From Marivirga arenosa (GTDB lineage Bacteria; Bacteroidota; Bacteroidia; Cytophagales; Cyclobacteriaceae), in assembly GCF_030503895.2 (NCBI RefSeq), contig NZ_CP129970.2:3333001-3397000 (forward strand): a DNA stretch of 64,000 bases, given 5' to 3'. Below the pieces are notes generated by a model. The model had not been told where the DNA came from, did not search any database, and saw nothing but the letters and a program-made list of their open reading frames with translations. Position numbers and translations under genes: made by a program. Shown one piece after another: positions 1-64,000 of the stretch (within the stretch, counting starts at the first letter, position 1; each line of letters starts with the position of its first letter).

Positions 1-1755
1 TATCAAGTAAGATTAAAATCTAAACTTACTGATAATTATGTTTCTGAGACTGTTGAATTAAGTGGAGGGGTTACAACTTTGTTGGGAACGCCAATCGCGA
101 CCTCAGCTACCAATATTACAACCAATAGTTTTACAGCAAATTGGGATGTTTTTTCAGGTGCTGTATCTTATAATCTTGAAGTCTCAGAAGATGACTTTGC
201 AACTAATCTAGCCAGTTATGATCAAGTAAGTGTAACTAGCACCTCTTTTGATATTACTGGTTTAGAAGCTAGTACTGTGTATAAATATAGATTAACTGCT
301 GATTTAGGAGCACAAGAAACTGGGGTATCAAATGTTATTTTGGTTACCACAGAAAGTTTAGCTCCAGAAAGTCCATCTAACTTAACTTTAACTGAAGATA
401 ATGGCGATGTTCAATTGAATTGGACAGATAATTCCGATGATGAAGATGAGTTTATAATTGAAAGAAAGGTTGGAGATGAATCTGATTTTTCATTATTAGA
501 GACCTTATCAACTGATGCCACCACCTTCACCGATGAAGATGTGGCTATTAATGTAACACATAGCTATCGAATATATGCTAAAAATGTCTTTGGTAATTCA
601 GAATATTCTAATGTTGAGCAAATTGTAGTCATACCTGCTGTTCCTGAAGCTCCAGATAATTTAATCGCAACCTTAGAGTCAAATCATATACTATTAACTT
701 GGAGTGATAACTCTGATAACGAAACAAGCTTTGTAATTAGAAGAAAGTTAATGGGAGATACAGATTTTATTTCGGTAGATACTTTGGCAGCCGATGTGAA
801 CTCATACGAAGATATCGAAATTGAAAACAATACTACTTATTACTACCATGTAATAGCTATCAATATTACTTCAGTATCCGATTTATCTAATGAAATTACT
901 ATTTTAACAAAAGCTGAAGTTCCGACCGCAATTCAAGGTCAGAATATTTCTTCAACATCTTTTGTTGCTTCTTGGAATGATGTTGGAGAAAATGTTAGTT
1001 ATGAATTGGAAGTATCTAGTGATAATTTTCAGAATCTTTTGGATAACTATGCCAGTATTCAGTTTGATGAAAACAATATAACAGTGAATGGACTAGACCC
1101 TGCTACTAATTATCAGTACAGAGTTAGATCGTATAATGATGCTGGATTATCTGATTACTCAAACACAATTGTTGTTACCACTTTAGATGTTTTGCCAGCT
1201 GCACCGTCTGATCTAACTGCAGAGTATTCGAATAATCAAATTGTTTTAGATTGGATAGATAATGCAGATAATGAAGATGAATATGTAATTGAACGAAAAT
1301 TAGGTCAAAATGAATTTGAAGTTATTGCAACTTTAGATGCAAATCAAACTACTTATTCTGATGAGCTTATATCTGAAGGAGAGGATATTTCTTATAAAGT
1401 TATGGCTGTTAATTCTATAGGAAGTTCGGAATATTCTAATGTGGCTTTAGTGCCATTTGAAGTTACTTCTAATACTGCTGCAGAACTTATGAGAAGTTTT
1501 AAGATATTCCCTAATCCTTCAAAAGGAAATTTTGAGTTAGCTTTAAGTTCTGAATATCGCATAAAAAATATTAAAGTGATAGACTTATCAGGCAGATTGA
1601 TAGTGTCAAAAGATTACGGAATTAATAATCAGAATAGCATAGACAAAAAAGAACACTATACTTTAGATATAACTGATCAAAGACCAGGAATTTATTTATT
1701 ATATGTAGAAACAGCGAGTAATGACTTAATAATTAAAAAGATTATTAAGAATTAA
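1..1755 (+). CDS. Fibronectin type III repeat protein with T9SS type A sorting domain (5' partial)
   Basis: The frame is open from base 1, so the start lies outside the window. At least five fibronectin-III-like modules are visible. Two have the form 'FxAxWxxxxxxxSYxLEVS' (near bases 115 and 950) and three have the form 'PxxPxxLxxxxxxxxIxLxWxDNxDNExxFVIxRK' (near 360, 640 and 1190). The C-terminus is a typical type A sorting domain: an FPNP motif (about base 1510), then 'DLSGR', and a final strand ending KKIIKN. This predicts export through the outer membrane by the type IX system and cleavage or anchoring at the cell surface. Fn3 modules suggest adhesion or spacing of a lost N-terminal domain; the actual function cannot be told from this part. 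Confidence 0.9.
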   Translation, partial: YQVRLKSKLTDNYVSETVELSGGVTTLLGTPIATSATNITTNSFTANWDVFSGAVSYNLEVSEDDFATNLASYDQVSVTSTSFDITGLEASTVYKYRLTADLGAQETGVSNVILVTTESLAPESPSNLTLTEDNGDVQLNWTDNSDDEDEFIIERKVGDESDFSLLETLSTDATTFTDEDVAINVTHSYRIYAKNVFGNSEYSNVEQIVVIPAVPEAPDNLIATLESNHILLTWSDNSDNETSFVIRRKLMGDTDFISVDTLAADVNSYEDIEIENNTTYYYHVIAINITSVSDLSNEITILTKAEVPTAIQGQNISSTSFVASWNDVGENVSYELEVSSDNFQNLLDNYASIQFDENNITVNGLDPATNYQYRVRSYNDAGLSDYSNTIVVTTLDVLPAAPSDLTAEYSNNQIVLDWIDNADNEDEYVIERKLGQNEFEVIATLDANQTTYSDELISEGEDISYKVMAVNSIGSSEYSNVALVPFEVTSNTAAELMRSFKIFPNPSKGNFELALSSEYRIKNIKVIDLSGRLIVSKDYGINNQNSIDKKEHYTLDITDQRPGIYLLYVETASNDLIIKKIIKN

Positions 1756-1776
1756 AGTAAAATGAGACACATAAAC

Positions 1777-1812
1777 AAAAAAGCCTCTGAATTTTAATTC
1801 AGAGGCTTTTTT
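1777..1812. terminator. Bidirectional terminator hairpin
   Basis: A 17-base perfect inverted repeat (AAAAAAGCCTCTGAATT, loop TT, then its complement) lies between the convergent fn3 gene and cyclophilin gene. It ends in A/T runs on both strands, so it can serve both genes. Confidence 0.9.
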
Positions 1813-1829
1813 GATCGCTTTTTGAGATT

Positions 1830-2267
1830 TTACTCTTCAGTAATAGTCACTTTCTCCATTACATCTCCTTGACGGATATCATCGATAATATCTAAACCTT
1901 CATACACTTTACCAAAAGCGGTATGTCTACCATCTAAATGTTGAGTGTTTTGTCTATTGTGACAAATGAAGAATTGAGATCCACCCGTGTTTTTTCCAGC
2001 ATGAGCCATTGATAAAACGCCTTTCTCATGAAATTGCTTATCACCATCCGTTTCACAGTCAATGCTATATCCTGGTCCGCCAGCACCCGTTCCATCAGGG
2101 CATCCACCTTGTACTACAAAGTCAGGAATCACTCTATGGAAAGTTAAGCCATCATAAAAACCTTCTTTCGCTAATTTGTGAAAGTTTTTCACGGTGTTTG
2201 GGGTAGCATCATCATAAAATTCAATTTTTAATGTGCCTTTGTTGGTTACGATTTCTCCTTTACTCAT
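1830..2267 (-). CDS. Cyclophilin-type peptidyl-prolyl cis-trans isomerase
   Basis: A 145-residue single-domain cyclophilin without signal peptide, therefore probably cytoplasmic. It catalyses proline cis-trans isomerisation during protein folding. Visible family motifs are '[13 protein letters not shown]' (catalytic Arg and Phe), 'GGSQFFI' and '[11 protein letters not shown]', all in the usual order. The length is typical of small bacterial PpiB-like enzymes. It is transcribed alone, convergent with the upstream surface-protein gene and sharing its terminator. Confidence 0.95.
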
Positions 2268-2376
2268 CTTATTTATTTTGTTATATGTTTTTAGTTATTG
2301 GTAATAAGTTATTTCAGCCTCAATATTTGATGATTCTAAAAATCCAATTACTTAATATCTAATACTTAGAACTATT

Positions 2377-3243
2377 TTAAATACTATTTCTTTGCCAAAC
2401 AAGTTGCTGAGTATCCGCCATTTCTTCAATAATATTAGCCTCTTTTAAAGTATAGACTACATTTTTAAGCATTTTATTACTTACCCAGCCATCGGTAGCC
2501 CATTCAGTAGCATGATACCATTTAGCAGCATCTTCTTTTTTGATGTTAAATCTTTTACTGACTATGTCCACTGCTTCTTCATTTTCCATGAATTGAGCGG
2601 AGCTTTTTTGAATTTGTCTTAATACGCGAGAAATATCTTTTGGTCTTGTATTAATGATGTTAGTATGTGCTGCTAATACAAAACATGGCCATGGTGTTAC
2701 ATATTCGCCAATCCTTTTGATTTCTCCACTTTCAACATAAGGTTTGGTAGTATACTTTTCCCAATAGAAAACATCAGTCTCTAAATCATTTAGTGATTGT
2801 AAAGCTCCTTTAAGATTATTGATAATGTGAAATTGAGAGGGATCAATTTCTTTATCATTATTTAGAGCATCTACTATTGCCATAAGGTGAGAACCTGAAC
2901 CAATTCTACTAATCGCATATTGCTTATCGTAAATTTCCTTATGATCTTTAATAGGGTTATCTATTCCGCTGTGTATCCCCCAAATTAAAGGGCTTTTAAC
3001 ATATCCACTAATTATTTTAGCAGGAACTCCTGATAATATACCACTTACAATACCTTCGGTAAGGATAGCGCAAATGTCAATCTCGTTATTGATTAAGGCC
3101 TCTCGCATTTCTCCAGTACCTCCTTCAAATGTTTTCCATTCAATATCGATCCCTTCATTTTCAATAGCTCCTGATTCAATTGCTAAATGAATAGGGGTGT
3201 TATAGTGTTCCGGTACTCCACCAATTCTTATTTTCTTACTCAC
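2377..3243 (-). CDS. Periplasmic-binding-protein-like (NMT1/ABC substrate-binding type) protein without signal peptide
   Basis: This 288-residue protein begins 'KIRIGGVPEHYNTP' and continues with the type 2 periplasmic binding fold seen in nitrate/sulfonate/thiamine-precursor binding proteins ('AIESGAIENEGIDIEW', 'LINNEIDICAILTEG'). It most resembles the Ca3427-like group of such proteins. No signal peptide is visible and no ABC permease or ATPase lies nearby, so it may be a cytoplasmic ligand binder or an enzyme rather than a transporter part. I chose the GTG start at 3243: the longer frame would start with TTG at 3270, inside a likely promoter -7 box. Ligand unknown. Confidence 0.75.
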   Translation of the reverse strand: MSKKIRIGGVPEHYNTPIHLAIESGAIENEGIDIEWKTFEGGTGEMREALINNEIDICAILTEGIVSGILSGVPAKIISGYVKSPLIWGIHSGIDNPIKDHKEIYDKQYAISRIGSGSHLMAIVDALNNDKEIDPSQFHIINNLKGALQSLNDLETDVFYWEKYTTKPYVESGEIKRIGEYVTPWPCFVLAAHTNIINTRPKDISRVLRQIQKSSAQFMENEEAVDIVSKRFNIKKEDAAKWYHATEWATDGWVSNKMLKNVVYTLKEANIIEEMADTQQLVWQRNSI

Positions 3244-3267
3244 TATTATATCACTTTTTTGGGTGTA

Positions 3268-3275
3268 CAAACATA
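3268..3275 (-). promoter_or_regulatory. Putative -7 promoter box TATGTTTG
   Basis: On the minus strand TATGTTTG matches the Bacteroidota TAnnTTTG consensus and lies 24 bases before the GTG at 3243. No convincing -33 TTTG is seen. It argues against the upstream TTG start. Confidence 0.45.
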
Positions 3276-3394
3276 CAATCTTTATCCTTTTGATTAATGG
3301 TTTTGCTTTGCTTTTGTTTAATATTTATAGCTTTGATATGAATTATTACACTTTTTACTAAGATTTTCCGTTCTTCGCAGGAAAATTACAGCTA

Positions 3395-5710
3395 ATGCCT
3401 AAAAAGAAGAGAAAGAAGTCCTTTAAGAAGAAATTAATCAGCTTTTTCCTAAAAGTATCTATTGTTGGAATAATTTTTCTGATAGGTTTTTTCTATAGTA
3501 TTAAAGCAGGACTTTTTGGAGAATTACCTACCGAAAAAACGCTTTCTAATATTGAAAACTCCCAAGCAACGGCATTATTATCTGATTCAGGCGAAAATAT
3601 AGGGTTCTTATACAGAACTTATCGATCGAATGTTGCATATGAGGATCTCCCAAAGCATTTAGTAGATGCTTTAGTAGCCACTGAAGATGTTCGGTTTTTT
3701 GAGCATTCTGGTATCGATTACAGAAGTTTAGTCCGTGTACTGGTTAAGACAGTAATACTTCAGGATCGATCAGGTGGGGGCGGTAGCACTCTTTCTCAGC
3801 AACTGGTAAAAAATCTGTTTCCTAGAGAATATTCCAATAAGTTTGAATTACTAATTATCAAAATTAAGGAAGCTTTAATTGCTCAAAAACTAGAGTCCAT
3901 CTATTCAAAAGAGGAATTATTAACATTATACCTTAACACTGTAAGCTTTCCTGATAATACTTTTGGGATTGAAGCAGCAGCCAGAACTTTCTTCAATAAA
4001 CCTGTCAATAAACTTGACTTAGACGAAGCCGCTATTTTGGTGGGTAGCTTAAAAGCTACTTATACCTATAATCCCAGAATATTTCCAGAAAATAGTATTG
4101 ACAGAAGAGATATTGTGCTTTCTCAGATGAGAAAATATAAGAAAATAAGCGAAGAAGAATATAAATCTGCAAAGTCAAAAGCGATAGAATTGAATTATAC
4201 TCCTATGAAAGCTGATCAAGGCGTTGCTCCGTATTTTCGTGAACAAATTAGAAAAAAGTTAATAAAATGGGCAGATGAATATGAATCTGAAACGGGCGAA
4301 GAGATTGATATTTACGGAGATGGATTAAAGATATTTACGACTCTCAATAAGGATATGCAGATTTATGCTGAGGCTGCCATGAAATCTCATATGAAAGCTT
4401 TGCAAAAGTCCTTTGAAACGAATTGGGGAAATCAAGCTCCATGGAAGAAAAAGGCAATCTATGAAGAGATCATAAAAAGAACTCATCATTATAGAGCATT
4501 GAAAATTCAAGGTAAATCGGAAGCTGAGATTGAAAAGATTCTGAATGAAAAAAAGAAAATGCAGTTCTTTGACTGGTCAGGTAGTGAAGTAAAAACCATG
4601 AGTGTTATTGACAGTATTCAGTTGGCCTTGAAAACACTTCAATCTGGCTTTGTCGCTATGGAGCCTGGTTCAGGAGCTGTCAAAACTTGGATAGGGGGAA
4701 TAGATTATGAGTATTTTAAATATGATCATGTTGCTCAAAGTAGAAGACAGGTGGGTTCTACTTTTAAACCCATTGTTTATATGGCAGCCCTTGAAAACGG
4801 AGTTGATCCCTGTGATTATTTCCCTGCTCAAGCAGTAGCTTATGAAAATCTGGAAGGTTGGAAACCCACAAATAGTGATAATGAGGATTATACCCACATC
4901 AATGTGACTATGCAAGAGGCACTCAGGAAATCAATGAATACAGTTTCTGTAAAAATTATGGAGGAAGTGGGCATTTCTAGAGTTATTGATTTTGCAGAGG
5001 ATTTGGGTATAAATTCAGAATTACCGGAGGTGGCTTCATTAGCTTTAGGAACAGCTGAACTTAGTATGTTGGAATTGGCTACTGCCTATACCTCATTTTT
5101 AAATAGTGGTAAATCAGTAGAACCCTACTTCATTAACAGAATTGAAAGTGCTTCTGGAGATGTTCTATATGAGCATAAAGGTTCAAATCAGGCAGAAATT
5201 GCTTTTTCAGCTTTACATCAAGAAATGATGCTTAAGATGATGCAAGAAGTGGTTAATTCCGGAACAGCATCTCGATTAAGATGGAAGTATAAACTCAAAA
5301 ATGATATAGCGGGTAAAACTGGAACAACTCAAAATAATAAAGATGGTTGGTTTGTGGGGCTATTGTCTAATTTAGTAACCGTTAGCTGGACTGGGTCTGA
5401 TAATGGAAGTATTGGTTTTAAAAGTACAGCTATAGGGCAAGGTGCAAATTCGGCTTTACCTATTTTTGGTCTTTGGCTTGAAAAACTCAATCAGGATAAA
5501 GCATTAAATAAATATACTAGAAGTCGATTTGATGAACTTAGTGATAATGCTAAAAGAAAAATGGATTGCCCACCTATTAAAGAAGACGGTTTTATCAAGA
5601 AACTTTTTAATAATCCGGATAAAGAAAAAACTGAAAAGTTTGATGAAGCAGGAAAGAAAAAGGATGGTTTCTTTAAAAGAATAAAACGAATTTTGAATTC
5701 TAAGGATTAG
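3395..5710 (+). CDS. Class A penicillin-binding protein 1A (bifunctional transglycosylase/transpeptidase)
   Basis: A 771-residue inner-membrane enzyme that polymerises glycan strands and crosslinks peptides in peptidoglycan. A Lys-rich cytoplasmic tail precedes one membrane anchor (about residues 13-35). The glycosyltransferase GT51 domain follows, with catalytic Glu97 in 'EDVRFFEHSGID' and the 'STLSQQLVKN' motif. The transpeptidase domain carries S455-TFK, S513-MN and K641-TG, the three penicillin-binding motifs. A Lys/Asp-rich tail closes the protein. Order and length fit PBP1A (MrcA/PonA) of Bacteroidota. It stands alone, 35 bases before the small secreted protein gene. Confidence 0.95.
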   Translation: MPKKKRKKSFKKKLISFFLKVSIVGIIFLIGFFYSIKAGLFGELPTEKTLSNIENSQATALLSDSGENIGFLYRTYRSNVAYEDLPKHLVDALVATEDVRFFEHSGIDYRSLVRVLVKTVILQDRSGGGGSTLSQQLVKNLFPREYSNKFELLIIKIKEALIAQKLESIYSKEELLTLYLNTVSFPDNTFGIEAAARTFFNKPVNKLDLDEAAILVGSLKATYTYNPRIFPENSIDRRDIVLSQMRKYKKISEEEYKSAKSKAIELNYTPMKADQGVAPYFREQIRKKLIKWADEYESETGEEIDIYGDGLKIFTTLNKDMQIYAEAAMKSHMKALQKSFETNWGNQAPWKKKAIYEEIIKRTHHYRALKIQGKSEAEIEKILNEKKKMQFFDWSGSEVKTMSVIDSIQLALKTLQSGFVAMEPGSGAVKTWIGGIDYEYFKYDHVAQSRRQVGSTFKPIVYMAALENGVDPCDYFPAQAVAYENLEGWKPTNSDNEDYTHINVTMQEALRKSMNTVSVKIMEEVGISRVIDFAEDLGINSELPEVASLALGTAELSMLELATAYTSFLNSGKSVEPYFINRIESASGDVLYEHKGSNQAEIAFSALHQEMMLKMMQEVVNSGTASRLRWKYKLKNDIAGKTGTTQNNKDGWFVGLLSNLVTVSWTGSDNGSIGFKSTAIGQGANSALPIFGLWLEKLNQDKALNKYTRSRFDELSDNAKRKMDCPPIKEDGFIKKLFNNPDKEKTEKFDEAGKKKDGFFKRIKRILNSKD

Positions 5711-5745
5711 TTTATATTTTCACCACTCAATCAAATCCTTATTTT

Positions 5746-6150
5746 ATGAAAAAGTTATTATTATTTGTATTTATTCTTTCCAGTTCTGCTTTTACTCAAG
5801 CACAAAGTTATAGTCAAGGTTATATCCTAGGAGAAGGTGACGCTGAAGAAACATTTTATTTATTTTATGAACAAAGAAGTACTTGTACCTCCTCAGGCGA
5901 TCCTGGTCCACTTGGTAGTCCTATAAATAATAGGAATTGTTGGTATACTTATAATGAGCAAGGCTTTGTTAATTTTTGGCAAGGTTACATTGCAAATGTA
6001 GAAAATAACTACTGTAGTCAAAGAGGAACAAGCTCAGAACAATATGCCAAAGGTGTAGTTGATGGATATAAGACTAAAATGACGTTAATGTCAATGCAAT
6101 ATGGAACAAACTATTATGGAGGAGGTGCAGGGCTAATCAGCTGTAATTAA
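5746..6150 (+). CDS. Small secreted cysteine-containing protein, paralogue A
   Basis: A 134-residue protein with a Sec signal peptide (cleavage probably after residue 20, ending TQAQ). The mature part has four cysteines at 47, 65, 90 and 133, consistent with two disulfides. Its paralogue lies at 6726-7142. Shared blocks are 'SYSxGYxxGExDAxET', 'LFxEQR', 'GFVNFWQGYI', 'NYCxxR', 'GxVxGYK' and a Gly-rich end before the last Cys. I do not recognise a named family. It is exported, but no sorting domain or lipobox is present, so periplasm or outside is equally possible. It may be cotranscribed with the PBP gene, which ends 35 bases upstream. Confidence 0.8.
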   Translation: MKKLLLFVFILSSSAFTQAQSYSQGYILGEGDAEETFYLFYEQRSTCTSSGDPGPLGSPINNRNCWYTYNEQGFVNFWQGYIANVENNYCSQRGTSSEQYAKGVVDGYKTKMTLMSMQYGTNYYGGGAGLISCN

Positions 6151-6170
6151 GTTTTATCCTTAGTAAATCT

Positions 6171-6209
6171 TTTTGCTTCAGCTGCAGATTTAGAGTAGCT
6201 GAAGCAAAA
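6171..6209 (+). terminator. Terminator hairpin after paralogue A
   Basis: A 13-base perfect stem TTTTGCTTCAGCT with a 13-base loop, followed by a T-rich stretch (TTTATTT), lies 20 bases after the stop codon. Confidence 0.7.
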
Positions 6210-6725
6210 TTTATTTATGTTATTCCAAAAAAATAACTATATATTTTCGGAATTAAATTATATAAAATAATATCACGTCAGATAAACTCTCACTTTATTT
6301 ATTTTTGCTTAATTAAGCCATAATGTTTGATGGTTAATCAAACTACGGTTGTTGAATTGAGAGATATTTCCATGCATACCCTATAGCGATTATATCTAAA
6401 CTTTTATTCAATATATCATTCATCAATTAAAAAAATAATTGATTGAAAGATATCAATTTTTCCTATCAATATAACCCATAATATAGTAAGATTTAAGAAT
6501 CTTCTAAAGACAGGTTTAGATTCAATGTCTACCTTTATTTAAAATTTGAAAGGAAATTTAATTTTAATAATAATCTATTAGAAATATTATTAAAATTAAT
6601 TAAAGATAAAACTGTGAATGTTGACTCTGATGGCCAGTAAAAATAAAATATAATTAAAAAGTTAAAAAAGATTTGTATCAAGGGCGAATAACATTTATGT
6701 TTACAAAAACCAAAATTTTACAAAG
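6210..6725. other. AT-rich spacer between the two secreted paralogues
   Basis: About 515 bases with no credible ORF on either strand, no RNA gene and no strong repeat that I can see. The length and very low GC suggest a decayed or regulatory spacer. The proximal promoter of paralogue B should lie in the last 100 bases, but I see no clear TAnnTTTG. Confidence 0.5.
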
Positions 6726-7142
6726 ATGAAAAAAACATTATTACTGGTATTTATTTGCTTTTCTACACAATTAGTCCATTCCCAAATTCTCTCCTATTCT
6801 GACGGATATAGTTTTGGAGAAACTGACGCACAGGAAACTTATGATTTGTTCTTTGAACAGAGGAATTGTGTCTCCGAATTTGATAGTGACTGGAATGGGA
6901 CTGGTAGTCAAATTAGCTATGAAACTTGTTGGGTTTGTCCTAATGAATCAGGGTTTGTCAACTTCTGGCAAGGATACATTCTAAATTCAGAGAGAAATTA
7001 TTGTAATAACAGGAACAGTGCAAAATCTGAATACTATAGAGGAATTGTTAACGGCTACAAAGACAATATGTTGAAATTATCAATAAAATACAATGGTAAT
7101 TACTTTGGTGGGCCCGGACGCAGTTTTGTAATTTGTCCATAA
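6726..7142 (+). CDS. Small secreted cysteine-containing protein, paralogue B
   Basis: A 138-residue secreted protein with a signal peptide ending near residue 20 ('STQLVHSQ'). It aligns end to end with the 5746-6150 protein, including the invariant 'GFVNFWQGYI' block and four matching cysteines (48, 68, 93, 137). It has one extra mature cysteine at 71 in 'CWVC', a CxxC-like pair absent from paralogue A. The repeated Gly-Tyr-containing segments ('GYSFG', 'GYILN', 'GIVNGYK') suggest short helical repeats. Function unknown. A perfect palindromic terminator follows. Confidence 0.8.
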   Translation: MKKTLLLVFICFSTQLVHSQILSYSDGYSFGETDAQETYDLFFEQRNCVSEFDSDWNGTGSQISYETCWVCPNESGFVNFWQGYILNSERNYCNNRNSAKSEYYRGIVNGYKDNMLKLSIKYNGNYFGGPGRSFVICP

Positions 7143-7170
7143 GATCAAGATTAAATTAAATTATTTAATT

Positions 7171-7206
7171 AATCTGAGTTGACTATAGTCAACTCAGATT
7201 TTTTTT
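7171..7206 (+). terminator. Strong terminator hairpin
   Basis: AATCTGAGTTGACTA is followed directly by its full complement, a 30-base perfect palindrome, and then by a run of T. It closes the secreted-paralogue region and isolates the ATP-grasp gene downstream. Confidence 0.9.
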
Positions 7207-7346
7207 GCAAAAATTTAAAATTTGACATATAACGTTATAATCTTGTAGGATTCTTATTAATCCTGAATAAAGTGCAATACAGCTTGTTTTTCTTCGCTAT
7301 TTTGTTAACATAAGGGAAAGAAAAATCAAACTAAAATAAGAAGAAA

Positions 7347-8567
7347 ATGGCTAAATGTTTTGCACTAATGGGTTGGAGTTTACCCGTAATCGAGAGTATG
7401 CAAAAACTCAATAAACCTTATGTAGTGGTATCATTTCCAGATTTTGAAGATTATGCCAAAGAAAATAATATACCCTTCGTCCCTTATCAATTAGATGAGT
7501 GGAGTGATACCTCAAACTCCTTAGATTTATTAGAAAAATTAAAACCCTATGATGTAGATGTTGCTGTTCCTCTTTTTGAAGAGACAGTTGAATGGGCAGG
7601 TGCTTTAAATTCTATTTTTAGAGAGGATCCAAGAGTATTAAATAGAGCTTTTCTATTCAGAAATAAGGCTATGATGAAACGTAAGGCGTTAATTGGCGGA
7701 CTTAGGGTAGGCTTATTTGAAGAGGTTTATAATAAAGAAGGGGTAAAAGACTTTATGAAAAGGTTGAATCAGGCTAACCTTCAAATCGATGGAGAGGAAG
7801 ATAGCTGGGTTCATATTAAACCTTTTGCTTCTGCTGGTACTGTTGGGCACCGTTTGTTAAGGAGCATGCAGGATATTGAAGATAAATGTGAGGACGATGA
7901 TTTCCCATGCCTTGCAGAATCACATTTGCCCGGCAGAGAGTTTTCATGTGAGGCTTTTGTCCATAAGGGTAAAATTAGATTTCTAAATATTACTGAATAC
8001 GTGAAATTAGGGTATTCAAATTTTATTCCTGAAGGAAATTATCTGCATACAAAGCGTGATCGAATCATGCAGGAAATGCAAAAATTGGTAGATATTTTCG
8101 GAATTGAATACGGCATGATTCACCCTGAATGGTTCTTGACTGAAGATGATACCCTTAGTTTTGGAGAGGTAGCTTGTAGAATCCCTGGAGGCCATATATT
8201 AGAATTAGCAGGAAAAGCTTATGACTTTGATGCATTAGCAGCTTTTGTGTTATGTCATGATCCTAATTTATCCGAGGAAGAGCTACATGAGATTTTACCT
8301 GCACCAGATGCAAGGCCGAAAAATTTCTATGGAAATGTGATGATTTATCCTCATAAAAATCAAATTTCGAAATTGGAAATACCGGAAGAATTGAAAGAGG
8401 AACCGTATTTCTTAGATCATAATTTAGTTCCTCCAATGACAACTCAAAAAATAAACGATCGAAATGGTTTTGGGAATCATTTTGGTACAGTAAATTTCAA
8501 AGGTGAAGATCCTGATAGAATGACCGAACTATTATTACATTATGAAGATGTAGATTTTTATCATTAA
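7347..8567 (+). CDS. ATP-grasp domain ligase, first gene of an uncharacterised cluster
   Basis: A 406-residue soluble protein. The N-terminal third looks like the Rossmann-like pre-ATP-grasp domain. ATP-grasp signatures follow: nucleotide-binding Lys in 'WVHIKPFASAGTVGH', the hinge region 'ESHLPGREFSCEAFV', and the metal-binding end 'FGEVACRIPGGH'. The family joins a carboxylate to an amine or similar nucleophile through an acyl-phosphate; overall shape is nearest to carnosine-synthase/BL00235-type peptide ligases rather than D-Ala-D-Ala ligase. Substrate is unknown. It precedes a papain-like-fold gene and an alanine racemase homologue, which suggests amino-acid or dipeptide chemistry, but a hairpin at 8607-8636 separates it from them. 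Confidence 0.8.
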   Translation: MAKCFALMGWSLPVIESMQKLNKPYVVVSFPDFEDYAKENNIPFVPYQLDEWSDTSNSLDLLEKLKPYDVDVAVPLFEETVEWAGALNSIFREDPRVLNRAFLFRNKAMMKRKALIGGLRVGLFEEVYNKEGVKDFMKRLNQANLQIDGEEDSWVHIKPFASAGTVGHRLLRSMQDIEDKCEDDDFPCLAESHLPGREFSCEAFVHKGKIRFLNITEYVKLGYSNFIPEGNYLHTKRDRIMQEMQKLVDIFGIEYGMIHPEWFLTEDDTLSFGEVACRIPGGHILELAGKAYDFDALAAFVLCHDPNLSEEELHEILPAPDARPKNFYGNVMIYPHKNQISKLEIPEELKEEPYFLDHNLVPPMTTQKINDRNGFGNHFGTVNFKGEDPDRMTELLLHYEDVDFYH

Positions 8568-8606
8568 TTCGGTTAGGGTTAAACTATTAAAGATTCATCC
8601 GTTATT

Positions 8607-8636
8607 AAAGAAAGGTGTTATTTCACCTTTCTTTTT
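8607..8636 (+). terminator. Hairpin terminator or attenuator between ATP-grasp and papain-like genes
   Basis: The 11-base stem AAAGAAAGGTG, loop of 6, its complement and a T run form a good intrinsic terminator. A GTG at 8615 that would extend the next gene lies inside the stem, so that start is not credible. Partial read-through could set the ratio of the ligase to the downstream genes. Confidence 0.75.
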
Positions 8637-8656
8637 ATTTAAAAATAAACGAATAC

Positions 8657-10651
8657 ATGTCAAATACTTTAAGTATTGAACAAAGCCATCAGAGGTTCAA
8701 CGAGCTTTTTAAGGAGCTTATTTCTGCTACTTCTTTAACCAAAGCGGATAAAGCGCAAAAGCTTATGTCACAAGTAGATTTACTTGCGGCTGATCAGAAT
8801 GGCATTTCTTTTCTGTATGATAATATTACCGATCTTTCAAAAGCTGGAATATTTGCTAAAAGCAGCTGGGAAGATCCTTCAAAATTGGTCCCCACTTTAG
8901 TAAACGGAACCTTGAAAAGCGGCCATCCTAATTCCACTATTGAAATATTAAGTGAACTTAGAATGTTGGCTATTGCGGAAGGTAAATATGATCACAAATC
9001 AGTTAAAACCGATGAGGCAGAAAATTATATTCAAGAGGTTTTTGTAGGCAATCTGGAGTTCGTTTTTAAAGAACCAAAAGAAGAAACAAGGTTGAATATG
9101 GATGAAGTAGAACTTACCAAAGTCCATGAACTCTTCGTATTCCTTTCTTCCAAAACTAATCTGGATAGTATCAAAGAGAAATTAACGGAAGAACTCACTT
9201 TAATATGCGAACAAAGACCAGTGGTTACTGAAAATCAAAGGCGAATTATTGCCTTAGTGAAAGAAAAAATTGAGCTCAATCCTAATAGAAAGGAAGACCA
9301 GAAGCTTTTGCAATTTCAGAGATGTATCTATAGACCTACTAAAAACACTGAAAACAAGACTGCAGATGAATATGAAAATTCATTAAGCGAAATGTCAAAT
9401 TCAGAATTATATTCTGAATCACAGGATATGAGTAATGCTATGTTATTGTATGGCTTAGTGAGCCAATATCATGCAGTTTTATTATTACATCTTATCAATA
9501 ATGAGCATTTTTCTATAGTGCCCGTTTGCCTGGGTCTCAATCCCACAGGAGAAGTAAAATGGAATGAATATCAAGATTTTATTTCAACACTTATCCTTGA
9601 AATAATTCACCGATACAATGCACAATGTATTTATGGATTGGCAAAAATGTTAGAAAAAGGAATTTTTTCAAGACAGGCAGTACGCTCTAGTATAGATAAT
9701 ATGCGGACCATCAAAATTCATCCTAAAGTAGAAGAAAGAATTTTAAAATCAACCAATAATCCGCATCATGATGTTTCAGCAAGGCAATATTTAATTGGAG
9801 CATTATTTAGAATTTTAGGACAGCCATTGGGTGTGGGGCAGGGAAATAACCCAACTTGCCAAAGTGCTAGAGGAATTAGTATGTGGAGCCAGCACTCACC
9901 AGCCAAGTTGATCAATATGATTCAAATTGCAGCTACTCATAATGATTTAAGCTTTCGCTTTGAAGATAAAGAGATAAAAGCTTCTACCACAGCTCAAGGC
10001 TTAGTGCAAAAATTGGATCATAATTTGGATGCTGTTTCAGTAACCATTGTACCTATGCTAGACAGAATCTATAATGAAATGATGGTAAGAGCATCAGGTA
10101 GAGGAGAAGACCCTCATAAATGGGTAAATCCAGCTTTATATGGTCAATGGATCCAAATTGGTTTTGCATCAGCATATGATTACCTAAGTAATTCAATATT
10201 AGATTTTAATGGTTTTACAAAGGTATTTTATGCCATGTGTCATCCCGAATACAATGGAGGGCATAAACTAATATATCCAAATCCGGTGGGAATCTTCATA
10301 ACATCATCTAAAGGAGAAATGTTAGGTTTTCATGCTGTATCCCTACTAAGGGTGGATGAAGATCCTGAAGGAGAAATGAGAGCTTATTTTTTAAATCCAA
10401 ATAATGAAGGCCGTCAAAACTGGGGGCAGAATATTAGGCCTTCCGTATATGGAAATGGAGAGGAACATGGTGAATCTTCACTTCCTATTCATGAGTTTGC
10501 TGCACGAACTTATGCTTTTCATTATAACACTTTAGAAGTAGGGGCTAAAGTGGGTAATGTACCCGAAAATGAAGTTTTAAAAGTAAAAAGATTAGCTAAA
10601 GAAAGCTGGGGAAAATCATATACTTGGCTAGAAACTCCAAAACAATGGTAA
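8657..10651 (+). CDS. Uncharacterised protein with predicted papain-like cysteine active site
   Basis: 664 residues from the ATG at 8657; a longer frame starting GTG at 8615 begins inside a terminator stem. No signal peptide or membrane segment is evident, so cytoplasmic. The N-terminal ~380 residues are mostly predicted helical and unrecognised. The C-terminal third carries a papain-like pattern: Gln395-Gly then Cys401 ('GQGNNPTCQSA', the same six-residue Gln-Cys spacing as papain), His559 in 'GFHAVSL', and Asn580 or Asn588 in 'LNPNNEGRQNWGQ'. This predicts a cysteine peptidase, transferase or amidase; activity is not shown. Its end overlaps the racemase start by seven bases, implying translational coupling. 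Confidence 0.7.
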   Translation: MSNTLSIEQSHQRFNELFKELISATSLTKADKAQKLMSQVDLLAADQNGISFLYDNITDLSKAGIFAKSSWEDPSKLVPTLVNGTLKSGHPNSTIEILSELRMLAIAEGKYDHKSVKTDEAENYIQEVFVGNLEFVFKEPKEETRLNMDEVELTKVHELFVFLSSKTNLDSIKEKLTEELTLICEQRPVVTENQRRIIALVKEKIELNPNRKEDQKLLQFQRCIYRPTKNTENKTADEYENSLSEMSNSELYSESQDMSNAMLLYGLVSQYHAVLLLHLINNEHFSIVPVCLGLNPTGEVKWNEYQDFISTLILEIIHRYNAQCIYGLAKMLEKGIFSRQAVRSSIDNMRTIKIHPKVEERILKSTNNPHHDVSARQYLIGALFRILGQPLGVGQGNNPTCQSARGISMWSQHSPAKLINMIQIAATHNDLSFRFEDKEIKASTTAQGLVQKLDHNLDAVSVTIVPMLDRIYNEMMVRASGRGEDPHKWVNPALYGQWIQIGFASAYDYLSNSILDFNGFTKVFYAMCHPEYNGGHKLIYPNPVGIFITSSKGEMLGFHAVSLLRVDEDPEGEMRAYFLNPNNEGRQNWGQNIRPSVYGNGEEHGESSLPIHEFAARTYAFHYNTLEVGAKVGNVPENEVLKVKRLAKESWGKSYTWLETPKQW

Positions 10652-11802
10652 AACACTCTTCAAGAATAGAATTAAAACAATCGTCTTTAAAAGCCAATAT
10701 TAATTTCATTAAAAAGATAGTAGGTAATGATGTTATATTTTCATCGGTAGTGAAAGCTAATGCCTATGGACATGGTATTCATCAATTTGTTAAAATGGCT
10801 GAAAAATGTGGGGTTCGACATTTTTCAGTTGCTTCATCTTTTGAGGCAGAGGAAGTATTAGAAGCAACAGATGGTAAAAGTACCATTATGATAATGGGTA
10901 TTATCTATGAAGAAGATCTTTCTTGGGCTATAGAGCATGATATAGAATTTTTTGTTTATAATTTTGAAAGGCTGCCTAGAGCTTTAGAAGCAGCCAAAAA
11001 AGTGGGAAAGAAAGCTAAGGTGCACATTGAAGTTGAGACCGGATCGAACAGAACGGGAATGCACAAAAATGAATTCCCCAAAGCACTATCGTTTCTGAAG
11101 AAAAATGAAGATCATTTATTTTTTCAAGGTCTTTGTACACACTTAGGGGGAGCAGAAAGCCAAAGCAATCAATTTAAAATCGATAAACAAAAGAAACGTT
11201 ATAAAGAATTTTTAAAGATATGTAAAGACAAAAAGACTGAACCTAATATTAGACATATTGCATGTTCAGCAGCGGCTTTAGCAATGCCTGATACAGTTTA
11301 TGATCTGATAAGAGTAGGAGTTGCTCAATATGGTTTTTGGCCAAGCCCAGAAATCTATTATCAATATTTGAATGAGAATGGTAAAAAGTCAGATGCTTCC
11401 TTGAAACGCATATTTTCGTGGAAAACAGACATAATGGATATCCGTGAAGTACCTGAAGGAGATTTTATAGGATACGGTACTGCCTTCCAAGCTAGCCATA
11501 AAATGAATATTGCAGTTATTCCTTTAGGGTATTCAAATGGGTATCCGAGAGCGTTATCTAATAGAGGATATGTTTTAATTAGTGGGAAAAAGGCACCCAT
11601 TGTAGGTTTAATTAATATGAATCTTTTTATGGTTGATATCACCCATATTCCTGATGCTAATGTAGGGGATGAGGTAGTTTTAATCGGCAGACAAAAAAAT
11701 AATGTGATTAATGTAAGTAGCTTTACCAATAGTACTCAATTACTCAATAATGAAATGTTAAGTAGGTTACCTGCTGCAATACCAAGAACCATCGTTAAAT
11801 AA
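10645..11802 (+). CDS. Alanine-racemase-family PLP enzyme, divergent active site
   Basis: 385 residues from ATG 10645, which overlaps the previous stop (ATGGTAA). Fold type III PLP enzyme: PLP-binding Lys37 in 'VVKANAYGHG', the second catalytic base Tyr277 in 'IGYGTAF', the Arg of 'SNRTGM', the His of 'LCTHLG', and the PLP-pyridine Arg in 'LIRVGVAQYG'. Several positions differ from standard alanine racemases: the 'CMD' motif reads NMN ('LINMNLFMVDI'), the usual Asn of 'ANSAA' is Cys ('ACSAA'), and the usual C-terminal Tyr is absent ('PAAIPRTI'). It may therefore racemise another amino acid, or still be the cell's Alr; the cluster context favours a dedicated role. Confidence 0.8.
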   Translation: MVKHSSRIELKQSSLKANINFIKKIVGNDVIFSSVVKANAYGHGIHQFVKMAEKCGVRHFSVASSFEAEEVLEATDGKSTIMIMGIIYEEDLSWAIEHDIEFFVYNFERLPRALEAAKKVGKKAKVHIEVETGSNRTGMHKNEFPKALSFLKKNEDHLFFQGLCTHLGGAESQSNQFKIDKQKKRYKEFLKICKDKKTEPNIRHIACSAAALAMPDTVYDLIRVGVAQYGFWPSPEIYYQYLNENGKKSDASLKRIFSWKTDIMDIREVPEGDFIGYGTAFQASHKMNIAVIPLGYSNGYPRALSNRGYVLISGKKAPIVGLINMNLFMVDITHIPDANVGDEVVLIGRQKNNVINVSSFTNSTQLLNNEMLSRLPAAIPRTIVK

Positions 11803-12569
11803 TGAGGTTTACGGATTATGAAAATAGCGTTATTAATGAATTAGGGAAAAGGGCAGGAGATGTCCTATATCTTTCTGATATCGCACCTTTTTTCATTACT
11901 AAAAGCTGTTTGAATATTTCTACTTATTTGCAGACTGCCTACATTAAATTGGGTGATAACATGCAAAAATCACTTTCTGAATATTTTCAGCTCATAGTTT
12001 TTATCAAGAAATTGGAAGACGAAAGGATTTGTTATTCCATACCCTATACTCCTTTAGAAGATAATGCACAAGATATCGGCAATTTAAATTATAAGGATTA
12101 TCAGCAGCAAACTATTGCTGACGGTGACTTACTTTTACAGATTTTTCAATTTGCTACAAAGAAGTATGTGATATCTCCAGTTGAATATGATGAAGAGCAG
12201 ATTAAAAAAGCAGTATCTACGAATAGATTAATTCCGAACATTATTTTAGCATTACTTTTTCTGTTTTTAGCTGCCATAGGTTATCAGTCTTATCGAGATA
12301 CTCAAATACGGACAAATCAACTTGAATTGATTGAGAATAAATTAAGCAAGCAAATCGAAGTGCAGAATTTGCTTTCGGAAGAAATAAATCAACGAAACCT
12401 TGATATGGATCAATTTCATCAATTGATTCAAGATGACTTATTAATGATTAATAAAATTCTGGAAACACAAATAGATGAAATTAATCGAATTAAATATTGG
12501 AATAGAATGCAGGTTAAAGAATTAATGGAATTAAATAAGATTTTAGTTGACGATTCAACGAATCATTGA
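11802..12569 (+). CDS. Single-pass membrane coiled-coil protein of unknown function
   Basis: 255 residues, start ATG overlapping the racemase stop by one base (TAATG), so translationally coupled. The N-terminal ~140 residues are soluble and look like a small helical, perhaps winged-helix, domain. One membrane segment spans about residues 144-162 ('LALLFLFLAAIGYQ'). A Glu/Gln/Leu-rich coiled coil follows to the C-terminus. I recognise no family. Its fixed coupling to the racemase and papain-like genes suggests that it anchors or scaffolds that system at the membrane; this is inference. Confidence 0.65.
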   Translation: MRFTDYENSVINELGKRAGDVLYLSDIAPFFITKSCLNISTYLQTAYIKLGDNMQKSLSEYFQLIVFIKKLEDERICYSIPYTPLEDNAQDIGNLNYKDYQQQTIADGDLLLQIFQFATKKYVISPVEYDEEQIKKAVSTNRLIPNIILALLFLFLAAIGYQSYRDTQIRTNQLELIENKLSKQIEVQNLLSEEINQRNLDMDQFHQLIQDDLLMINKILETQIDEINRIKYWNRMQVKELMELNKILVDDSTNH

Positions 12570-12642
12570 GTTTAAATATGTATTCAGTTGCTTTAAACGC
12601 AATAATTATTAACTTGCTTTAAATTAAAACCAACTATTTAAT

Positions 12643-12924
12643 ATGAAAACTAAAGAAACATTTAAATCCCTAAGCTTAACAGCTCTTGCTGCTATTTTCT
12701 TTTTATCTGCTACATTAATCTCATGTGGTGGTGAGAAAAAAGAAGAAGCATCTGACGATGCAGCTACTGAAGAACTAATGGAGGAAACAGAAGAAGCTGT
12801 TGAAGAAGTAGAGGAAGTTGTAGAAGAAGAAATGATGGAAGAAGATTCAGCTAAGAGTGAACATCCAAGCGAGGGTGAAGAGGAAGAACATCCATCAGGA
12901 GGCGGTGAGCACCCTGGAAAATAA
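12643..12924 (+). CDS. Small acidic lipoprotein
   Basis: 93 residues. A signal peptide ends in the lipobox LISC, with the lipidated Cys at position 28. The mature chain is low complexity: a Glu-rich stretch broken by Met and Val, then repeats of 'EHPS' and 'GGGEHPGK'. Such a chain is probably disordered, highly negatively charged and may bind cations or act as a surface spacer. No family is recognised. It lies 73 bases after the coiled-coil gene and ends at a shared terminator; whether it belongs to that cluster is uncertain. Confidence 0.75.
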   Translation: MKTKETFKSLSLTALAAIFFLSATLISCGGEKKEEASDDAATEELMEETEEAVEEVEEVVEEEMMEEDSAKSEHPSEGEEEEHPSGGGEHPGK

Positions 12925-12944
12925 TTTTTAAAAGGTTAAAATAG

Positions 12945-12975
12945 AAAAGCTCGAATTATGATTCGAGCTTTTTTT
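12945..12975. terminator. Bidirectional terminator hairpin
   Basis: Stem AAAAGCTCGAAT, loop TATG, full complement, then a T run; lies between the convergent lipoprotein and transglutaminase-like genes. Confidence 0.9.
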
Positions 12976-12987
12976 ATGTCCCTACAT

Positions 12988-14358
12988 TCAAAGTTTTTCT
13001 GAATTATCTGTAATTCGCTGGAAGCTAAACTTTGCATTGCTTACTATACTTTCCCCATCAACTTCAAATATAGGATATGCCATAAATTTAACAGGACTAG
13101 ACTTTGGAGATGGTTCAAAAATTAAATCTCTTCCTTTTGTAAATTCAATTCTATTTGCTGGATGTCTACCGAAATAATAGGTAGCTAAGGCGGTGTATTT
13201 ATTTCCTTCACTAATATCTACTGGCCACCATTTTCCTTCAGCATAAAATTCAGCCCAGCAATGGTACCCATTTATTCCACCTTCATTTCTATCAGATGGA
13301 ATGCCAGCTCCGATTGCAAATCGAGCGGGAATATTTGCTGTTCGAGCCAAAGAAATAAAAAGTGAATGAAATTCAGTGCAGTTACCAGTTTTTGAGTCAC
13401 AAGCATAAACAGCATCTCCGGTTCCATATTTAATATTTTTAGCATAGCGCATATTATCAATAATATAATCATAGATAGCCCTTGCTTGAATCAATTGATT
13501 ATCATTTTCCATTCCAGCTGTAGCTTCATTTACAATTTCCTTAAATCTTGCTGTTCCTACTGGCATCAATATGTTTTCATTTAGATATTGGTTTATATCT
13601 GTACCTTTTTCCTCATAAGCACTTTTTTCTTTTCTCTTCACGTGGTAACTTATTCTTACTTTCTTTTCACTATCCACTTTATCTAGTTTAAGAAACAGAA
13701 CTTTATTTCCATATTTTTCCTCTTCCAATATCTGATCTTCACCATATATTTGCATGCTTTTAATTTCTATATCTTGAAATTTGTCAGATTGCGCAATAGG
13801 AATCCATACCTTGGCTGAATTTTCAATTTTAGGAAGAGTAGTCTCATAATAGAATTCAAACTCATCTTCCCCTTCTATTACTCCTAATAGTTCATTTGAG
13901 GCGGATTCAATAGGTACTCTATGCCATGTTTTATCCTCTTTTTGCTTCCAGCTGTAGAATGGCTTACCATTCAATTTGTGAACTGTTGTTTCCGTCACAT
14001 CCATTGCGCCTGGTTTACCTTCCATAAAGAAATCAACATCATAAACATCTCCATTTTCATCGGCTAAATCAACACAAGCAAAATGTCTATTTGGACCTAA
14101 ATTAGAAAGGTACTCAGTATGGACTCTTACTAGTTTTAATCGCAGTTCCTTGTTTTCATCTTTCACATGAAAATAACCGTCTGCCTCCTTAGTTTTATTT
14201 TTAATATAGGCCTTAATACCCTTTTCAATATCTGCTATATCAACTTTAGTGACTACTTTATTTTCAGTTTTTGATACTTCACTTGAATTCTTTTCAGAAG
14301 ATTGACAGGCTAATATCAATGCTGAAATGACAAATACTAAGTGTTTAATTTTAATCAT
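12988..14358 (-). CDS. Transglutaminase-like superfamily lipoprotein
   Basis: 456 residues with a lipoprotein signal peptide ('LILAC', Cys18). The C-terminal domain holds the transglutaminase-like catalytic triad: Cys327 in 'GNCTEFHS', His366 in 'GYHCWAEF', Asp381 in 'WWPVDIS'. The middle region is beta-rich and may be the usual N-terminal DUF3857-like or Ig-like part. Bacterial members of this superfamily usually act as cysteine proteases or peptide modifiers rather than crosslinking enzymes. The lipid anchor places it in the outer membrane or on the periplasmic side. It lies 23 bases after the sensor-like gene in the same direction, so it is probably cotranscribed. Confidence 0.85.
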   Translation of the reverse strand: MIKIKHLVFVISALILACQSSEKNSSEVSKTENKVVTKVDIADIEKGIKAYIKNKTKEADGYFHVKDENKELRLKLVRVHTEYLSNLGPNRHFACVDLADENGDVYDVDFFMEGKPGAMDVTETTVHKLNGKPFYSWKQKEDKTWHRVPIESASNELLGVIEGEDEFEFYYETTLPKIENSAKVWIPIAQSDKFQDIEIKSMQIYGEDQILEEEKYGNKVLFLKLDKVDSEKKVRISYHVKRKEKSAYEEKGTDINQYLNENILMPVGTARFKEIVNEATAGMENDNQLIQARAIYDYIIDNMRYAKNIKYGTGDAVYACDSKTGNCTEFHSLFISLARTANIPARFAIGAGIPSDRNEGGINGYHCWAEFYAEGKWWPVDISEGNKYTALATYYFGRHPANRIEFTKGRDLIFEPSPKSSPVKFMAYPIFEVDGESIVSNAKFSFQRITDNSEKL

Positions 14359-14381
14359 ATTAGTTCTTTAAGGATGAATTA

Positions 14382-16700
14382 TTACTTTCCTTTTATTTTC
14401 TCTAATTCCTTTTCAAGTTTTGCTTTTTCTTCCTGCGCTTTTTTCAATTCTGTGATATCTCTGGAAACAGTAGAAACTCCAATCACTTCTTTGTTATCAT
14501 TATAAATAGGCTCGCATCTTGTTTCAATAGTTAAATTTCCAGAGGAAAGTTCTCTTATTTCTTCAATTCTTAATTTCTCACCTTCTAAAGCTTTATCATA
14601 TCTTGCTTTCCATTTTTCTAACTGATCTTTCGGTAAAATACTTAAAATGCTTAATCCTGGCTTTAATTCAATTCCAGAATCATTAAACCTATTTTTCAAT
14701 ACATCATTCACCACCAATATTTCATAATTAGTGTTGATAGCAAAATAGGTGTCATCTGTATTATTGATCATACCATCTAATACATACTCTCTTTGAGCTA
14801 ATTTTTTAGCATTTTCTTCCCTTTGAATTTCTAGCTCTTTCTCTTTCGTAATATCCCGTGAGAATACAGAAGCACCAGTTATTGAACCATCTTTTTGTTT
14901 GATAGGATGAATATCATAATGGCGATATGAATCCTCTCCTTTAACACTACTCTTGATTGTAAACGATAAATCTACCCCGTTAAATACTCTATCATAATAT
15001 GATTTCCATTCCTCACGAACTTCTCCCAACATGTCTAGGGCGTTACTCCCTTCCTTCATCTTTTCATATTGAGTTCCTTTGTATCTATTTTTGATTACGT
15101 CATTCATCAATAAAATTTTATATTGTGTATCAATTAAAATGATAGAATCAGAAGTATTATTGATCAAAGCATTAAGATTTGTTTCTTTCGCTGCCATTTC
15201 GGACTGAGCTCTACCCATTTCTTCTTGAGTGGCTTCCATTTCTTCCATATTTTGACGCATTTCCTCTTCTTGAGAACGCATCTGCTCTGTCATTTCCTGA
15301 GATTCAATTAAAAGCTTTTTAGTCCTTTCATTGGTTCTTGCATTCGCTAATGTTGAGGCAATGTTTTCTCCTAGCTTCTCTACAAAGTCTATTCTGTATT
15401 GAGGAATAGGTTGAATTGACGCTATTTCAACTACTCCTTTTATTTCTTCATTGATTTTTAAGGGTACAATTAATACACATCTTGGCAAGGTTTCCCCTAA
15501 ACCCGATTTAATTTCTATATAATCCTTGGGTACTTCGGTTAGATAAATCTTATCACCTTCTTGGACTGATTGGCCGACTAATCCTTCACCTATTGCAATT
15601 TCCTTTTTAATTCTTTTCCTTCTTTCGTAAGCATAAGCGGATTCAAGATTGATTTTAGGTTTTTCGTTTTCATCCTGAGGTTCTGTCAGAACAAAAAGTG
15701 CTCCTTGATTCACCTCCATGAACTTTACAAGATTAGAAATAATCTGGTAAGACAATTCCTGGATATTGTCATTATTATTTCGAAGAATATCAGCAAATTT
15801 TGCTAAGCCTTCATTTACCCAACTACGCTCTTTGTCCGCCTTAGCAGATTCTTGCATTTTAGACCTCATTTGTAGTAGGGAAGTAGCCAAAGAGTTATCG
15901 TGATCATCCTTAAGCCCTTTGTATTCAGCATCTAAATTACCCTCACCAATTTTCGTTGTGAATTCAGTAGCATTTTGTAAAACATCCGCCATTGAGTTGA
16001 TGTTTTGAGCAATATATCCCAATTCGTTTCTGCTTTGGTAATTGATTTTTTCACTTAAGTTTCCTTTAGCCAGCTCTCTTGCCGAAAGGGAAATTTCGTA
16101 AATAGGGCCTAGTATTAAGTATTTTAAAACCCAGTAAAGAAAACCTGCAAGTAGGAAGATGTATATGAAAAGTAAGATTACATTAAATGTCTCACTTTCC
16201 TCTTCTGCAAGGTTGATTTCATCTATTAATTCTTTAACATCTATATGTTTTTTTATGAAAGCAGTATATTTTTTCTCTAAACTTTCTTTACTTGATTCAA
16301 TGGTTGCGGTTCCATCTTGAATAGCATATAAATCTTCTTTAAGGGGAGCCCAATATTTAATCAACTCTTGCACCTCATTTTTTAATCGATCGTTGATTTC
16401 TACATCAAGCTTTTCCTCTCCTAATTCACCACCACTAGTATAAGCAAATAGGATTCTTTCAACCCTTTTAACTGTGGTATTGATAGCTTCTTGATTCTCT
16501 TGAATATATTGTGGAGAAATACCGATGCTTATATTGTCTAAATTCCGTAGAGTTTTAGTCCTTAATAAGCTCTGCTGATCTATGCCAGTCTGAGTGAATA
16601 CTAAATAGATCGCGACTATTAATAAAAATGTACCAATACCAATTGAATAGGCTAGATTTCTTATTTTCCAGTCGTAAAATTTCTTTTTTAAGTTGGCCAT
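14382..16700 (-). CDS. HAMP-GAF-PAS-PAS membrane sensory protein lacking an output domain
   Basis: 772 residues. Two membrane segments (about 17-36 and 173-195) flank a helical periplasmic sensor of about 135 residues. A HAMP domain follows (about 195-245; 'LARELAKGNLSEKI' region), then a GAF domain (about 305-460), a Gln/Glu/Met-rich coiled coil with 'SQEEEMRQNMEEME', and two PAS domains (about 515-625 and 645-755), each starting 'LINNTSD' or 'MINNTDD'. The chain ends in a short Lys/Glu helix. There is no kinase, GGDEF, chemoreceptor or phosphatase domain, so the partner must be another protein. Such truncated receptors recur in Cytophagales. Confidence 0.85.
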   Translation of the reverse strand: MANLKKKFYDWKIRNLAYSIGIGTFLLIVAIYLVFTQTGIDQQSLLRTKTLRNLDNISIGISPQYIQENQEAINTTVKRVERILFAYTSGGELGEEKLDVEINDRLKNEVQELIKYWAPLKEDLYAIQDGTATIESSKESLEKKYTAFIKKHIDVKELIDEINLAEEESETFNVILLFIYIFLLAGFLYWVLKYLILGPIYEISLSARELAKGNLSEKINYQSRNELGYIAQNINSMADVLQNATEFTTKIGEGNLDAEYKGLKDDHDNSLATSLLQMRSKMQESAKADKERSWVNEGLAKFADILRNNNDNIQELSYQIISNLVKFMEVNQGALFVLTEPQDENEKPKINLESAYAYERRKRIKKEIAIGEGLVGQSVQEGDKIYLTEVPKDYIEIKSGLGETLPRCVLIVPLKINEEIKGVVEIASIQPIPQYRIDFVEKLGENIASTLANARTNERTKKLLIESQEMTEQMRSQEEEMRQNMEEMEATQEEMGRAQSEMAAKETNLNALINNTSDSIILIDTQYKILLMNDVIKNRYKGTQYEKMKEGSNALDMLGEVREEWKSYYDRVFNGVDLSFTIKSSVKGEDSYRHYDIHPIKQKDGSITGASVFSRDITKEKELEIQREENAKKLAQREYVLDGMINNTDDTYFAINTNYEILVVNDVLKNRFNDSGIELKPGLSILSILPKDQLEKWKARYDKALEGEKLRIEEIRELSSGNLTIETRCEPIYNDNKEVIGVSTVSRDITELKKAQEEKAKLEKELEKIKGK

Positions 16701-16736
16701 GTTGTATAAAACTGAATCCTGATAAATTGATTGAAA

Positions 16737-17117
16737 TTATTTCACTTTTTGAATGTTAAAATCCACTGCTTGATCAAGTGAATTAAAACGTATATATAAA
16801 GCTTTTAGGTAACCCTCTGAGTAGTTAGAGCAATTTTCATTGGGTTCTAAATAATAAATAAAGAATTTTTGACTACGCTCGTAAAGTTGATGCTTATCGG
16901 CTACACCTAATAGCTCAATCATTTCATTTTGTGACAATCCCTTTAATTTATCTTTCTGGCTTAATAGTAAGTCAATTTGTTTTATTCTGTTCTCATTGCA
17001 TCCGTCTTGATCTTGCTTCCAAGCATCCAAATCAATGCCTTCAAGTTGTGGCAGCGATTCACAAGATAAAATTGACATGATAAATAATCCTAAAAACAGT
17101 TTAGATAATATTTTCAT
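16737..17117 (-). CDS. Small lipoprotein of unknown function
   Basis: 126 residues with a lipoprotein signal ('SILSC', Cys19). The mature part contains a 'KDKLKGLSQNEMIELLG' segment like the short helical SmpA/BamE-type or 'DxLxxxLG' motif, followed by 'FFIYYLEP', which suggests a small alpha-beta domain. Two further cysteines (in 'DGCNEN' and 'NENCSN') could pair. No named family is assigned. It lies four bases after the desaturase-family gene and 36 bases before the sensor-like gene, all on the minus strand, consistent with one operon. Confidence 0.7.
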   Translation of the reverse strand: MKILSKLFLGLFIMSILSCESLPQLEGIDLDAWKQDQDGCNENRIKQIDLLLSQKDKLKGLSQNEMIELLGVADKHQLYERSQKFFIYYLEPNENCSNYSEGYLKALYIRFNSLDQAVDFNIQKVK

Positions 17118-17121
17118 TGAT

Positions 17122-18354
17122 TTAAGTTGTAGCTTGTTTTATGGTTTGATTTGATTTTTTAATAAAAATTAGTGCTGCAAATGAAATTAGTCCATATCCC
17201 ATAATTAAGTATTGGATAAGTGGGCTAACGGAAGGTAATAAAACGAATACCACAACAACTGGTGTTATCAATACTCTTATCACTTCTAAGGCAAATGAAT
17301 ATTTCTTTTCTTCCAATATGACACCAGCTCCCGTTACGCCTAATATAATTAAGGATACAGCGATAATTTGTTCCCATAAATCAAATGTATTAGCTGTAAA
17401 AAGGAAGGCCGCAGTCCCACCAAGTACAATGATATATTGTAGTAATACATATAAACTAAAGGAAGCAGAAGTTTTTTTATCATATTTCCTATCGTGTTCA
17501 GGATCTACCTCTGGAATAGGTAGCTGTCCACCCATCTCTTTTGGTAACCAACCCGGTGGATAAAAGACATACTTCATCTTGTTTTTAAAACCTTTTATTT
17601 GTTTTAAGCCTTTTGCCATTTCAATATAATGCTGCAAGTTTACCCAAACAGGATTCCAGCTTGCAGTTTGTTTTGTAATACCGTAAGTGGGTCTTTCTTC
17701 TTCTTCCTGGAAAGTACCAAACATTTTATCCCAAATAATAAATACGCCAGCATGATTTTTATCAATATATTTTGGGTTTCGCCCATGGTGTACTCTATGG
17801 TGGGAAGGCGTATTGAAAATCCATTCTACAGGGCCTAATTTACCAATGGTTTCAGTATGAATCCAGAATTGGTAAACGGTTACCAAGCCTGACATTAAAA
17901 CAAAATTGATTGTGTCAAATCCTAATATTGCTAATGGGAAGTAGAAAAAGAAAGTCCATACGATTTGAAATGATCCTTGTCGTAAAGCCACTGAGAAATT
18001 ATAATCTTCGCTTTGATGATGCACTACATGACCACCCCAAAACAGATTGATTTCATGACTTTTTCTGTGAGCCCAATAATAAAAGAAATCGACTAAAATG
18101 AATAATAAGATTAAGTTATACCAGGTAGGGGCAATTTCAAACAATGAGAAGTTTTCATAAACCCACTGGTAAGCAGCCACGCTCAACACCTTGAAAAAAA
18201 TACCAGATACTTGCTGAGTAATTCCACAACTGATATTTGTAATGGCATCATTCAATCTGTATATTCTATATCTTTTTATAGCTTGAATGAGTAATTCAAT
18301 CCCTATTAAAGCAAAATAGATAGGAATTGATAATATAATTGGGTTAAAATCCAT
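17122..18354 (-). CDS. Sterol desaturase / fatty acid hydroxylase superfamily membrane protein
   Basis: 410 residues. It carries the three histidine boxes of the di-iron membrane hydroxylases: HRKSH, HVVHH and HHRVHH, set between membrane segments in the N-terminal half. The C-terminal ~130 residues add about four extra membrane helices, making it longer than the core family. These enzymes hydroxylate or desaturate lipids with O2 and need an electron donor, none of which is encoded nearby. Likely substrates are membrane lipids or hopanoid-like/sphingolipid chains; not determined. It is the first gene of a minus-strand run. Confidence 0.88.
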   Translation of the reverse strand: MDFNPIILSIPIYFALIGIELLIQAIKRYRIYRLNDAITNISCGITQQVSGIFFKVLSVAAYQWVYENFSLFEIAPTWYNLILLFILVDFFYYWAHRKSHEINLFWGGHVVHHQSEDYNFSVALRQGSFQIVWTFFFYFPLAILGFDTINFVLMSGLVTVYQFWIHTETIGKLGPVEWIFNTPSHHRVHHGRNPKYIDKNHAGVFIIWDKMFGTFQEEEERPTYGITKQTASWNPVWVNLQHYIEMAKGLKQIKGFKNKMKYVFYPPGWLPKEMGGQLPIPEVDPEHDRKYDKKTSASFSLYVLLQYIIVLGGTAAFLFTANTFDLWEQIIAVSLIILGVTGAGVILEEKKYSFALEVIRVLITPVVVVFVLLPSVSPLIQYLIMGYGLISFAALIFIKKSNQTIKQATT

Positions 18355-18458
18355 TTGATCCTAGTTAAATGATATTCTATAAGTCATCTTTATTTCGAAA
18401 TATAACATTTTGAATAAAAACTTCCTTGAAAAAATGCTGAAATACTCATGAATCCGAT

Positions 18459-18466
18459 TAATTTTG
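18459..18466 (+). promoter_or_regulatory. Putative -7 promoter box TAATTTTG
   Basis: Matches TAnnTTTG 17 bases before the ATG at 18484. The nearest TTG upstream is about 30 bases away, so the -33 box is not convincing. Confidence 0.35.
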
Positions 18467-18483
18467 CCTTATAAATTAAAATT

Positions 18484-18945
18484 ATGGAGAGGATTTCAAG
18501 AGCTTTTTTAATTGTAACTAGTATTGGCTATACTGCCGTTTTATTTTACACATATGCCTATTTTGCGGAACTATCATACGTGAATATCAAGCTGTTAGAT
18601 AATCAAATTCAGTTCAGTAATAATACACTTTTCTATTCAGGACTAATAATACCTCTAATAATTGTACTTATCTGTGTTGCATTAGCATTTTTAATTAAAA
18701 GTCAGGCGGTAGGTTCTCAATATTATTTTAAAAACGAAAGGACTAGAAATACTCTAGCCTCATGGGCAAGAAGCTTAGCGGGTACTTTTAATTTGTTTTT
18801 TGCTAGCATACTTACAGTATTCATATTCGTCAATAATGAAGAAGGCTTAACCCAAAGTGGCTACCTTCCTTTAGTGATTTTTAGTATGTTTTTAGTTTTC
18901 TTCTGGGTTTTATGGTTACCCTTCATAATCAGAAGAAATAAATAA
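18484..18945 (+). CDS. Four-helix integral membrane protein of unknown function
   Basis: 153 residues with four hydrophobic segments, about 8-28, 51-72, 95-117 and 127-147. The loop between the second and third is Lys/Arg rich ('FKNERTRNTLASWARS') and so cytoplasmic. No conserved catalytic or binding motif is visible and no family is recognised. It is transcribed towards parE but separated from it by 224 bases without a terminator hairpin that I can see. Confidence 0.7.
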   Translation: MERISRAFLIVTSIGYTAVLFYTYAYFAELSYVNIKLLDNQIQFSNNTLFYSGLIIPLIIVLICVALAFLIKSQAVGSQYYFKNERTRNTLASWARSLAGTFNLFFASILTVFIFVNNEEGLTQSGYLPLVIFSMFLVFFWVLWLPFIIRRNK

Positions 18946-19169
18946 ATTTTTTCTAATATTTTTCAACAGTAGTAAGCTGATAATTCATTAGCTTTAATCT
19001 ACTCATATTCAAATCTTTTCTTTGAGGTTCTTGATGTATGACTTTATCTATATTGGTAATTAATCATACAGCTTTTGCCTTTTGGCATCTTGGAAAAAGC
19101 TTTACAATTTAAAAAAGCTTTGTAATTTTAAAATTTGAGTAAGCTTTAACTTTCAATCCGATAATTGCG

Positions 19170-21029
19170 ATGGCAGATATACAATATGATGAGGATAGTA
19201 TAAAATCACTTGATTGGCGCGAACATATTAGAATGCGCCCAGGGATGTATATAGGAAAATTGGGAGATGGTTCATCTCCTGATGACGGTATTTATGTTCT
19301 GGTCAAAGAGGTGATTGATAATTCCATTGATGAACACATGATGGGATATGGGAAAACCATTGAAGTTAAAATTACGGATCAAAGAGTAGAGGTTCGTGAT
19401 TATGGTAGAGGTATTCCTCTAGGTAAAGTTGTGGATTGTGTATCTAAAATAAATACTGGAGGTAAATACGACAGTGGAGCCTTTCAGAAATCTGTAGGAC
19501 TTAATGGCGTAGGTACTAAAGCAGTGAACGCTTTGTCTAATTATTTTAAAGTTCAGGCATTCAGAGAAGGGCAAACTAAAGTTGCAGAGTTTGAGAAAGG
19601 GATCATTAAAAATGATGCTGACGTAGATTCATCCAATAAAAGAAATGGTACTTTAATCGCATTTGAGCCAGATGATACGGTTTTTAAGAATTATCATTTT
19701 ATTCCAGGTTTCCTTGAAGAGCAAATGTGGAATTATGCATTCCTTAATGCAGGCTTAACGATTAATTTCAATGGTGAAAAATTCCACTCTGCTAATGGAC
19801 TAAAGGATTTATTGGATAGAAAGACAGATGATGAAACCAATCGTTATCCAATTATTCATTTAAGAGGAGATGATATTGAAATGGCGATGACCCATGCCAA
19901 TCAATACGGTGAAGAGTATTATTCATTTGTTAATGGTCAAAATACTACGCAAGGTGGAACACATTTAGTGGCTTTCAAAGAAGCGATTGTAAGAACAATT
20001 CGTGATTTTTATGGTAAAAATTATGATCCTTCCGACATCAGACAAGCGATTGTAGGTGCAATTGCAGTTCGTGTTCAAGAGCCTGTGTTTGAATCTCAAA
20101 CTAAAACAAAGTTAGGTTCGCAAAATGTAGCACCTGATGGTCCAACTATGCGTACTTTCATCAATGATTTTGTAAAGAAAGCATTAGACGATTTCCTTCA
20201 TAAAAATCCTCAAACTGCTGAAGCCCTTCAAAAGCGTATCATGCAATCTGAAAGGGAACGTAAGGACATGGCAGGCATTAAGAAACTTGCCAATGAAAGA
20301 GCGAAAAAGGCTAATCTGCATAACAAAAAATTAAGGGATTGTAGAGTGCATTATGATAATGATAAGCATGATAAGAAGGATGATACCATGATTTTCATTA
20401 CAGAGGGTGACTCTGCTTCAGGTTCTATAACTAAGTCACGTGATGTGCAAACTCAGGCCGTGTTTAGTTTGAGAGGTAAGCCTTTAAATTGCTATGGCAA
20501 AACCAAGAAATTGGTGTATGAGAATGAAGAATTTAACCTTCTACAACATGCTTTGAATATTGAAGAAGGATTAGAAGGATTACGTTACAGGAAAGTAATT
20601 ATTGCAACTGATGCCGATGTAGACGGTATGCATATTCGTTTGCTGCTGATGACTTTCTTTCTTCAATTCTTTCCAGACTTAGTAAGAGAAGGTCATTTAT
20701 ATATTTTAGATACTCCATTATTCAGGGTTAGAAATAAAAAAGAAACGATTTATTGCTATTCGGATGAAGAAAGAAGAAAAGCAATTGAAAAGATAGGTAA
20801 ATCTGCAGAGATCACTCGATTTAAAGGACTTGGAGAGATTTCTCCTGAGGAATTTGGAGAATTTATTGGTGATAACATCAAGCTTGATCCGATCATTTTA
20901 AACAACCAAACCAAAATCAAAGACCTTCTAACTTTCTATATGGGTACTAATACCATGGAGCGTCAGCAGTTTATCATTGATAAATTAAGAGTAGAGAAAG
21001 ACTTAGAAGAGGAATTGGCAGACGCTTAA
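19170..21029 (+). CDS. parE: DNA topoisomerase IV subunit B
   Basis: 619 residues. GHKL ATPase motifs are present: '[10 protein letters not shown]' (Mg-binding Asn), 'DYGRGIPLG' and '[13 protein letters not shown]'. The TOPRIM domain follows with 'ITEGDSASG' and '[10 protein letters not shown]'. Together with ParC it decatenates daughter chromosomes using ATP. The length and absence of a GyrB-specific insertion, plus the adjacent parC, support ParE rather than GyrB. It is followed 56 bases later by parC and heads a four-gene operon. Confidence 0.95.
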
Positions 21030-21085
21030 TTCTAAGATTAAAGATTTAAAAAAAATTAAAGTAATATCGTTTTTGGTTCAATCAA

Positions 21086-23680
21086 ATGGAAGAGAATAAC
21101 GAAAATAACGAGCTAAACAATCAAAACGGAGAAGATAAAGATAAGCTTCATGATGTGATTCCGGTTTCAGGAATGTATGAAAACTGGTTTCTGGATTATG
21201 CATCTTATGTGATTTTGGAGCGTGCAGTTCCAGCTAATGAAGATGGCTTTAAGCCAGTTCAGAGGCGTATCATGCATGCCATGAAGGAGATGGATGATGG
21301 AAGGTTCAATAAAGTAGCGAACATTATTGGACAGACCATGCAGTATCACCCACATGGTGATGCTTCCATTGGAGATGCCATTGTGAACATGGGGCAGAAG
21401 GATATCTTGATTGAAACCCAAGGGAACTGGGGTGATATTCGTACTGGAGATAGCTCGGCAGCACCTCGTTATATTGAGGCTCGTTTATCTAAATTTGCTT
21501 TAGATGTAGTTTTCAATCCGCAAACAACGGAATGGCAGCTTTCATACGATGGACGTAAGAAAGAACCGGTTACTTTACCCGTTAAATTCCCATTATTATT
21601 AGCGCAAGGTGTAGAAGGTATTGCGGTAGGTTTATCGACCAAGATTTTGCCACATAACTTTATAGAGCTAATTGAAGCCTGTATAAAAGTTCTTAAAAAT
21701 AAGAAAGTTGAAATCTATCCTGATTTCCCAACAGGTGGTATGGCTGATTTTACCGATTATAACCAAGGATTAAGAGGGGGTAAAATCCGTGTTAGAGCTA
21801 AAATAGAGGAAGGAGAAAAACGAACTTTATTAATTAAGAATATTCCATTCGGAACTACCACTACTGGTCTAATTGAATCCATCATTAAAGCCAATGATAA
21901 GGGTAAAATTAAGATTAAAAAGGTAATCGATAATACAGCTAAAGATGTTGAAATTGAGGTGCAATTAGCCGCTAATCAATCTCCTGATATTACAATTGAT
22001 GCGTTGTATGCTTTCACGGATTGTGAAGTTTCAATTTCACCCAATGCCTGCGTCATTATAGACGATAAACCTCATTTCCTTCCAGTAACTGAAATCTTAA
22101 AAAAGAATGTAGAAGATACGCTTCAACTATTGGAGCGGGAGCTAGAGATCAGGAAAGGAGAGTTAATGGAGAAATTGCTGTTTTCTTCATTAGAGAAAAT
22201 CTTCATTGAAAATAGAATCTACAGAGATATTGAGGAATGTGAAACATGGGAAGCTGTTCTTGAAACAATCGATAAAGGCTTAGATCCTTTTAAGCCAGAG
22301 TTTTACAGAGATATTACTCAAGATGATATCATCCGCTTAACAGAGATCAAAATCAAACGAATCTCCAAATTTGATAAGTTTAAGGCTGATGAATTGATGC
22401 GTAAGCTTCAAGAAGAATTAGAACAAGTGGAGCACCACTTAGCCAACTTAACTGAATATGCTATTGAGTATTACCAAAGGTTATTAGATAAATATGGTAA
22501 AGGTAGGGAGCGCAAAACAGAAATCAAGAGTTTTGATAATATTGAGGCGCATACTGTTGCAGCTAATAACCAAAAGCTTTACGTCAATAGAAGCGAAGGC
22601 TTTATTGGGTATGGAATGAAAAAAGATGAGTTTGTTACGGACTGTTCAGACTTAGATGATGTTATAGCCTTTAAAAGGGATGGAACCTACAAAGTAGTGA
22701 AAATTGATGAAAAGGTATTTGTAGGTAAGGATATTATTCATGTAGATATTTTCCGTAAAAATGATGAGCGTAGAGTGTATAATGCGGCTTATTTAGACGG
22801 AAAAACAGGTAGAACTATGGTGAAAAGATTCCAGGTTTTATCCGTTACACGAGATAGAGAATATGACCTCACTAAAAAAGCGAAAGGTTCTAAAGTATTG
22901 TATTTAGAAGCAAGGCCTAATGGTGAATCAGAAGTTATCAATGTGAAACTTTCAAATGCGTGTAGAGCAAGAGTTAAAGTATTCGATTTCGATTTCGCTG
23001 AACTAGAAATTAAAGGAAGAAGTGCAGGAGGAAATATCCTCACTAAATATCCGGTAAAGAAAATTGAATTCAAATTACTGGGTGAAAGTAGCTTTGGTGG
23101 CTTGAAAGTATATTATGATGAATCTGTTGGAAAGTTAAATACGGACGAAAGAGGCCAGCTTATAGGTTCTTTCCATGGCGATGATAATATATTGGTGGTG
23201 TATAAAGATGGCTCTTATGAATTGACTAATTATGAATTGACAAATCGCTATGATGGTGAAAAAGTCCAACTGATCGAAAAATTTGATCCTAATGGAGTAA
23301 TCTCTTCAGTTTATTATGATGGCGCTTCTAAAAATTACTATGTAAAGCGCTTCCAAATTGAAACTAGAACGCTTAATAAGCCTTTCGTATTTATATCAGA
23401 GCATAAAAAGTCTAGTTTAACGATAGTTAGCACTGATAAAGAGCCTCAAGTAGAGATAGAATTCCGTAAAGGAAAGGGTCGTGAAAAAGAGACTGCAATT
23501 TACGATTTCGATATGTTGATTGATGTGAAAGGCTGGAAAGCAATTGGAAATAAGCTGTCGCAATATGAGGTTACAAAGGTTAAACTAATTGAGAGTAAGA
23601 AAGAAGAGAAAGAATATAAGAGCGGTGATTCAGTTGATCTTAATATAGATGAGGACAAAGAACAGTTAGGTCTATTCTAA
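21086..23680 (+). CDS. parC: DNA topoisomerase IV subunit A
   Basis: 864 residues. The breakage-reunion domain holds the active-site Tyr129 in 'AAPRYIEARLS' and the quinolone-resistance region around 'HPHGDASIGDAI'. A coiled-coil tower follows near residues 420-470, then a C-terminal beta-pinwheel domain that lacks a clear GyrA box. It ends in an acidic tail. It forms the A2B2 topoisomerase IV with ParE encoded just upstream. The next gene, trmH, starts four bases after the stop, so the operon continues. Confidence 0.95.
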   Translation: MEENNENNELNNQNGEDKDKLHDVIPVSGMYENWFLDYASYVILERAVPANEDGFKPVQRRIMHAMKEMDDGRFNKVANIIGQTMQYHPHGDASIGDAIVNMGQKDILIETQGNWGDIRTGDSSAAPRYIEARLSKFALDVVFNPQTTEWQLSYDGRKKEPVTLPVKFPLLLAQGVEGIAVGLSTKILPHNFIELIEACIKVLKNKKVEIYPDFPTGGMADFTDYNQGLRGGKIRVRAKIEEGEKRTLLIKNIPFGTTTTGLIESIIKANDKGKIKIKKVIDNTAKDVEIEVQLAANQSPDITIDALYAFTDCEVSISPNACVIIDDKPHFLPVTEILKKNVEDTLQLLERELEIRKGELMEKLLFSSLEKIFIENRIYRDIEECETWEAVLETIDKGLDPFKPEFYRDITQDDIIRLTEIKIKRISKFDKFKADELMRKLQEELEQVEHHLANLTEYAIEYYQRLLDKYGKGRERKTEIKSFDNIEAHTVAANNQKLYVNRSEGFIGYGMKKDEFVTDCSDLDDVIAFKRDGTYKVVKIDEKVFVGKDIIHVDIFRKNDERRVYNAAYLDGKTGRTMVKRFQVLSVTRDREYDLTKKAKGSKVLYLEARPNGESEVINVKLSNACRARVKVFDFDFAELEIKGRSAGGNILTKYPVKKIEFKLLGESSFGGLKVYYDESVGKLNTDERGQLIGSFHGDDNILVVYKDGSYELTNYELTNRYDGEKVQLIEKFDPNGVISSVYYDGASKNYYVKRFQIETRTLNKPFVFISEHKKSSLTIVSTDKEPQVEIEFRKGKGREKETAIYDFDMLIDVKGWKAIGNKLSQYEVTKVKLIESKKEEKEYKSGDSVDLNIDEDKEQLGLF

Positions 23681-23684
23681 AATC

Positions 23685-24374
23685 ATGAATAAAGAATTAA
23701 AGCATTTTCTAATTAATAAATTCTCTGAATTCTTATCTGACGAAAGAAAGGAATTTATAGAAAATGTATTGGATAATAGAACGGATTACATTCGTGTTGT
23801 GCTGGAAGACATACGAGATCCTCATAATGCGAATGCTATTATTCGTTCGGGTGAATGTTTAGGGATTCAACATTTTCATGTAATTGAAAACGAAAATGCA
23901 TTTAAATTAGGTAGAGGCGTAAGTAGGGGAGCTATTAAATGGGTGGATGTGCATCAATACCCTGAAAGTGCAACTCCCACGGCCGATGTATTCAATGATC
24001 TCAAATCAAAAGGTTACAGAATAGTAGTAACAAGCCCCAATGAAAAAGCTAGTGCACCAGAATCCTTATCTTTAGATCAACCTATAGCCGTTGTAATGGG
24101 GAATGAAAGGGATGGAATAAGTGAGGAAGCAAAAGATTTAGCGGATGATTTTATCAGATTACCTATGCATGGGTTTACAGAAAGCTATAATGTTTCGGTA
24201 GCTGCTGGATTAACTTTATATAGTTTGGTCAGCAAAATGAGAGCTTCTGTAGAAAAATGGCAATTTAATGCACAATTAAAAGATGATTATCGTTTGAGGT
24301 GGTATAAAAAGTGCATGGCACGACCTGACGATTATGAAAATTATTTCGTTAAGGAATTTGAATCTCAGCATTAA
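23685..24374 (+). CDS. trmH: SpoU/TrmH-family tRNA or rRNA 2'-O-ribose methyltransferase
   Basis: 229 residues with a SPOUT fold. The three SpoU motifs are visible: 'DPHNANAIIRSGECLG', 'AVVMGNERDGIS' and 'LPMHGFTESYNVSVAAGL'. The N-terminal extension before the SPOUT core and C-terminal tail resemble TrmH, which methylates G18 in the tRNA D-loop from S-adenosylmethionine. Assignment to tRNA rather than rRNA rests on overall similarity only. It lies four bases after parC and two bases before the next gene, so it is cotranscribed with both. Confidence 0.88.
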   Translation: MNKELKHFLINKFSEFLSDERKEFIENVLDNRTDYIRVVLEDIRDPHNANAIIRSGECLGIQHFHVIENENAFKLGRGVSRGAIKWVDVHQYPESATPTADVFNDLKSKGYRIVVTSPNEKASAPESLSLDQPIAVVMGNERDGISEEAKDLADDFIRLPMHGFTESYNVSVAAGLTLYSLVSKMRASVEKWQFNAQLKDDYRLRWYKKCMARPDDYENYFVKEFESQH

Positions 24375-24376
24375 TC

Positions 24377-25012
24377 ATGATTAAGTTTTCTATCAAGCTA
24401 GGCTTATTATTATTTGTTTCAGCAATTGTATTTGCAATCCTCTCTAATGTTTTTATTATTTCTAAAACTAGAGATTTCATTTACGATGATGTAGCTACTA
24501 TTCCTCAGAGAGATATTGCCCTAGTATTAGGTACTAGTAAACGCAACATGAAAGGAGAAGCCAACAGCTTTTTTGATAATAGAATTGAAGCCGCAGCTAA
24601 TTTGTATCATAGTGGGAAGGTTAAAGGTTTATTATTAAGCGGAGATAATAGAACACGTTATTATAATGAACCTAATGACATGAAGAATGCTTTAATGCAA
24701 AAAGGTGTTCCCGATAGTGTTATTTCAATCGATACGGCTGGATTAAGAACCCTAGAAAGTGTTTATCGCTGTAAGGAAGTATTTAATCAAAATAATGTCA
24801 CCATCATTACCCAGCAATTTCATGCTTTTAGAGCCTTGTATATTAGTCAACATTATGAGCTAGATGCCATTGCATATTCAGCTGCTGAGGTTCCCGTTTA
24901 TTCATCCGCTAAAGTGACCATTAGAGAGTTTTTTGCTCGCCCTAAAGCTTTATTAGATATTTATTTCCTGAATTCGTACCATAATGTGGAGCAGGAAATC
25001 AGCCAACAATAA
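24377..25012 (+). CDS. SanA/YdcF-family (DUF218) membrane-anchored protein
   Basis: 211 residues. One N-terminal membrane anchor (about 5-27) is followed by a DUF218 domain: 'IALVLGTSK', 'FDNRIEAAANLYHSGKVK', 'LLSGDNR', and 'TQQFHAFRALYISQ'. This is the SanA branch, linked in enterobacteria to envelope barrier function and vancomycin exclusion. The enzymatic reaction is not established for the family. It is last in the parE-parC-trmH operon, two bases after trmH; the pairing with replication genes is probably historical. Confidence 0.85.
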   Translation: MIKFSIKLGLLLFVSAIVFAILSNVFIISKTRDFIYDDVATIPQRDIALVLGTSKRNMKGEANSFFDNRIEAAANLYHSGKVKGLLLSGDNRTRYYNEPNDMKNALMQKGVPDSVISIDTAGLRTLESVYRCKEVFNQNNVTIITQQFHAFRALYISQHYELDAIAYSAAEVPVYSSAKVTIREFFARPKALLDIYFLNSYHNVEQEISQQ

Positions 25013-25039
25013 TTTATTTTGACTTATAATTTTAAAGAT

Positions 25040-25072
25040 TTTGCAAAATGATTTCAACTATTTTTATATTTG
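25040..25072 (+). promoter_or_regulatory. Promoter of the DoxX-peroxidase-OhrR operon
   Basis: TTTG at 25040-25043 and TATATTTG at 25065-25072, spaced by 21 bases, match the Bacteroidota -33/-7 consensus. The -7 box is directly followed by the palindrome at 25073-25086. Confidence 0.7.
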
Positions 25073-25086
25073 TATCGTACACGATA
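25073..25086. promoter_or_regulatory. Candidate OhrR-like repressor operator
   Basis: Perfect inverted repeat TATCGT-AC-ACGATA immediately downstream of the -7 box, over the expected transcription start. Its position suits repression by the MarR/OhrR-type protein encoded at 26031-26483 in the same operon; binding is inferred. Confidence 0.6.
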
Positions 25087-25119
25087 TAAACGTGCAATAA
25101 TTATAAATAATTTTCGCTT

Positions 25120-25554
25120 ATGAAAACAAATACGATTCAAAATGTTTTTAGAATTATACTAGGGGCATTCATGACGTTTGCAGGAATTGGTCACTTAACA
25201 TTTCAAAGAGATGAGTTTCTTGCTCAAGTACCTAGATGGCTACCTACAGATCCTGCTTTTATGGATTTTGTGGTGTTATCATCAGGAGTTGTGGAGATTA
25301 CTTTAGGAGTGTTAATGATATTTTTAGCAAAACATAAAGCAAAAGTAGGAATAGCATTAGCTGTATTTTATATACTGATATTTCCTGGTAACATCTCGCA
25401 ATACACAAATGGTATAGATGCTTTTGGATTAGATACGGATCAAAAAAGATTGATCAGATTATTTTTTCAACCCATATTGGTAATTTGGGCTTTATGGTCT
25501 ACAGCAGGATGGAATTATTTAAAACTAAAACTAAAACTAAATACTAAATTATGA
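25120..25554 (+). CDS. DoxX-family integral membrane protein
   Basis: 144 residues with four membrane segments (about 7-25, 46-67, 73-92, 113-130) and the DoxX-like start '[16 protein letters not shown]'. DoxX-like proteins are small inner-membrane proteins tied to redox or thiol stress in several bacteria, sometimes as quinone-linked subunits. Its stop overlaps the start of the glutathione peroxidase gene by four bases (ATGA), and a repressor-like operator precedes it. This links it to peroxide or organic hydroperoxide defence; the biochemical role is unknown. Confidence 0.8.
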
Positions 25555-26027
25555 GCTTTTATAATTACGAAGCCAAAAGACTGAATGGTGAAAATCAGTC
25601 AATGAAGGATTATGAAAATAAGACTGTTGTAGTAGTGAATACTGCTAGTAAATGTGGCTTAACACCGCAGTATGAAGGATTAGAAAATCTTTATAAGAAA
25701 TATAAGGATGATGGCTTAGTAATTTTGGGTTTTCCTTGTAATCAATTTGCAAATCAGGAATCAGGGGATTCTGAACAAATACAGGAATTCTGTCAGCTTA
25801 ATTATGGCGTGAGTTTCCCTATGTTTGAAAAAATCGAGGTAAATGGAAATAATGCACATCCCATTTATAAATATTTGAAATCAAAATTAAAAGGAGGCTT
25901 ATTAGGAAGCGCTATAAAATGGAATTTTACTAAATTCGTTATTGATAAAAATGGAAATCCAGTTAAAAGATTTTCGCCTACTACTAAGCCCGAAAAAATG
26001 GAAGCTACCATTAAGAAGTTATTATAA
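25551..26027 (+). CDS. Glutathione peroxidase-family thiol peroxidase (cysteine type)
   Basis: 158 residues. The peroxidatic residue is Cys35 in '[15 protein letters not shown]', the second motif 'LGFPCNQF' supplies the Gln and a resolving-type Cys, and 'KWNFTKFV' supplies the catalytic Trp and Asn. Without selenocysteine and with a second Cys, bacterial members usually use thioredoxin and reduce H2O2 or lipid hydroperoxides. No signal peptide, so cytoplasmic. It overlaps the DoxX gene by four bases and precedes the OhrR-like regulator by three, a compact stress operon. Confidence 0.93.
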
Positions 26028-26030
26028 TCT

Positions 26031-26483
26031 ATGGATGATCAATTTGCATCATTATATTTGGAGAACCAGATTTGTTTTCCACTTTATGCTGCCTCAAGGC
26101 TAACTACTAAATTATATACTCCTTATTTAAAAGAGCTGGATATCACTTATCCGCAATATTTAGTGTTGTTGGTGTTGTGGCAGCATAACGCTCAAACCGT
26201 AAATAAAATAGGGGAGCGCTTGATGCTTGAGACCAACACTTTAACCCCATTATTAAAACGCTTAGAAGCTAAAGAATTCATTAAGCGTACTCGCTCGAAG
26301 GAAGATGAAAGGACAGTTATTGTATCCTTAACCAAAGCAGGAGAGAAGCTCAAAGAAAAAGCCGTCAAAATCCCCGAGAAAATCATAGGTTCTTTTCAAG
26401 ATGAAAGCGTTTCCGAAGATGAAATAGTGAATTTTCGCGATACATTGAATAAGCTAATTAAGACTTTGGATGGTAAGATTTAA
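26031..26483 (+). CDS. MarR-family regulator, OhrR-like peroxide sensor
   Basis: 150 residues with a winged-helix MarR fold ('MLETNTLTPLLKRLEAKEFI' recognition region and wing 'RTRSKEDERTVIVSLT'). Cys15 in 'ENQICFPLYAASR' sits at the position of the sensing Cys15 of Bacillus subtilis OhrR, and nearby tyrosines that hydrogen-bond the Cys ('LTTKLYTPYL', 'YPQYL') are present. This predicts a repressor inactivated by organic hydroperoxides. It is the third gene of the DoxX-peroxidase operon and probably represses it through the palindrome at 25073-25086. Confidence 0.88.
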   Translation: MDDQFASLYLENQICFPLYAASRLTTKLYTPYLKELDITYPQYLVLLVLWQHNAQTVNKIGERLMLETNTLTPLLKRLEAKEFIKRTRSKEDERTVIVSLTKAGEKLKEKAVKIPEKIIGSFQDESVSEDEIVNFRDTLNKLIKTLDGKI

Positions 26484-26555
26484 TCTCATCGCAAATTCAA
26501 TTTTAGTTGATTCTTTAAAAAGTATATAGATATTGAGTTAAAAACTCATATTTTG

Positions 26556-26582
26556 CTAATCCTCGTTACAAACGAGGACTAG
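26556..26582. repeat. REP-like hairpin
   Basis: CTAATCCTCGTT-ACA-AACGAGGACTAG forms a stem with a single mismatch and a three-base loop, followed by TGGGGGCATTTTT. It is not followed by a T run directly, so it looks more like a dispersed palindromic element than a terminator. It borders the accessory patch. Confidence 0.5.
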
Positions 26583-26596
26583 TGGGGGCATTTTTA

Positions 26597-26752
26597 ATGT
26601 CGTTTAAGAATGTATTAACCATTAAATCATGGTCTGAAGCACTAGACAAAACGACCAAGGCTGTACAAGCTGAGATTGATTTGATCCTGAATATTGATAA
26701 AAAGTATATTAATAACAGCGAAAAAGCAGACAGCAACCAAGAATCAAATTAA
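26597..26752 (+). CDS. Small ORF, 51 residues, unknown
   Basis: ATG at 26597 to TAA at 26752. The product starts MSFKNVLTIK, is amphipathic and helical in composition ('EALDKTTKAVQAEIDLIL'), and ends in a polar Asn/Ser/Glu tail. It ends 28 bases before the next gene. No family is recognised; it may be a real small protein or the tail of a lost gene, since it follows a repeat hairpin immediately. Confidence 0.35.
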   Translation: MSFKNVLTIKSWSEALDKTTKAVQAEIDLILNIDKKYINNSEKADSNQESN

Positions 26753-26780
26753 TAATTTATATTGTTAATAAAACTAAGAA

Positions 26781-27200
26781 ATGAAAAATTATAGTAAGAG
26801 AAATTGGCGAGGAAATCTATCTATGCTATTCTTTTCTCTTGCTCTAATTGGGGCATTTGCATACGTTGGAGTTGATTTGGTTGTAATTGCAATTTTAGGC
26901 ACAATTGCGGCAATAGTTCTTCTTATTGATAAAAAACTTTATATTTTTGGCGATAGTATTATTATAAAATATACTTTCTTACCATTTATACCTTATAAGT
27001 TTTTGTTTGATGAGATAGCTGAGATTCAGATAATTTATCAAGGGGGTAAGGGAAACGAGGAGGTAATGAAAATTCATTTAAAGCGAGGAAGAAAGAAGAC
27101 CTTCAAATTAAATATGGGAAGTGATTTTCAAATGTTTGTAAATGATTTGAGAAAGAACGGAATTAAAGTAGATGCCAGTAGGCATCCTTACATAAGGTAG
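26781..27200 (+). CDS. Small membrane protein with C-terminal PH-like region
   Basis: 139 residues. Two adjacent membrane segments (about 12-31 and 33-50) form a hairpin, followed by a soluble beta-rich part ('YIFGDSIIIKYTFLPFIPYK', 'KIHLKRGRKKTFKL') that resembles the bacterial PH-like domains found after such hairpins. It ends with a short helix. No specific function is known. It lies at the edge of a repeat-rich patch with no cotranscribed neighbour except possibly the preceding 51-residue ORF. Confidence 0.65.
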   Translation: MKNYSKRNWRGNLSMLFFSLALIGAFAYVGVDLVVIAILGTIAAIVLLIDKKLYIFGDSIIIKYTFLPFIPYKFLFDEIAEIQIIYQGGKGNEEVMKIHLKRGRKKTFKLNMGSDFQMFVNDLRKNGIKVDASRHPYIR

Positions 27201-27228
27201 AGTGGATCATATCTTGCCTAATAGAGCT

Positions 27229-27286
27229 TAGCGAAGCAAAACGCGTGCTATTTGCCACAACTGTCTTGTCCTGAAATAGCTTTACA
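27229..27286 (+). repeat. Degraded dispersed repeat, copy 1
   Basis: Contains TAGCGAAGCAAAACGCG, TGCTATTTGC and TTGTCCTGAAATAGCTTTAC. The same ordered blocks recur in altered form at 27943-28007 and partly at 27624-27660. Probably remnants of a mobile-element end. Confidence 0.5.
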
Positions 27287-27301
27287 CAAATAAAGCTAAT
27301 C

Positions 27302-27421
27302 ATGGGAATAAAATACAGCGAAAGTGCAATTTATGAGATTTGTAAAAGGATAAACATAGGACAGATCAGCTATAGTGATGCTCAAAGGCCAGAGGAGTTA
27401 TTTTTTTTAAAAAAAATGTAA
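27302..27421 (+). CDS. Small ORF, 39 residues, possible element remnant
   Basis: ATG at 27302 to TAA at 27421, reading MGIKYSESAIYEICKRI then 'NIGQISYSDAQRPEELFF'. It directly follows repeat copy 1. The start has the flavour of the first residues of an insertion-sequence helix-turn-helix ORF, but it is too short to assign. It ends in a slippery run of T and A, so a frameshifted remnant is possible. Confidence 0.25.
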   Translation: MGIKYSESAIYEICKRINIGQISYSDAQRPEELFFLKKM

Positions 27422-27432
27422 TACTATTTTCA

Positions 27433-27603
27433 ATGAAGTATTTTAAAATACTTGTTAATAATCTTTTATTTATTTCGATTATAGGTGTTTCCGCCATTAC
27501 ATTAGCTTTATTTAATGGCGAACAAATGAATTATAGTATATATGTAATACTAATTTGTTTTTTGATTTTAATTATAATAAAACTTAGATGGTTTAGAGAC
27601 TAA
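27433..27603 (+). CDS. Small two-helix membrane protein, 56 residues
   Basis: ATG at 27433 to TAA at 27603. Two strongly hydrophobic segments ('LLFISIIGVSAITLAL' and 'YVILICFLILIIIK') are separated by a short polar loop 'NGEQMNYS' and closed by a basic end 'LRWFRD'. The architecture is a sensible small membrane hairpin with positive-inside ends, which supports a real gene; homologues are unknown. It sits between repeat copies 1 and 2 and could be cargo or a toxin-like small protein, both speculative. Confidence 0.45.
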   Translation: MKYFKILVNNLLFISIIGVSAITLALFNGEQMNYSIYVILICFLILIIIKLRWFRD

Positions 27604-27623
27604 GAGACATGTATTCGGCCCAC

Positions 27624-27660
27624 TAGCGCGCGTTGCGCAGCTAAACGAATGCTATTTGCT
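27624..27660 (+). repeat. Degraded dispersed repeat, copy 2 (partial)
   Basis: ACTAGCGCGCGTTGCGCAGC followed by AACGAATGCTATTTGCT; shares the TAGCG start and the TGCTATTTGC block with copies 1 and 3 but lacks the TTGTCC block. Confidence 0.4.
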
Positions 27661-27782
27661 GTTTAGTACACACTTTTTCTAAAAAAAACAAGAATTGTAA
27701 AATTGGATATGTTTTTATAAATTCAATTCTCCCGCGCTGACGCAATCGTTTCCGTTTGTGTCACAAGCATGATACGGAACTG

Positions 27783-27840
27783 TTCTTCCATCTTCCAACA
27801 TCCGACTTCCATCTTCTAACTTCAAACACCCAACTTCCAA
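27783..27840. repeat. Pyrimidine-rich microrepeat (CTTCCAACTT type)
   Basis: Imperfect repeats of a roughly ten-base unit (TCTTCCATCTTCCAACATCC and variants ending CACCCAACTTCC). The same array lies at 31172-31209 beside the intact TrpF-like gene, next to which it is duplicated here. Confidence 0.6.
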
Positions 27841-27930
27841 TTATTCAACCGTATCATCAATCTCTAGCGTTTCTAGTATATCCGCTAGTTCATCAAAGTC
27901 TTTATAGCCCGGTCTGATTTCTTCACCACC
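27841..27930 (-). pseudogene. 3' fragment duplicating the TrpF-like gene at 31210-31839
   Basis: The minus strand encodes the last 29 residues (starting GGEEIRPGYKDF and ending DDTVE) plus the stop codon of the TrpF-like gene. The 90 bases differ from the intact copy at only four positions: ATA/ATT, ACG/ACA, GTT/GTA and stop TAA/TAG. All are silent. Homology stops abruptly upstream of the Gly-Gly codons at a TAGCG that also begins the dispersed repeat. It has no start and is surely not translated as a gene; it is the remnant of a second, formerly functional copy or allele. Confidence 0.9.
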
Positions 27931-27942
27931 ACATAGCGCACA

Positions 27943-28007
27943 TAGCGAAGCAATAAGCATGCTATCTGCTATAAAAGTACTTGTATCGTCCTAAAGTAAC
28001 TTTACGG
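27943..28007 (+). repeat. Degraded dispersed repeat, copy 3
   Basis: TAGCGAAGCAATAAGCATGC, then TATCTGCTATAAAAGTAC, then TTGTATCGTCCTAAAGTAAC and TTTAC; collinear with copy 1. Confidence 0.5.
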
Positions 28008-28073
28008 TTTTATATCTAAATATGAGTTTTAGTATATACTACCGCTGCATGTCAATAATCTTTTTCAACATAT

Positions 28074-28104
28074 TTTGTCAAACCTAAACATATAGTTACG
28101 TTTG
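28074..28104 (+). promoter_or_regulatory. Bacteroidota-type promoter for the PKD lipoprotein gene
   Basis: TTTG at 28074-28077, a 19-base spacer, and TACGTTTG at 28097-28104 match the -33/-7 consensus exactly. The ATG follows 25 bases after the -7 box. Confidence 0.8.
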
Positions 28105-28129
28105 CAATTAATCTTTTAATTTAAATTAT

Positions 28130-28930
28130 ATGATAAGTAAAATTAAGTACGCATTAATTGTTTTAGCAATTACTCTCTATTCTTGTGATTCAAGTGAAAC
28201 AGCTGATAAAGAGGGGGAACCCTTAGAAGCAAAATTTAGTGTTGAGATAGAGGGAGAAGCGCCAAATGCAGTATTAAATCTAACTAATGAGTCTACCGGA
28301 GCAAGCTCTTATGAATGGAGCTTTAGTGAAGGCAGTAGCGATTCAACTTCAATTGAGGAAATACCGAATGGCATTACGGTTGACAAAGCAGGGGACTTCA
28401 CCATAACACTTAAAGCAGTCTCCGGTACTGAAGAAAGTAGTAGTGAAGAAACTATTACTATAGAAGGAAACAGTGCCATATTAGAAATAAAAGATTTAGA
28501 ATTTTCTCAGGAAGAGGGCAGTAGTGAATTAGGCAGATTTTACTCCATTTCTGAAAACGAAATGTATTTAGACACTGAGATAGATGAAGAAAATGGACCA
28601 AATATTGATCTTTTTTATAAAGGATCTAATTCACCTTTTATCTTTTTTGAAGGACCAAAAGACAACTTTGACGACATTGTAGTGCCAAATGCAAAAGAAA
28701 CTAAAGTCCATAATTATGAAAATGGATTTGAAGTAGCTTCATTTGATGAAATGGAAGATGATGCTGTATTAGATGACTTGACAGTGATTAATGATGATAA
28801 TGCTATAGGGACTTTGGACTTCCCTGCAATTGTCACATTTGAAACTGAAGAGGGTAAAAAAGGAGCGATAAAGTTAAAAGCCATTAATTCAACTAGAGTA
28901 TTGGTTGATATAAAAGTGCAGAAATATTAA
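28130..28930 (+). CDS. PKD-domain lipoprotein
   Basis: 266 residues with lipoprotein signal ending 'LYSC' (Cys19). Residues about 33-112 form a PKD-like beta domain ('AKFSVEIEGEAP', 'YEWSFSEGSS', 'FTITLKAVSG'). The C-terminal half is a second beta-rich acidic domain without a recognised family. Expected location is the outer membrane, probably surface exposed because Ser/Asp-rich residues follow the lipidated Cys. PKD domains usually mediate binding to proteins or polysaccharides. It has its own strong promoter and a terminator, so it is monocistronic. Confidence 0.85.
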   Translation: MISKIKYALIVLAITLYSCDSSETADKEGEPLEAKFSVEIEGEAPNAVLNLTNESTGASSYEWSFSEGSSDSTSIEEIPNGITVDKAGDFTITLKAVSGTEESSSEETITIEGNSAILEIKDLEFSQEEGSSELGRFYSISENEMYLDTEIDEENGPNIDLFYKGSNSPFIFFEGPKDNFDDIVVPNAKETKVHNYENGFEVASFDEMEDDAVLDDLTVINDDNAIGTLDFPAIVTFETEEGKKGAIKLKAINSTRVLVDIKVQKY

Positions 28931-28958
28931 TTACCATTTTTAATAGGTAAAAATACTG

Positions 28959-28993
28959 AAAGCACACCATATGCAAATAGTGGTGTGCTTTTT
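28959..28993 (+). terminator. Terminator of the PKD lipoprotein gene
   Basis: Stem AAAGCACACCA, 11-base loop, full complement and T run. Confidence 0.85.
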
Positions 28994-29234
28994 CATTCCT
29001 AAACTTTTAAACGGTTTTCTCATTATATTTTTATGCATTAAATATTAAGATAAATTTTTCTATCTAAAATGAAAATACCACCTAATTTTAAACTCATAGG
29101 CTTAAAATTTTGACTATTCTAAGGATTATATAAATTTTCGATTTTGAATTAATTTATATTAAAATTCAAGCTTTTATTTTCAGATATTCGGTTAATTTCG
29201 CGCACTATTTTATAAACTATAAGAATATACAATT

Positions 29235-30962
29235 ATGATTAAATCCCTTTTATGGAGAATATGCTTATTCTCTGCAATTGCTTTAACATTTTTCCAATGT
29301 ACGGAGGAAGAAGAAGCAAAAAGTCCATTGAACAAAATTGAGGAATTCTCTATTACATCCATGAATCCACCTGTTTCAGGTGTCATAAATGAAGAAGCAT
29401 TTTCAATTTCATTAGATGTACCCAGTGGCACAGATATTACCGATTTAAGTCCTGAAATTTCTATTTCGGATAAAGCAACTGTTGTACCCGCTTCAGGTAC
29501 TGCACAAGACTTTACTAGTCCGGTAGTCTATACAGTAACAGCAGAGAATGGTACTGTTGCTGAATATACAGTTACTGTAAATGTGTTAGAAAACACAGAA
29601 GCTATAATTGACACCTTTATTTTCAAAGGATTTGAGACAGAATTAGCAGCAACAATAGATGAAGAGAATAAAACTATAACTGCTCTTATACCTAGAAAAT
29701 ATGACCTAACTAAATTAATTCCAACAATTGAAATTTCAGAATTTGCAACCGTGACTCCAGCTTCTGAAACTGAAATAGATTTTTCGAAAGATGTAATCTT
29801 TACAGTTGTGGCTGAAGATGGTACGGAAGTAGAGTATACTGCTTCTATAGGATATGAGCCACGCACAGAGAAAGCAATTTTAATTTTTGCTTTTGAAGCA
29901 TTTACTCCAACTATTAATGGCGTAATCAATGAAGATTCAAAGGCTATTACACTTACATTACCTTGGAATACCAGTGACTTAACTGCTTTGGTACCAACTA
30001 TAGAAATTTCAGAAGGAGCAACTATTTCTCCTGAAAATAGTACTGCAGAAGATTTTTCTTTTGGTTCAGTAGATTATACCGTAACGGCTGAAGATGGTTC
30101 TACTCAGGACTATGAAGTTACAGTTGAATTAGAGGCAGCACCAACGCCAGAATTTGACGATTTGATTTCTACATCTTTCAGAAAAGGTGAACTAGTAACA
30201 ATAACTGGTAAGAATTTTAGTGATATAAGTGTTTCATTTTCTAGAGAAGGTTTCAGTTCCGGCCCCTCTTTAGAGTCCGAAGGAGAAACAAGTTTTTCAT
30301 TTAATGTACCCAATAATGTATCTTTTGAGACAGGTACTTATTCATTGATTGTATATATAAGAAATGAAAAATATGTTCTGGGTGATGTGCAAATTCTGCC
30401 TCCAGCTCCAACTATTTCTGATTTTGTTAGCTCAACAGATGATGATAATATTATCGTAAGGATCAATGGAAGAAACTTTATTGAGGGAGAAAACAAAGTA
30501 TACTTTGTTAAAAATGATGTGAGAACCGAAGCTTACATACGTGAAGAAGACAACGGTAGAATATATGTTGTACAACCTCCTTTACTTGAAAGTGGTGAAT
30601 ATACTATAGTAGTAGAAACAAATGGTGCAGAAGTAACAGCAAGTGAAACAATAAATGTTGAAGAAAACACAACAACCGATCCAATAATTGCCAGTGTAGA
30701 AAGCTTAACAGTTAAAAGAGGTGATAAATTAATTATTAACGGTAAGAACTTTGGTGAAGGAACAGGTTCTGTAACTGTTGGATTTATGGATGGCTGGACT
30801 GCCACGAAAGCGAGAACTGGAAACAGAATATCTGATTCCGTAGTGGAAATTGTTATTCCTTCTGATCTTCCTGTTGAAACATACATGATCTATGTTCAGA
30901 GATACAATGGTGATGGAAGCTCTGCTTTTAGTAATACATTTTACAATATTGTAATTGAATAA
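29235..30962 (+). CDS. Surface lipoprotein with three DUF5018-like repeats and IPT/TIG domains
   Basis: 575 residues, lipidated at Cys22 ('LTFFQC'). Three tandem repeats of about 90 residues follow (about 30-115, 118-205, 208-300), each with 'ISxxATxxPxS', 'DFSxxVxYTVTAEDGT' and 'YTVTV'. They resemble the DUF5018-type repeats of Bacteroidota surface proteins. From about residue 305 come three IPT/TIG Ig-like domains, two marked by 'GKNFGEG' or 'GRNFIEGENK' loops. The layout is that of an outer-membrane surface glycan-binding or adhesion lipoprotein (SusE/SGBP style), but no SusC/SusD pair is adjacent, so the ligand is unknown. Confidence 0.82.
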   Translation: MIKSLLWRICLFSAIALTFFQCTEEEEAKSPLNKIEEFSITSMNPPVSGVINEEAFSISLDVPSGTDITDLSPEISISDKATVVPASGTAQDFTSPVVYTVTAENGTVAEYTVTVNVLENTEAIIDTFIFKGFETELAATIDEENKTITALIPRKYDLTKLIPTIEISEFATVTPASETEIDFSKDVIFTVVAEDGTEVEYTASIGYEPRTEKAILIFAFEAFTPTINGVINEDSKAITLTLPWNTSDLTALVPTIEISEGATISPENSTAEDFSFGSVDYTVTAEDGSTQDYEVTVELEAAPTPEFDDLISTSFRKGELVTITGKNFSDISVSFSREGFSSGPSLESEGETSFSFNVPNNVSFETGTYSLIVYIRNEKYVLGDVQILPPAPTISDFVSSTDDDNIIVRINGRNFIEGENKVYFVKNDVRTEAYIREEDNGRIYVVQPPLLESGEYTIVVETNGAEVTASETINVEENTTTDPIIASVESLTVKRGDKLIINGKNFGEGTGSVTVGFMDGWTATKARTGNRISDSVVEIVIPSDLPVETYMIYVQRYNGDGSSAFSNTFYNIVIE

Positions 30963-30977
30963 AAAACATAAACCAAA

Positions 30978-31010
30978 AAATAAAAAGGGCTTATAAAGCC
31001 CTTTTTATTT
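30978..31010 (+). terminator. Terminator hairpin
   Basis: Perfect 15-base stem AAATAAAAAGGGCTT, loop ATA, complement ending in TTTTTATTT, 15 bases after the stop codon of the surface lipoprotein. Confidence 0.88.
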
Positions 31011-31171
31011 TTAATCTGCAAAGTAATATATGATATTTAAGATCTTTTAATACTATAGTATGGTGGTGTACAATCCTGAAATAATCTCACAATTTATCAC
31101 ATTTCTATTTTAGCAATTGCTAGTTACATCTTTAAAAAAAAACTAAAATTTAATATATAATAAGTCTGATC

Positions 31172-31209
31172 TATCTTCCAACTTCAAACACCCAACTTCC
31201 ATCTTCCAA
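31172..31209. repeat. Pyrimidine-rich microrepeat beside the intact TrpF-like gene
   Basis: TATCTTCCAACTTCAAACAC followed by CCAACTTCCATCTTCCAAC; counterpart of the array at 27783-27840. With the adjacent gene end it forms the duplicated unit. Confidence 0.6.
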
Positions 31210-31839
31210 CTATTCTACTGTATCATCAATCTCTAGCGTTTCTAGAATATCCGCTAGTTCATCAAAGTCTTTATAGCCCGGTCTGATTTCTTCACCACCT
31301 TTTAGCGATATGCCTTTAATGGAGGTTTTTTCAACCAAATCCATAACATTTTTGTCATCAATATTGAAGCCTAAAATAACAGGATAATCTTTGGCTAAAT
31401 CTAATACTTGCTGTACCACATTTTCTTTATAATGGTTTCCATTACCTGATTCAAAAAGGAAGAATTCTACTTTATTCTCTACTTCTTGCATGGTGTTTTT
31501 AACGGCTTCAGCATCGGTCACTTTGTCCATATCAAAACGAAGAATTCTTTTGTAATCCTTAAAAAGGGGAATGATGGCAGGATTATCCGTTTGCAAATAA
31601 TGAAGATCATAGTCTTTAATACTGTCTTTAATCTCATCTTCTGAAGCATCACCGTATTCACCTACAAATTCAAGTCCTGATACCCAACCGGTAAGTTCCA
31701 TGAAATTTTCCGGGCTCACATAAGACGGATTATCTTTTTGCAAGTCAAAGCCCATCAAGTTCACCGTCATTCCAGCACAATAACGTGCATCACTTAAATT
31801 ATTTACTTCAGATATTTTAACGAATGTTTTTAAAGCCAT
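31210..31839 (-). CDS. TrpF-like (phosphoribosylanthranilate isomerase family) TIM-barrel protein, active site altered
   Basis: 209 residues. The start 'VKISEVNNLSDARYC' aligns with the TrpF N-terminus, and 'GISLKGGEEIRPGYKDFDEL' aligns with the TrpF C-terminal phosphate-loop and 'PGxKD' motif. However, the catalytic Cys of 'KICG' is Ser, the catalytic Asp strand ('LLLDS' in TrpF) reads 'FFLFES', and the 'AGGL' phosphate loop reads 'LGFN'. No trp genes are nearby. It is therefore unlikely to be the tryptophan pathway isomerase; a related sugar-phosphate-binding or regulatory role is plausible. A fragment of a second copy lies at 27841-27930. Confidence 0.75.
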   Translation of the reverse strand: MALKTFVKISEVNNLSDARYCAGMTVNLMGFDLQKDNPSYVSPENFMELTGWVSGLEFVGEYGDASEDEIKDSIKDYDLHYLQTDNPAIIPLFKDYKRILRFDMDKVTDAEAVKNTMQEVENKVEFFLFESGNGNHYKENVVQQVLDLAKDYPVILGFNIDDKNVMDLVEKTSIKGISLKGGEEIRPGYKDFDELADILETLEIDDTVE

Positions 31840-31898
31840 TTTGTAAAATTTTGATGCAAATTAAAGGAATTTTTAAGTGGCTTAAAAGGGAAAGGAAG

Positions 31899-31934
31899 TA
31901 AGCTTTTCCAAAGTTTGAGTTTTGGAAAAGCTTA
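31899..31934 (-). terminator. Hairpin after the metalloprotease gene
   Basis: Perfect 14-base stem TAAGCTTTTCCAAA with an eight-base loop, seven bases after the minus-strand stop at 31941. The following T run on the minus strand is weak, so it may act mainly as an mRNA-stabilising hairpin. Confidence 0.6.
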
Positions 31935-31940
31935 AATAAA

Positions 31941-34394
31941 TTACTCCGCAAATGTTTTGTCAATTCTTGCTAATAAATCATCATAATGAATTAGGCTCAT
32001 TCGATCTGATGTTCTATATCTTCTGCTGCTAATATCCGTTTTTAGTTGATTTAGTTCAGCACGCATTAATGGAATAATATCAGAAATTATGATATCACTA
32101 TCTTGATTCTTTTCTGCGTCTAATTCAGCAATTTTTTCAGCCGCTAAATCAATATAAGTTCTTTGGATATTTCTTCTGTAGGCGTCTACTGATTGTCCTC
32201 TATAAAGCTCAGAGAAAATTCCTCTGCGTACATCTTCTAACATGGCAAGGGCAGTATAAGCATCATTACCATTTAAGCTTTCATTTTCAATCATTCTAAG
32301 GATTCTATCTTCATCTAAAAGACTGCTTAATGCTCTTACTTGCAAGGCTTTTACTCTCTCAATCGCTCCATCATCTTCTATTCTTTGGAGTATATCTTTA
32401 TTTAATAACCACTCATGATTGGTGAAAGTATGTTCATTCAAGAAAGCAACGGCATTACGTTGAATATCAGCAGGAACATGCTCATAAACTACGCCTTCTT
32501 GATTAGAAGTTTTTCTGGTTTCATAAATCCCACCAACATTAGCAATTACATGGCGATTATAACCCCACCACATATAACCTAATTCTCTGTAGACTTCTGC
32601 AAGCTCTTCATATCCTTTTCCATCTTCAGAAGTCCATTCAACTAAGTTTGGAACTACCTTCTTTAAATTGGCTAAGCCATATTCACTGGCTTTAACATGA
32701 TTATCACCCAAACTCTCTCTATTAGCTCTTGGGTCAGCTACTCCATATCCGCTTCCAAACTCATACCATGGATTTCCAGCCTTTTCAAGAATCCATTCAT
32801 CAAGTGTAGCCTTTTCATCTTCTTTGGTTTCAGCATCTGCTAAATAGCGATAACCCCAATTAATAGCATACTTATCATAAGGTCCCATCATTCTGATGTA
32901 TCTTACGCCTTCATCTTCAGGCTGAGCTACATAATTCACTCGGGCATAATCCATAATAGAAGGAGTGAGGCCATATTTATGAGTGAAAGTTGCTGATCTT
33001 AAAGAGTCGGTAGGGTAGGCTGAACTTGCTTTCATATTGTGTGGTAAACCGATAGCATGTCCTACTTCATGGGCGATTACCATACGCATCATTTCTCCAA
33101 TTTCTTCTTCAGGAGTCTGTAGTGTTCTGGCTGCTTCAGTTTGTGCTCCTGCTTCGATCATAAACCTGTTTCTATATGATCTTAAATGGTTATGATACCA
33201 TATAATATCACTTTCAATAATTTCACCTGTTCTAGGATCTGTAACTGATGGCCCAACTGCATTACGTGTTGTACTGGCAACATAACGTACTACTGAATAT
33301 CTAACATCTTCAGGACTAAAATCTGGATCTTCTTCCGGACTTGGAGCCTCTTTAGCAATGATTGCATTTTTAAATCCTGCCGCTTCAAAAGCTACATTCC
33401 AATCTTCAATTCCTTGAATAAAGTAAGGTCTCCATTTTTCTGGAGTAGCTGGATCTAAATAATATACTATCGGCTTAACCGGTTCAACCAACTCACCTTT
33501 TTTATAGGCTTCTATATCCTTAGGAACTAACCTCCATCTTCTTATTAATTCATAGCGGTCTGACTTTAATTCATCAGAATTGTAATCATATTTTTCTAAG
33601 GTAAACCAACCTACTCTGTCATCAGCTAAACGAGGTTTCATTTTATCTTCAGGAAGTAAAATCATAGACTGATTTAGCAACATACTTATAGTTCCTGCCT
33701 GATCTCTTTCTGGTGGATTCCCCGCATCATAGGTCATTAAGTGTTTTACTTCAATATTCTGAGGGTAAGCATTAGCTGATTCTATGTAAGAGCGATTTTT
33801 ATCTAAGCGCTTAACTTTATATCTTTTTCTTAAGCCATCAGACATTGCATTAATAGCACTAACTTCTTCTGTGTATAATTTACTAACATCCACCAAATAA
33901 GCAGTAGAGTCGGGATTTACAGCTTCAATCTCAGTACTAAACAAAATAGGAAAGAAATTATTGGCTTCTACAGACTTTGATATTGGGCTTTCTTCATCGC
34001 TTTCATTGGTAAAACTGATCACTTTTAAGTCAATATTTTTATCACGCTTGTACCACCTAACGACTTGCTCATTTACTTTTGATCCCGCATTAATATAACC
34101 ACCACCAAAATTATCTGGAAGTTTTACGATTCTACTCACTAACAATAAATCCTTTTCTAATTTATCAAATGGTATTTCATAATATAATTTACCATCTTTT
34201 TGGTGAACGGTAAAAAGTCCATCATCAGATTTAACCCCTGCTTTGATGATATCAGCATAATTTTTGAATTCACCTTTTGGCTTTTCAGTTTTTTTTGTTT
34301 CAGATGCTTTTTTCTTCTTACCAAAAAGCTGTGCATTTGCAGTTTGGTAGGAAAATAGCATGCTGATGCTAAGTACAAATAGTAATTGCTTCAT
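31941..34394 (-). CDS. Secreted zinc metalloprotease (DUF5117/DUF5118 family)
   Basis: 817 residues with a signal peptide ending near residue 21 ('YQTANAQ'). An N-terminal DUF5118/DUF5117 region leads to a metzincin-like zinc site H442-EVGH-AIGLPH with downstream Met-turn-like 'SIMDYARVNY'. The long C-terminal domain is helical. Such proteins are common in Bacteroidota and are thought to be periplasmic or secreted proteases; substrates are unknown. There is no type IX sorting domain, so periplasmic is likely. It is monocistronic, between hairpins. Confidence 0.9.
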   Translation of the reverse strand: MKQLLFVLSISMLFSYQTANAQLFGKKKKASETKKTEKPKGEFKNYADIIKAGVKSDDGLFTVHQKDGKLYYEIPFDKLEKDLLLVSRIVKLPDNFGGGYINAGSKVNEQVVRWYKRDKNIDLKVISFTNESDEESPISKSVEANNFFPILFSTEIEAVNPDSTAYLVDVSKLYTEEVSAINAMSDGLRKRYKVKRLDKNRSYIESANAYPQNIEVKHLMTYDAGNPPERDQAGTISMLLNQSMILLPEDKMKPRLADDRVGWFTLEKYDYNSDELKSDRYELIRRWRLVPKDIEAYKKGELVEPVKPIVYYLDPATPEKWRPYFIQGIEDWNVAFEAAGFKNAIIAKEAPSPEEDPDFSPEDVRYSVVRYVASTTRNAVGPSVTDPRTGEIIESDIIWYHNHLRSYRNRFMIEAGAQTEAARTLQTPEEEIGEMMRMVIAHEVGHAIGLPHNMKASSAYPTDSLRSATFTHKYGLTPSIMDYARVNYVAQPEDEGVRYIRMMGPYDKYAINWGYRYLADAETKEDEKATLDEWILEKAGNPWYEFGSGYGVADPRANRESLGDNHVKASEYGLANLKKVVPNLVEWTSEDGKGYEELAEVYRELGYMWWGYNRHVIANVGGIYETRKTSNQEGVVYEHVPADIQRNAVAFLNEHTFTNHEWLLNKDILQRIEDDGAIERVKALQVRALSSLLDEDRILRMIENESLNGNDAYTALAMLEDVRRGIFSELYRGQSVDAYRRNIQRTYIDLAAEKIAELDAEKNQDSDIIISDIIPLMRAELNQLKTDISSRRYRTSDRMSLIHYDDLLARIDKTFAE

Positions 34395-34619
34395 ATGTTA
34401 AAAGTATAGTTTAATAGTTAGTTTTAATTGATACTGTAACTCTTTTTCAATTGAAAATAATTTCATTGATTAAAGTTATCTCAACATTTTCAAAAGTAGA
34501 AATCCTTTTATTTAATTGGTAAAAGGTTTGTTTCATCGAATTGATTCTTTGTAAATCTTTAATTGTAGATGAAAAACCATATTATTTTAATATTTTAAAT
34601 TGTTAACTGAAATTTAAAA

Positions 34620-35933
34620 TTGGTGTTTAGATTTTTAAATCCGAATAAGTGGTCGCGAATTGAAAAAGAGCTTGAGCAAAAACCTAATATTTTGCTTTCT
34701 CAGTTTTCTATTATAGCAATTATTGCAGCTGCAATTCAAATAATTAATGATATTTGGTTTTTAAATTTTGTTGCTGTAGGGCTAGATTTAATAATTGTAT
34801 TTATTTTCATAGCTACTTTTTTGATAAATGAAAGTGGAAGAAATCTGCTAGCAAAATTCATCTTTATAGTTTTAGGGCCTGCGTTTATTTTTTGTTATGC
34901 TTCCGTAATTCCCAAGACTATTGGTCTTTATCTTATTTTCTTCCCCATAATAGCTGTAATTTTCCTCATCTTTAAAAATGAGGAAAGACGGTATAAATAC
35001 TATTCCATGATTTACGTGGTATCCCTTTTGTTAATTTTAGAATTAACCGCCTATCAGCCATTTGGTGAATTAAACTGGACTGAAGGCAAATCAGAACCGA
35101 GTTCTTTTTATGTAAATATGTTCATCTCAGTTTTTGGAATGGTGTTTAGTATGTACAATATTGATGTAATCAATACGCTAATTGATAAAAAGAGACAAGA
35201 AACATTACTAGAATTAAAACAGAAAAATACTGAATTGGAATTAGCTAATAATGAATTAGATCATTTTGTATATAGTGCTTCACATGATTTAAAAGCTCCT
35301 TTGTCATCAATTTTAGGTTTAATAAACCTGGCAAAATATGAAGTAAAGGATGAGCACGTAATGGACTATTTTATTAGGATAGAAAATCGAATAGAACGTT
35401 TAACAAATTTCATAAAAGAGGTAATTGAGATTTCAAGAAATGCAAGAACTGAAATTAAAGTAGAGTCAATAGAAATAGAGGATTTTGTGGATGATATTAT
35501 TGAAAATAATAATTACATAGAGGGGATGGAAAAAATTGACTTTACAAAAGATATAAAAGCTGGTTCAATTGTATTCTCGGATAAAGCGAGACTAGAAGTT
35601 ATCCTAAATAATCTGATATCAAATGCAATTAAATATTCTGACCCTAACAAAAGTAAATCAACTGTTAAAATAAAAGTTAGCTATGAGAATAAATATTTTA
35701 AGATTGAAATAATCGATAATGGAATTGGGATCCCCAACAATCAATTGGAAAAAGTATTTGACATGTTTTATAGAGGTGAAGATAGCAAAGAAGGCTCGGG
35801 ATTAGGTCTTTACATTGTTAAAAATATGCTTACAAAGCTTGATGGTGAATTTGAAATTAAATCACAGATTGATAAAGGAACCACTATTACATTAAAATTA
35901 CCAAATATGCTTTCTTCTGAATCTAATTTTTAA
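34620..35933 (+). CDS. Membrane-bound sensor histidine kinase
   Basis: 437 residues. About six membrane segments (about 22-190) form the sensor part, then a coiled linker ('LKQKNTELELANNELDHF'), a HisKA domain with phosphorylated His222 in 'SASHDLKAPLSS', and an HATPase domain with N ('NNLISNAIKYS'), G1 ('DNGIGIP') and G2 ('GSGLGLYI') boxes. There is no receiver domain and no response regulator beside it, so it is an orphan. The start must be non-ATG: TGA lies 12 bases upstream in frame, leaving TTG 34620 or GTG 34623 as the only options before the conserved region. Confidence 0.9.
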   Translation: MVFRFLNPNKWSRIEKELEQKPNILLSQFSIIAIIAAAIQIINDIWFLNFVAVGLDLIIVFIFIATFLINESGRNLLAKFIFIVLGPAFIFCYASVIPKTIGLYLIFFPIIAVIFLIFKNEERRYKYYSMIYVVSLLLILELTAYQPFGELNWTEGKSEPSSFYVNMFISVFGMVFSMYNIDVINTLIDKKRQETLLELKQKNTELELANNELDHFVYSASHDLKAPLSSILGLINLAKYEVKDEHVMDYFIRIENRIERLTNFIKEVIEISRNARTEIKVESIEIEDFVDDIIENNNYIEGMEKIDFTKDIKAGSIVFSDKARLEVILNNLISNAIKYSDPNKSKSTVKIKVSYENKYFKIEIIDNGIGIPNNQLEKVFDMFYRGEDSKEGSGLGLYIVKNMLTKLDGEFEIKSQIDKGTTITLKLPNMLSSESNF

Positions 35934-36629
35934 TCATTCTGCAATTAGATTCATTAAGTGGACCGCAGCTAAGGCAGCAGTTTCAGTTCTTAATCTGCTT
36001 TTGCCTAAGCTAACTTTTTTAAAGCCTTTTTTTTCAGATAACTCTACTTCTTCTTCAGTAAAATCACCTTCAGGGCCAATTAGAATAATTGAATCTCGAT
36101 TATTTTTTAATTCATTCTTTAAATATGTAGTATTTTGAAAATCTACATAGGCTATAAATTTATTAGCTTCTTTAGCATTTGAAATAATATTCTGTAAGGA
36201 ATCAATCTCATTTATAATCGGCTTTTTCGCTTTTATTGATTGCTTCATGGCACTTATAACTTTCTTTTCTAAGCGATCAATTTTAATTACTTTTCTCTCT
36301 GAATGAAAGCTTTGAAAAAAGCTGATTTCATCAATGCCAAATTCAGTGGCTTTTTCAACTAACCATTCAATGCGATCAATATTTTTAGTAGGAGCGATAG
36401 CAATGTGCCTATGAAAATTAAAATCAGCCTCCTTTTCAGTGCTAATTATTTCAAACTCACACTGTTTATGATTCTCATTTGTAATTTTAGCTTTGTAAAA
36501 TGTGCCTTTTCCATCAATGAGATTAATTTCATCGCCTGACTTCATTCGTAGAACTTTTATACAATGCTTAGATTCATCAAGATCTAAATGCTGAATTTCT
36601 GGTAAATGAGGCTGGTAGAATAACTGCAT
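35934..36629 (-). CDS. rsmE: 16S rRNA (uracil(1498)-N3)-methyltransferase
   Basis: 231 residues from ATG at 36629; a TTG two codons earlier would add only two residues. It is a SPOUT methyltransferase of the RsmE family: N-terminal PUA-like part ('HCIKVLRMKSGDEINLIDGKG'), then 'ILIGPEGDFTEEEVE' and 'SLGKSRLRTETAALAAV', the characteristic RsmE knot motifs. It methylates U1498 at the ribosome decoding centre. Its stop codon is directly adjacent to the stop of the convergent histidine kinase, with no space for a terminator. Confidence 0.95.
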   Translation of the reverse strand: MQLFYQPHLPEIQHLDLDESKHCIKVLRMKSGDEINLIDGKGTFYKAKITNENHKQCEFEIISTEKEADFNFHRHIAIAPTKNIDRIEWLVEKATEFGIDEISFFQSFHSERKVIKIDRLEKKVISAMKQSIKAKKPIINEIDSLQNIISNAKEANKFIAYVDFQNTTYLKNELKNNRDSIILIGPEGDFTEEEVELSEKKGFKKVSLGKSRLRTETAALAAVHLMNLIAE

Positions 36630-36729
36630 ACCCAAAATTAATTATTTTGTATGAACTACCATTTATTTATTCTACTCATTATTTTGTCTAATTGATATGA
36701 TTCAGATTTTTTAATTAGAGACATTCCTT

Positions 36730-36737
36730 TAATTTTG
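36730..36737 (+). promoter_or_regulatory. Putative -7 box TAATTTTG for the nucleoside transporter gene
   Basis: Matches TAnnTTTG, 20 bases before the ATG. No TTTG at the expected -33 spacing. Confidence 0.4.
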
Positions 36738-36757
36738 TCGCTGCTTTAAAAATTTAT

Positions 36758-38044
36758 ATGGATTATCTCAGAGGTCTTATTGGTTTATTGGTTTTAGTTG
36801 GTTTTGCTTGGCTATTTTCAGTAAACAAGAAGAAAATTGATTGGCGTTTAGTGGGTACTGGCTTATTACTTCAAATCATCTTCGGTTTATTAATTACTAA
36901 GGTTGAATTTGTTGAATTAATGTTCAAAAAGGTTTCTGAGGCCTTTGTGGTATTTTTAAGCTTCTCTGGGGATGGTGCCAGATTCCTGTTTGGTGACTTA
37001 GCAGGTGATTCTTTGGGTTTTATTTTTGCATTCCAAGTGCTTCCAACGGTTATTTTCTTCTCCACTGTTACGGCTGGTCTTTATTATTTAGGAATTCTTC
37101 AAAAATTGGTTTATGGTATTGCTTGGGTAATGTCTCGAACCATGCGATTGTCTGGTGCTGAGAGTTTGTCAGCTGCCGGGAATATATTTTTAGGTCAGAC
37201 TGAAGCCCCATTATTAGTTAGACCTTTTGTTCCCAATATGACTCGCTCTGAATTAATGTGTTTAATGACTGGGGGAATGGCGACTATCGCAGGTGGAGTT
37301 TTAGCTGGATATGTTGCCTTTTTAGGAGGTGATGATCCGGTAGAGAAAGCACGTTTTGCTTCTTACTTATTAAGTGCTTCCATAATGAATGCTCCCGCTG
37401 CAATTGTGATTTCTAAAATACTTATACCTGAAACAAATCCAGATGATATTGATGATACCTTGCATGTCAGTCAAGATAAATTGGGTGTAAATTTAATTGA
37501 TGCCTTATCTAATGGGGCTGCGGAAGGCTTAAAGCTTGCCTTAAACATTGGTGGAATGTTATTAGCCTTTATAGCGGTTATTGCTGCTATCAATTATTTC
37601 CTAGGTAATTTAATAGGAGAGTGGACAAGTTTAAATGCATTAGTGGCAAGCTCTACTGATGGAACTTTCGATAGTTTTAGTTTAGAATATATCTTAGGTC
37701 AAATTTTTAGATTATTTGCTTTTGCTATGGGGGTAGAATGGAATGATACGCTGGCTGTAGGTAGTTTATTAGGTCAAAAGACAGCTATTAATGAGTTTGT
37801 AGCTTATCTTGGTTTAGCAGACATGAAGACTCAAAACATTTTAAGTAATAAATCTATTATCATAGCAACCTATGCGCTTTGTGGATTTTCAAACTTTAGC
37901 TCTATCGCTATTCAGGTAGGTGGAATAGGGGGGATGGCCCCAAATCAACAGGGTAATTTATCTAAGTTGGGTATGAGAGCATTGTTAGCAGCCACGATTG
38001 CATGTATGATGACTGCTACTATTGCAGGAGCATTAGTTGAATAA
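36758..38044 (+). CDS. Concentrative nucleoside transporter (CNT/NupC family)
   Basis: 428 residues, about ten membrane segments. Recognisable CNT features are the N-terminal helical hairpin, 'GQTEAPLLVRPFV' (the conserved GQTEAPLL motif), 'MTGGMATIAGGVLAGYVAF', and 'ATYALCGFSNFSSIAIQVGG' region of the core. These carriers import nucleosides with H+ or Na+. Slightly longer than E. coli NupC, with an inserted stretch around residues 290-310. It is monocistronic with a putative promoter 20 bases upstream. Confidence 0.95.
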   Translation: MDYLRGLIGLLVLVGFAWLFSVNKKKIDWRLVGTGLLLQIIFGLLITKVEFVELMFKKVSEAFVVFLSFSGDGARFLFGDLAGDSLGFIFAFQVLPTVIFFSTVTAGLYYLGILQKLVYGIAWVMSRTMRLSGAESLSAAGNIFLGQTEAPLLVRPFVPNMTRSELMCLMTGGMATIAGGVLAGYVAFLGGDDPVEKARFASYLLSASIMNAPAAIVISKILIPETNPDDIDDTLHVSQDKLGVNLIDALSNGAAEGLKLALNIGGMLLAFIAVIAAINYFLGNLIGEWTSLNALVASSTDGTFDSFSLEYILGQIFRLFAFAMGVEWNDTLAVGSLLGQKTAINEFVAYLGLADMKTQNILSNKSIIIATYALCGFSNFSSIAIQVGGIGGMAPNQQGNLSKLGMRALLAATIACMMTATIAGALVE

Positions 38045-38155
38045 TTTCATCATTGAATATCATTTCTTCTTTTTACCATTAAATTCTGTAATCTCACAGT
38101 CTTTTAATTAATTATAGCGTATATATTAATATGCGTTTAATGATAATTAAAGATT

Positions 38156-38965
38156 ATGAAGTTCGAGAATAAAGTAATCGTAGTAACAGGTGGCGGCAGT
38201 GGTATGGGTCGAGAATTAGTCTTACAGTTACTGAATAAAGGAGCTAAGGTAGCCACTGTAGATATTCATGATGAAGCGTTAGCAGAAACCAAAGAATTGG
38301 CAAAAGAAAAAGCCAGTAATCTCTATACTCGTAACCTTAACATATCCGATCGAGAACAAGTTGAAAGTTTTCCTGATGAAGTTATCAAGCATTTTGGTAA
38401 TGTTGATGGCGTAATTAATAACGCAGGAATTATTCAGCCTTTTATTGATGTAAATGAATTAGATTACGATAGGATTGAGCATATCATGAATATTAATTTT
38501 TATGGTACGCTTTATATGACAAAAGCCTTTCTACCTCATTTGCTTAAACGACCTGAGGCTCATATAGCTAATGTTTCAAGTATGGGAGGCTTTATTCCAT
38601 TTCCAGGCCAAACTTTTTATGGAGCTTCTAAAGCAGCAGTTAAATTATTAACTGAGGGTTTGTATGCTGAATTAAAGGAAACTAATGTGGGAGTAACCGT
38701 AATTCACCCAGGAGCTATCAACACAAATATTACTAAGAATTCAGGTGTTGAAATGAAGAATACTGATCAAGCAGGGCAGGGGAAAGCACCGAAAATGTTG
38801 TCTTTTGAAAAAGCAGCTTCAATAATGTTAAAAGCAATTGAGAAGAAAAAATTTAGAGTAATGGTTGGGAGTGATGCTCGTTTTCTTGATCTATTTTACA
38901 GATTAAGCCCAGCCGGTGCAGTAAAATTCATTGTTAAGCAAATGAGCGGTATGGTGAACAAATAA
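38156..38965 (+). CDS. Short-chain dehydrogenase/reductase (SDR)
   Basis: 269 residues. Classical SDR: cofactor motif 'VTGGGSGMGRELV', 'NNAGII' (structural NNAG), catalytic Ser in 'VSSMGG', and catalytic 'YGASK'. Asp in 'VATVDIHDEAL' at the end of beta-2 suggests NAD(H) preference over NADP(H). The substrate cannot be read from the sequence; the C-terminal membrane-like segment ('SPAGAVKFIVKQMSG') resembles SDRs acting on lipids. Monocistronic with its own terminator. Confidence 0.9.
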   Translation: MKFENKVIVVTGGGSGMGRELVLQLLNKGAKVATVDIHDEALAETKELAKEKASNLYTRNLNISDREQVESFPDEVIKHFGNVDGVINNAGIIQPFIDVNELDYDRIEHIMNINFYGTLYMTKAFLPHLLKRPEAHIANVSSMGGFIPFPGQTFYGASKAAVKLLTEGLYAELKETNVGVTVIHPGAINTNITKNSGVEMKNTDQAGQGKAPKMLSFEKAASIMLKAIEKKKFRVMVGSDARFLDLFYRLSPAGAVKFIVKQMSGMVNK

Positions 38966-38966
38966 A

Positions 38967-38990
38967 AAAAGCTTGCATTTGCAAGCTTTT
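38967..38990 (+). terminator. Terminator after the SDR gene
   Basis: Stem AAAAGCTTGC, loop ATTT, complement GCAAGCTTTT. It begins one base after the SDR stop and is symmetric, so it may also serve the convergent gene. Confidence 0.8.
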
Positions 38991-39021
38991 CCCTAACCTA
39001 AACTAAATATACTCTATGAAT

Positions 39022-39597
39022 TTAAAGTACTATTGTCTTTGAATTTCTTTTGTTTGATACTTCTAAAGTAACTTCTCCATATTTTTGAGTTAACTCAAAT
39101 TGTTGAATAAAGCTAGCTCTATCTTCTATATTAGATGAATATAAAACTCTACCGTTTTGATCTCTTATCACAATGTTTACATCCTGCTTTTGGCTTTGTA
39201 ATACTTTTACTTCAAAAGTATTTTCGTTAATTTCTTTAGTCGAAGCCACTAAGTCAAAATTGGATGTCAATTCATCATTTAAATCAATTACTTCTTTATA
39301 AACTTCTTTACCTTCTTTTACTAGAATGATAAATTTATCACTGCTTAATTGACTGAAGTCGTAAGGTCTTACAAATGTTTTAGTTTCATTGATAGTTTCT
39401 TTGTAAACTACCTCGCCTCTTTCGTTAATAATTTTTACTAATACTTTTTCATTAGAAGTTGGTAAGTATGTTAAAGTTGCTTTTTTCACTTCTACATTAC
39501 TTGTAACCTTTAATTTTTTAGTAGGAACAACTTTGTTGTTTGCAGTTGCAACAACTGATGCACATAAGATTAAGGCAGATACTAATAATTTTTTCAT
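39022..39597 (-). CDS. Secreted beta-rich protein of unknown function
   Basis: 191 residues from the ATG at 39597; a longer frame starts 20 codons earlier but would bury the clear signal peptide ('KKLLVSALILCASVVATA'). The mature protein contains two similar halves, each with a 'xxVxIxxExGxVVYxExI' pattern ('VKIINERGEVVYKETI' and 'IVIRDQNGRVLYSSNI'). This pattern is like the beta strands of T9SS sorting domains and related DUF3244-type proteins, but no complete sorting domain is present. Probably periplasmic or surface; function unknown. Confidence 0.75.
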   Translation of the reverse strand: MKKLLVSALILCASVVATANNKVVPTKKLKVTSNVEVKKATLTYLPTSNEKVLVKIINERGEVVYKETINETKTFVRPYDFSQLSSDKFIILVKEGKEVYKEVIDLNDELTSNFDLVASTKEINENTFEVKVLQSQKQDVNIVIRDQNGRVLYSSNIEDRASFIQQFELTQKYGEVTLEVSNKRNSKTIVL

Positions 39598-39955
39598 TGT
39601 CGTGTTGTTTGTTTGTGTTTGACGATGCAAAGGTGTGAGCAAATTTTTAAAATACAATCACTTGTAGTGTGATATAAATATTAAGAGTTTTAATTGTAAT
39701 GTAAGGTAATGTCTAAGATTTTAACCAAAATATGTTTGTTTTCAAATGCTTTAAGTAAATATTGACAGAATAATATTTTGATAAAATGGATTGTTTAGGC
39801 TATTAATCTTCTTCTCGAATATTTTTTCATTATTTGATAATATTCATATTCAAAAGTTGAATATCTTATATGGTTATTAACATTAAGATAATATATAGAT
39901 TTATTGCTGTTATATTTATCAAAATAATAAATCAAATATTCTTATAAAAAACTAG
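39598..39955. other. AT-rich intergenic stretch
   Basis: About 360 bases with no ORF, hairpin or repeat that I can support. It leads into a decayed reading frame at 39956-40330 and should contain the promoter of the minus-strand secreted protein gene. Confidence 0.5.
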
Positions 39956-40330
39956 AAAAGTATTGTTTCAGCGATAAAAAATAGATCAAAACAAAATATT
40001 ATTGATGATATATCTCGGTTCCTTATACTTTATTTATTCTTTCTAACTACATCAATTGCTCATTTGCAATCAACTAAAGATAAACAGTATGTGTTAGGAG
40101 CTGGAATAGAGTTTGGAAATGGAGGAGCTGATTATGATTGGATGGATATTTGAAAGGTGAATAGAAATGCTCAACTGGACCAATTGTATACTAGTAGCAA
40201 TGGTGATATAGCGGGTTCAAAATCAGTTCCCGCTAAAAACCCAGCAATATGTGTAATGAAAGCTGAAAATGCTTCGGCTAATGTTATATGGGATACTGAT
40301 TATCATATTTGGATTCAGTCATCAGATTGA
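39956..40330 (+). pseudogene. Decayed gene for a secreted protein (no start codon, one internal TGA)
   Basis: One frame is open from 39956 to 40330 except for a single TGA at 40151-40153. Upstream of it the frame encodes a signal-peptide-like 'FLILYLFFLTTSIAHLQS' and then 'KDKQYVLGAGIEFGNGGADY'; the frame after it continues 'KVNRNAQLDQLYTSSNGDIA' to 'ANVIWDTDYHIWIQSSD' and a final stop. There is no ATG, GTG or TTG at a sensible position before the signal segment. The TGA may replace a TGG Trp codon. Best read as a dead gene; the family is unknown. Confidence 0.55.
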
Positions 40331-40335
40331 TATCT

Positions 40336-40992
40336 CTATTCTTTTAAAATCATAAAATTTGGATCTAGGCAAATTCTTTTAAACTCGTTTAATTCAGAAG
40401 GGGCACAAACACCTGGGAAGTCTCCTAATTTGTCTTTCATGTCAGTAATTAATTGAAAATGCAAATGGGGTGGCCAGTCGCCATTTTCAGGATAAGGCCC
40501 TACTTCGCAAAATTTTTCGCCTTTCTTTATAAGCTGCCCTTCTTTAATATTTTCTATACTTTTTAAACTTAGATGTCCATATAATGTATAGAATTGAACG
40601 TGATTGATATTATGTTCTAATATAATTGTAGGTCCATAGTCACCAAAGTTGTTATTATTGGCAAAGCTATGAATTATAGCTTCGGTAGGCGCATATAGTG
40701 GATGATGAGCTTCACACCAAACGTCAACTCCTAAATGCATGCATCTTGATTCTCCTTTTTGAAAATGAGCACTTCTTTGGTAAATGGTTCTATTTTCTAA
40801 AAAACCACCATGTCCATATTGCTTTTCTTTCATTTTTAAATAATCAAATACATATTGATCAAAATCTTTGGTTGATTTTAAATCAAATCGAAGAAGGTCT
40901 TTATTACGATCAGAGAAATCTAATAATTCACTGTTGCTTTTATTTAGCCACTTACCCATAATCGGGGATACATCTTCTTGATTAATATTCAT
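40336..40992 (-). CDS. M23 peptidase-domain protein without signal peptide
   Basis: 218 residues. The LytM/M23 zinc site is intact: 'CMHLGVDVWC' (HxGxD) and 'PHLHFQL' (HxH). Flanking motifs 'YGPTIILEH', 'LYGHLS' and 'GDFPGVCAPSE' closely resemble the M23 domain found inside large fusion proteins with an APH-type kinase and a class III aminotransferase. There is no signal peptide or lipobox, which is unusual for an M23 peptidase and suggests a cytosolic substrate, perhaps small-molecule or peptide, rather than peptidoglycan. It has no obvious operon partner. Confidence 0.82.
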   Translation of the reverse strand: MNINQEDVSPIMGKWLNKSNSELLDFSDRNKDLLRFDLKSTKDFDQYVFDYLKMKEKQYGHGGFLENRTIYQRSAHFQKGESRCMHLGVDVWCEAHHPLYAPTEAIIHSFANNNNFGDYGPTIILEHNINHVQFYTLYGHLSLKSIENIKEGQLIKKGEKFCEVGPYPENGDWPPHLHFQLITDMKDKLGDFPGVCAPSELNEFKRICLDPNFMILKE

Positions 40993-41064
40993 ACTTAAAA
41001 TAAGAGTTCAATTGATTTTAAAGTAATTTTAAAAGTAGCGTTATCAGTATTTGTTATAAACAAA

Positions 41065-41094
41065 ACTGCCGCAAGAACTTAATCTTACGGCAGT
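41065..41094 (-). terminator. Terminator after pckA
   Basis: ACTGCCG, a mismatch, AAGA, six-base loop, TCTT, mismatch, CGGCAGT; on the minus strand it is followed by TTTTG. It lies 29 bases beyond the pckA stop. Confidence 0.65.
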
Positions 41095-41122
41095 GTACTT
41101 AACTTAACTGAAAAAGTTTATT

Positions 41123-42745
41123 TTATACTTTAGATAAATTTGGCTTTGGAGCACCCGCCATGATTTCATCATTAGCGAATTCTTCAAATTTTTTGAAATT
41201 AGCATTAAATTCTTCTGCTAGTTTATTAGCCATTTGGTAATAGCCTTTGTCATTTTTCCAAGTTTCCCTAGGGCTTAATACCTCAGAAGGAACATCAGGA
41301 CAAGTAGCAGGGATAGCGCATCCAAATACAGAATGATTTCTGTAACCAACTTCATCTAACCCACCGTTTAATGCAGCAGTAATCATTGCTCTAGTGTATT
41401 TTAATTTCATTCTAGAACCTACTCCGTAAGGACCTCCAGACCAACCAGTGTTTACTAACCACACGGTTACGTCCTGCTCATCCATTTTCTTTCCTAACAT
41501 CTCAGCATACTGAGTTGGGTGAAGTGGTAAGAAAGGAGCACCAAAACACGCACTAAAAACTGTTTGTGGCTCAGTCACACCTGCTTCAGTTCCTGCTACT
41601 TTAGCAGTATAACCTGAAATGAAGTGATACATCGCCTGGCCTTTGGTCAATTTAGAAATTGGAGGTAAAACACCATATGCATCACAAGTAAGGAAGAAAA
41701 TATTATTTGGTTTACCTCCGATTGATGGATTAACTGCATTTTCAATATGGTGAATAGGATATGCAGTTCTTGTATTTTGAGTTACTTCTGTATTTTCGTA
41801 ATCAACAGTTCTTGTTCCTGGAAAGAAACGAGTATTCTCAACAATGGCACCGAATTTTATAGCCTTGTAAATCTGAGGCTCTTTTTCTTCGGTTAAATCG
41901 ATGGTTTTAGCATAACAACCTCCTTCAAAGTTGAAGACACCATTATCAGTCCAACCGTGCTCATCATCACCGATTAAACCTCTGTTTTCATCAGCTGATA
42001 ATGTAGTTTTACCTGTTCCAGATAGTCCGAAGAAAATAGCAGTATCGCCATCAGCTTTTTCACTCATATTAGCTGAGCAATGCATAGATAATACATTGTG
42101 TTCAGTTGGTAAAGTGAAGTTAAGCACAGAGAAAATACCTTTTTTCATTTCACCAGCGTAACCAGTCCCACCAATTAATATGATGTTTTTACTAAAGTTA
42201 ACGATTGCAAAGTTTTTCTGACGAGTTCCATCAACCTCTGGATCAGCTTCAAATTCTGGTGCATTAATGATTGTAAATGTAGGCTCGAAAGTTTCCAGTT
42301 TGTATTTTTCTGGTCTTAAGAACATATTGTAGCAAAATAAATTATGCCATGCTTGAGTATTTACAACTCTTAAGTTAAGTCTGTAAGTTTTATCCGCTCC
42401 TGCATAAGCGTCTCTCACATACACTTTTTTGTCTTCAAGGAACTTGAGCATTTTCTCATGAAGTGCATCAAATTTATCTTCATCAAATGGAATGTTGATG
42501 TCTCCCCACCAAACTTTATCCTTTGTTTTATCATCTTTCACGATGAATTTATCCTTTGGAGATCGCCCCGTAAATTTACCGGTATCACACATTAAAGCAC
42601 CAGTATCTGTTAGTACACCTTCGCCATTAGCCAAAGCATGCTCTGTTAATTCTGCAGGGCTAAGATTCCAATACGCTTCAGCAACATTTTTTAAACCCAA
42701 ATCCTCTAAGCCGGATTTAGAGGATTTTAATCCAAATTCCTTCAT
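41123..42745 (-). CDS. pckA: Phosphoenolpyruvate carboxykinase (ATP)
   Basis: 540 residues, the usual length of ATP-dependent PckA. Visible motifs: 'TGRSPKDKFIV' (substrate-binding Arg), 'GGTGYAGEMKKGIF' (metal and substrate Lys), the P-loop 'GLSGTGKTTLS' and 'GDDEHGW' (kinase-2 Asp pair). It interconverts oxaloacetate plus ATP and PEP plus CO2, the entry step of gluconeogenesis; in marine Bacteroidota it may also help anaplerotic carbon fixation. Monocistronic, with its own promoter-like box and terminator. Confidence 0.97.
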   Translation of the reverse strand: MKEFGLKSSKSGLEDLGLKNVAEAYWNLSPAELTEHALANGEGVLTDTGALMCDTGKFTGRSPKDKFIVKDDKTKDKVWWGDINIPFDEDKFDALHEKMLKFLEDKKVYVRDAYAGADKTYRLNLRVVNTQAWHNLFCYNMFLRPEKYKLETFEPTFTIINAPEFEADPEVDGTRQKNFAIVNFSKNIILIGGTGYAGEMKKGIFSVLNFTLPTEHNVLSMHCSANMSEKADGDTAIFFGLSGTGKTTLSADENRGLIGDDEHGWTDNGVFNFEGGCYAKTIDLTEEKEPQIYKAIKFGAIVENTRFFPGTRTVDYENTEVTQNTRTAYPIHHIENAVNPSIGGKPNNIFFLTCDAYGVLPPISKLTKGQAMYHFISGYTAKVAGTEAGVTEPQTVFSACFGAPFLPLHPTQYAEMLGKKMDEQDVTVWLVNTGWSGGPYGVGSRMKLKYTRAMITAALNGGLDEVGYRNHSVFGCAIPATCPDVPSEVLSPRETWKNDKGYYQMANKLAEEFNANFKKFEEFANDEIMAGAPKPNLSKV

Positions 42746-42785
42746 TATTTTTATGTTTTTGCTAGATATAACATGGTTTGGCTGG

Positions 42786-42793
42786 CAAAGTTA
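42786..42793 (-). promoter_or_regulatory. Putative -7 box TAACTTTG of pckA
   Basis: Minus-strand TAACTTTG matches TAnnTTTG about 40 bases before the pckA ATG. A clear -33 TTTG is lacking. Confidence 0.45.
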
Positions 42794-42969
42794 AAGATTT
42801 TAATAAGCATAAAAAGTAATTTTTTAATCATTTACAAATGTTTAGATAGTGTAAAAAATACACTTTCTAGTAATTTTAAAGCCGATTTTGGCTGCCAATT
42901 TGTTTTAATGAAGATGCCGTGTTAGATTTAGCATTCGAATTTTTAAAATAAAGATAATCTATAGGTAAT

Positions 42970-44472
42970 ATGAATTCTGAAAAAACATTTTTCGGCCACC
43001 CTAGAGGATTGGCAACCTTATTCTTTACTGAGTTTTGGGAACGCTTCAGTTATTATGGTATGCGTGCCCTTTTGGTTTTATTTATGGTTGCCTCAATTGA
43101 AACGGGAGGACTCGGACTAGATGATAAATCTGCAACTGCTATTTATGGTTTATATACCATGTTCGTTTACTTATTAGCCTTACCAGGTGGTTGGTTAGCA
43201 GATAGATTTTTCGGACTTCAAAAAGCAGTTTGGTATGGGGGAATCATCATCGCATGTGGACACTTTGCGATGGCAGTTCCAACAGATGAGTTCTTTTTTA
43301 TAGGTTTGATTTTAATCGTTATCGGAACAGGATTACTAAAACCTAATATAAGTAGTATTGTAGGAGGATTATATAAAGACAATGAACCAGCCAGAAGAGA
43401 TGCTGGTTTTTCTATATTTTACATGGGTATTAATTTAGGTGCTGTTATTGCTCCTTTGATCACTGGTTACTTAGGTGAAAGCATTAACTGGCATCTTGGT
43501 TTTGGAGCTGCAGGTGTTGGAATGTTATTAGGTGTAATTCAGTATAGGGCTTCTTCGAAATATTTAGGTGATATTGGAGCTCAACCAGAAGGATATGATC
43601 CGGCCGATACAAAACAGATTGGTTTTAGAAGAAAAGTAAAATTAGGAATTTGGACATTTTTAATTGGCTTAATCGCATTGGTTTTAGCTACTACTTTTGG
43701 AATAATTAATATTGATGTTGTTAGTGTCGCAAATATATCCTCTTTTGTAGTGGCGGCTGCATTAGTATTGTTCTTTGTGGCTATATTTCTTTTTAGCGGT
43801 CTTAACCAAGATGAGAAGAAGAAAATTGGAGCTATTGCCCTTTTATTATTGTTTTCTGCAGTATTCTGGTCAGGTTTTGAACAGGCAGGATCCTCATTAA
43901 ATTTATTTGCGGAGCGTTACACGGATAGAATGATTGGTGGTTGGGAGATGCCAGCTTCATTCTTGCAAAGTGTAAATCCAATGTTTATCATCATTCTTTC
44001 TCCGGTTTTTGGTTGGTTCTGGATCCAATTAGCAAAAAGAAATTTAAACCCAAGTATTCCTTTGAAATTTGCTTTTGGATTAATATTTCTTGGGCTAGGA
44101 TTCGGAGTAATGATTTTAGCTGCCACTTTGGTAATTTCTTCTGATACTGTATTACCAACATGGTTATTAATTACTTATTTCTTACATACTACTGGGGAGT
44201 TATTCTTAAGTCCTGTAGGTTTAAGTGCTGTAACTAAATTGGCTCCGAAAAGATTGGTTGGTCAAATGATGGGGGCTTGGTTTATGTCCGTAGCATTTGG
44301 TAATTTGATTGCAGGATTAGTAGCAGGTGAATTTGACCAAAATGCAATTGCTGAGAACCCAAGCTTATTACCAGACATATTCCAGTTTATTACTATCTTT
44401 ATTGTAGGGGCAGGAATAGTCGCTTTAATCTTAACTCCTTTAATTAGAAAATTAACAGGAAACGTACATTGA
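42970..44472 (+). CDS. Peptide MFS transporter (POT/PTR family)
   Basis: 500 residues, about 14 membrane segments. The POT signatures are clear: N-terminal 'EFWERFSYYGMRALL' with the ExxERFxYY proton-coupling motif, 'GGWLADRFFG', and 'FSIFYMGINLGAVIAPLITG' region of the PTR2 pattern. These carriers import di- and tripeptides with H+. It fits a proteolytic lifestyle with the secreted metalloprotease. Monocistronic; the sia-like genes downstream start 102 bases later with no terminator visible. Confidence 0.95.
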   Translation: MNSEKTFFGHPRGLATLFFTEFWERFSYYGMRALLVLFMVASIETGGLGLDDKSATAIYGLYTMFVYLLALPGGWLADRFFGLQKAVWYGGIIIACGHFAMAVPTDEFFFIGLILIVIGTGLLKPNISSIVGGLYKDNEPARRDAGFSIFYMGINLGAVIAPLITGYLGESINWHLGFGAAGVGMLLGVIQYRASSKYLGDIGAQPEGYDPADTKQIGFRRKVKLGIWTFLIGLIALVLATTFGIINIDVVSVANISSFVVAAALVLFFVAIFLFSGLNQDEKKKIGAIALLLLFSAVFWSGFEQAGSSLNLFAERYTDRMIGGWEMPASFLQSVNPMFIIILSPVFGWFWIQLAKRNLNPSIPLKFAFGLIFLGLGFGVMILAATLVISSDTVLPTWLLITYFLHTTGELFLSPVGLSAVTKLAPKRLVGQMMGAWFMSVAFGNLIAGLVAGEFDQNAIAENPSLLPDIFQFITIFIVGAGIVALILTPLIRKLTGNVH

Positions 44473-44574
44473 TATTATGTAAGCAAATCATATAATCATT
44501 ATATTTTTTAAGAAAATAATTGTAATTTGACCGATGAATGATTTTTTGATTCTTTATTGCCCTGTCGGTAAAAA

Positions 44575-45117
44575 ATGTTAGATACCTTAAATAAATTTAA
44601 AAATCTTAAAGAGAGTGAGGAGTTATTGTTAGCCTATCAGGGGAATATTACTGATAGCCTAACTAATAACTTATTAACCTTGGCTGAAAATAAATTGGCA
44701 ATGGTTGAGTATAATTCACGCACTAAAAAGAAGGTTTTTAATATTTTAGTAGAGGTACTTCAAAACATTTATCATAATGAGGGAGAATTAAAAAATGCGG
44801 ATGAAAAATTCCATGAGATATTAATTATGGTAGTAAAAGGACCTACCACTTATGAAATTACATCTGGAAATTACATCAAGCAATCTATTTCAGATCCCCT
44901 TAAAAAACGTATTCAGGAAATTAATCAGCTCTCGAACGATGAATTGAGGGAAAAATATCGTAATAGATTGGATGAAGGAGTCTTTTCTGATAAAGGAAGG
45001 GCTGGCCTTGGTATAATGGATATGGTGAGAAAATCTGGTCAACCCTTAGAATATGGTTTTCAATCCATCAATAATGATTATTCTTATTTTAGTTTACAAG
45101 TAAACATTAAACATTAA
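44575..45117 (+). CDS. SiaB-family protein kinase (DUF6272)
   Basis: 180 residues, soluble. It matches the SiaB family, a GHKL-like kinase that phosphorylates SiaC: helical start, 'FNILVEVLQNIYHN' (N-box like Asn/Glu), and 'KGRAGLGIMDMVRKSG' (Gly-rich ATP lid). In Pseudomonas the SiaA phosphatase and SiaB kinase set SiaC phosphorylation and thus SiaD diguanylate cyclase activity. Here siaC follows ten bases later, but neither siaA nor siaD is present. Confidence 0.85.
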   Translation: MLDTLNKFKNLKESEELLLAYQGNITDSLTNNLLTLAENKLAMVEYNSRTKKKVFNILVEVLQNIYHNEGELKNADEKFHEILIMVVKGPTTYEITSGNYIKQSISDPLKKRIQEINQLSNDELREKYRNRLDEGVFSDKGRAGLGIMDMVRKSGQPLEYGFQSINNDYSYFSLQVNIKH

Positions 45118-45127
45118 GGAAAAAACT

Positions 45128-45508
45128 ATGGATGCATATTTTTTAGAGGCTACACCCAAAACCCCAAAACTTGACTTTAATCCCGATGCGGATACATTTT
45201 TAATATCGGGAAGATCTATTCCTGAGAATTCTATCGAGTTTTATAGACCGTTGCTCGATTGGTTAGATAATTATGTTCAAAATCCGCTTGATTCTACTAA
45301 TTTTGAAGTTAAATTGGAATACTTCAATACAAGTTCATCTAAGTGCTTAGTAGAGATCTTTAGAAAATTAGAAAAAATTAAAGAAGCTGGAAAAGATATA
45401 GCCATTGATTGGTATTACGAAGAAGAAGATGAGGATATGGAAGAATCTGGAGAGGACTTTAAACAGATAATTAAGGTGCCCTTTAAAATGGTCGAGATTA
45501 AAGCTTAA
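45128..45508 (+). CDS. SiaC-family regulatory phosphoprotein (DUF1987)
   Basis: 126 residues with the DUF1987 pattern: start 'LEATPKTPKLDFNPD', 'ISGRSIPENSIEFYRPLLDW' and 'KLEYFNTSSSKCLVEIF'. The Thr/Ser cluster in 'FNTSSSK' sits where SiaC is phosphorylated in Pseudomonas (Thr68); here it is near residue 70. Unphosphorylated SiaC normally binds a diguanylate cyclase. The C-terminal acidic helix ('YEEEDEDMEESGED') is longer than usual. It is coupled to the kinase gene upstream and the membrane coiled-coil gene three bases downstream. Confidence 0.88.
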   Translation: MDAYFLEATPKTPKLDFNPDADTFLISGRSIPENSIEFYRPLLDWLDNYVQNPLDSTNFEVKLEYFNTSSSKCLVEIFRKLEKIKEAGKDIAIDWYYEEEDEDMEESGEDFKQIIKVPFKMVEIKA

Positions 45509-45511
45509 TAT

Positions 45512-46045
45512 ATGTCAAAAAACTTTACCCAATCAGATGTATTTCAGACAGAAGTTGATTTTCTGAATGAGGTTCGTGCTTTAGCAGAGGATGATAATAT
45601 TCCTACTGAGAAGGTAAAGGAAAACTATAAGCTTCTATGTGAAAAGTATGATCGCTTAATAGGAGAGGCAAAACTTTTAACATCGGTTAGCGACCGATTA
45701 CATTCTAAGCTTAATGAAGCTAATGAGAAGCTTAAAAAGCAGTCTGATGAGATCAACAAGATTAATGATGACCTTAAAGTAAATAATCAATTGTTGCAGG
45801 ATACAATAGATCAGTTAGTTAAAGCCAAGGTAGGTAGAAAAGCATCATCCATAGTACTTTTAATTGCAATTCTATTATTTGTTTTATCTGAAGGGTTTTT
45901 AGAACCAATTGTGGAGCAAAAGGTAGGTAATCCCCAAATAGGTTTTCTATTTAAATTGGGAATTGCTGTTCTATTAAAGCCAATTGATGTAATTGTTGAA
46001 CGCTATATGATGAGGAGAGCATTAAAGCAGAGAAATAATATTTAA
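45512..46045 (+). CDS. Coiled-coil membrane protein, third gene of the SiaB-SiaC operon
   Basis: 177 residues. A helical N-terminal half ('EKYDRLIGEAKLLTSVSDRL') runs into a coiled coil ('KLKKQSDEINKINDDLKVNN') and then two membrane segments (about 111-129 and 143-160), ending in a basic tail. The 'LIGEAKLLTSVSDRL' stretch resembles the linker that precedes cyclase or PP2C domains in signalling proteins, but here no catalytic domain follows. It may anchor SiaC at the membrane or be the receiver of the switch. It overlaps the convergent PorP gene by four bases. Confidence 0.7.
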   Translation: MSKNFTQSDVFQTEVDFLNEVRALAEDDNIPTEKVKENYKLLCEKYDRLIGEAKLLTSVSDRLHSKLNEANEKLKKQSDEINKINDDLKVNNQLLQDTIDQLVKAKVGRKASSIVLLIAILLFVLSEGFLEPIVEQKVGNPQIGFLFKLGIAVLLKPIDVIVERYMMRRALKQRNNI

Positions 46046-47076
46046 AAGGTTGGGCAAGGTAAAAACTGTTTTTTCCTTTTCTTTGCCAACTTAGCTTCGA
46101 AATCAAAAATTATAGAAATCTCATGCGCCCCACCTGAAGCACCTCCTAAATCTGATATGGTGAAATCATAACTATATCCCACTTGAAAATCAGGGAAAAG
46201 CAATCCAAATTTAAATATAAGAGCATCTCTATCGTATAAACTTTCATTAGGAGTAGTTTTACCAAGTGGTACTCCTCTGTACCAAAGCCCTGCTGAAATA
46301 GGATCGTAATGCCAATTTATTCCCAGATCAAGCTGATCATTTATGCCTTGCCTTTTATAAACAAATGAAGGAGCAATACTCGACAGGTACTCTAACTTTG
46401 TTGATCCTCTATATAAAGGGATTCTAATTCCTCCATGGGCACTAATTTTCATTCTTAATGGATTTGAATCTCCTATTAAGGAGATTTCAGGTTGCGTTAA
46501 ATGATGTAGCGCCAAACCAGCCCATAAGGATTTGCCATACAAAAGCACTCCACCAGCAAAATCAAAATATTGAATGTTTTGAATATTAGACAATTCGGAA
46601 TCAAATGATATGCCTCTATTATCCAATAATTGATCTCCTAAAGTTAAGCCATTTTGATTTAACCCTGTGAAGTTATAAGCAAATTGTAGGCCAGTACTTA
46701 AAACTAACTTATCAGCAATGCCAATTCTATAGGAATATAAAAAGCTTGCATTTGTATTACCTAAGTTTCCAGATCCTGCAACATCTCGTGTTAGCATTAA
46801 GCCAAATCCACTGCTTAGATAGTCCATATTGTAATCGTAGGCTAAAGCATTGGTAACGTATGCTTTTGGTAAACTAGGCCATTGAACACGGGAGTTTAAT
46901 GTGATTCTGTGCATTTTACCCAAACCTGTAAATGCAGGATTTAAGTATAAGGGTGATTCATGATATTGCGAAAATTGAAAATCCTGCGCTTTAACCTGAT
47001 AAGGATTAAGCAATATCGCAACCATTAAAACAATTGCAGTATATTGTATGATATGTAAATTTCTAGTTTTAAGCAT
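46042..47076 (-). CDS. PorP/SprF family type IX secretion membrane protein
   Basis: 344 residues with a signal peptide ending near residue 30 ('PYQVKAQ') and the family start 'DFQFSQYHESPLYLNPAFTG'. The rest is a predicted outer-membrane beta-barrel ending in a C-terminal motif with Phe. PorP/SprF proteins help export or anchor a giant partner adhesin, encoded next to them. Here the partner is the 2309-residue protein upstream, 33 bases away on the same strand, the standard arrangement in gliding Bacteroidota. The mature barrel would be in the outer membrane. Confidence 0.95.
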   Translation of the reverse strand: MLKTRNLHIIQYTAIVLMVAILLNPYQVKAQDFQFSQYHESPLYLNPAFTGLGKMHRITLNSRVQWPSLPKAYVTNALAYDYNMDYLSSGFGLMLTRDVAGSGNLGNTNASFLYSYRIGIADKLVLSTGLQFAYNFTGLNQNGLTLGDQLLDNRGISFDSELSNIQNIQYFDFAGGVLLYGKSLWAGLALHHLTQPEISLIGDSNPLRMKISAHGGIRIPLYRGSTKLEYLSSIAPSFVYKRQGINDQLDLGINWHYDPISAGLWYRGVPLGKTTPNESLYDRDALIFKFGLLFPDFQVGYSYDFTISDLGGASGGAHEISIIFDFEAKLAKKRKKQFLPCPTF

Positions 47077-47109
47077 TCAATATTTCATTACGCTTTTTAA
47101 AAGATAAAT

Positions 47110-50100
47110 CTACCTAATGAGTGTAATGTCCCCCACTGTTGTTTCTCTTCTTCCATTTTCATAAACCAATTCTAAACGATATACATAGACTCCTTGAGGC
47201 ATCAAAGTTCCCTGATAATAACCATCCCAACCTACGTTTTCATCATTGGATTCGAATAATAATTCTCCCCATCTGTTGTAAATCTTCATATTAAAATCAG
47301 ATACTCCTTCCACATAAGGTAAGAAATAATCATTCTGTAATGGGTTATCACTTCCTGTCCCAGGTCCGGCTCTACTTGGAGTAAAGGCATTAGGTACTCT
47401 TGATTCACCGCCTAATATGGTCTGCACTTGTGAAGTTAGAAAGATTGAATCAGAACATCCAGTTTCTGAATTTATTGCAATGAGTGTAATATCATAAAAT
47501 CCTGTATCGGCATATGCATGAATAGGTTCAAATTCGAAAGATTCATTTCCGTCCCCAAATTTCCAAATGAATTCATCTGCACCTTCACTTAGGTTTACAA
47601 AACGTACCTCCTCAGTAGTGAAAACTCTTCTGTATTCATCAGGAATGGTAAATGAGGCCTGTGGTGTTGCATTTACAGTTATAAATTCTTCCTTTATCAA
47701 TTCCGTTCTTTGTCCCGTGATATTGGTAGCAGAAAGGGTAACTGTATAGGTTCCCGGATTGGTATAGACATGAATCGGGTCTATAACCGCAGATGCCCTC
47801 TGACCATCTCCAAAACTCCATTGATAGGTAGATGGGTCTGCGTATTCCGAGAGATTCTCAAATTTAACAACTAAAGGTAAGCAGCCTTCTTTTGGATCAG
47901 CATCAAAATCTATAATAGGAGGGATTGCTCCAATTGTGACAAGAGTTTGAAAGCTAGAGGTACAAAGTCCATTAGTAGCAGTCATTTTAATTGTAAATTC
48001 TCCAAATGTGCCATAATCATGAGGGGCGGGATCTACATCTGTTGAAGTGGTTCCATCACCAAATTCCCACAAATACTCCCATTCATTTTTGTTTGTTGTA
48101 TTATTTGTAATATTTATCGTGCTCTCAGGCAATACCATATCCTGTGGGCTAACTTCAAAACTTGCTTCCAGTCTAGGATAAACAAATTTAAGTGCACTTC
48201 CTGACACTGTTCCAGCACAAGAATTAGGGTTATTACTATCAGTGACTGAAACTAAGGAATATGTGGTGGTAGCAGTAGGACTTACGGGTTCAAAATGTCT
48301 GTTGAAGGCGGTTGAAAAGCTGTAATTTTGGTTTCCATCCGTATAGGTTATGGTCCATGGTCCAAGACCAGTTTGATCAAATATTAAATTAGTTTCTGTA
48401 CCATAACAGGTCGTATCATTACCCGATATAACCGAAGTTGGTAATGGGTTAACATTAATACTAACAGGACCTCCTAAATTTTGCCCTGGACATCCTCTGC
48501 TATCGAATAATTCTACTATTCTATAAACAGTACTAGTTTCAGGGCTGACATTAATTGATTCTGTATTTTGGAAATTGTTGAACTCAATTGAATCTCCATT
48601 TGCAGTATAAGTTCCTTCAAATGGACCATCCCCTTCAAAATCAAAGTTTAAGGCAGTATTTACACCAAAGCATATTGTTGTATCACCGGATAAAGAAACC
48701 TCAGGTCTATCATAGGCAACAACAGTAGCAGTACCGGAAATATCTCCGCTACAACGAAATGGATTACTGGAATCTAGCACTTCAGTTAAAGTGTAAGAAG
48801 TTGTGCCACTTTGTGGATTTACATCAAAATAATAGGTGTAAGAATCTGTTGCTGGGTCGTAGCCGCTATCTGGTTGAATGTTAGATAAAGTGTAGGTCAC
48901 AGTTCCATCTGTATACCTTACGGTCCATGGAGCTGTACCAGTTAAGTTAACCCCAATTTCAGTAAAATCATTTTGACAAACATTATCTACATTTCCGAAT
49001 ATTTCAGCTGTAGGCTTTTGGTTTACTGTTATTTCCGCTATTCCATTTACCGTACCATTACAAATAGGACTGTTTCCATCTGTTACTGATATTAACTCAT
49101 AGTTAGTATCTTGAATTGGACTTACTGCTTCAATGGTTACGGGATTAGAAGTGTTCAATGTATAATTTGAGCTACCATCGGTATACACCACTTCCCATGG
49201 ACCAACTCCTGTTAAGTTGAAGATTAAATTTGTGTCATTTCCTTCACATATAGTAGTAGTTCCAGAAATACTTGCGGTTGGAGGTGTATTTACATTTACA
49301 AAAGCATTTCCAGATAATCCGGAAGGATTACAATTAGGGTTTGCCAAATCCACAACTCCTACTAAGAAGTAATTCGTTGAGTTGTTAGGATTTATGGTTT
49401 CTATATGTCCATTTTGAATGTTTTTTAATGTATCATTTTCCTGTCCATTGTTATAAATCACATCAAAATTTGTAGAGCCTGGAGGTCCTGTTAAATCAAA
49501 TCTTAAACTAGTTTCATCACCAGGACAAATTACATTTGGTCCGTTCAAGCTTAGCGTTGCACTCGGGCCAGTCAAAACATTTACAGCTAACTCACTAGGT
49601 GTACCAAAACATCCATTAGCATTTATTTCTGTAACTCTGATGTTTCCAGAAAAAACACTAAAATTAACTTCTATTTCATTTCCATTAGCATTTTGATTCG
49701 AAATAAATGCACCTAAAGGTAATTCCCATAAATAAGTTGATCCTGAAGTAAAAGGCACTGAATAGGGTACTAATTGTTCAGATGCACAAACTGTATTTGT
49801 GCCTGTTATTGGTGGACTTGTAAACTCAGGAAAAATTGTAATTTCTTGAATATTTGATGTATCGGAACATCCGCCAACTGCAGAAGAAACAATATACCTT
49901 ACCTCATATATTATATCACCAGCAGTAGTATTGGTAAAAGTTTCTGTAACAGCACCATTTGGCATTGGGCTAGTAGTGAAATCAACCCAAGGATTTCCTG
50001 AATCTTTGATTCTTTTTTGATAGACATGATTTCCTGTTAAACCTGTACCTAGTGCGGTACTTGTAAAGCTAACATCCAAGGGTGAACATCCTTGATCAAG

Positions 50101-53100
50101 TAACTTAAAAAAGCTAGCGTCTACTCTAGGATTTAGTGTTACTATTTTACTAATCGTAACAGAGCAATTATTAGGAGTTTCAGCTGTTAAGCTTACATTA
50201 TAAGTATCTGTTCCAAAAAAGGCAGCTCTATTCACAAAGGTATGACTGACTGCTGTATCTTGGTCAGTTAGTAATGTTTGCCCATCATTCCAATTCCAGA
50301 TAAATTGTGTTCCTGCCGGAAATACGCTTGTAGTGAATTCAAAGTCAAAAGTATAATCCTCTTCACAAGCTGGATTGTTTGAGGTAATATCAAAATCTAT
50401 TTGTGGTTCTTGATATACTCTAACGATAAAGGTACTGTCATTTGAACAATTTAATGCATTTGAGGCTGTTGCGGTTAATGTGATTTCATAATCAATAAAG
50501 GGATCTGTAGCTGTATTTATTAATGGATCTAATGTAATTCCATCTAAATGGCCTCCAGGACCGTTTGAAGGAGCAATAGTTTGTGTAATCAAGCCGCTGA
50601 CTGGATTGAAGACTTCTAGGCTTAGATCAAAATTGTTCCCTGAAGGGAGGGTGGAATTCTCTATTAAATCAACGGTTAATGGGGAACAGCCCTCACTAAT
50701 ATTCGTCCTGAAATTTGGAGTAGGAGACTCAAATATTTCTATATCAACTGGAGTTGATAATCCAATTCTACAATTGCTGAGCAAGTTTGCAATTAAGTCA
50801 ATTCTATATTGACCATCGGAAGTAAATTCGTATGGTATAGCTGTACTAAATTCCTCATTTCCTGTTTGATCTACACCTTCGATTGTTTCTATTAAATCGT
50901 AATCTGTAGTTACTGTATTATACTTATAGATTTCAAATTCCCATTCGGTTCCTGCTGGAATAGTTGAAGTAGTGGTATTTTGTAAATCATAGGTAGAGGG
51001 TAAACAATCTTGAGAATTACTTGGTGTAAAGTCAATATCAACTGTAATAACATCAGCATTTGGAATGCTAGAAGTCGTAGATTCAAGGTCACTTTGACAT
51101 AAAACTAGATTTTCTGTATATAATTCAACTGTAAAATCTAAATCAGGCTCAGTATTTAGAGGACGGTCATAAACTACAGTAAATTCAGCATTTGCATCAT
51201 CTTGTATGGCAGATCTTAATTTTGAGTTATCAGTTGAATTTACAGACCAAAAGTAATCTATGTTTTCTTGTACTGCCTTGTAAGTGTATGAAACTGAATC
51301 GCATGTAATTAAAGAGTCTATCACATTAAATTCAGCTGTAGGTTTTGGGAATAATCTTACTGTTTCATTTCGGTCAGTTACACAAAAGTCGTCTGTTATC
51401 ACCTGAAGATTAATGGTGAATACTTCTTGACTAACTGAGGGATACACATTTTCAAAGTTGAAATTAAATCTTTCAGGTTCAGGATCAGTGGCTACCTCTA
51501 TTGTAGTTTCAGTTAAGGTATCACCTATACCGTCTGTAATTGTCCAGATATATTGATCAGCATTGAAAGTCTGAGTGTTTGCGTCCGTACGAAAATAAAA
51601 TTCATAAGGTGAACAATATACAGTCAGGTTATCATAAGAATCTGCTGTTGATCCCGGTGATGGGCCAGGATCTCCTTCAAATATATCAAATCCTGCGGCT
51701 TGGGCAGGTAGTAAAGTTACAGTAAGTGGTCCTTCTCTCGTTTCACAATTATTGTCTCCAACGGCTATAAAGTATAAATCATAAGTGTAAGGTGATCCCG
51801 AATTTGGATTGGGTAGATCACCAACATTTGGATTAATTACTGCTGAATCAATTGGTGCAGGAAAAGAAGCTGGGAAAGCAGGAAATATTCCATCATTAGC
51901 ATTATCTTCTGAAACAATTTCTACATAATATCGATCAACTGCAGGATCAGTTTGACCAGCAGGGGAGGTGTTGACAATTTCAATGGGAGTACCCGGACAA
52001 AGAGGCTGAGTATAATCGATACCGTTTTCAGCAAATTCAAAATTTGATATAGGGTTGTTTTTAACCACAACTGACATCGTATCCACTGGTGATACACAAC
52101 CATTAGCGGTGGATACTCTTAAAGCTACATTATAAGTACCTGCGGCAGGATAAGTAAAAGCATATTCACCTGCTGTAAAATCGCCTGCATTTAAGCTAGT
52201 GATGGTTTGTGTATCAAACGTGCCTTCGGGATCGGTAGTGTAATCAGTATTATCAAAATCAAATACAAATTCCCAAGTATCGATTGCATCACCATTTACA
52301 ACTGTTGGGATATTAGAGAGATCTGTAAAAATGGTCATATCACCTTCACAGATTTCCGTAGCACTAAAATTAGCAATTGGATTGTCATATACAAAAACTG
52401 ACTCTGTTAAATTACTAGGACAAGTAGGGGCAACAGTAGAGGTCGCAGTTAAAGTAATTTCGTATTCTCCAGGATTTCCAAATTCAAAATCTACTGTATT
52501 TCCACTAACAGAACTCGTAATAGGAAAACTAGCTAAAGGAGGCGAAATTACTCCGGCATCAGTCGCAGCTCCTGGACCAGAAATCTGATCTACAGTCCAT
52601 GAAAATCCATCCGCATTTGTGGAAATATCTGTAACTGTTGTATTTAAAGTTTCACAAGCAGATGTGTTTGATATTGTGAAATCAGCAATAGGACCATCTG
52701 ATATTTCTAAATCAATAGTCTCCAAGAATACACAAGGAACTCCAATATTTCCTCGTGTTATTCTTAAGGCTACTGTTATTGGACTTCCTACAAATGAGTT
52801 ATCATAAGAAGTATTCACATTATTTCCCGTATCATCAGTGTTAAATGTTATCCCATCATATGTGAAATCCCATTCAATTAAATCATCTCCAATAGTTGCA
52901 CTATTATTACGGAAATTAACCGTTTCATTCGCACAAAAGCTAGCAGTTGGAGTAGCTGTCCCATCTTCCGGAAGCCAAACTCCTGCAGTTGATGGGTCTT
53001 CCACTTCCGGAGTAGGATTTGGCGCTGGAACAACTTCAATAGTTAACGTAGTTTCTTCTGGTGGATTTTCGGCTGTAGTTGCATCAGTGAAATCAGGTGT

Positions 53101-54039
53101 GCCTGGAATATCTGGATCATCAAATGGATTACATACATTCCACGCTCTTAGAGTGATCTCAAATGTTTGACCAACCAATGTATTTGTTCCATCTATTGTG
53201 ATAGTACCAGTAGGATCCATGTCAAGATCAGCAGCAACTTCGTTTATTCCAGGATCTACTTGTACAATTTCCCCAAAATCCGGATTTGTATAACCACCTG
53301 GGAAAACATTAAAATCTTCATTTGGAATATTGATACCTGAAATATTTACATCAGGTATAGGATTAGCACCGTCAGTATTATATACCCATTGAAACCATCT
53401 TGTTCCATTGTTATTAGATAAAGGGCAATTGTAAATACTTTGATTTTCTAGTGGATTTATCACTACATCTTGTCCTTCGCATATAGTTAAAAGAGGAGCT
53501 TCTTCAATATTTAAATTCCCAGGAGCAATATTATCTCTTTCCCAATAAACTGTACTAGCACTATTATCTGTACCAGGACATATTAATGCACTGGGATGAG
53601 TTTGTGGATTTTCCCCTGTATCAACAAAAACTAATTGAACAGTAATTTCAAAATCACAATTTGTTAGTCCTGCTGGATATTGATAATAAGCATATCGATC
53701 ATTAGCAAACAATGGAGCTCCTGCTGGTGCTACAGGAGGAGTATTATCAATATAATAGTCACCAAATTCTAATATTGTAGGATAGTAATTTTCAGTTCCA
53801 TCTCCCCAATTAACCAAAATATATACATCTGTAGCAGGTGGTAGATCTACAGAAGAGTATCTTTTCCCTATCCATACCTCTTTTTCTCCACCACAAAATT
53901 TATTTTCAATGGGATCAAATCCTCCAACTCCACTGGTGGCTCCGCATTGTGAGAAAACTTCATGGGTTCCACAAAAAATAAGAACTAAGGAAAATAATCC
54001 AATTCTTAAAAATTTGTATGTACAAGCCATTCTAACCAT
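47110..54039 (-). CDS. Giant PKD/Ig-like repeat adhesin with gliding-motility-type (T9SS type B) C-terminal domain
   Basis: 2309 residues with a signal peptide in the first ~30 residues ('LFSLVLIFCGTHEVFSQ'). Many PKD domains follow ('WDWDGQ'- and 'YDFGDGT'-like strands with 'PAPHDYGTFGEFTI' and 'DPIHVYTNPGTYTVTL'). The region about residues 1480-2000 has at least five repeats of an Ig-like unit with 'ISGxxTICxG' and 'GPWxVxYTDG'. The C-terminus ('VPNAFTPSRAGPGTGSDNP', 'IYNRWGELLFES', 'GVYVYRLEL') is the type B sorting domain. Expected role: cell-surface adhesion, perhaps moved by gliding machinery, exported with the PorP/SprF protein encoded downstream. Confidence 0.93.
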   Translation of the reverse strand: MVRMACTYKFLRIGLFSLVLIFCGTHEVFSQCGATSGVGGFDPIENKFCGGEKEVWIGKRYSSVDLPPATDVYILVNWGDGTENYYPTILEFGDYYIDNTPPVAPAGAPLFANDRYAYYQYPAGLTNCDFEITVQLVFVDTGENPQTHPSALICPGTDNSASTVYWERDNIAPGNLNIEEAPLLTICEGQDVVINPLENQSIYNCPLSNNNGTRWFQWVYNTDGANPIPDVNISGINIPNEDFNVFPGGYTNPDFGEIVQVDPGINEVAADLDMDPTGTITIDGTNTLVGQTFEITLRAWNVCNPFDDPDIPGTPDFTDATTAENPPEETTLTIEVVPAPNPTPEVEDPSTAGVWLPEDGTATPTASFCANETVNFRNNSATIGDDLIEWDFTYDGITFNTDDTGNNVNTSYDNSFVGSPITVALRITRGNIGVPCVFLETIDLEISDGPIADFTISNTSACETLNTTVTDISTNADGFSWTVDQISGPGAATDAGVISPPLASFPITSSVSGNTVDFEFGNPGEYEITLTATSTVAPTCPSNLTESVFVYDNPIANFSATEICEGDMTIFTDLSNIPTVVNGDAIDTWEFVFDFDNTDYTTDPEGTFDTQTITSLNAGDFTAGEYAFTYPAAGTYNVALRVSTANGCVSPVDTMSVVVKNNPISNFEFAENGIDYTQPLCPGTPIEIVNTSPAGQTDPAVDRYYVEIVSEDNANDGIFPAFPASFPAPIDSAVINPNVGDLPNPNSGSPYTYDLYFIAVGDNNCETREGPLTVTLLPAQAAGFDIFEGDPGPSPGSTADSYDNLTVYCSPYEFYFRTDANTQTFNADQYIWTITDGIGDTLTETTIEVATDPEPERFNFNFENVYPSVSQEVFTINLQVITDDFCVTDRNETVRLFPKPTAEFNVIDSLITCDSVSYTYKAVQENIDYFWSVNSTDNSKLRSAIQDDANAEFTVVYDRPLNTEPDLDFTVELYTENLVLCQSDLESTTSSIPNADVITVDIDFTPSNSQDCLPSTYDLQNTTTSTIPAGTEWEFEIYKYNTVTTDYDLIETIEGVDQTGNEEFSTAIPYEFTSDGQYRIDLIANLLSNCRIGLSTPVDIEIFESPTPNFRTNISEGCSPLTVDLIENSTLPSGNNFDLSLEVFNPVSGLITQTIAPSNGPGGHLDGITLDPLINTATDPFIDYEITLTATASNALNCSNDSTFIVRVYQEPQIDFDITSNNPACEEDYTFDFEFTTSVFPAGTQFIWNWNDGQTLLTDQDTAVSHTFVNRAAFFGTDTYNVSLTAETPNNCSVTISKIVTLNPRVDASFFKLLDQGCSPLDVSFTSTALGTGLTGNHVYQKRIKDSGNPWVDFTTSPMPNGAVTETFTNTTAGDIIYEVRYIVSSAVGGCSDTSNIQEITIFPEFTSPPITGTNTVCASEQLVPYSVPFTSGSTYLWELPLGAFISNQNANGNEIEVNFSVFSGNIRVTEINANGCFGTPSELAVNVLTGPSATLSLNGPNVICPGDETSLRFDLTGPPGSTNFDVIYNNGQENDTLKNIQNGHIETINPNNSTNYFLVGVVDLANPNCNPSGLSGNAFVNVNTPPTASISGTTTICEGNDTNLIFNLTGVGPWEVVYTDGSSNYTLNTSNPVTIEAVSPIQDTNYELISVTDGNSPICNGTVNGIAEITVNQKPTAEIFGNVDNVCQNDFTEIGVNLTGTAPWTVRYTDGTVTYTLSNIQPDSGYDPATDSYTYYFDVNPQSGTTSYTLTEVLDSSNPFRCSGDISGTATVVAYDRPEVSLSGDTTICFGVNTALNFDFEGDGPFEGTYTANGDSIEFNNFQNTESINVSPETSTVYRIVELFDSRGCPGQNLGGPVSINVNPLPTSVISGNDTTCYGTETNLIFDQTGLGPWTITYTDGNQNYSFSTAFNRHFEPVSPTATTTYSLVSVTDSNNPNSCAGTVSGSALKFVYPRLEASFEVSPQDMVLPESTINITNNTTNKNEWEYLWEFGDGTTSTDVDPAPHDYGTFGEFTIKMTATNGLCTSSFQTLVTIGAIPPIIDFDADPKEGCLPLVVKFENLSEYADPSTYQWSFGDGQRASAVIDPIHVYTNPGTYTVTLSATNITGQRTELIKEEFITVNATPQASFTIPDEYRRVFTTEEVRFVNLSEGADEFIWKFGDGNESFEFEPIHAYADTGFYDITLIAINSETGCSDSIFLTSQVQTILGGESRVPNAFTPSRAGPGTGSDNPLQNDYFLPYVEGVSDFNMKIYNRWGELLFESNDENVGWDGYYQGTLMPQGVYVYRLELVYENGRRETTVGDITLIR

Positions 54040-54350
54040 TATACAAACTTAACGAATTAAGTTAGTCTGTAAAAAATTTATTTTTATCGAACAATACATA
54101 GTAAATGTCGAAATAAGTATGTAAATATTAATACTAAATATTTGATTAATAATAAATAACAAGGGCTTTCGCTAAAATAAGTGTCGAAAAGTAATTCTAA
54201 TTGAATATAAACTTACAAGTGGTATCGTTATTGAAAGTAACATTAATCAAACTAAGATTGAATTTTAAATGATTCAATAAAACCTGATAAGATGATTAAA
54301 CAATTCATTGAAATTAATTTAGACTATTTTATAAATATTATATTTGCCGC
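54040..54350. other. Divergent intergenic region between the adhesin and a lipoprotein gene
   Basis: About 310 very AT-rich bases. No ORF or RNA gene is seen. It should hold both promoters; the only clear match is the -7 box at 54339-54346. Confidence 0.5.
54339..54346 (+). promoter_or_regulatory. Putative -7 box TATATTTG directly before a start codon
   Basis: Exact TAnnTTTG, only four bases before the ATG at 54351. If used, transcription would start at or just after the ATG, giving a leaderless or near-leaderless mRNA. No TTTG at the expected -33 spacing. Confidence 0.4.
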
Positions 54351-54857
54351 ATGAGAAACATTTTAGTTTTAATATTACTATCTATAACTGCAGTGTCTTG
54401 CCTTCCTGAAGAACCCAATTTTGAGAGTTTTAGAAAAGTTGAAGTGGAAAGATTATTATCTAATTATGATAGCAAAAGATGGGTGTTAAACTCCAGAAGT
54501 ACAAATAATGAACAGTTGAATCTAACTAATTGTGAAACGCCCCGACAATTAATTTTTAGATATACATCCTCTGGAAATGATAAAGATTCTCTACTTTATA
54601 TTAATCCTTCAAATGAATGTACCTCAACTAATGATACTTTAAAAGGTTATTGGTATGTTCCTGCTACTTTAAAGGCTGAAACTCCTACTGATACAGTAGT
54701 TTTTGTTTGGAATGAGATTGATACTGGATATTTTAAATTAAATTCTATTAATCCAGAAGAATTTGAAATAAGCTCTTTCTTTAAAGAAGATAGTTTATAC
54801 GAAAACTTTATACATTTTCCTCTTACTCAAGATGAAGAAGAAAATTCAGATCAATAG
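54351..54857 (+). CDS. Lipoprotein of unknown function
   Basis: 168 residues, lipidated at Cys17 ('ITAVSC'). The mature part has a short helix ('FRKVEVERLLSNYDSKRWVL') and then a beta-rich domain with two cysteines ('LTNCETP', 'SNECTST') and a 'KGYWYVPATL' strand. The layout resembles the small lipocalin-like lipoproteins of Bacteroidota, but the match is not firm. It ends in an acidic tail. It converges with sbtA, 15 bases away. Confidence 0.7.
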   Translation: MRNILVLILLSITAVSCLPEEPNFESFRKVEVERLLSNYDSKRWVLNSRSTNNEQLNLTNCETPRQLIFRYTSSGNDKDSLLYINPSNECTSTNDTLKGYWYVPATLKAETPTDTVVFVWNEIDTGYFKLNSINPEEFEISSFFKEDSLYENFIHFPLTQDEEENSDQ

Positions 54858-54872
54858 TTTTATATATATTCC

Positions 54873-55832
54873 TTACCAATTAATTACTTGCATATAAATT
54901 GGGAAACCAAGCGTAATATTAAATGGAAAGGTAATGGCTAATGCCATGGGTAAATACAAACTTGGATTTGCTTCCGGTGCAGCTATCTTCATAGCTGCTG
55001 GAACTGCAATATAAGATGCACTAGCAGCAAGAATTGACAATAAGAATCGATCGCCCACTTCTGTAGTAATAAATCCACTTATCCAGGCAATTAGGCAACC
55101 GTTGATGATAGGGATTATAATCGAAAAGGCTAAAACAAAAGGTCCGTGTTTAAATAGTTTACCTATTTTTCTACCACTGCTAATTCCCATATCTAATAAA
55201 AAGATAGCTAAGAAACCTTTAAAAATATCAGTTGTAAAAGGTTCAATCCCTTTTGCTTGTGCATCAGATGCTATCCAACCCGCTACCAAACTTCCAAGAA
55301 TCAGTAATACACTTCCATTTGTAAATGCATGTTGAAAAATTTCTTTAGGTGTTAATCTATTTTGCTGATCTTCTTTAAAAAAGTTTAATAATAATACACC
55401 TACCATAATGGCTGGTGCTTCTAACATAGCCATTATGGCCACCATATGGCCACCAAAAGATATATCTTGCAACTCCAAAAAGCTTATTGCGGTAATGAAA
55501 GTTACCGCACTAATGGATCCATAGGAGGCAGCAATTGCAGCAGCATTTGATGTGCCAAGTCTAGGTTTTATTATAAAGAATGTATAAAGGGGAATTAATA
55601 TGGATGTTCCAATTGCAAGAACTATTGACCATAAAATAGACATTTCGAATTGTGCATGAGCCAATTCATGGCCGCCTTTGAAACCAATAGAAAATAGTAA
55701 ATATAATGAGATAAATTGAGAAGATGTTCCGGGGATTTCTAAATCGCTTTTTAATAGAACAGCTAAAATTCCTAACAGGAAAAATAATAATGCAGGATTG
55801 GTTAAATTTTCTAAAAGTAAGTCTACGTTCAT
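54873..55832 (-). CDS. sbtA: SbtA-type sodium-dependent bicarbonate transporter
   Basis: 319 residues with about ten membrane segments. SbtA-family landmarks are present: 'NPALLFFLLGILAVLLKSDLE' region at the start, 'LYLLFSIGFKGGHEL', 'YGSISAVTFITA' in the first core repeat and 'AASASYIAVPAAMKIAAPEA' in the second. SbtA imports HCO3- with Na+ and is regulated by SbtB in cyanobacteria; no sbtB is adjacent. In heterotrophic marine Bacteroidota it likely supplies bicarbonate for anaplerotic reactions. It is divergent from a LysR regulator, which probably controls it. Confidence 0.92.
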   Translation of the reverse strand: MNVDLLLENLTNPALLFFLLGILAVLLKSDLEIPGTSSQFISLYLLFSIGFKGGHELAHAQFEMSILWSIVLAIGTSILIPLYTFFIIKPRLGTSNAAAIAASYGSISAVTFITAISFLELQDISFGGHMVAIMAMLEAPAIMVGVLLLNFFKEDQQNRLTPKEIFQHAFTNGSVLLILGSLVAGWIASDAQAKGIEPFTTDIFKGFLAIFLLDMGISSGRKIGKLFKHGPFVLAFSIIIPIINGCLIAWISGFITTEVGDRFLLSILAASASYIAVPAAMKIAAPEANPSLYLPMALAITFPFNITLGFPIYMQVINW

Positions 55833-55942
55833 CTCAAATCATTCATTTATATAAATATATAATTCCAATTTATGAAAGCTGTTTTTTAATTAAAACAATT
55901 TTCAAATATAGTGGAGTGAATCGGAACTATATCAAGCTTTAT

Positions 55943-55960
55943 CATTAAATTGCATTAATG
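55943..55960. promoter_or_regulatory. Candidate LysR operator (T-N11-A palindrome)
   Basis: CATTAA-ATTGCA-TTAATG is a perfect inverted repeat containing T-N11-A, the classic LysR binding pattern. It lies 28 bases before the regulator start and about 110 bases from the sbtA start, in the divergent intergenic region. Confidence 0.65.
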
Positions 55961-55988
55961 TTTATGTTTCATTTCATAATTGTTTTTT

Positions 55989-56897
55989 ATGAATTATACA
56001 CTCCATCAATTACAGATTTTTCATAAAATAGTGGAATTAGGTAGTATTACGAAAGCTTCTGAGGCATTGCATTTAACTCAGCCTGCTGTTTCAATACAAC
56101 TTAAAAATCTTCAATCACAATTTGATAAACCACTTTTAGAAATTATTGGACGTAAAGTATATATAACTGATTTTGGAAATGAAATTGCAAATAATATAGA
56201 ATCTATAGTTGCTGAATTGGATCAGATAGAGAAGAAAAGATTTTCTAGTGCTGATAAATTAAGTGGTAAATTAAAATTATCGATTGTTTCCACAGCTGAA
56301 TACATCATGCCTCACTTTTTAACTGATTTTATTAAAAAGTATCCGGAAATTCAATTAAGTATGGAAGTTACTAATAAGCAATCGGTAATTGAGTCATTAG
56401 AAAATAATAAAGTTGATTTTTCAATGGTATCAGTACTGCCAGATATGGCTATTAATCATATGGAATTAATGAAAAATGAGCTCTATTTAGTGGGGCCTGC
56501 AAATTCTGAACTAAACAAAAAGAAATATGATGTAGATATTTTTAGAGAACTTCCTTTGATATACAGAGAGGAAGGATCAGGTACTCGATATACCATGGAA
56601 TCATTTATTAAAAAGAATAAGATTCCAGCTCGAATGAATTTAAAATTAGCTACTAATGAAGCAGTAAAACAAGCAGTAATTGCTGGCTTAGGATATTCGA
56701 TTCTTCCACTTATTGGAATTAAGAATGAATTGAAAAATAGAGATTTAAAAATTATTCCGGTTAAGAATTTCCCAATTCATTCCACCTGGCATTTAATATG
56801 GCTTAAGGAAAAGAGATTTTCACCAGTAGCTCAGGCTTATTTGGATTTCATTAAAAAGGAAATTCCACATATTATAGAAGCTAAATTCCAAAGTTAA
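55989..56897 (+). CDS. LysR-family regulator, probable activator of sbtA
   Basis: 302 residues from the ATG at 55989 (a TTG three codons earlier adds nothing conserved). The N-terminal winged helix is typical: 'LHQLQIFHKIVELGSITKAS' and 'LHLTQPAVSIQLKNLQ'. The C-terminal co-inducer domain ends with 'ATNEAVKQAVIAGLGYSILP'. Overall it is like CmpR/CbbR regulators of carbon-acquisition genes. The divergent arrangement with sbtA and the T-N11-A palindrome between them suggest control of the transporter and of its own gene. Confidence 0.9.
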   Translation: MNYTLHQLQIFHKIVELGSITKASEALHLTQPAVSIQLKNLQSQFDKPLLEIIGRKVYITDFGNEIANNIESIVAELDQIEKKRFSSADKLSGKLKLSIVSTAEYIMPHFLTDFIKKYPEIQLSMEVTNKQSVIESLENNKVDFSMVSVLPDMAINHMELMKNELYLVGPANSELNKKKYDVDIFRELPLIYREEGSGTRYTMESFIKKNKIPARMNLKLATNEAVKQAVIAGLGYSILPLIGIKNELKNRDLKIIPVKNFPIHSTWHLIWLKEKRFSPVAQAYLDFIKKEIPHIIEAKFQS

Positions 56898-56900
56898 TTC

Positions 56901-59030
56901 TTAGTTAAGTTTAGTTAGTTTTTTAGCAATTTCTACTAAATCTAAATTCTGTATAATTTCCAAAATATTATCTGCTTGCTCAATTTCCGCAGGTAACCAT
57001 TTTTCTGCAGTATGACCTATAAATTCTAAATTAATAGGATTGAATTCATTTTGAGGTTTAGAATTATAGGTTTGAGCAAAATATTCAAAAGCATCCGTTG
57101 TTACTAAAATATCATCAAAATTTACTTGAAGGGCTTTAATGATAGCTAATCTTTTACCATACTCATCAGCTTCTTCCTCTAATTCTATTCTTTGAAGATT
57201 GATATTTCCTATATTTAATTGTTGGTAAACTATGAATTCATCATCCTCATATTCCCAAATGACAGTTTTTTGATTTTTAATGAGGGGTTTAAGATCTTTT
57301 GGGTTTAAAGGAGCAGCCAGGAATATTTTACCTAAACCACTTCTAGCATCCATATTAGCCACAGTCAACCAACTTTCATCGGCCAACTCATCTTTATGAC
57401 CAATAACGGCAATGCTTCCATTTGATAACATAAATTGGGCATTATTACCTCTTTTGGCAGAAGCTATTCTATCTGGAAATGCCATTGCTAATAAATAACC
57501 TGTAGCATAAGAATCCGCTTTATCATTATTAGCTTCTCTCTCAAAAAGTGCTCTGTAGGATTGAGCTATCTTTTCAATCTTTTTAAAATTTCTACCTAGT
57601 CTATTTTCCTTTCTTAATAGCCTTATTGTATCTATTCTTTCAGTTAAATCGGTGCCTGTTTTTTTATACAATGGATCTTTTTCTTCTAGAATAGAGGCTA
57701 TATCTATCGCTAAGTCTAAATTGTCTTCAGCTTTTAAAAGCATATGCCCTAAGCGAGGATGGCATGGAAGCTGATGCATTTTTTTACCTAATTCACTAAT
57801 ATTTTTATCAGCATTTAGTGCTTCCAAATCCATTAATAAATATTCAGCCTGAATCAATTTATCAATAGGGGGTGGGGTTATCCAAAATAATTGTTCACTA
57901 TTTTTTATATTTCTTGAGGCTAAATCAAGTCTAAGATTTGCTAAATCAGCATGAAGGATCTCTGCAACTCTATGCTTTTTCTTACTATTTTGAGATGCCT
58001 CAGACCACATTCTATAACACTTTCCTGGGGCAACTCTACCAGCTCTTCCAGCTCTTTGTGTGGCTTCATCTTTAGAAATTTCCTGAGTCTTCAAACTATT
58101 TAAAGCTGTATTAGGGTCAAATACTGAATTCTTTTTTAAACCTGAGTCAATTACTATTTTAATACCCTCAATGGTTAAACTTGTCTCAGCGATGGAAGTA
58201 GCTAATACAACTTTTCTTTTACCCTCCGGATGTGGCTGAATAGCAGCCCACTGTTTATTCCATGCTAATTGACCATATAATGGAAATATACTGGCTTTAA
58301 TTCTTGCTCTTTTAAGTATATCCTGCGTAGCTAATATTTCACCTTGTCCTGGAAGAAAGACTAAAATATCTCCTTCATCTTGCTTGATTGCATACTCAAT
58401 GTATTTAGCTGTTAACTCAGCTAATAAGCTTGAATCAGAATCTCCTAAATACTCTATATCAACTGGATACTGCCTTCCTTTACTAATAATTACTTCAGCC
58501 TTTAAAGCTTCAGAAAGCATTTCATAGTCCAAGGTTGCTGACATTATGATAAGCTTTAAGTCTTTTCTAAATTGTTGTTGGGTAAATCTAGCTAATGCTA
58601 AGGCTACGTCAGCATGGATACTTCTTTCATGAAACTCATCAAATATTAGAATGGCGGTTTCTTTCAAATGAGGATCAGAATCCATCATTTTATTTAGGAT
58701 TCCTTCCGTCACAACTTCAATCTGAGTATTTTGAGAAATGCGGGTTTCAAATCTTATCCTATATCCAACGGTATTACCTACCTCTTCGCCTAATATTTGA
58801 GCCATCCGATGAGCTATGGATTTTGCAGCTAATCTGCGTGGCTCAAGCATAATAATTTTTTGACCTTTTGTAGTTATGTGATTAAGAAGCGCGAGAGGAA
58901 TAATGGTACTCTTTCCAGCTCCTGCTTCAGCATTTACTATAAGGTTTTGAGAATTTTCTACTTTATTTAGTAACTCAGGAATGATTTCCTTTATGGGTAG
59001 GTCTATAGAATTCAAATTGAACTTATGCAT
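56901..59030 (-). CDS. hrpB: ATP-dependent RNA helicase HrpB
   Basis: 709 residues. DEAH-box superfamily 2 helicase: Walker A 'AEAGAGKSTII', Walker B 'DEFHER', motif III 'SATLD', motif V 'ATSIAETSLTI' and motif VI 'QRAGRAGR'. The helicase-associated HA2 domain and an HrpB-specific C-terminal part follow; the chain is about 100 residues shorter than E. coli HrpB, mostly in the C-terminal region. Cellular role is poorly known (RNA processing in some bacteria). It is convergent with the LysR gene and monocistronic. Confidence 0.93.
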   Translation of the reverse strand: MHKFNLNSIDLPIKEIIPELLNKVENSQNLIVNAEAGAGKSTIIPLALLNHITTKGQKIIMLEPRRLAAKSIAHRMAQILGEEVGNTVGYRIRFETRISQNTQIEVVTEGILNKMMDSDPHLKETAILIFDEFHERSIHADVALALARFTQQQFRKDLKLIIMSATLDYEMLSEALKAEVIISKGRQYPVDIEYLGDSDSSLLAELTAKYIEYAIKQDEGDILVFLPGQGEILATQDILKRARIKASIFPLYGQLAWNKQWAAIQPHPEGKRKVVLATSIAETSLTIEGIKIVIDSGLKKNSVFDPNTALNSLKTQEISKDEATQRAGRAGRVAPGKCYRMWSEASQNSKKKHRVAEILHADLANLRLDLASRNIKNSEQLFWITPPPIDKLIQAEYLLMDLEALNADKNISELGKKMHQLPCHPRLGHMLLKAEDNLDLAIDIASILEEKDPLYKKTGTDLTERIDTIRLLRKENRLGRNFKKIEKIAQSYRALFEREANNDKADSYATGYLLAMAFPDRIASAKRGNNAQFMLSNGSIAVIGHKDELADESWLTVANMDARSGLGKIFLAAPLNPKDLKPLIKNQKTVIWEYEDDEFIVYQQLNIGNINLQRIELEEEADEYGKRLAIIKALQVNFDDILVTTDAFEYFAQTYNSKPQNEFNPINLEFIGHTAEKWLPAEIEQADNILEIIQNLDLVEIAKKLTKLN

Positions 59031-59107
59031 TGTGCAAAGTTAAATGGCTAGAACGGATTATACCTTAATTATCTAAAAAATAGTGGGGCGAGAATTGGTA
59101 TGATAAA

Positions 59108-59138
59108 AAAGCCTGCTCTTATTAAAAGAGCAGGCTTT
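59108..59138 (-). terminator. Terminator of the TonB-family receptor gene
   Basis: Thirteen-base stem AAAGCCTGCTCTT with a five-base loop; on the minus strand the complement ends in a run of T. It lies six bases past the receptor stop. Confidence 0.85.
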
Positions 59139-59144
59139 GATTAA

Positions 59145-61622
59145 TTAAAAGGTTTGTCCATCGTTTCCTCCTGATTTTTGATCATCATTGGAAATTCTAC
59201 TTCTTTTTTGTCTTGCTTTATAATCCAGCTGACCGAAACGATAGCTGAAATTTATTCCAAACGATCTAAAAGGAATCGCAAAAACATTTCTTTGATAAAA
59301 ATCACTATTTGGGTCGCCTAATTCACTTTTAAAAGGTTTTCTTGCTTTAAAAGGCTCAACAATAGATAAACCTATACTTCCTCTTTCATCCCAGATTTTC
59401 TTTTTAATACCCATTCCAAATATCGAAAAGGCAGGGTTATATCCTTGAAGGGTTTGTCTTCTTGGCCTGGCAAAGCCAAATGCATCTATTATCCAATCTT
59501 TTGGTAGGTCGATATTTGAGCTTAAGTTACCACTGAATAACCATGCATTATTACTCACTTCTTCGCCTTGTATGATACCATCCGCCATAAAGTAATTGGC
59601 ATTTAAGCCTCCCCTTATGGTCCAGATTTTGAATAATTTAGTTGAAATAAAGAGATTTGATCCCACATTCTGTTGTGTCCCTACGTTTTCGAAAGTAGTT
59701 ACTGTAGCATCTCTTGCTGGATCTTCAAAAATAACAGATTGAATTACTTCACTAATGTCATTATAGAAAGCTGAAATATTGATTGAAGTTCCTTTTATAA
59801 ATGAACTAAATCCTAACTCATAATTGTCTGATAATTCTGGATTTAGGGTAGGATTACCAAAGCTTATATTTCTAATATTTCCTATTTCTTCGTAAGGGTT
59901 TACATTTCTTAAACTTGGTCTTTGAATCCTTCTATTGTAGGAGAGTTTTAAAGAACTGAATTTTCCGAACTTTTGACTTACAATTACACTTGGCAGCCAG
60001 TTTTCGTAAGATATTTCTTCAAAATTTCTTTCTGTAGCTTCTTCGAAACTACCTTGTAAACCCGTGTATTCATATCTTACTCCGGCTATTAAACCTAATT
60101 TCTTGGTGATATTACTTTGGGTAGAAACATAGCCTGCTAATACATCCTGATTATAATAGAATATATCTGTTCTGTTATCAACTACTTGATATTCAGAAGA
60201 GCCTTCTGGCTTGAATTCATAAGTGAAATCACTGTCAATATCTCTTAGTATTGATTTGAATCCTGTTTCTAATTTAAATTCTTCTCCGAAAGGATGAGTA
60301 TAATCGATTTGAATCGTGTTTTCTCGATTGTTTCCATCATTGATGTTGTTTGCTACTTCGTAATTCAACGGAGTATTTTGGTCAATTTCAAATATCTGAT
60401 CTCTTATGTTACCATCAATTTTGTAAGAAGCAGAAAGTTCTCTTCCTTCCTGATTAGGGAATTTCATAACATAATCAAAAGACCACTCGTAACCCCAGTT
60501 TTGTGAGTTATTTTTTTGGAATCTATCAAAAGAAGATTCATTACCTCCTAAATTTTGAGAAACGGTGTTTACACCAGAAGAATTACTATTAAAGCCTCTC
60601 AATCTTAAGCTAGTTGATAAACTATGATAGGCATTGAAATCATAAAAAGCACCCATATTACCGAAATATCCTAATCGGTTACTTAAGTTTCTACCGTTCT
60701 GCTCTCTTATATTGGTTACTCCATTTACGACTGTTTTTTGGTAAAAGTCAGTAGTAGCATATTGTGGCCATGAGTAAAATGAACTTCCATTTGCATTAAA
60801 GCCCAATCTACCTTTTCCAGCATTAATTCCTACAACACCTCTATTAATTCGCGTTCCAGCTGTTAAATCTACATTTCCAGCAAATCCTTGTGGGGTTTGT
60901 TTTTTAGTGATAATGTTAATAATACCAGCTGTACCTTCACCATCATATTTTGCAGAAGGGGAAGTGATTACTTCAACGCTTTTGATTTGATCTGAAGGAA
61001 TCATTCTCAGAGCATCTCCTGTATTGGCACCAAACATACTGCTAGGCTTTCCATTGATCAATATTTGAACATTTGAATTTCCTCTTAAAGAAACATTTCC
61101 GTCTTGATCTACAGTTAAGAGAGGAGCTCTTCTTAACACATCAGATGCATCTCCACCCATATTGGCAACATCTTGGTCAGCATTATAAACAATTCTATCT
61201 ATTTTATTTTCAATGGTTTCTCTTTGTCCTGAAACCACTACTTCTTCTAATTGATCTGTATCAGTTTGAAGGTTGATGTCATTAAACTCAAAGTCAGGTT
61301 CTTTGGGAGTTAGTTCTACTTCCTGAGAAAATTTTTGATAACCTACGAAGGAAACTTCAACTATATATTTCCCCAGTTTTAAACCAACGATTTTAAATGT
61401 ACCATCATCGCCTGTCACAACTCCATTTATTGTTTCTCCATTTTGAGGTGATTTTACAACTACTGTAGCGTAAGATACGGCTTCTGATGTTTTGGCATCT
61501 TTGATTGTTCCTGTAATTTTACCTGTAATCTGAGAATTACTTCCGCCTCCCCAGTTTCCTCTCTGCTGAGCCCATGACAGGCTGCTAAAAAGTAATAAAA
61601 ATAATAGTATTCTATATTTCAT
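59145..61622 (-). CDS. TonB-dependent receptor family protein with carboxypeptidase-regulatory-like N-domain
   Basis: 825 residues. Signal peptide (ending near 'SSLSWAQ'), then a CarboxypepD_reg-like beta domain (about residues 30-112; 'VVTGDDGTFKIVGLKLGKYI'), a plug domain (about 125-235; 'VDQDGNVSLRGNSNVQILIN') and a long outer-membrane beta-barrel. The barrel has the outer_membrane_beta-barrel family look ('YNRRIQRPSLRNVNPYEEIG'). These receptors import large ligands with TonB energy. No SusD-like lipoprotein is adjacent, so the ligand is open. The C-terminus is Arg/Lys/Gly rich after the last strand. Confidence 0.9.
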   Translation of the reverse strand: MKYRILLFLLLFSSLSWAQQRGNWGGGSNSQITGKITGTIKDAKTSEAVSYATVVVKSPQNGETINGVVTGDDGTFKIVGLKLGKYIVEVSFVGYQKFSQEVELTPKEPDFEFNDINLQTDTDQLEEVVVSGQRETIENKIDRIVYNADQDVANMGGDASDVLRRAPLLTVDQDGNVSLRGNSNVQILINGKPSSMFGANTGDALRMIPSDQIKSVEVITSPSAKYDGEGTAGIINIITKKQTPQGFAGNVDLTAGTRINRGVVGINAGKGRLGFNANGSSFYSWPQYATTDFYQKTVVNGVTNIREQNGRNLSNRLGYFGNMGAFYDFNAYHSLSTSLRLRGFNSNSSGVNTVSQNLGGNESSFDRFQKNNSQNWGYEWSFDYVMKFPNQEGRELSASYKIDGNIRDQIFEIDQNTPLNYEVANNINDGNNRENTIQIDYTHPFGEEFKLETGFKSILRDIDSDFTYEFKPEGSSEYQVVDNRTDIFYYNQDVLAGYVSTQSNITKKLGLIAGVRYEYTGLQGSFEEATERNFEEISYENWLPSVIVSQKFGKFSSLKLSYNRRIQRPSLRNVNPYEEIGNIRNISFGNPTLNPELSDNYELGFSSFIKGTSINISAFYNDISEVIQSVIFEDPARDATVTTFENVGTQQNVGSNLFISTKLFKIWTIRGGLNANYFMADGIIQGEEVSNNAWLFSGNLSSNIDLPKDWIIDAFGFARPRRQTLQGYNPAFSIFGMGIKKKIWDERGSIGLSIVEPFKARKPFKSELGDPNSDFYQRNVFAIPFRSFGINFSYRFGQLDYKARQKRSRISNDDQKSGGNDGQTF

Positions 61623-61639
61623 AATTTTCTTAATTGATA

Positions 61640-61647
61640 CAAAATTA
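61640..61647 (-). promoter_or_regulatory. Putative -7 box TAATTTTG of the TonB-family receptor gene
   Basis: Minus-strand TAATTTTG, exact TAnnTTTG, 17 bases before the receptor ATG; no clear -33 box. Confidence 0.4.
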
Positions 61648-61743
61648 GACAGTTTTTAACCTTTATTGTTTTTTATTATACACTGATGGTAAAACTTCTG
61701 TCTTTACTCTCGCTTTAAAATGATGAAAGGAATATCAACACAT

Positions 61744-63093
61744 TTACATTGCTGATGGATTCAATACAATCTTTTTACTATGCGTAATTAAATAACTCAT
61801 ACACACAATTGCAGTCATTAAATCAGCAATTGGAAAAGCAATCCAAATTCCGTTTAATTGGTAAAAATTTGGCAAAAATAATAACAAAGGAATAAGAAAG
61901 AAACCTTGCTTCGTTAAAGTGAGTAACAATGCTGGTAAAGCTTTCCCTAGGGCTTGAAAGTAAGCCGCACTAATCAGTTGAAAAGCAATTAAAGGTGTCA
62001 TTAAAAATGTAATCCTTAAGGCAGGTACAGTTTTTTCAATCAATTCAGTATTATCTGTAAATATGGATACTATTTGAGGAGTAAAAATTAGAATACCAGC
62101 ATAGATAACAGAAGACAATAATGTTGCTGAAATAATAGCGTTTCGCAATGTTAAGCTGACCCGTTTAAAATATTCAGCCCCATAGTTATAACCAATAATA
62201 GGCATAGAACCTTGCGTAATACCAATTGCAGGGACATTTACTAGCATCATCATTCTATTAATTATACCATAAACTGCAATTGCATTTTCTCCGCCATATT
62301 TAAATAAAGAATTATTTAACACTAGGAATAACAAACTAACTACTCCTTGTCTGGCAATTGTAACGGCACCAATAGAAAATATTTCGCCTGTTAATTTGAA
62401 ATCTAGTAGAAAATCCGTTTTGGATAATTTAAACCCTGTACTTCCTTTTAAGAAGTAATAAGCAGCATAGGAAGCACTAAATAGATATGAAAAGGTAGTT
62501 GCCCAAGCAGCACCTTTTATTCCCCAATCCAAAACGGCTATAAAGATAGGGTCTAATATAACGTTTACTATTGCAGGTACAATCATGACTACCATCGCAA
62601 CTTTTGGATATCCAACTGCACGAAATATGCTATTTGACATCATAGCAAATGCAAGAACAGGAATTCCTAGTAGTAAAATGGTAAAGTAATCAATGGTAGG
62701 TTGAAGAATATCACCTTTAGCGCCAAAGACCATTAGAATAGGTTCAATAAAAAGCCAACAACTTATGCTAAAAAATATACCTAGTATAAAAGTTAAGGTT
62801 AGCTGGTTCCCAAAGGTTTTATTAGCTTTTTCTGGTTTTCCTGCTCCTAACGCTCGAGAGATGATGGAAGACCCACCAATACCAATTCCCATTCCAATTG
62901 ATGAAATAAGGAAAGTAATAGGAATCACTACAGTAATTGCAGCTATACCTACCGATCCTACATAATTCCCAACGAATATAGTATCCACTATACCGTAAAT
63001 CGATAAGGTAAGAATTCCTATAGCAGATGGTATTGCTTGTTTTCTTAATAAGTAATTGATTGGCTTAGTACCAAATTCATCAGATGTAGTCAT
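61744..63093 (-). CDS. MATE-family multidrug/metabolite exporter
   Basis: 449 residues with 12 membrane segments in two similar halves. Typical MATE features: 'AIPSAIGILTLSIYGIVDTI' start, 'GGSSIISRALGAGKPEKANK' loop in the first half, and the matching 'QGSMPIIGYNYGAEYFKRV' loop in the second. These carriers export cationic drugs or metabolites with Na+ or H+. It belongs to the branch with the NorM/DinF-like 'VDTIFVGNYVG' motif. The gene for a small membrane protein lies 31 bases upstream on the same strand. Confidence 0.93.
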   Translation of the reverse strand: MTTSDEFGTKPINYLLRKQAIPSAIGILTLSIYGIVDTIFVGNYVGSVGIAAITVVIPITFLISSIGMGIGIGGSSIISRALGAGKPEKANKTFGNQLTLTFILGIFFSISCWLFIEPILMVFGAKGDILQPTIDYFTILLLGIPVLAFAMMSNSIFRAVGYPKVAMVVMIVPAIVNVILDPIFIAVLDWGIKGAAWATTFSYLFSASYAAYYFLKGSTGFKLSKTDFLLDFKLTGEIFSIGAVTIARQGVVSLLFLVLNNSLFKYGGENAIAVYGIINRMMMLVNVPAIGITQGSMPIIGYNYGAEYFKRVSLTLRNAIISATLLSSVIYAGILIFTPQIVSIFTDNTELIEKTVPALRITFLMTPLIAFQLISAAYFQALGKALPALLLTLTKQGFFLIPLLLFLPNFYQLNGIWIAFPIADLMTAIVCMSYLITHSKKIVLNPSAM

Positions 63094-63124
63094 ATAAAGC
63101 TTCTATGCAAAAGATGTAACTACA

Positions 63125-63547
63125 TTAATTGTTAAAGGTTGTGAATCTTTGTACTAAATTTAATAATACAATTATAGTCCACATTGCAGTTCTGTTCCAA
63201 TTTACTTGCACAAGTTTTTTTGCTGATTCAGCTACTTCCTGATTAGATTCTATAAGGTTATGTAAAGGCACAGCTTGAAAAAAAGTACTGGCCCAGAGCA
63301 AAACTACCAAGACAGATTGAGTAATTAGGATCCAGTTACTATTGCTGTAGGTTAAGTATAGAGTAAGGATTATTTGAACTAACATTAAAGGCATCACAAT
63401 TATGGTGATCATTTGAGTATATTTTGGATGCCATGCTAATAAATTAGATTTTTCCATCATAGTAAAGGAAGGATAGACAATCAATTGTACTATCCATATT
63501 AAGACGAATAAACCAAAATCTGAAAGTTCTTTTATATAAGATGTCAT
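63125..63547 (-). CDS. Small four-helix membrane protein of unknown function
   Basis: 140 residues with four hydrophobic segments (about 11-29, 47-67, 73-92, 118-135). The conserved-looking 'YPSFTMMEKSNLLAWHPKYT' stretch between helices 1 and 2, and 'VPLHNLI' before helix 4, contain His, Trp and Pro residues that may bind a cofactor or lipid. I do not assign a family. It probably forms an operon with the MATE exporter gene that follows 31 bases later. Confidence 0.7.
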   Translation of the reverse strand: MTSYIKELSDFGLFVLIWIVQLIVYPSFTMMEKSNLLAWHPKYTQMITIIVMPLMLVQIILTLYLTYSNSNWILITQSVLVVLLWASTFFQAVPLHNLIESNQEVAESAKKLVQVNWNRTAMWTIIVLLNLVQRFTTFNN

Positions 63548-63711
63548 AAATTAAAGATTGAATGCATGAAGACTAAAAACCTCATGTAAATGTTTTAAAG
63601 TTAATATTTTGCATATATTATTTTAATTAACCGATTGAATATCGGAAATATTATGTTGTACTTTTGATATATAAATATTAAACAAAAATGATAGGTTAAG
63701 GTTTTTTCATC

Positions 63712-64000
63712 ATGATAAATTCATCCTTACATTACGAGGTGCATTTGAATCATTCTGCCCATGAATGGGTAGTTTTTATTCATGGTGCTGGGGGAAATAC
63801 ATCAACTTGGAAGTATCAAGTTGAATCTTTTAAACCACTTTATAATCTTTTAATAATTGACTTAAGAGATCATGGTCGATCTAAAAACATTATGCCTGAA
63901 AAGGATAATTACACATTTGATATCATAACAGATGATATCAAAAAGGTATTAGATATTAATGGTATTGAAAAGGCGCATTTTGTAACTCTAAGTTTCGGTA
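63712..64000 (+). CDS. Alpha/beta hydrolase (3' partial)
   Basis: The frame opens with ATG at 63712 and runs past the end of the window. The visible 96 codons show the alpha/beta hydrolase fold start: 'VVFIHGAGGNTSTWKYQV' (oxyanion-hole HGxGG), 'LLIIDLRDHGRSK' (strand and DxRxHGxS motif) and, at the very end, 'HFVTLSFG', the nucleophile elbow containing the predicted catalytic Ser. The elbow has Thr where Gly is usual in GxSxG. Substrate cannot be judged. It is divergent from the MATE-side genes. Confidence 0.85.
   Translation, partial: MINSSLHYEVHLNHSAHEWVVFIHGAGGNTSTWKYQVESFKPLYNLLIIDLRDHGRSKNIMPEKDNYTFDIITDDIKKVLDINGIEKAHFVTLSFG

Follow-up and report, generated by a model that had tools for sequence, protein, structure and literature searches.

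The four genes at 7347-12569 of the window, which is the whole stretch of 64,000 nucleotides analysed, appear to be part of a widespread small-molecule pathway that has not been described before and that combines an amino-acid ligase with a new kind of cysteine enzyme. The ligase (B) and the cysteine protein (A) are the core pair of the cluster and would together carry the central steps of a pathway in the cytosol, in which a small dipeptide-like amide is both made and turned over. The link to ornithine biosynthesis is the strongest clue, and it turns an anonymous gene pair into a testable metabolic question: what is made from ornithine? A role in the metabolism of an amide of ornithine or another diamino acid is given a probability of about 0.65. 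A represents a conserved family of enzyme-like proteins, unmatched in the searched copies of Pfam, NCBIfam and PADLOC, and no description of the B-A pair was found in the available portions of the literature on such a pathway or its analogues.

Gene layout and the four proteins

The list of open reading frames bears out the original observation of four consecutive genes, all of them real and on the + strand, and the overlaps noted there of seven bases between A and C (10645-10651) and of one base between C and D (11802) are exact. The features are the following:

7347-8567, + strand: B, ATP-grasp ligase of 406 aa (open reading frame list)
8607-8634, + strand: terminator-like hairpin of 11 pairs, then a T-rich tail, between B and A
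8657-10651, + strand: A, 664 aa, undescribed family with a helical N-terminal part and a C-terminal part with papain-like Q-C-H-N order
9857-9859, + strand: codon of the putative catalytic Cys of A, C415 (alignment)
10331-10333, + strand: codon of the putative catalytic His of A, H573 (alignment)
10394-10396, + strand: codon of the putative catalytic Asn of A, N594 (alignment)
10645-11802, + strand: C, alanine-racemase-family protein of 385 aa (TIGR00492 match)
11749-11751, + strand: codon of N369 of C, where Alr2 and MurF-Alr have Tyr (alignment)
11802-12569, + strand: D, membrane protein with one strong hydrophobic segment (residues 143-161)

The open frame of A runs from GTG 8615 to 10651 (678 aa), and ATG 8657 is the more likely start because the resulting 664 aa equal the length of many close homologues. 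The frame of C has an alternative beginning at 10624, with its end at 11802 on the + strand. The hairpin at 8607-8634 means that B may be partly uncoupled from A, C and D; the B-A gap holds a stable hairpin in 13 of 15 relatives, and the terminator scan gave 8 such sites against 3.8 in shuffles. The promoter scan yielded no more sites than the shuffles did. A penicillin-binding protein gene is found upstream in the window, at 3395-5710.

The ATP-grasp label fits B, which matches ATP-grasp_4 at E 4.8e-5, below Pfam's cut-off. RizA (4wd3) was the sole match of B in the PDB sequence search (E 1.7e-8), and RizA, two chains of 3vot and BacD take Foldseek ranks 1-4 for its predicted model (pLDDT 89.6; best E 1.5e-24). 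The model places B in the fold group of the L-amino-acid (dipeptide) ligases, closest to RizA and BacD, and a ligase making a small peptide-like amide, as first proposed, is compatible with these folds. B would activate an acid and join it to an amine.

The predicted model of A (pLDDT 88.7) has a long helical N-terminal part. Residues Q409, C415, H573 and N594, counted from GTG 8615, are invariant in 125 of 125 aligned homologues, an alignment in which a few loci are entered twice. The papain-like label given to A rests on this invariant order of residues and on non-significant fold matches, the best in Foldseek having E 0.17 and probability 0.35; Pfam gives no match, and a predicted papain fold is weakly supported. 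Importin- and catenin-type solenoids are also among the weak, non-significant fold matches. As a papain-type thiol enzyme, A would cleave, transfer or rearrange the amide made by B.

The identity of C as an alanine racemase is certain from TIGR00492 (284 bits, cut-off 168), and both Alr domains are above cut-off (PF01168, 153 bits; PF00842, 131 bits). The genome also codes for a MurF-Alr fusion (1082 bits, cut-off 804) and for a further Alr above cut-off, Alr2; C is an extra copy, and the possibility raised with the prediction, that it is the only housekeeping Alr, does not hold. N369, at a position which we take to be that of Tyr354 of the Geobacillus enzyme, an active-site Tyr in Alr, is kept in at least 97% of 52 sequences. 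Another solved Alr, 4y2w, likewise has no Tyr at this position, so Asn369 is compatible with alanine. In Bacteroidota-type bacteria C would supply one building block, probably a larger one than alanine, in its D-form.

Conservation and spread

Of the 80 relatives kept, 75 carry B on the strand of A and directly upstream of it, and four of the five exceptions are contig edges; C is present in 52 of the 80, so the grouping is not due to chance. B, A and C are co-conserved in this order and are not scattered in related genomes, while the expected conservation of the whole set fails for D, which has a BLAST match in just 3 of 80 loci. D, proposed earlier as a membrane part of the system, is outside the conserved set and is a lineage accessory: a close form is common to G199, G200 and G1222, and a remote relative occurs in two Marinoscillum loci. 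The only PADLOC match among the four proteins is a weak one of D, to the specificity subunit of a type I system (E 0.0048). C is absent from all 17 Bacilli and all 8 Gemmatimonadota loci, of which three (L069, L075, L090) end just past A; a D-amino acid is therefore not essential, and the predicted peptide with a D-residue is not supported in that form.

A with its ligase spans Bacteroidota, Bacilli, Gemmatimonadota, Balneolota, a Rhodothermota bin, a Bdellovibrionota bin and one Halomonas. Viral origin was rejected, as 88 pattern stretches in viral contigs included none coding for a relative, and so was plasmid spread, for which a Halomonas megaplasmid is the single case. A defence system was rejected since A, B and C have no PADLOC match, and a weak A match in G176 (67 residues, internal stops, E 9.4e-4) was treated as chance.

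Ornithine, salt and rival explanations

The ornithine genes argB-argD-argC-argJ adjoin the unit in seven loci, two of these sets being incomplete. They follow C in L011, L034, L041 and L037 (argB not seen in L037). In L047, L175 and L043, the last truncated at the end of its contig, they precede B, and the distance from argJ to B is about 33 bases in L043 and L047. On the tree of A the arg labels need 5 changes, and the labelled loci fall in three separate places. ArgJ was found in 35 of 42 A-bearing genomes (28/32 and 7/10) and in none of 46 genomes that lack A (p 6e-18 in a Fisher test that does not control for kinship), an uneven comparison in which the A-less genomes are all from the window's order and the A-bearing ones are best matches to the window, with near relatives and seven of other classes among them; once these seven Saprospiria/Flavobacteriia are removed, the count is 28 of 35. 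Two Marinoscillum genomes (G194, G195) have two ArgC copies each, the ArgJ-linked one beside B-A-C. Against the ornithine reading, the window's own genome has A, B and C but lacks both ArgJ and ArgC, and its best arginase match, at 49 bits, falls short of the family cut-off of 227.6; G199, G200 and G1222 likewise have no ArgJ and no full arginase. Arginase reaches 239 bits in G1229 and 231 in G601, 223.5 in G1237, just below cut-off, and 45-70 bits in G000, G199, G200 and G1222. It was rejected as a supplier of ornithine in genomes without ArgJ, being weak in these four and not specific to A, since it is also common in A-less genomes.

Acetyltransferases are neighbours of the pair in Bacilli. 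One GNAT cluster, which includes an AblB (244 bits in Halobacillus, cut-off 205), is found by B-A in 8 Bacilli loci, directly upstream in 5 of them, and another GNAT is divergent from B in 8; of the 48 Bacilli loci read, 16 have either nearby and 32 neither. From the adjacency and co-occurrence with argB-D-C-J and from these N-acetyltransferase neighbours, the amine would most likely be ornithine or a close diamino acid.

This product would most likely be accumulated as a compatible solute, a role suggested by hosts with habitat-telling names, which mostly come from the sea or from salt or soda lakes. Of the 80 host titles, 20 contain a word from a list on sea, salt, mangrove and alkali, 16 carry soda-lake sample codes, 39 give no habitat and a few, such as Neobacillus terrae, look non-saline; these are raw counts of host names, uncorrected for a background rate of saline hosts. 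Among the A-bearing genomes, ectoine synthase scores above its cut-off in 2 of 36, a count that says little as there is no A-less control, and ectoine was rejected as partner or replacement. A term search of the available text of a Jeotgalibacillus osmotic-stress paper (PMC5027565) found no mention of ATP-grasp, ornithine, carboxylate-amine or ligase. The entire reading, an ornithine or diamino-acid amide pathway including the compatible-solute role, is held tentatively, at somewhat less than even odds. The stronger claim of a new class of compatible solute, an ornithine or diamino-acid dipeptide (with a D-residue in Bacteroidota) made by a ligase and solenoid-borne papain-like transferases in salt-living bacteria of at least 6 phyla, is doubtful. 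If the solute reading is true, a biosynthetic route would be named for an osmolyte visible to metabolomics of marine and soda-lake bacteria.

B and A could instead be a ligase and an amidase by which an amine or amino acid is stored and set free again, after the model of glutathionylspermidine synthetase/amidase, as a nitrogen, polyamine or redox buffer with no osmotic role. That an ATP-grasp ligase is almost always paired with a putative thiol enzyme would suit such a cycle, as would the M20 peptidase that shares the locus with second-type A paralogues lacking B in all 5 loci read (Pfam-confirmed for two), but A and B have no Pfam match to CHAP or GSP_synth and hosts with telling names are biased to saline places, and this explanation is judged improbable. 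Protein modification, in which B would attach an amino acid to some protein and A, by means of its helical scaffold, would remove it, is a weaker candidate still. The long helical part of A is of a protein-binding kind, and the solenoids noted above are among its weak, non-significant matches, but the nearest folds of B (RizA, 3vot, BacD) act on free amino acids. Beyond A, B and C, every gene cluster is confined to 15 or fewer of the 82 loci, and a constant substrate protein is thus not seen in the neighbourhood.

Two further readings are very unlikely. The cluster product could be an antimetabolite, with the adjacent argJ set as supply or as an insensitive target copy, after the precedent of mangotoxin, which the available part of its description presents as built by ATP-grasp ligases, with ArgJ its proposed target (PMC13185094). 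Yet of the 6 searched genomes in which argJ adjoins the unit, 5 have a single ArgJ (two hits in G1224; G986 left out), so the adjacent gene is not a spare copy; argJ is not seen beside the unit in most A-bearing genomes, the window's genome has none, and no exporter family recurs across lineages among neighbours that are mostly not annotated singly. In a cell-wall pathway C would make a D-amino acid, B would add it to peptidoglycan precursors and A would trim it. ATP-grasp ligases do add D-amino acids to the cross-links of the cell wall, according to the part of PMC2922099 consulted, and the upstream penicillin-binding protein would suit this role. The racemase is nevertheless missing from the Bacilli and Gemmatimonadota loci noted above, and A has no strong N-terminal hydrophobic segment.

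Comparison with known systems

The ornithine or diamino-acid amide pathway preferred here can be set against several known systems. The L-amino-acid ligases RizA (4wd3), the B. licheniformis ligase (3vot) and BacD/YwfE share the ATP-grasp fold with B at an identity of 12-19% in the Foldseek alignments, and none of the three is known to us to pair with an A-type protein. The papain-clan peptidases Pd_dinase (5wdk) and staphopain, which have the same Q-C-H-N order, rank high among the weak fold matches of A, but there is no significant sequence or fold match, and A differs in its long helical N-terminal part. Glutathionylspermidine synthetase/amidase is a fused protein of CHAP and GSP_synth domains that couples, as proposed for B and A, an ATP-grasp amide ligase with a papain-like thiol amidase, whereas A and B have neither domain at E<=1.

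The mangotoxin mbo pathway, in the part of its description that was available (PMC13185094), is similar in yielding a small peptide from ATP-grasp ligases, in using arginine and in involving ArgJ. It differs in its HDO oxidase, a domain not seen in the window's four proteins, in ArgJ being the proposed target rather than a member of a biosynthetic set as here, and in that no counterpart of A was found in this part. C shares both Alr domains, above cut-off, with the alanine/serine racemases (TIGR00492, VanT), while an Asn replaces the active-site Tyr kept in the genome's two other TIGR00492 proteins. N-acetylglutaminylglutamine amide and N-epsilon-acetyl-beta-lysine are amino-acid-derived osmolytes. 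To our knowledge neither pathway includes A or B, and the likeness, as far as the available accounts of these pathways go, is in the AblB-containing GNAT cluster found by B-A in the 8 Bacilli loci.

Layout and proteins of the four-gene cluster

The original prediction described four consecutive genes, the last three coupled by overlaps, and this layout holds: the open frames, the shared strand and the overlaps at 10645/10651 (seven bases) and 11802 (one base) are all confirmed. The features considered here are:

5746-6150, small protein with several cysteines and, by eye, a signal-like N-terminus
6726-7142, second small protein, similar to the first in these respects
7347-8567, plus strand, ATP-grasp ligase (B)
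8607-8634, plus strand, terminator-like hairpin with a T-rich tail in the B-A gap, from a terminator scan
8657-10651, plus strand, putative papain-like thiol enzyme (A)
10645-11802, plus strand, alanine-racemase-family protein (C)
11802-12569, plus strand, membrane protein, a lineage accessory (D)
47110-54039, minus strand, open frame of 2309 residues

The two small cysteine-containing proteins have no Pfam match at E<=1. B matches the Pfam model ATP-grasp_4 weakly, and RizA is its sole PDB sequence match. Its predicted structure is confident (pLDDT 89.6), with RizA, the B. licheniformis ligase 3vot and BacD as best fold matches. D has one hydrophobic segment. C is clearly an alanine racemase by Pfam, NCBIfam and PDB sequence comparison; it is closer to Alr2 (43%) than to MurF-Alr (27%), the two other family members of this genome, both of which have Tyr where C has Asn369. 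This site, Tyr354 in the Geobacillus enzyme, also lacks Tyr in one solved alanine racemase, 4y2w, and Asn there is linked to larger substrates, as in VanT-type serine racemases. Alr2 itself lies at another locus (L013, 2995-8530) in a row with a sodium:solute symporter, a GNAT protein, an ornithine-racemase-like protein (312 bits to NF040742, under the cut-off of 480) and an M20 peptidase, a row that may serve to import and degrade a related D-amino-acid compound.

At E<=1, A has no match in Pfam or NCBIfam; it also matches no PADLOC model, its PDB sequence matches are at chance level, and literature searches of open-licence papers, directed at such a pathway or its analogues, gave no description of its family. 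The A model is confident (pLDDT 88.7), helical over the first ~430 residues and mixed over the remainder; its fold matches, to papain-type peptidases and helical solenoids, are weak, none reaching E<=0.001. The putative catalytic residues Gln409, Cys415, His573 and Asn594, numbered from GTG 8615, are invariant in 125 of 125 aligned homologues, a set in which a few loci are entered twice and 12 members are Bacilli paralogues not following a B. The Gln-Cys spacing is the same as in papain (residues 19-25).

The frame of A opens at GTG 8615; most homologue matches begin at ATG 8657 (residue 14-15 of the frame) or later, and many close homologues are 664 residues long. The hairpin is one of eight such sites in the scanned stretch, where shuffled sequence would give 3.8. 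Of 15 relatives examined, 13, all from Bacteroidota (L014-L020, L025, L028, L039, L046, L052, L060), have a stable hairpin filling the gap between B and A; no strong one was found in L021 or L022, and L030, whose gap is too short, lies outside the count. Expression of B may thus be separate from that of A-C-D, and the hairpins of the 13 relatives suggest separate control of the ligase.

Distribution of A and its neighbours

A scan of an 84,980-species collection gave at least 593 stretches encoding A relatives, of which the best 80 were kept. These 80 belong, by their records, to Bacteroidota (46), Bacillota (17), Gemmatimonadota (8), Balneolota (5), Rhodothermota, Bdellovibrionota and Pseudomonadota (one each), with one unassigned. 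L037, the one recorded as Pseudomonadota, is a bin titled Rickettsiales, whose A groups among Marinoscillum A in the tree. B lies directly upstream of A in 75 of the 80; four exceptions (L029, L045, L058, L063) start at a contig edge and L074 is without B. C is present in 52 of these best 80 and was found in 0 of 17 Bacilli and 0 of 8 Gemmatimonadota loci, three of which (L069, L075 and L090) end just past A.

Across other samples the distribution of A is patchy. Besides the window's own genome, full-length A occurs in 2 of 193 genomes of its order and 1 of 394 of its class. Carriers make up 21/36 in the family of Bacillus sp. BHET2, 47/299 in that order, 7/146 in the class of L061 and 4/150 in the phylum of L065, samples that are centred on known carriers and include the centre. 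In Halomonas sp. PA16-9 a megaplasmid carries the B-A pair. A second type of A paralogue, without B, occurs in Bacilli (L154, L156-L159), with an M20 peptidase, confirmed by Pfam for two, in all five loci read and adjacent in two. A third, shorter paralogue (606-629 residues; L084, L092, L160, L161, L163, L164) lies near the B-A pair in the same orientation and keeps the putative catalytic residues.

By title alone, 20 of the best 80 records match a sea/salt/mangrove/alkali word list, 16 are labelled CSSed, T1Sed or T3Sed, five have what we take to be lake codes and 39 are uninformative; these counts cover A-bearing hosts only. CSSed10, CSSed11, T1Sed and T3Sed10 are hypersaline soda-lake sediments in PMC6146748, and codes starting CSSed16 are read likewise by analogy.

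Association with ornithine and acetyltransferase genes

The ornithine genes argB, argD, argC and argJ adjoin B-A-C in L011, L034, L041, L047 and L175, and partial sets occur in L043 (cut by a contig edge) and L037 (without visible argB); identities were assigned on Marinoscillum-type proteins and elsewhere by clustering. The set lies 3' of C in one group and 5' of B in the other, where about 33 bases separate argJ from B in L043 and L047, and 201 bases in L175. The A tree, made by a quick method that does not distinguish gains from losses, needs five arg-label changes, and argJ-type neighbourhoods appear at three separate points on it. An arginine operon that includes argG is oriented divergently from B in eight Cyclobacterium loci.

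A search for ArgJ found it in none of 46 A-less genomes from the window's order, and in 28/32 A-bearing genomes of one sample and 7/10 of the other (pooled Fisher p 6e-18, kinship not controlled), three matches being split or partial (G1223, G1216, G1219). Seven of the positives are Saprospiria/Flavobacteriia, while the controls come from the window's order; leaving these classes out gives 28/35. A small contrast within family f2 agrees with the link, G093 having both A and ArgJ and G001 and G080 neither. Against it count seven A-bearing genomes in which ArgJ was not found: G000 (the window's own), G199, G200, G1222, G1229, G601 and G1237. The first four, which are the ones with the close form of D, also gave no full arginase match; ArgC was not found in G000 or G199, and G200 has one. 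A change of ornithine source or of substrate may have taken place in the window's lineage.

Five Bacilli loci have a GNAT cluster containing an AblB immediately upstream of B (46-147 bases) and three have it on the far side of A, and in eight a different GNAT is oriented divergently from B (113-180 bases); one or the other is near B-A in 16 of 48 Bacilli loci read. The Halobacillus member scores above the cut-off of TIGR03827, and clustering placed the others with it. According to PMC2412884, N-epsilon-acetyl lysine and N-delta-acetyl ornithine accumulate in Halobacillus halophilus.

Proposed pathway and known systems

What is observed is the gene order, the fold of B, the invariant residues of A and the association with ornithine genes; each reaction, the product and its role as a solute are inferred. 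In the simplest account, B would join an acid to ornithine or a different diamino acid and A would act on the amide formed; in some phyla C would contribute a D-form, and in others acetyltransferases would modify the free amine. The B-A system would also work like the glutathionylspermidine ligase/amidase pair, but neither A nor B matches the CHAP or GSP_synth domains of that system in Pfam at E<=1. The B-A system would work like the ATP-grasp small-peptide pathway of mangotoxin, as described in PMC13185094.
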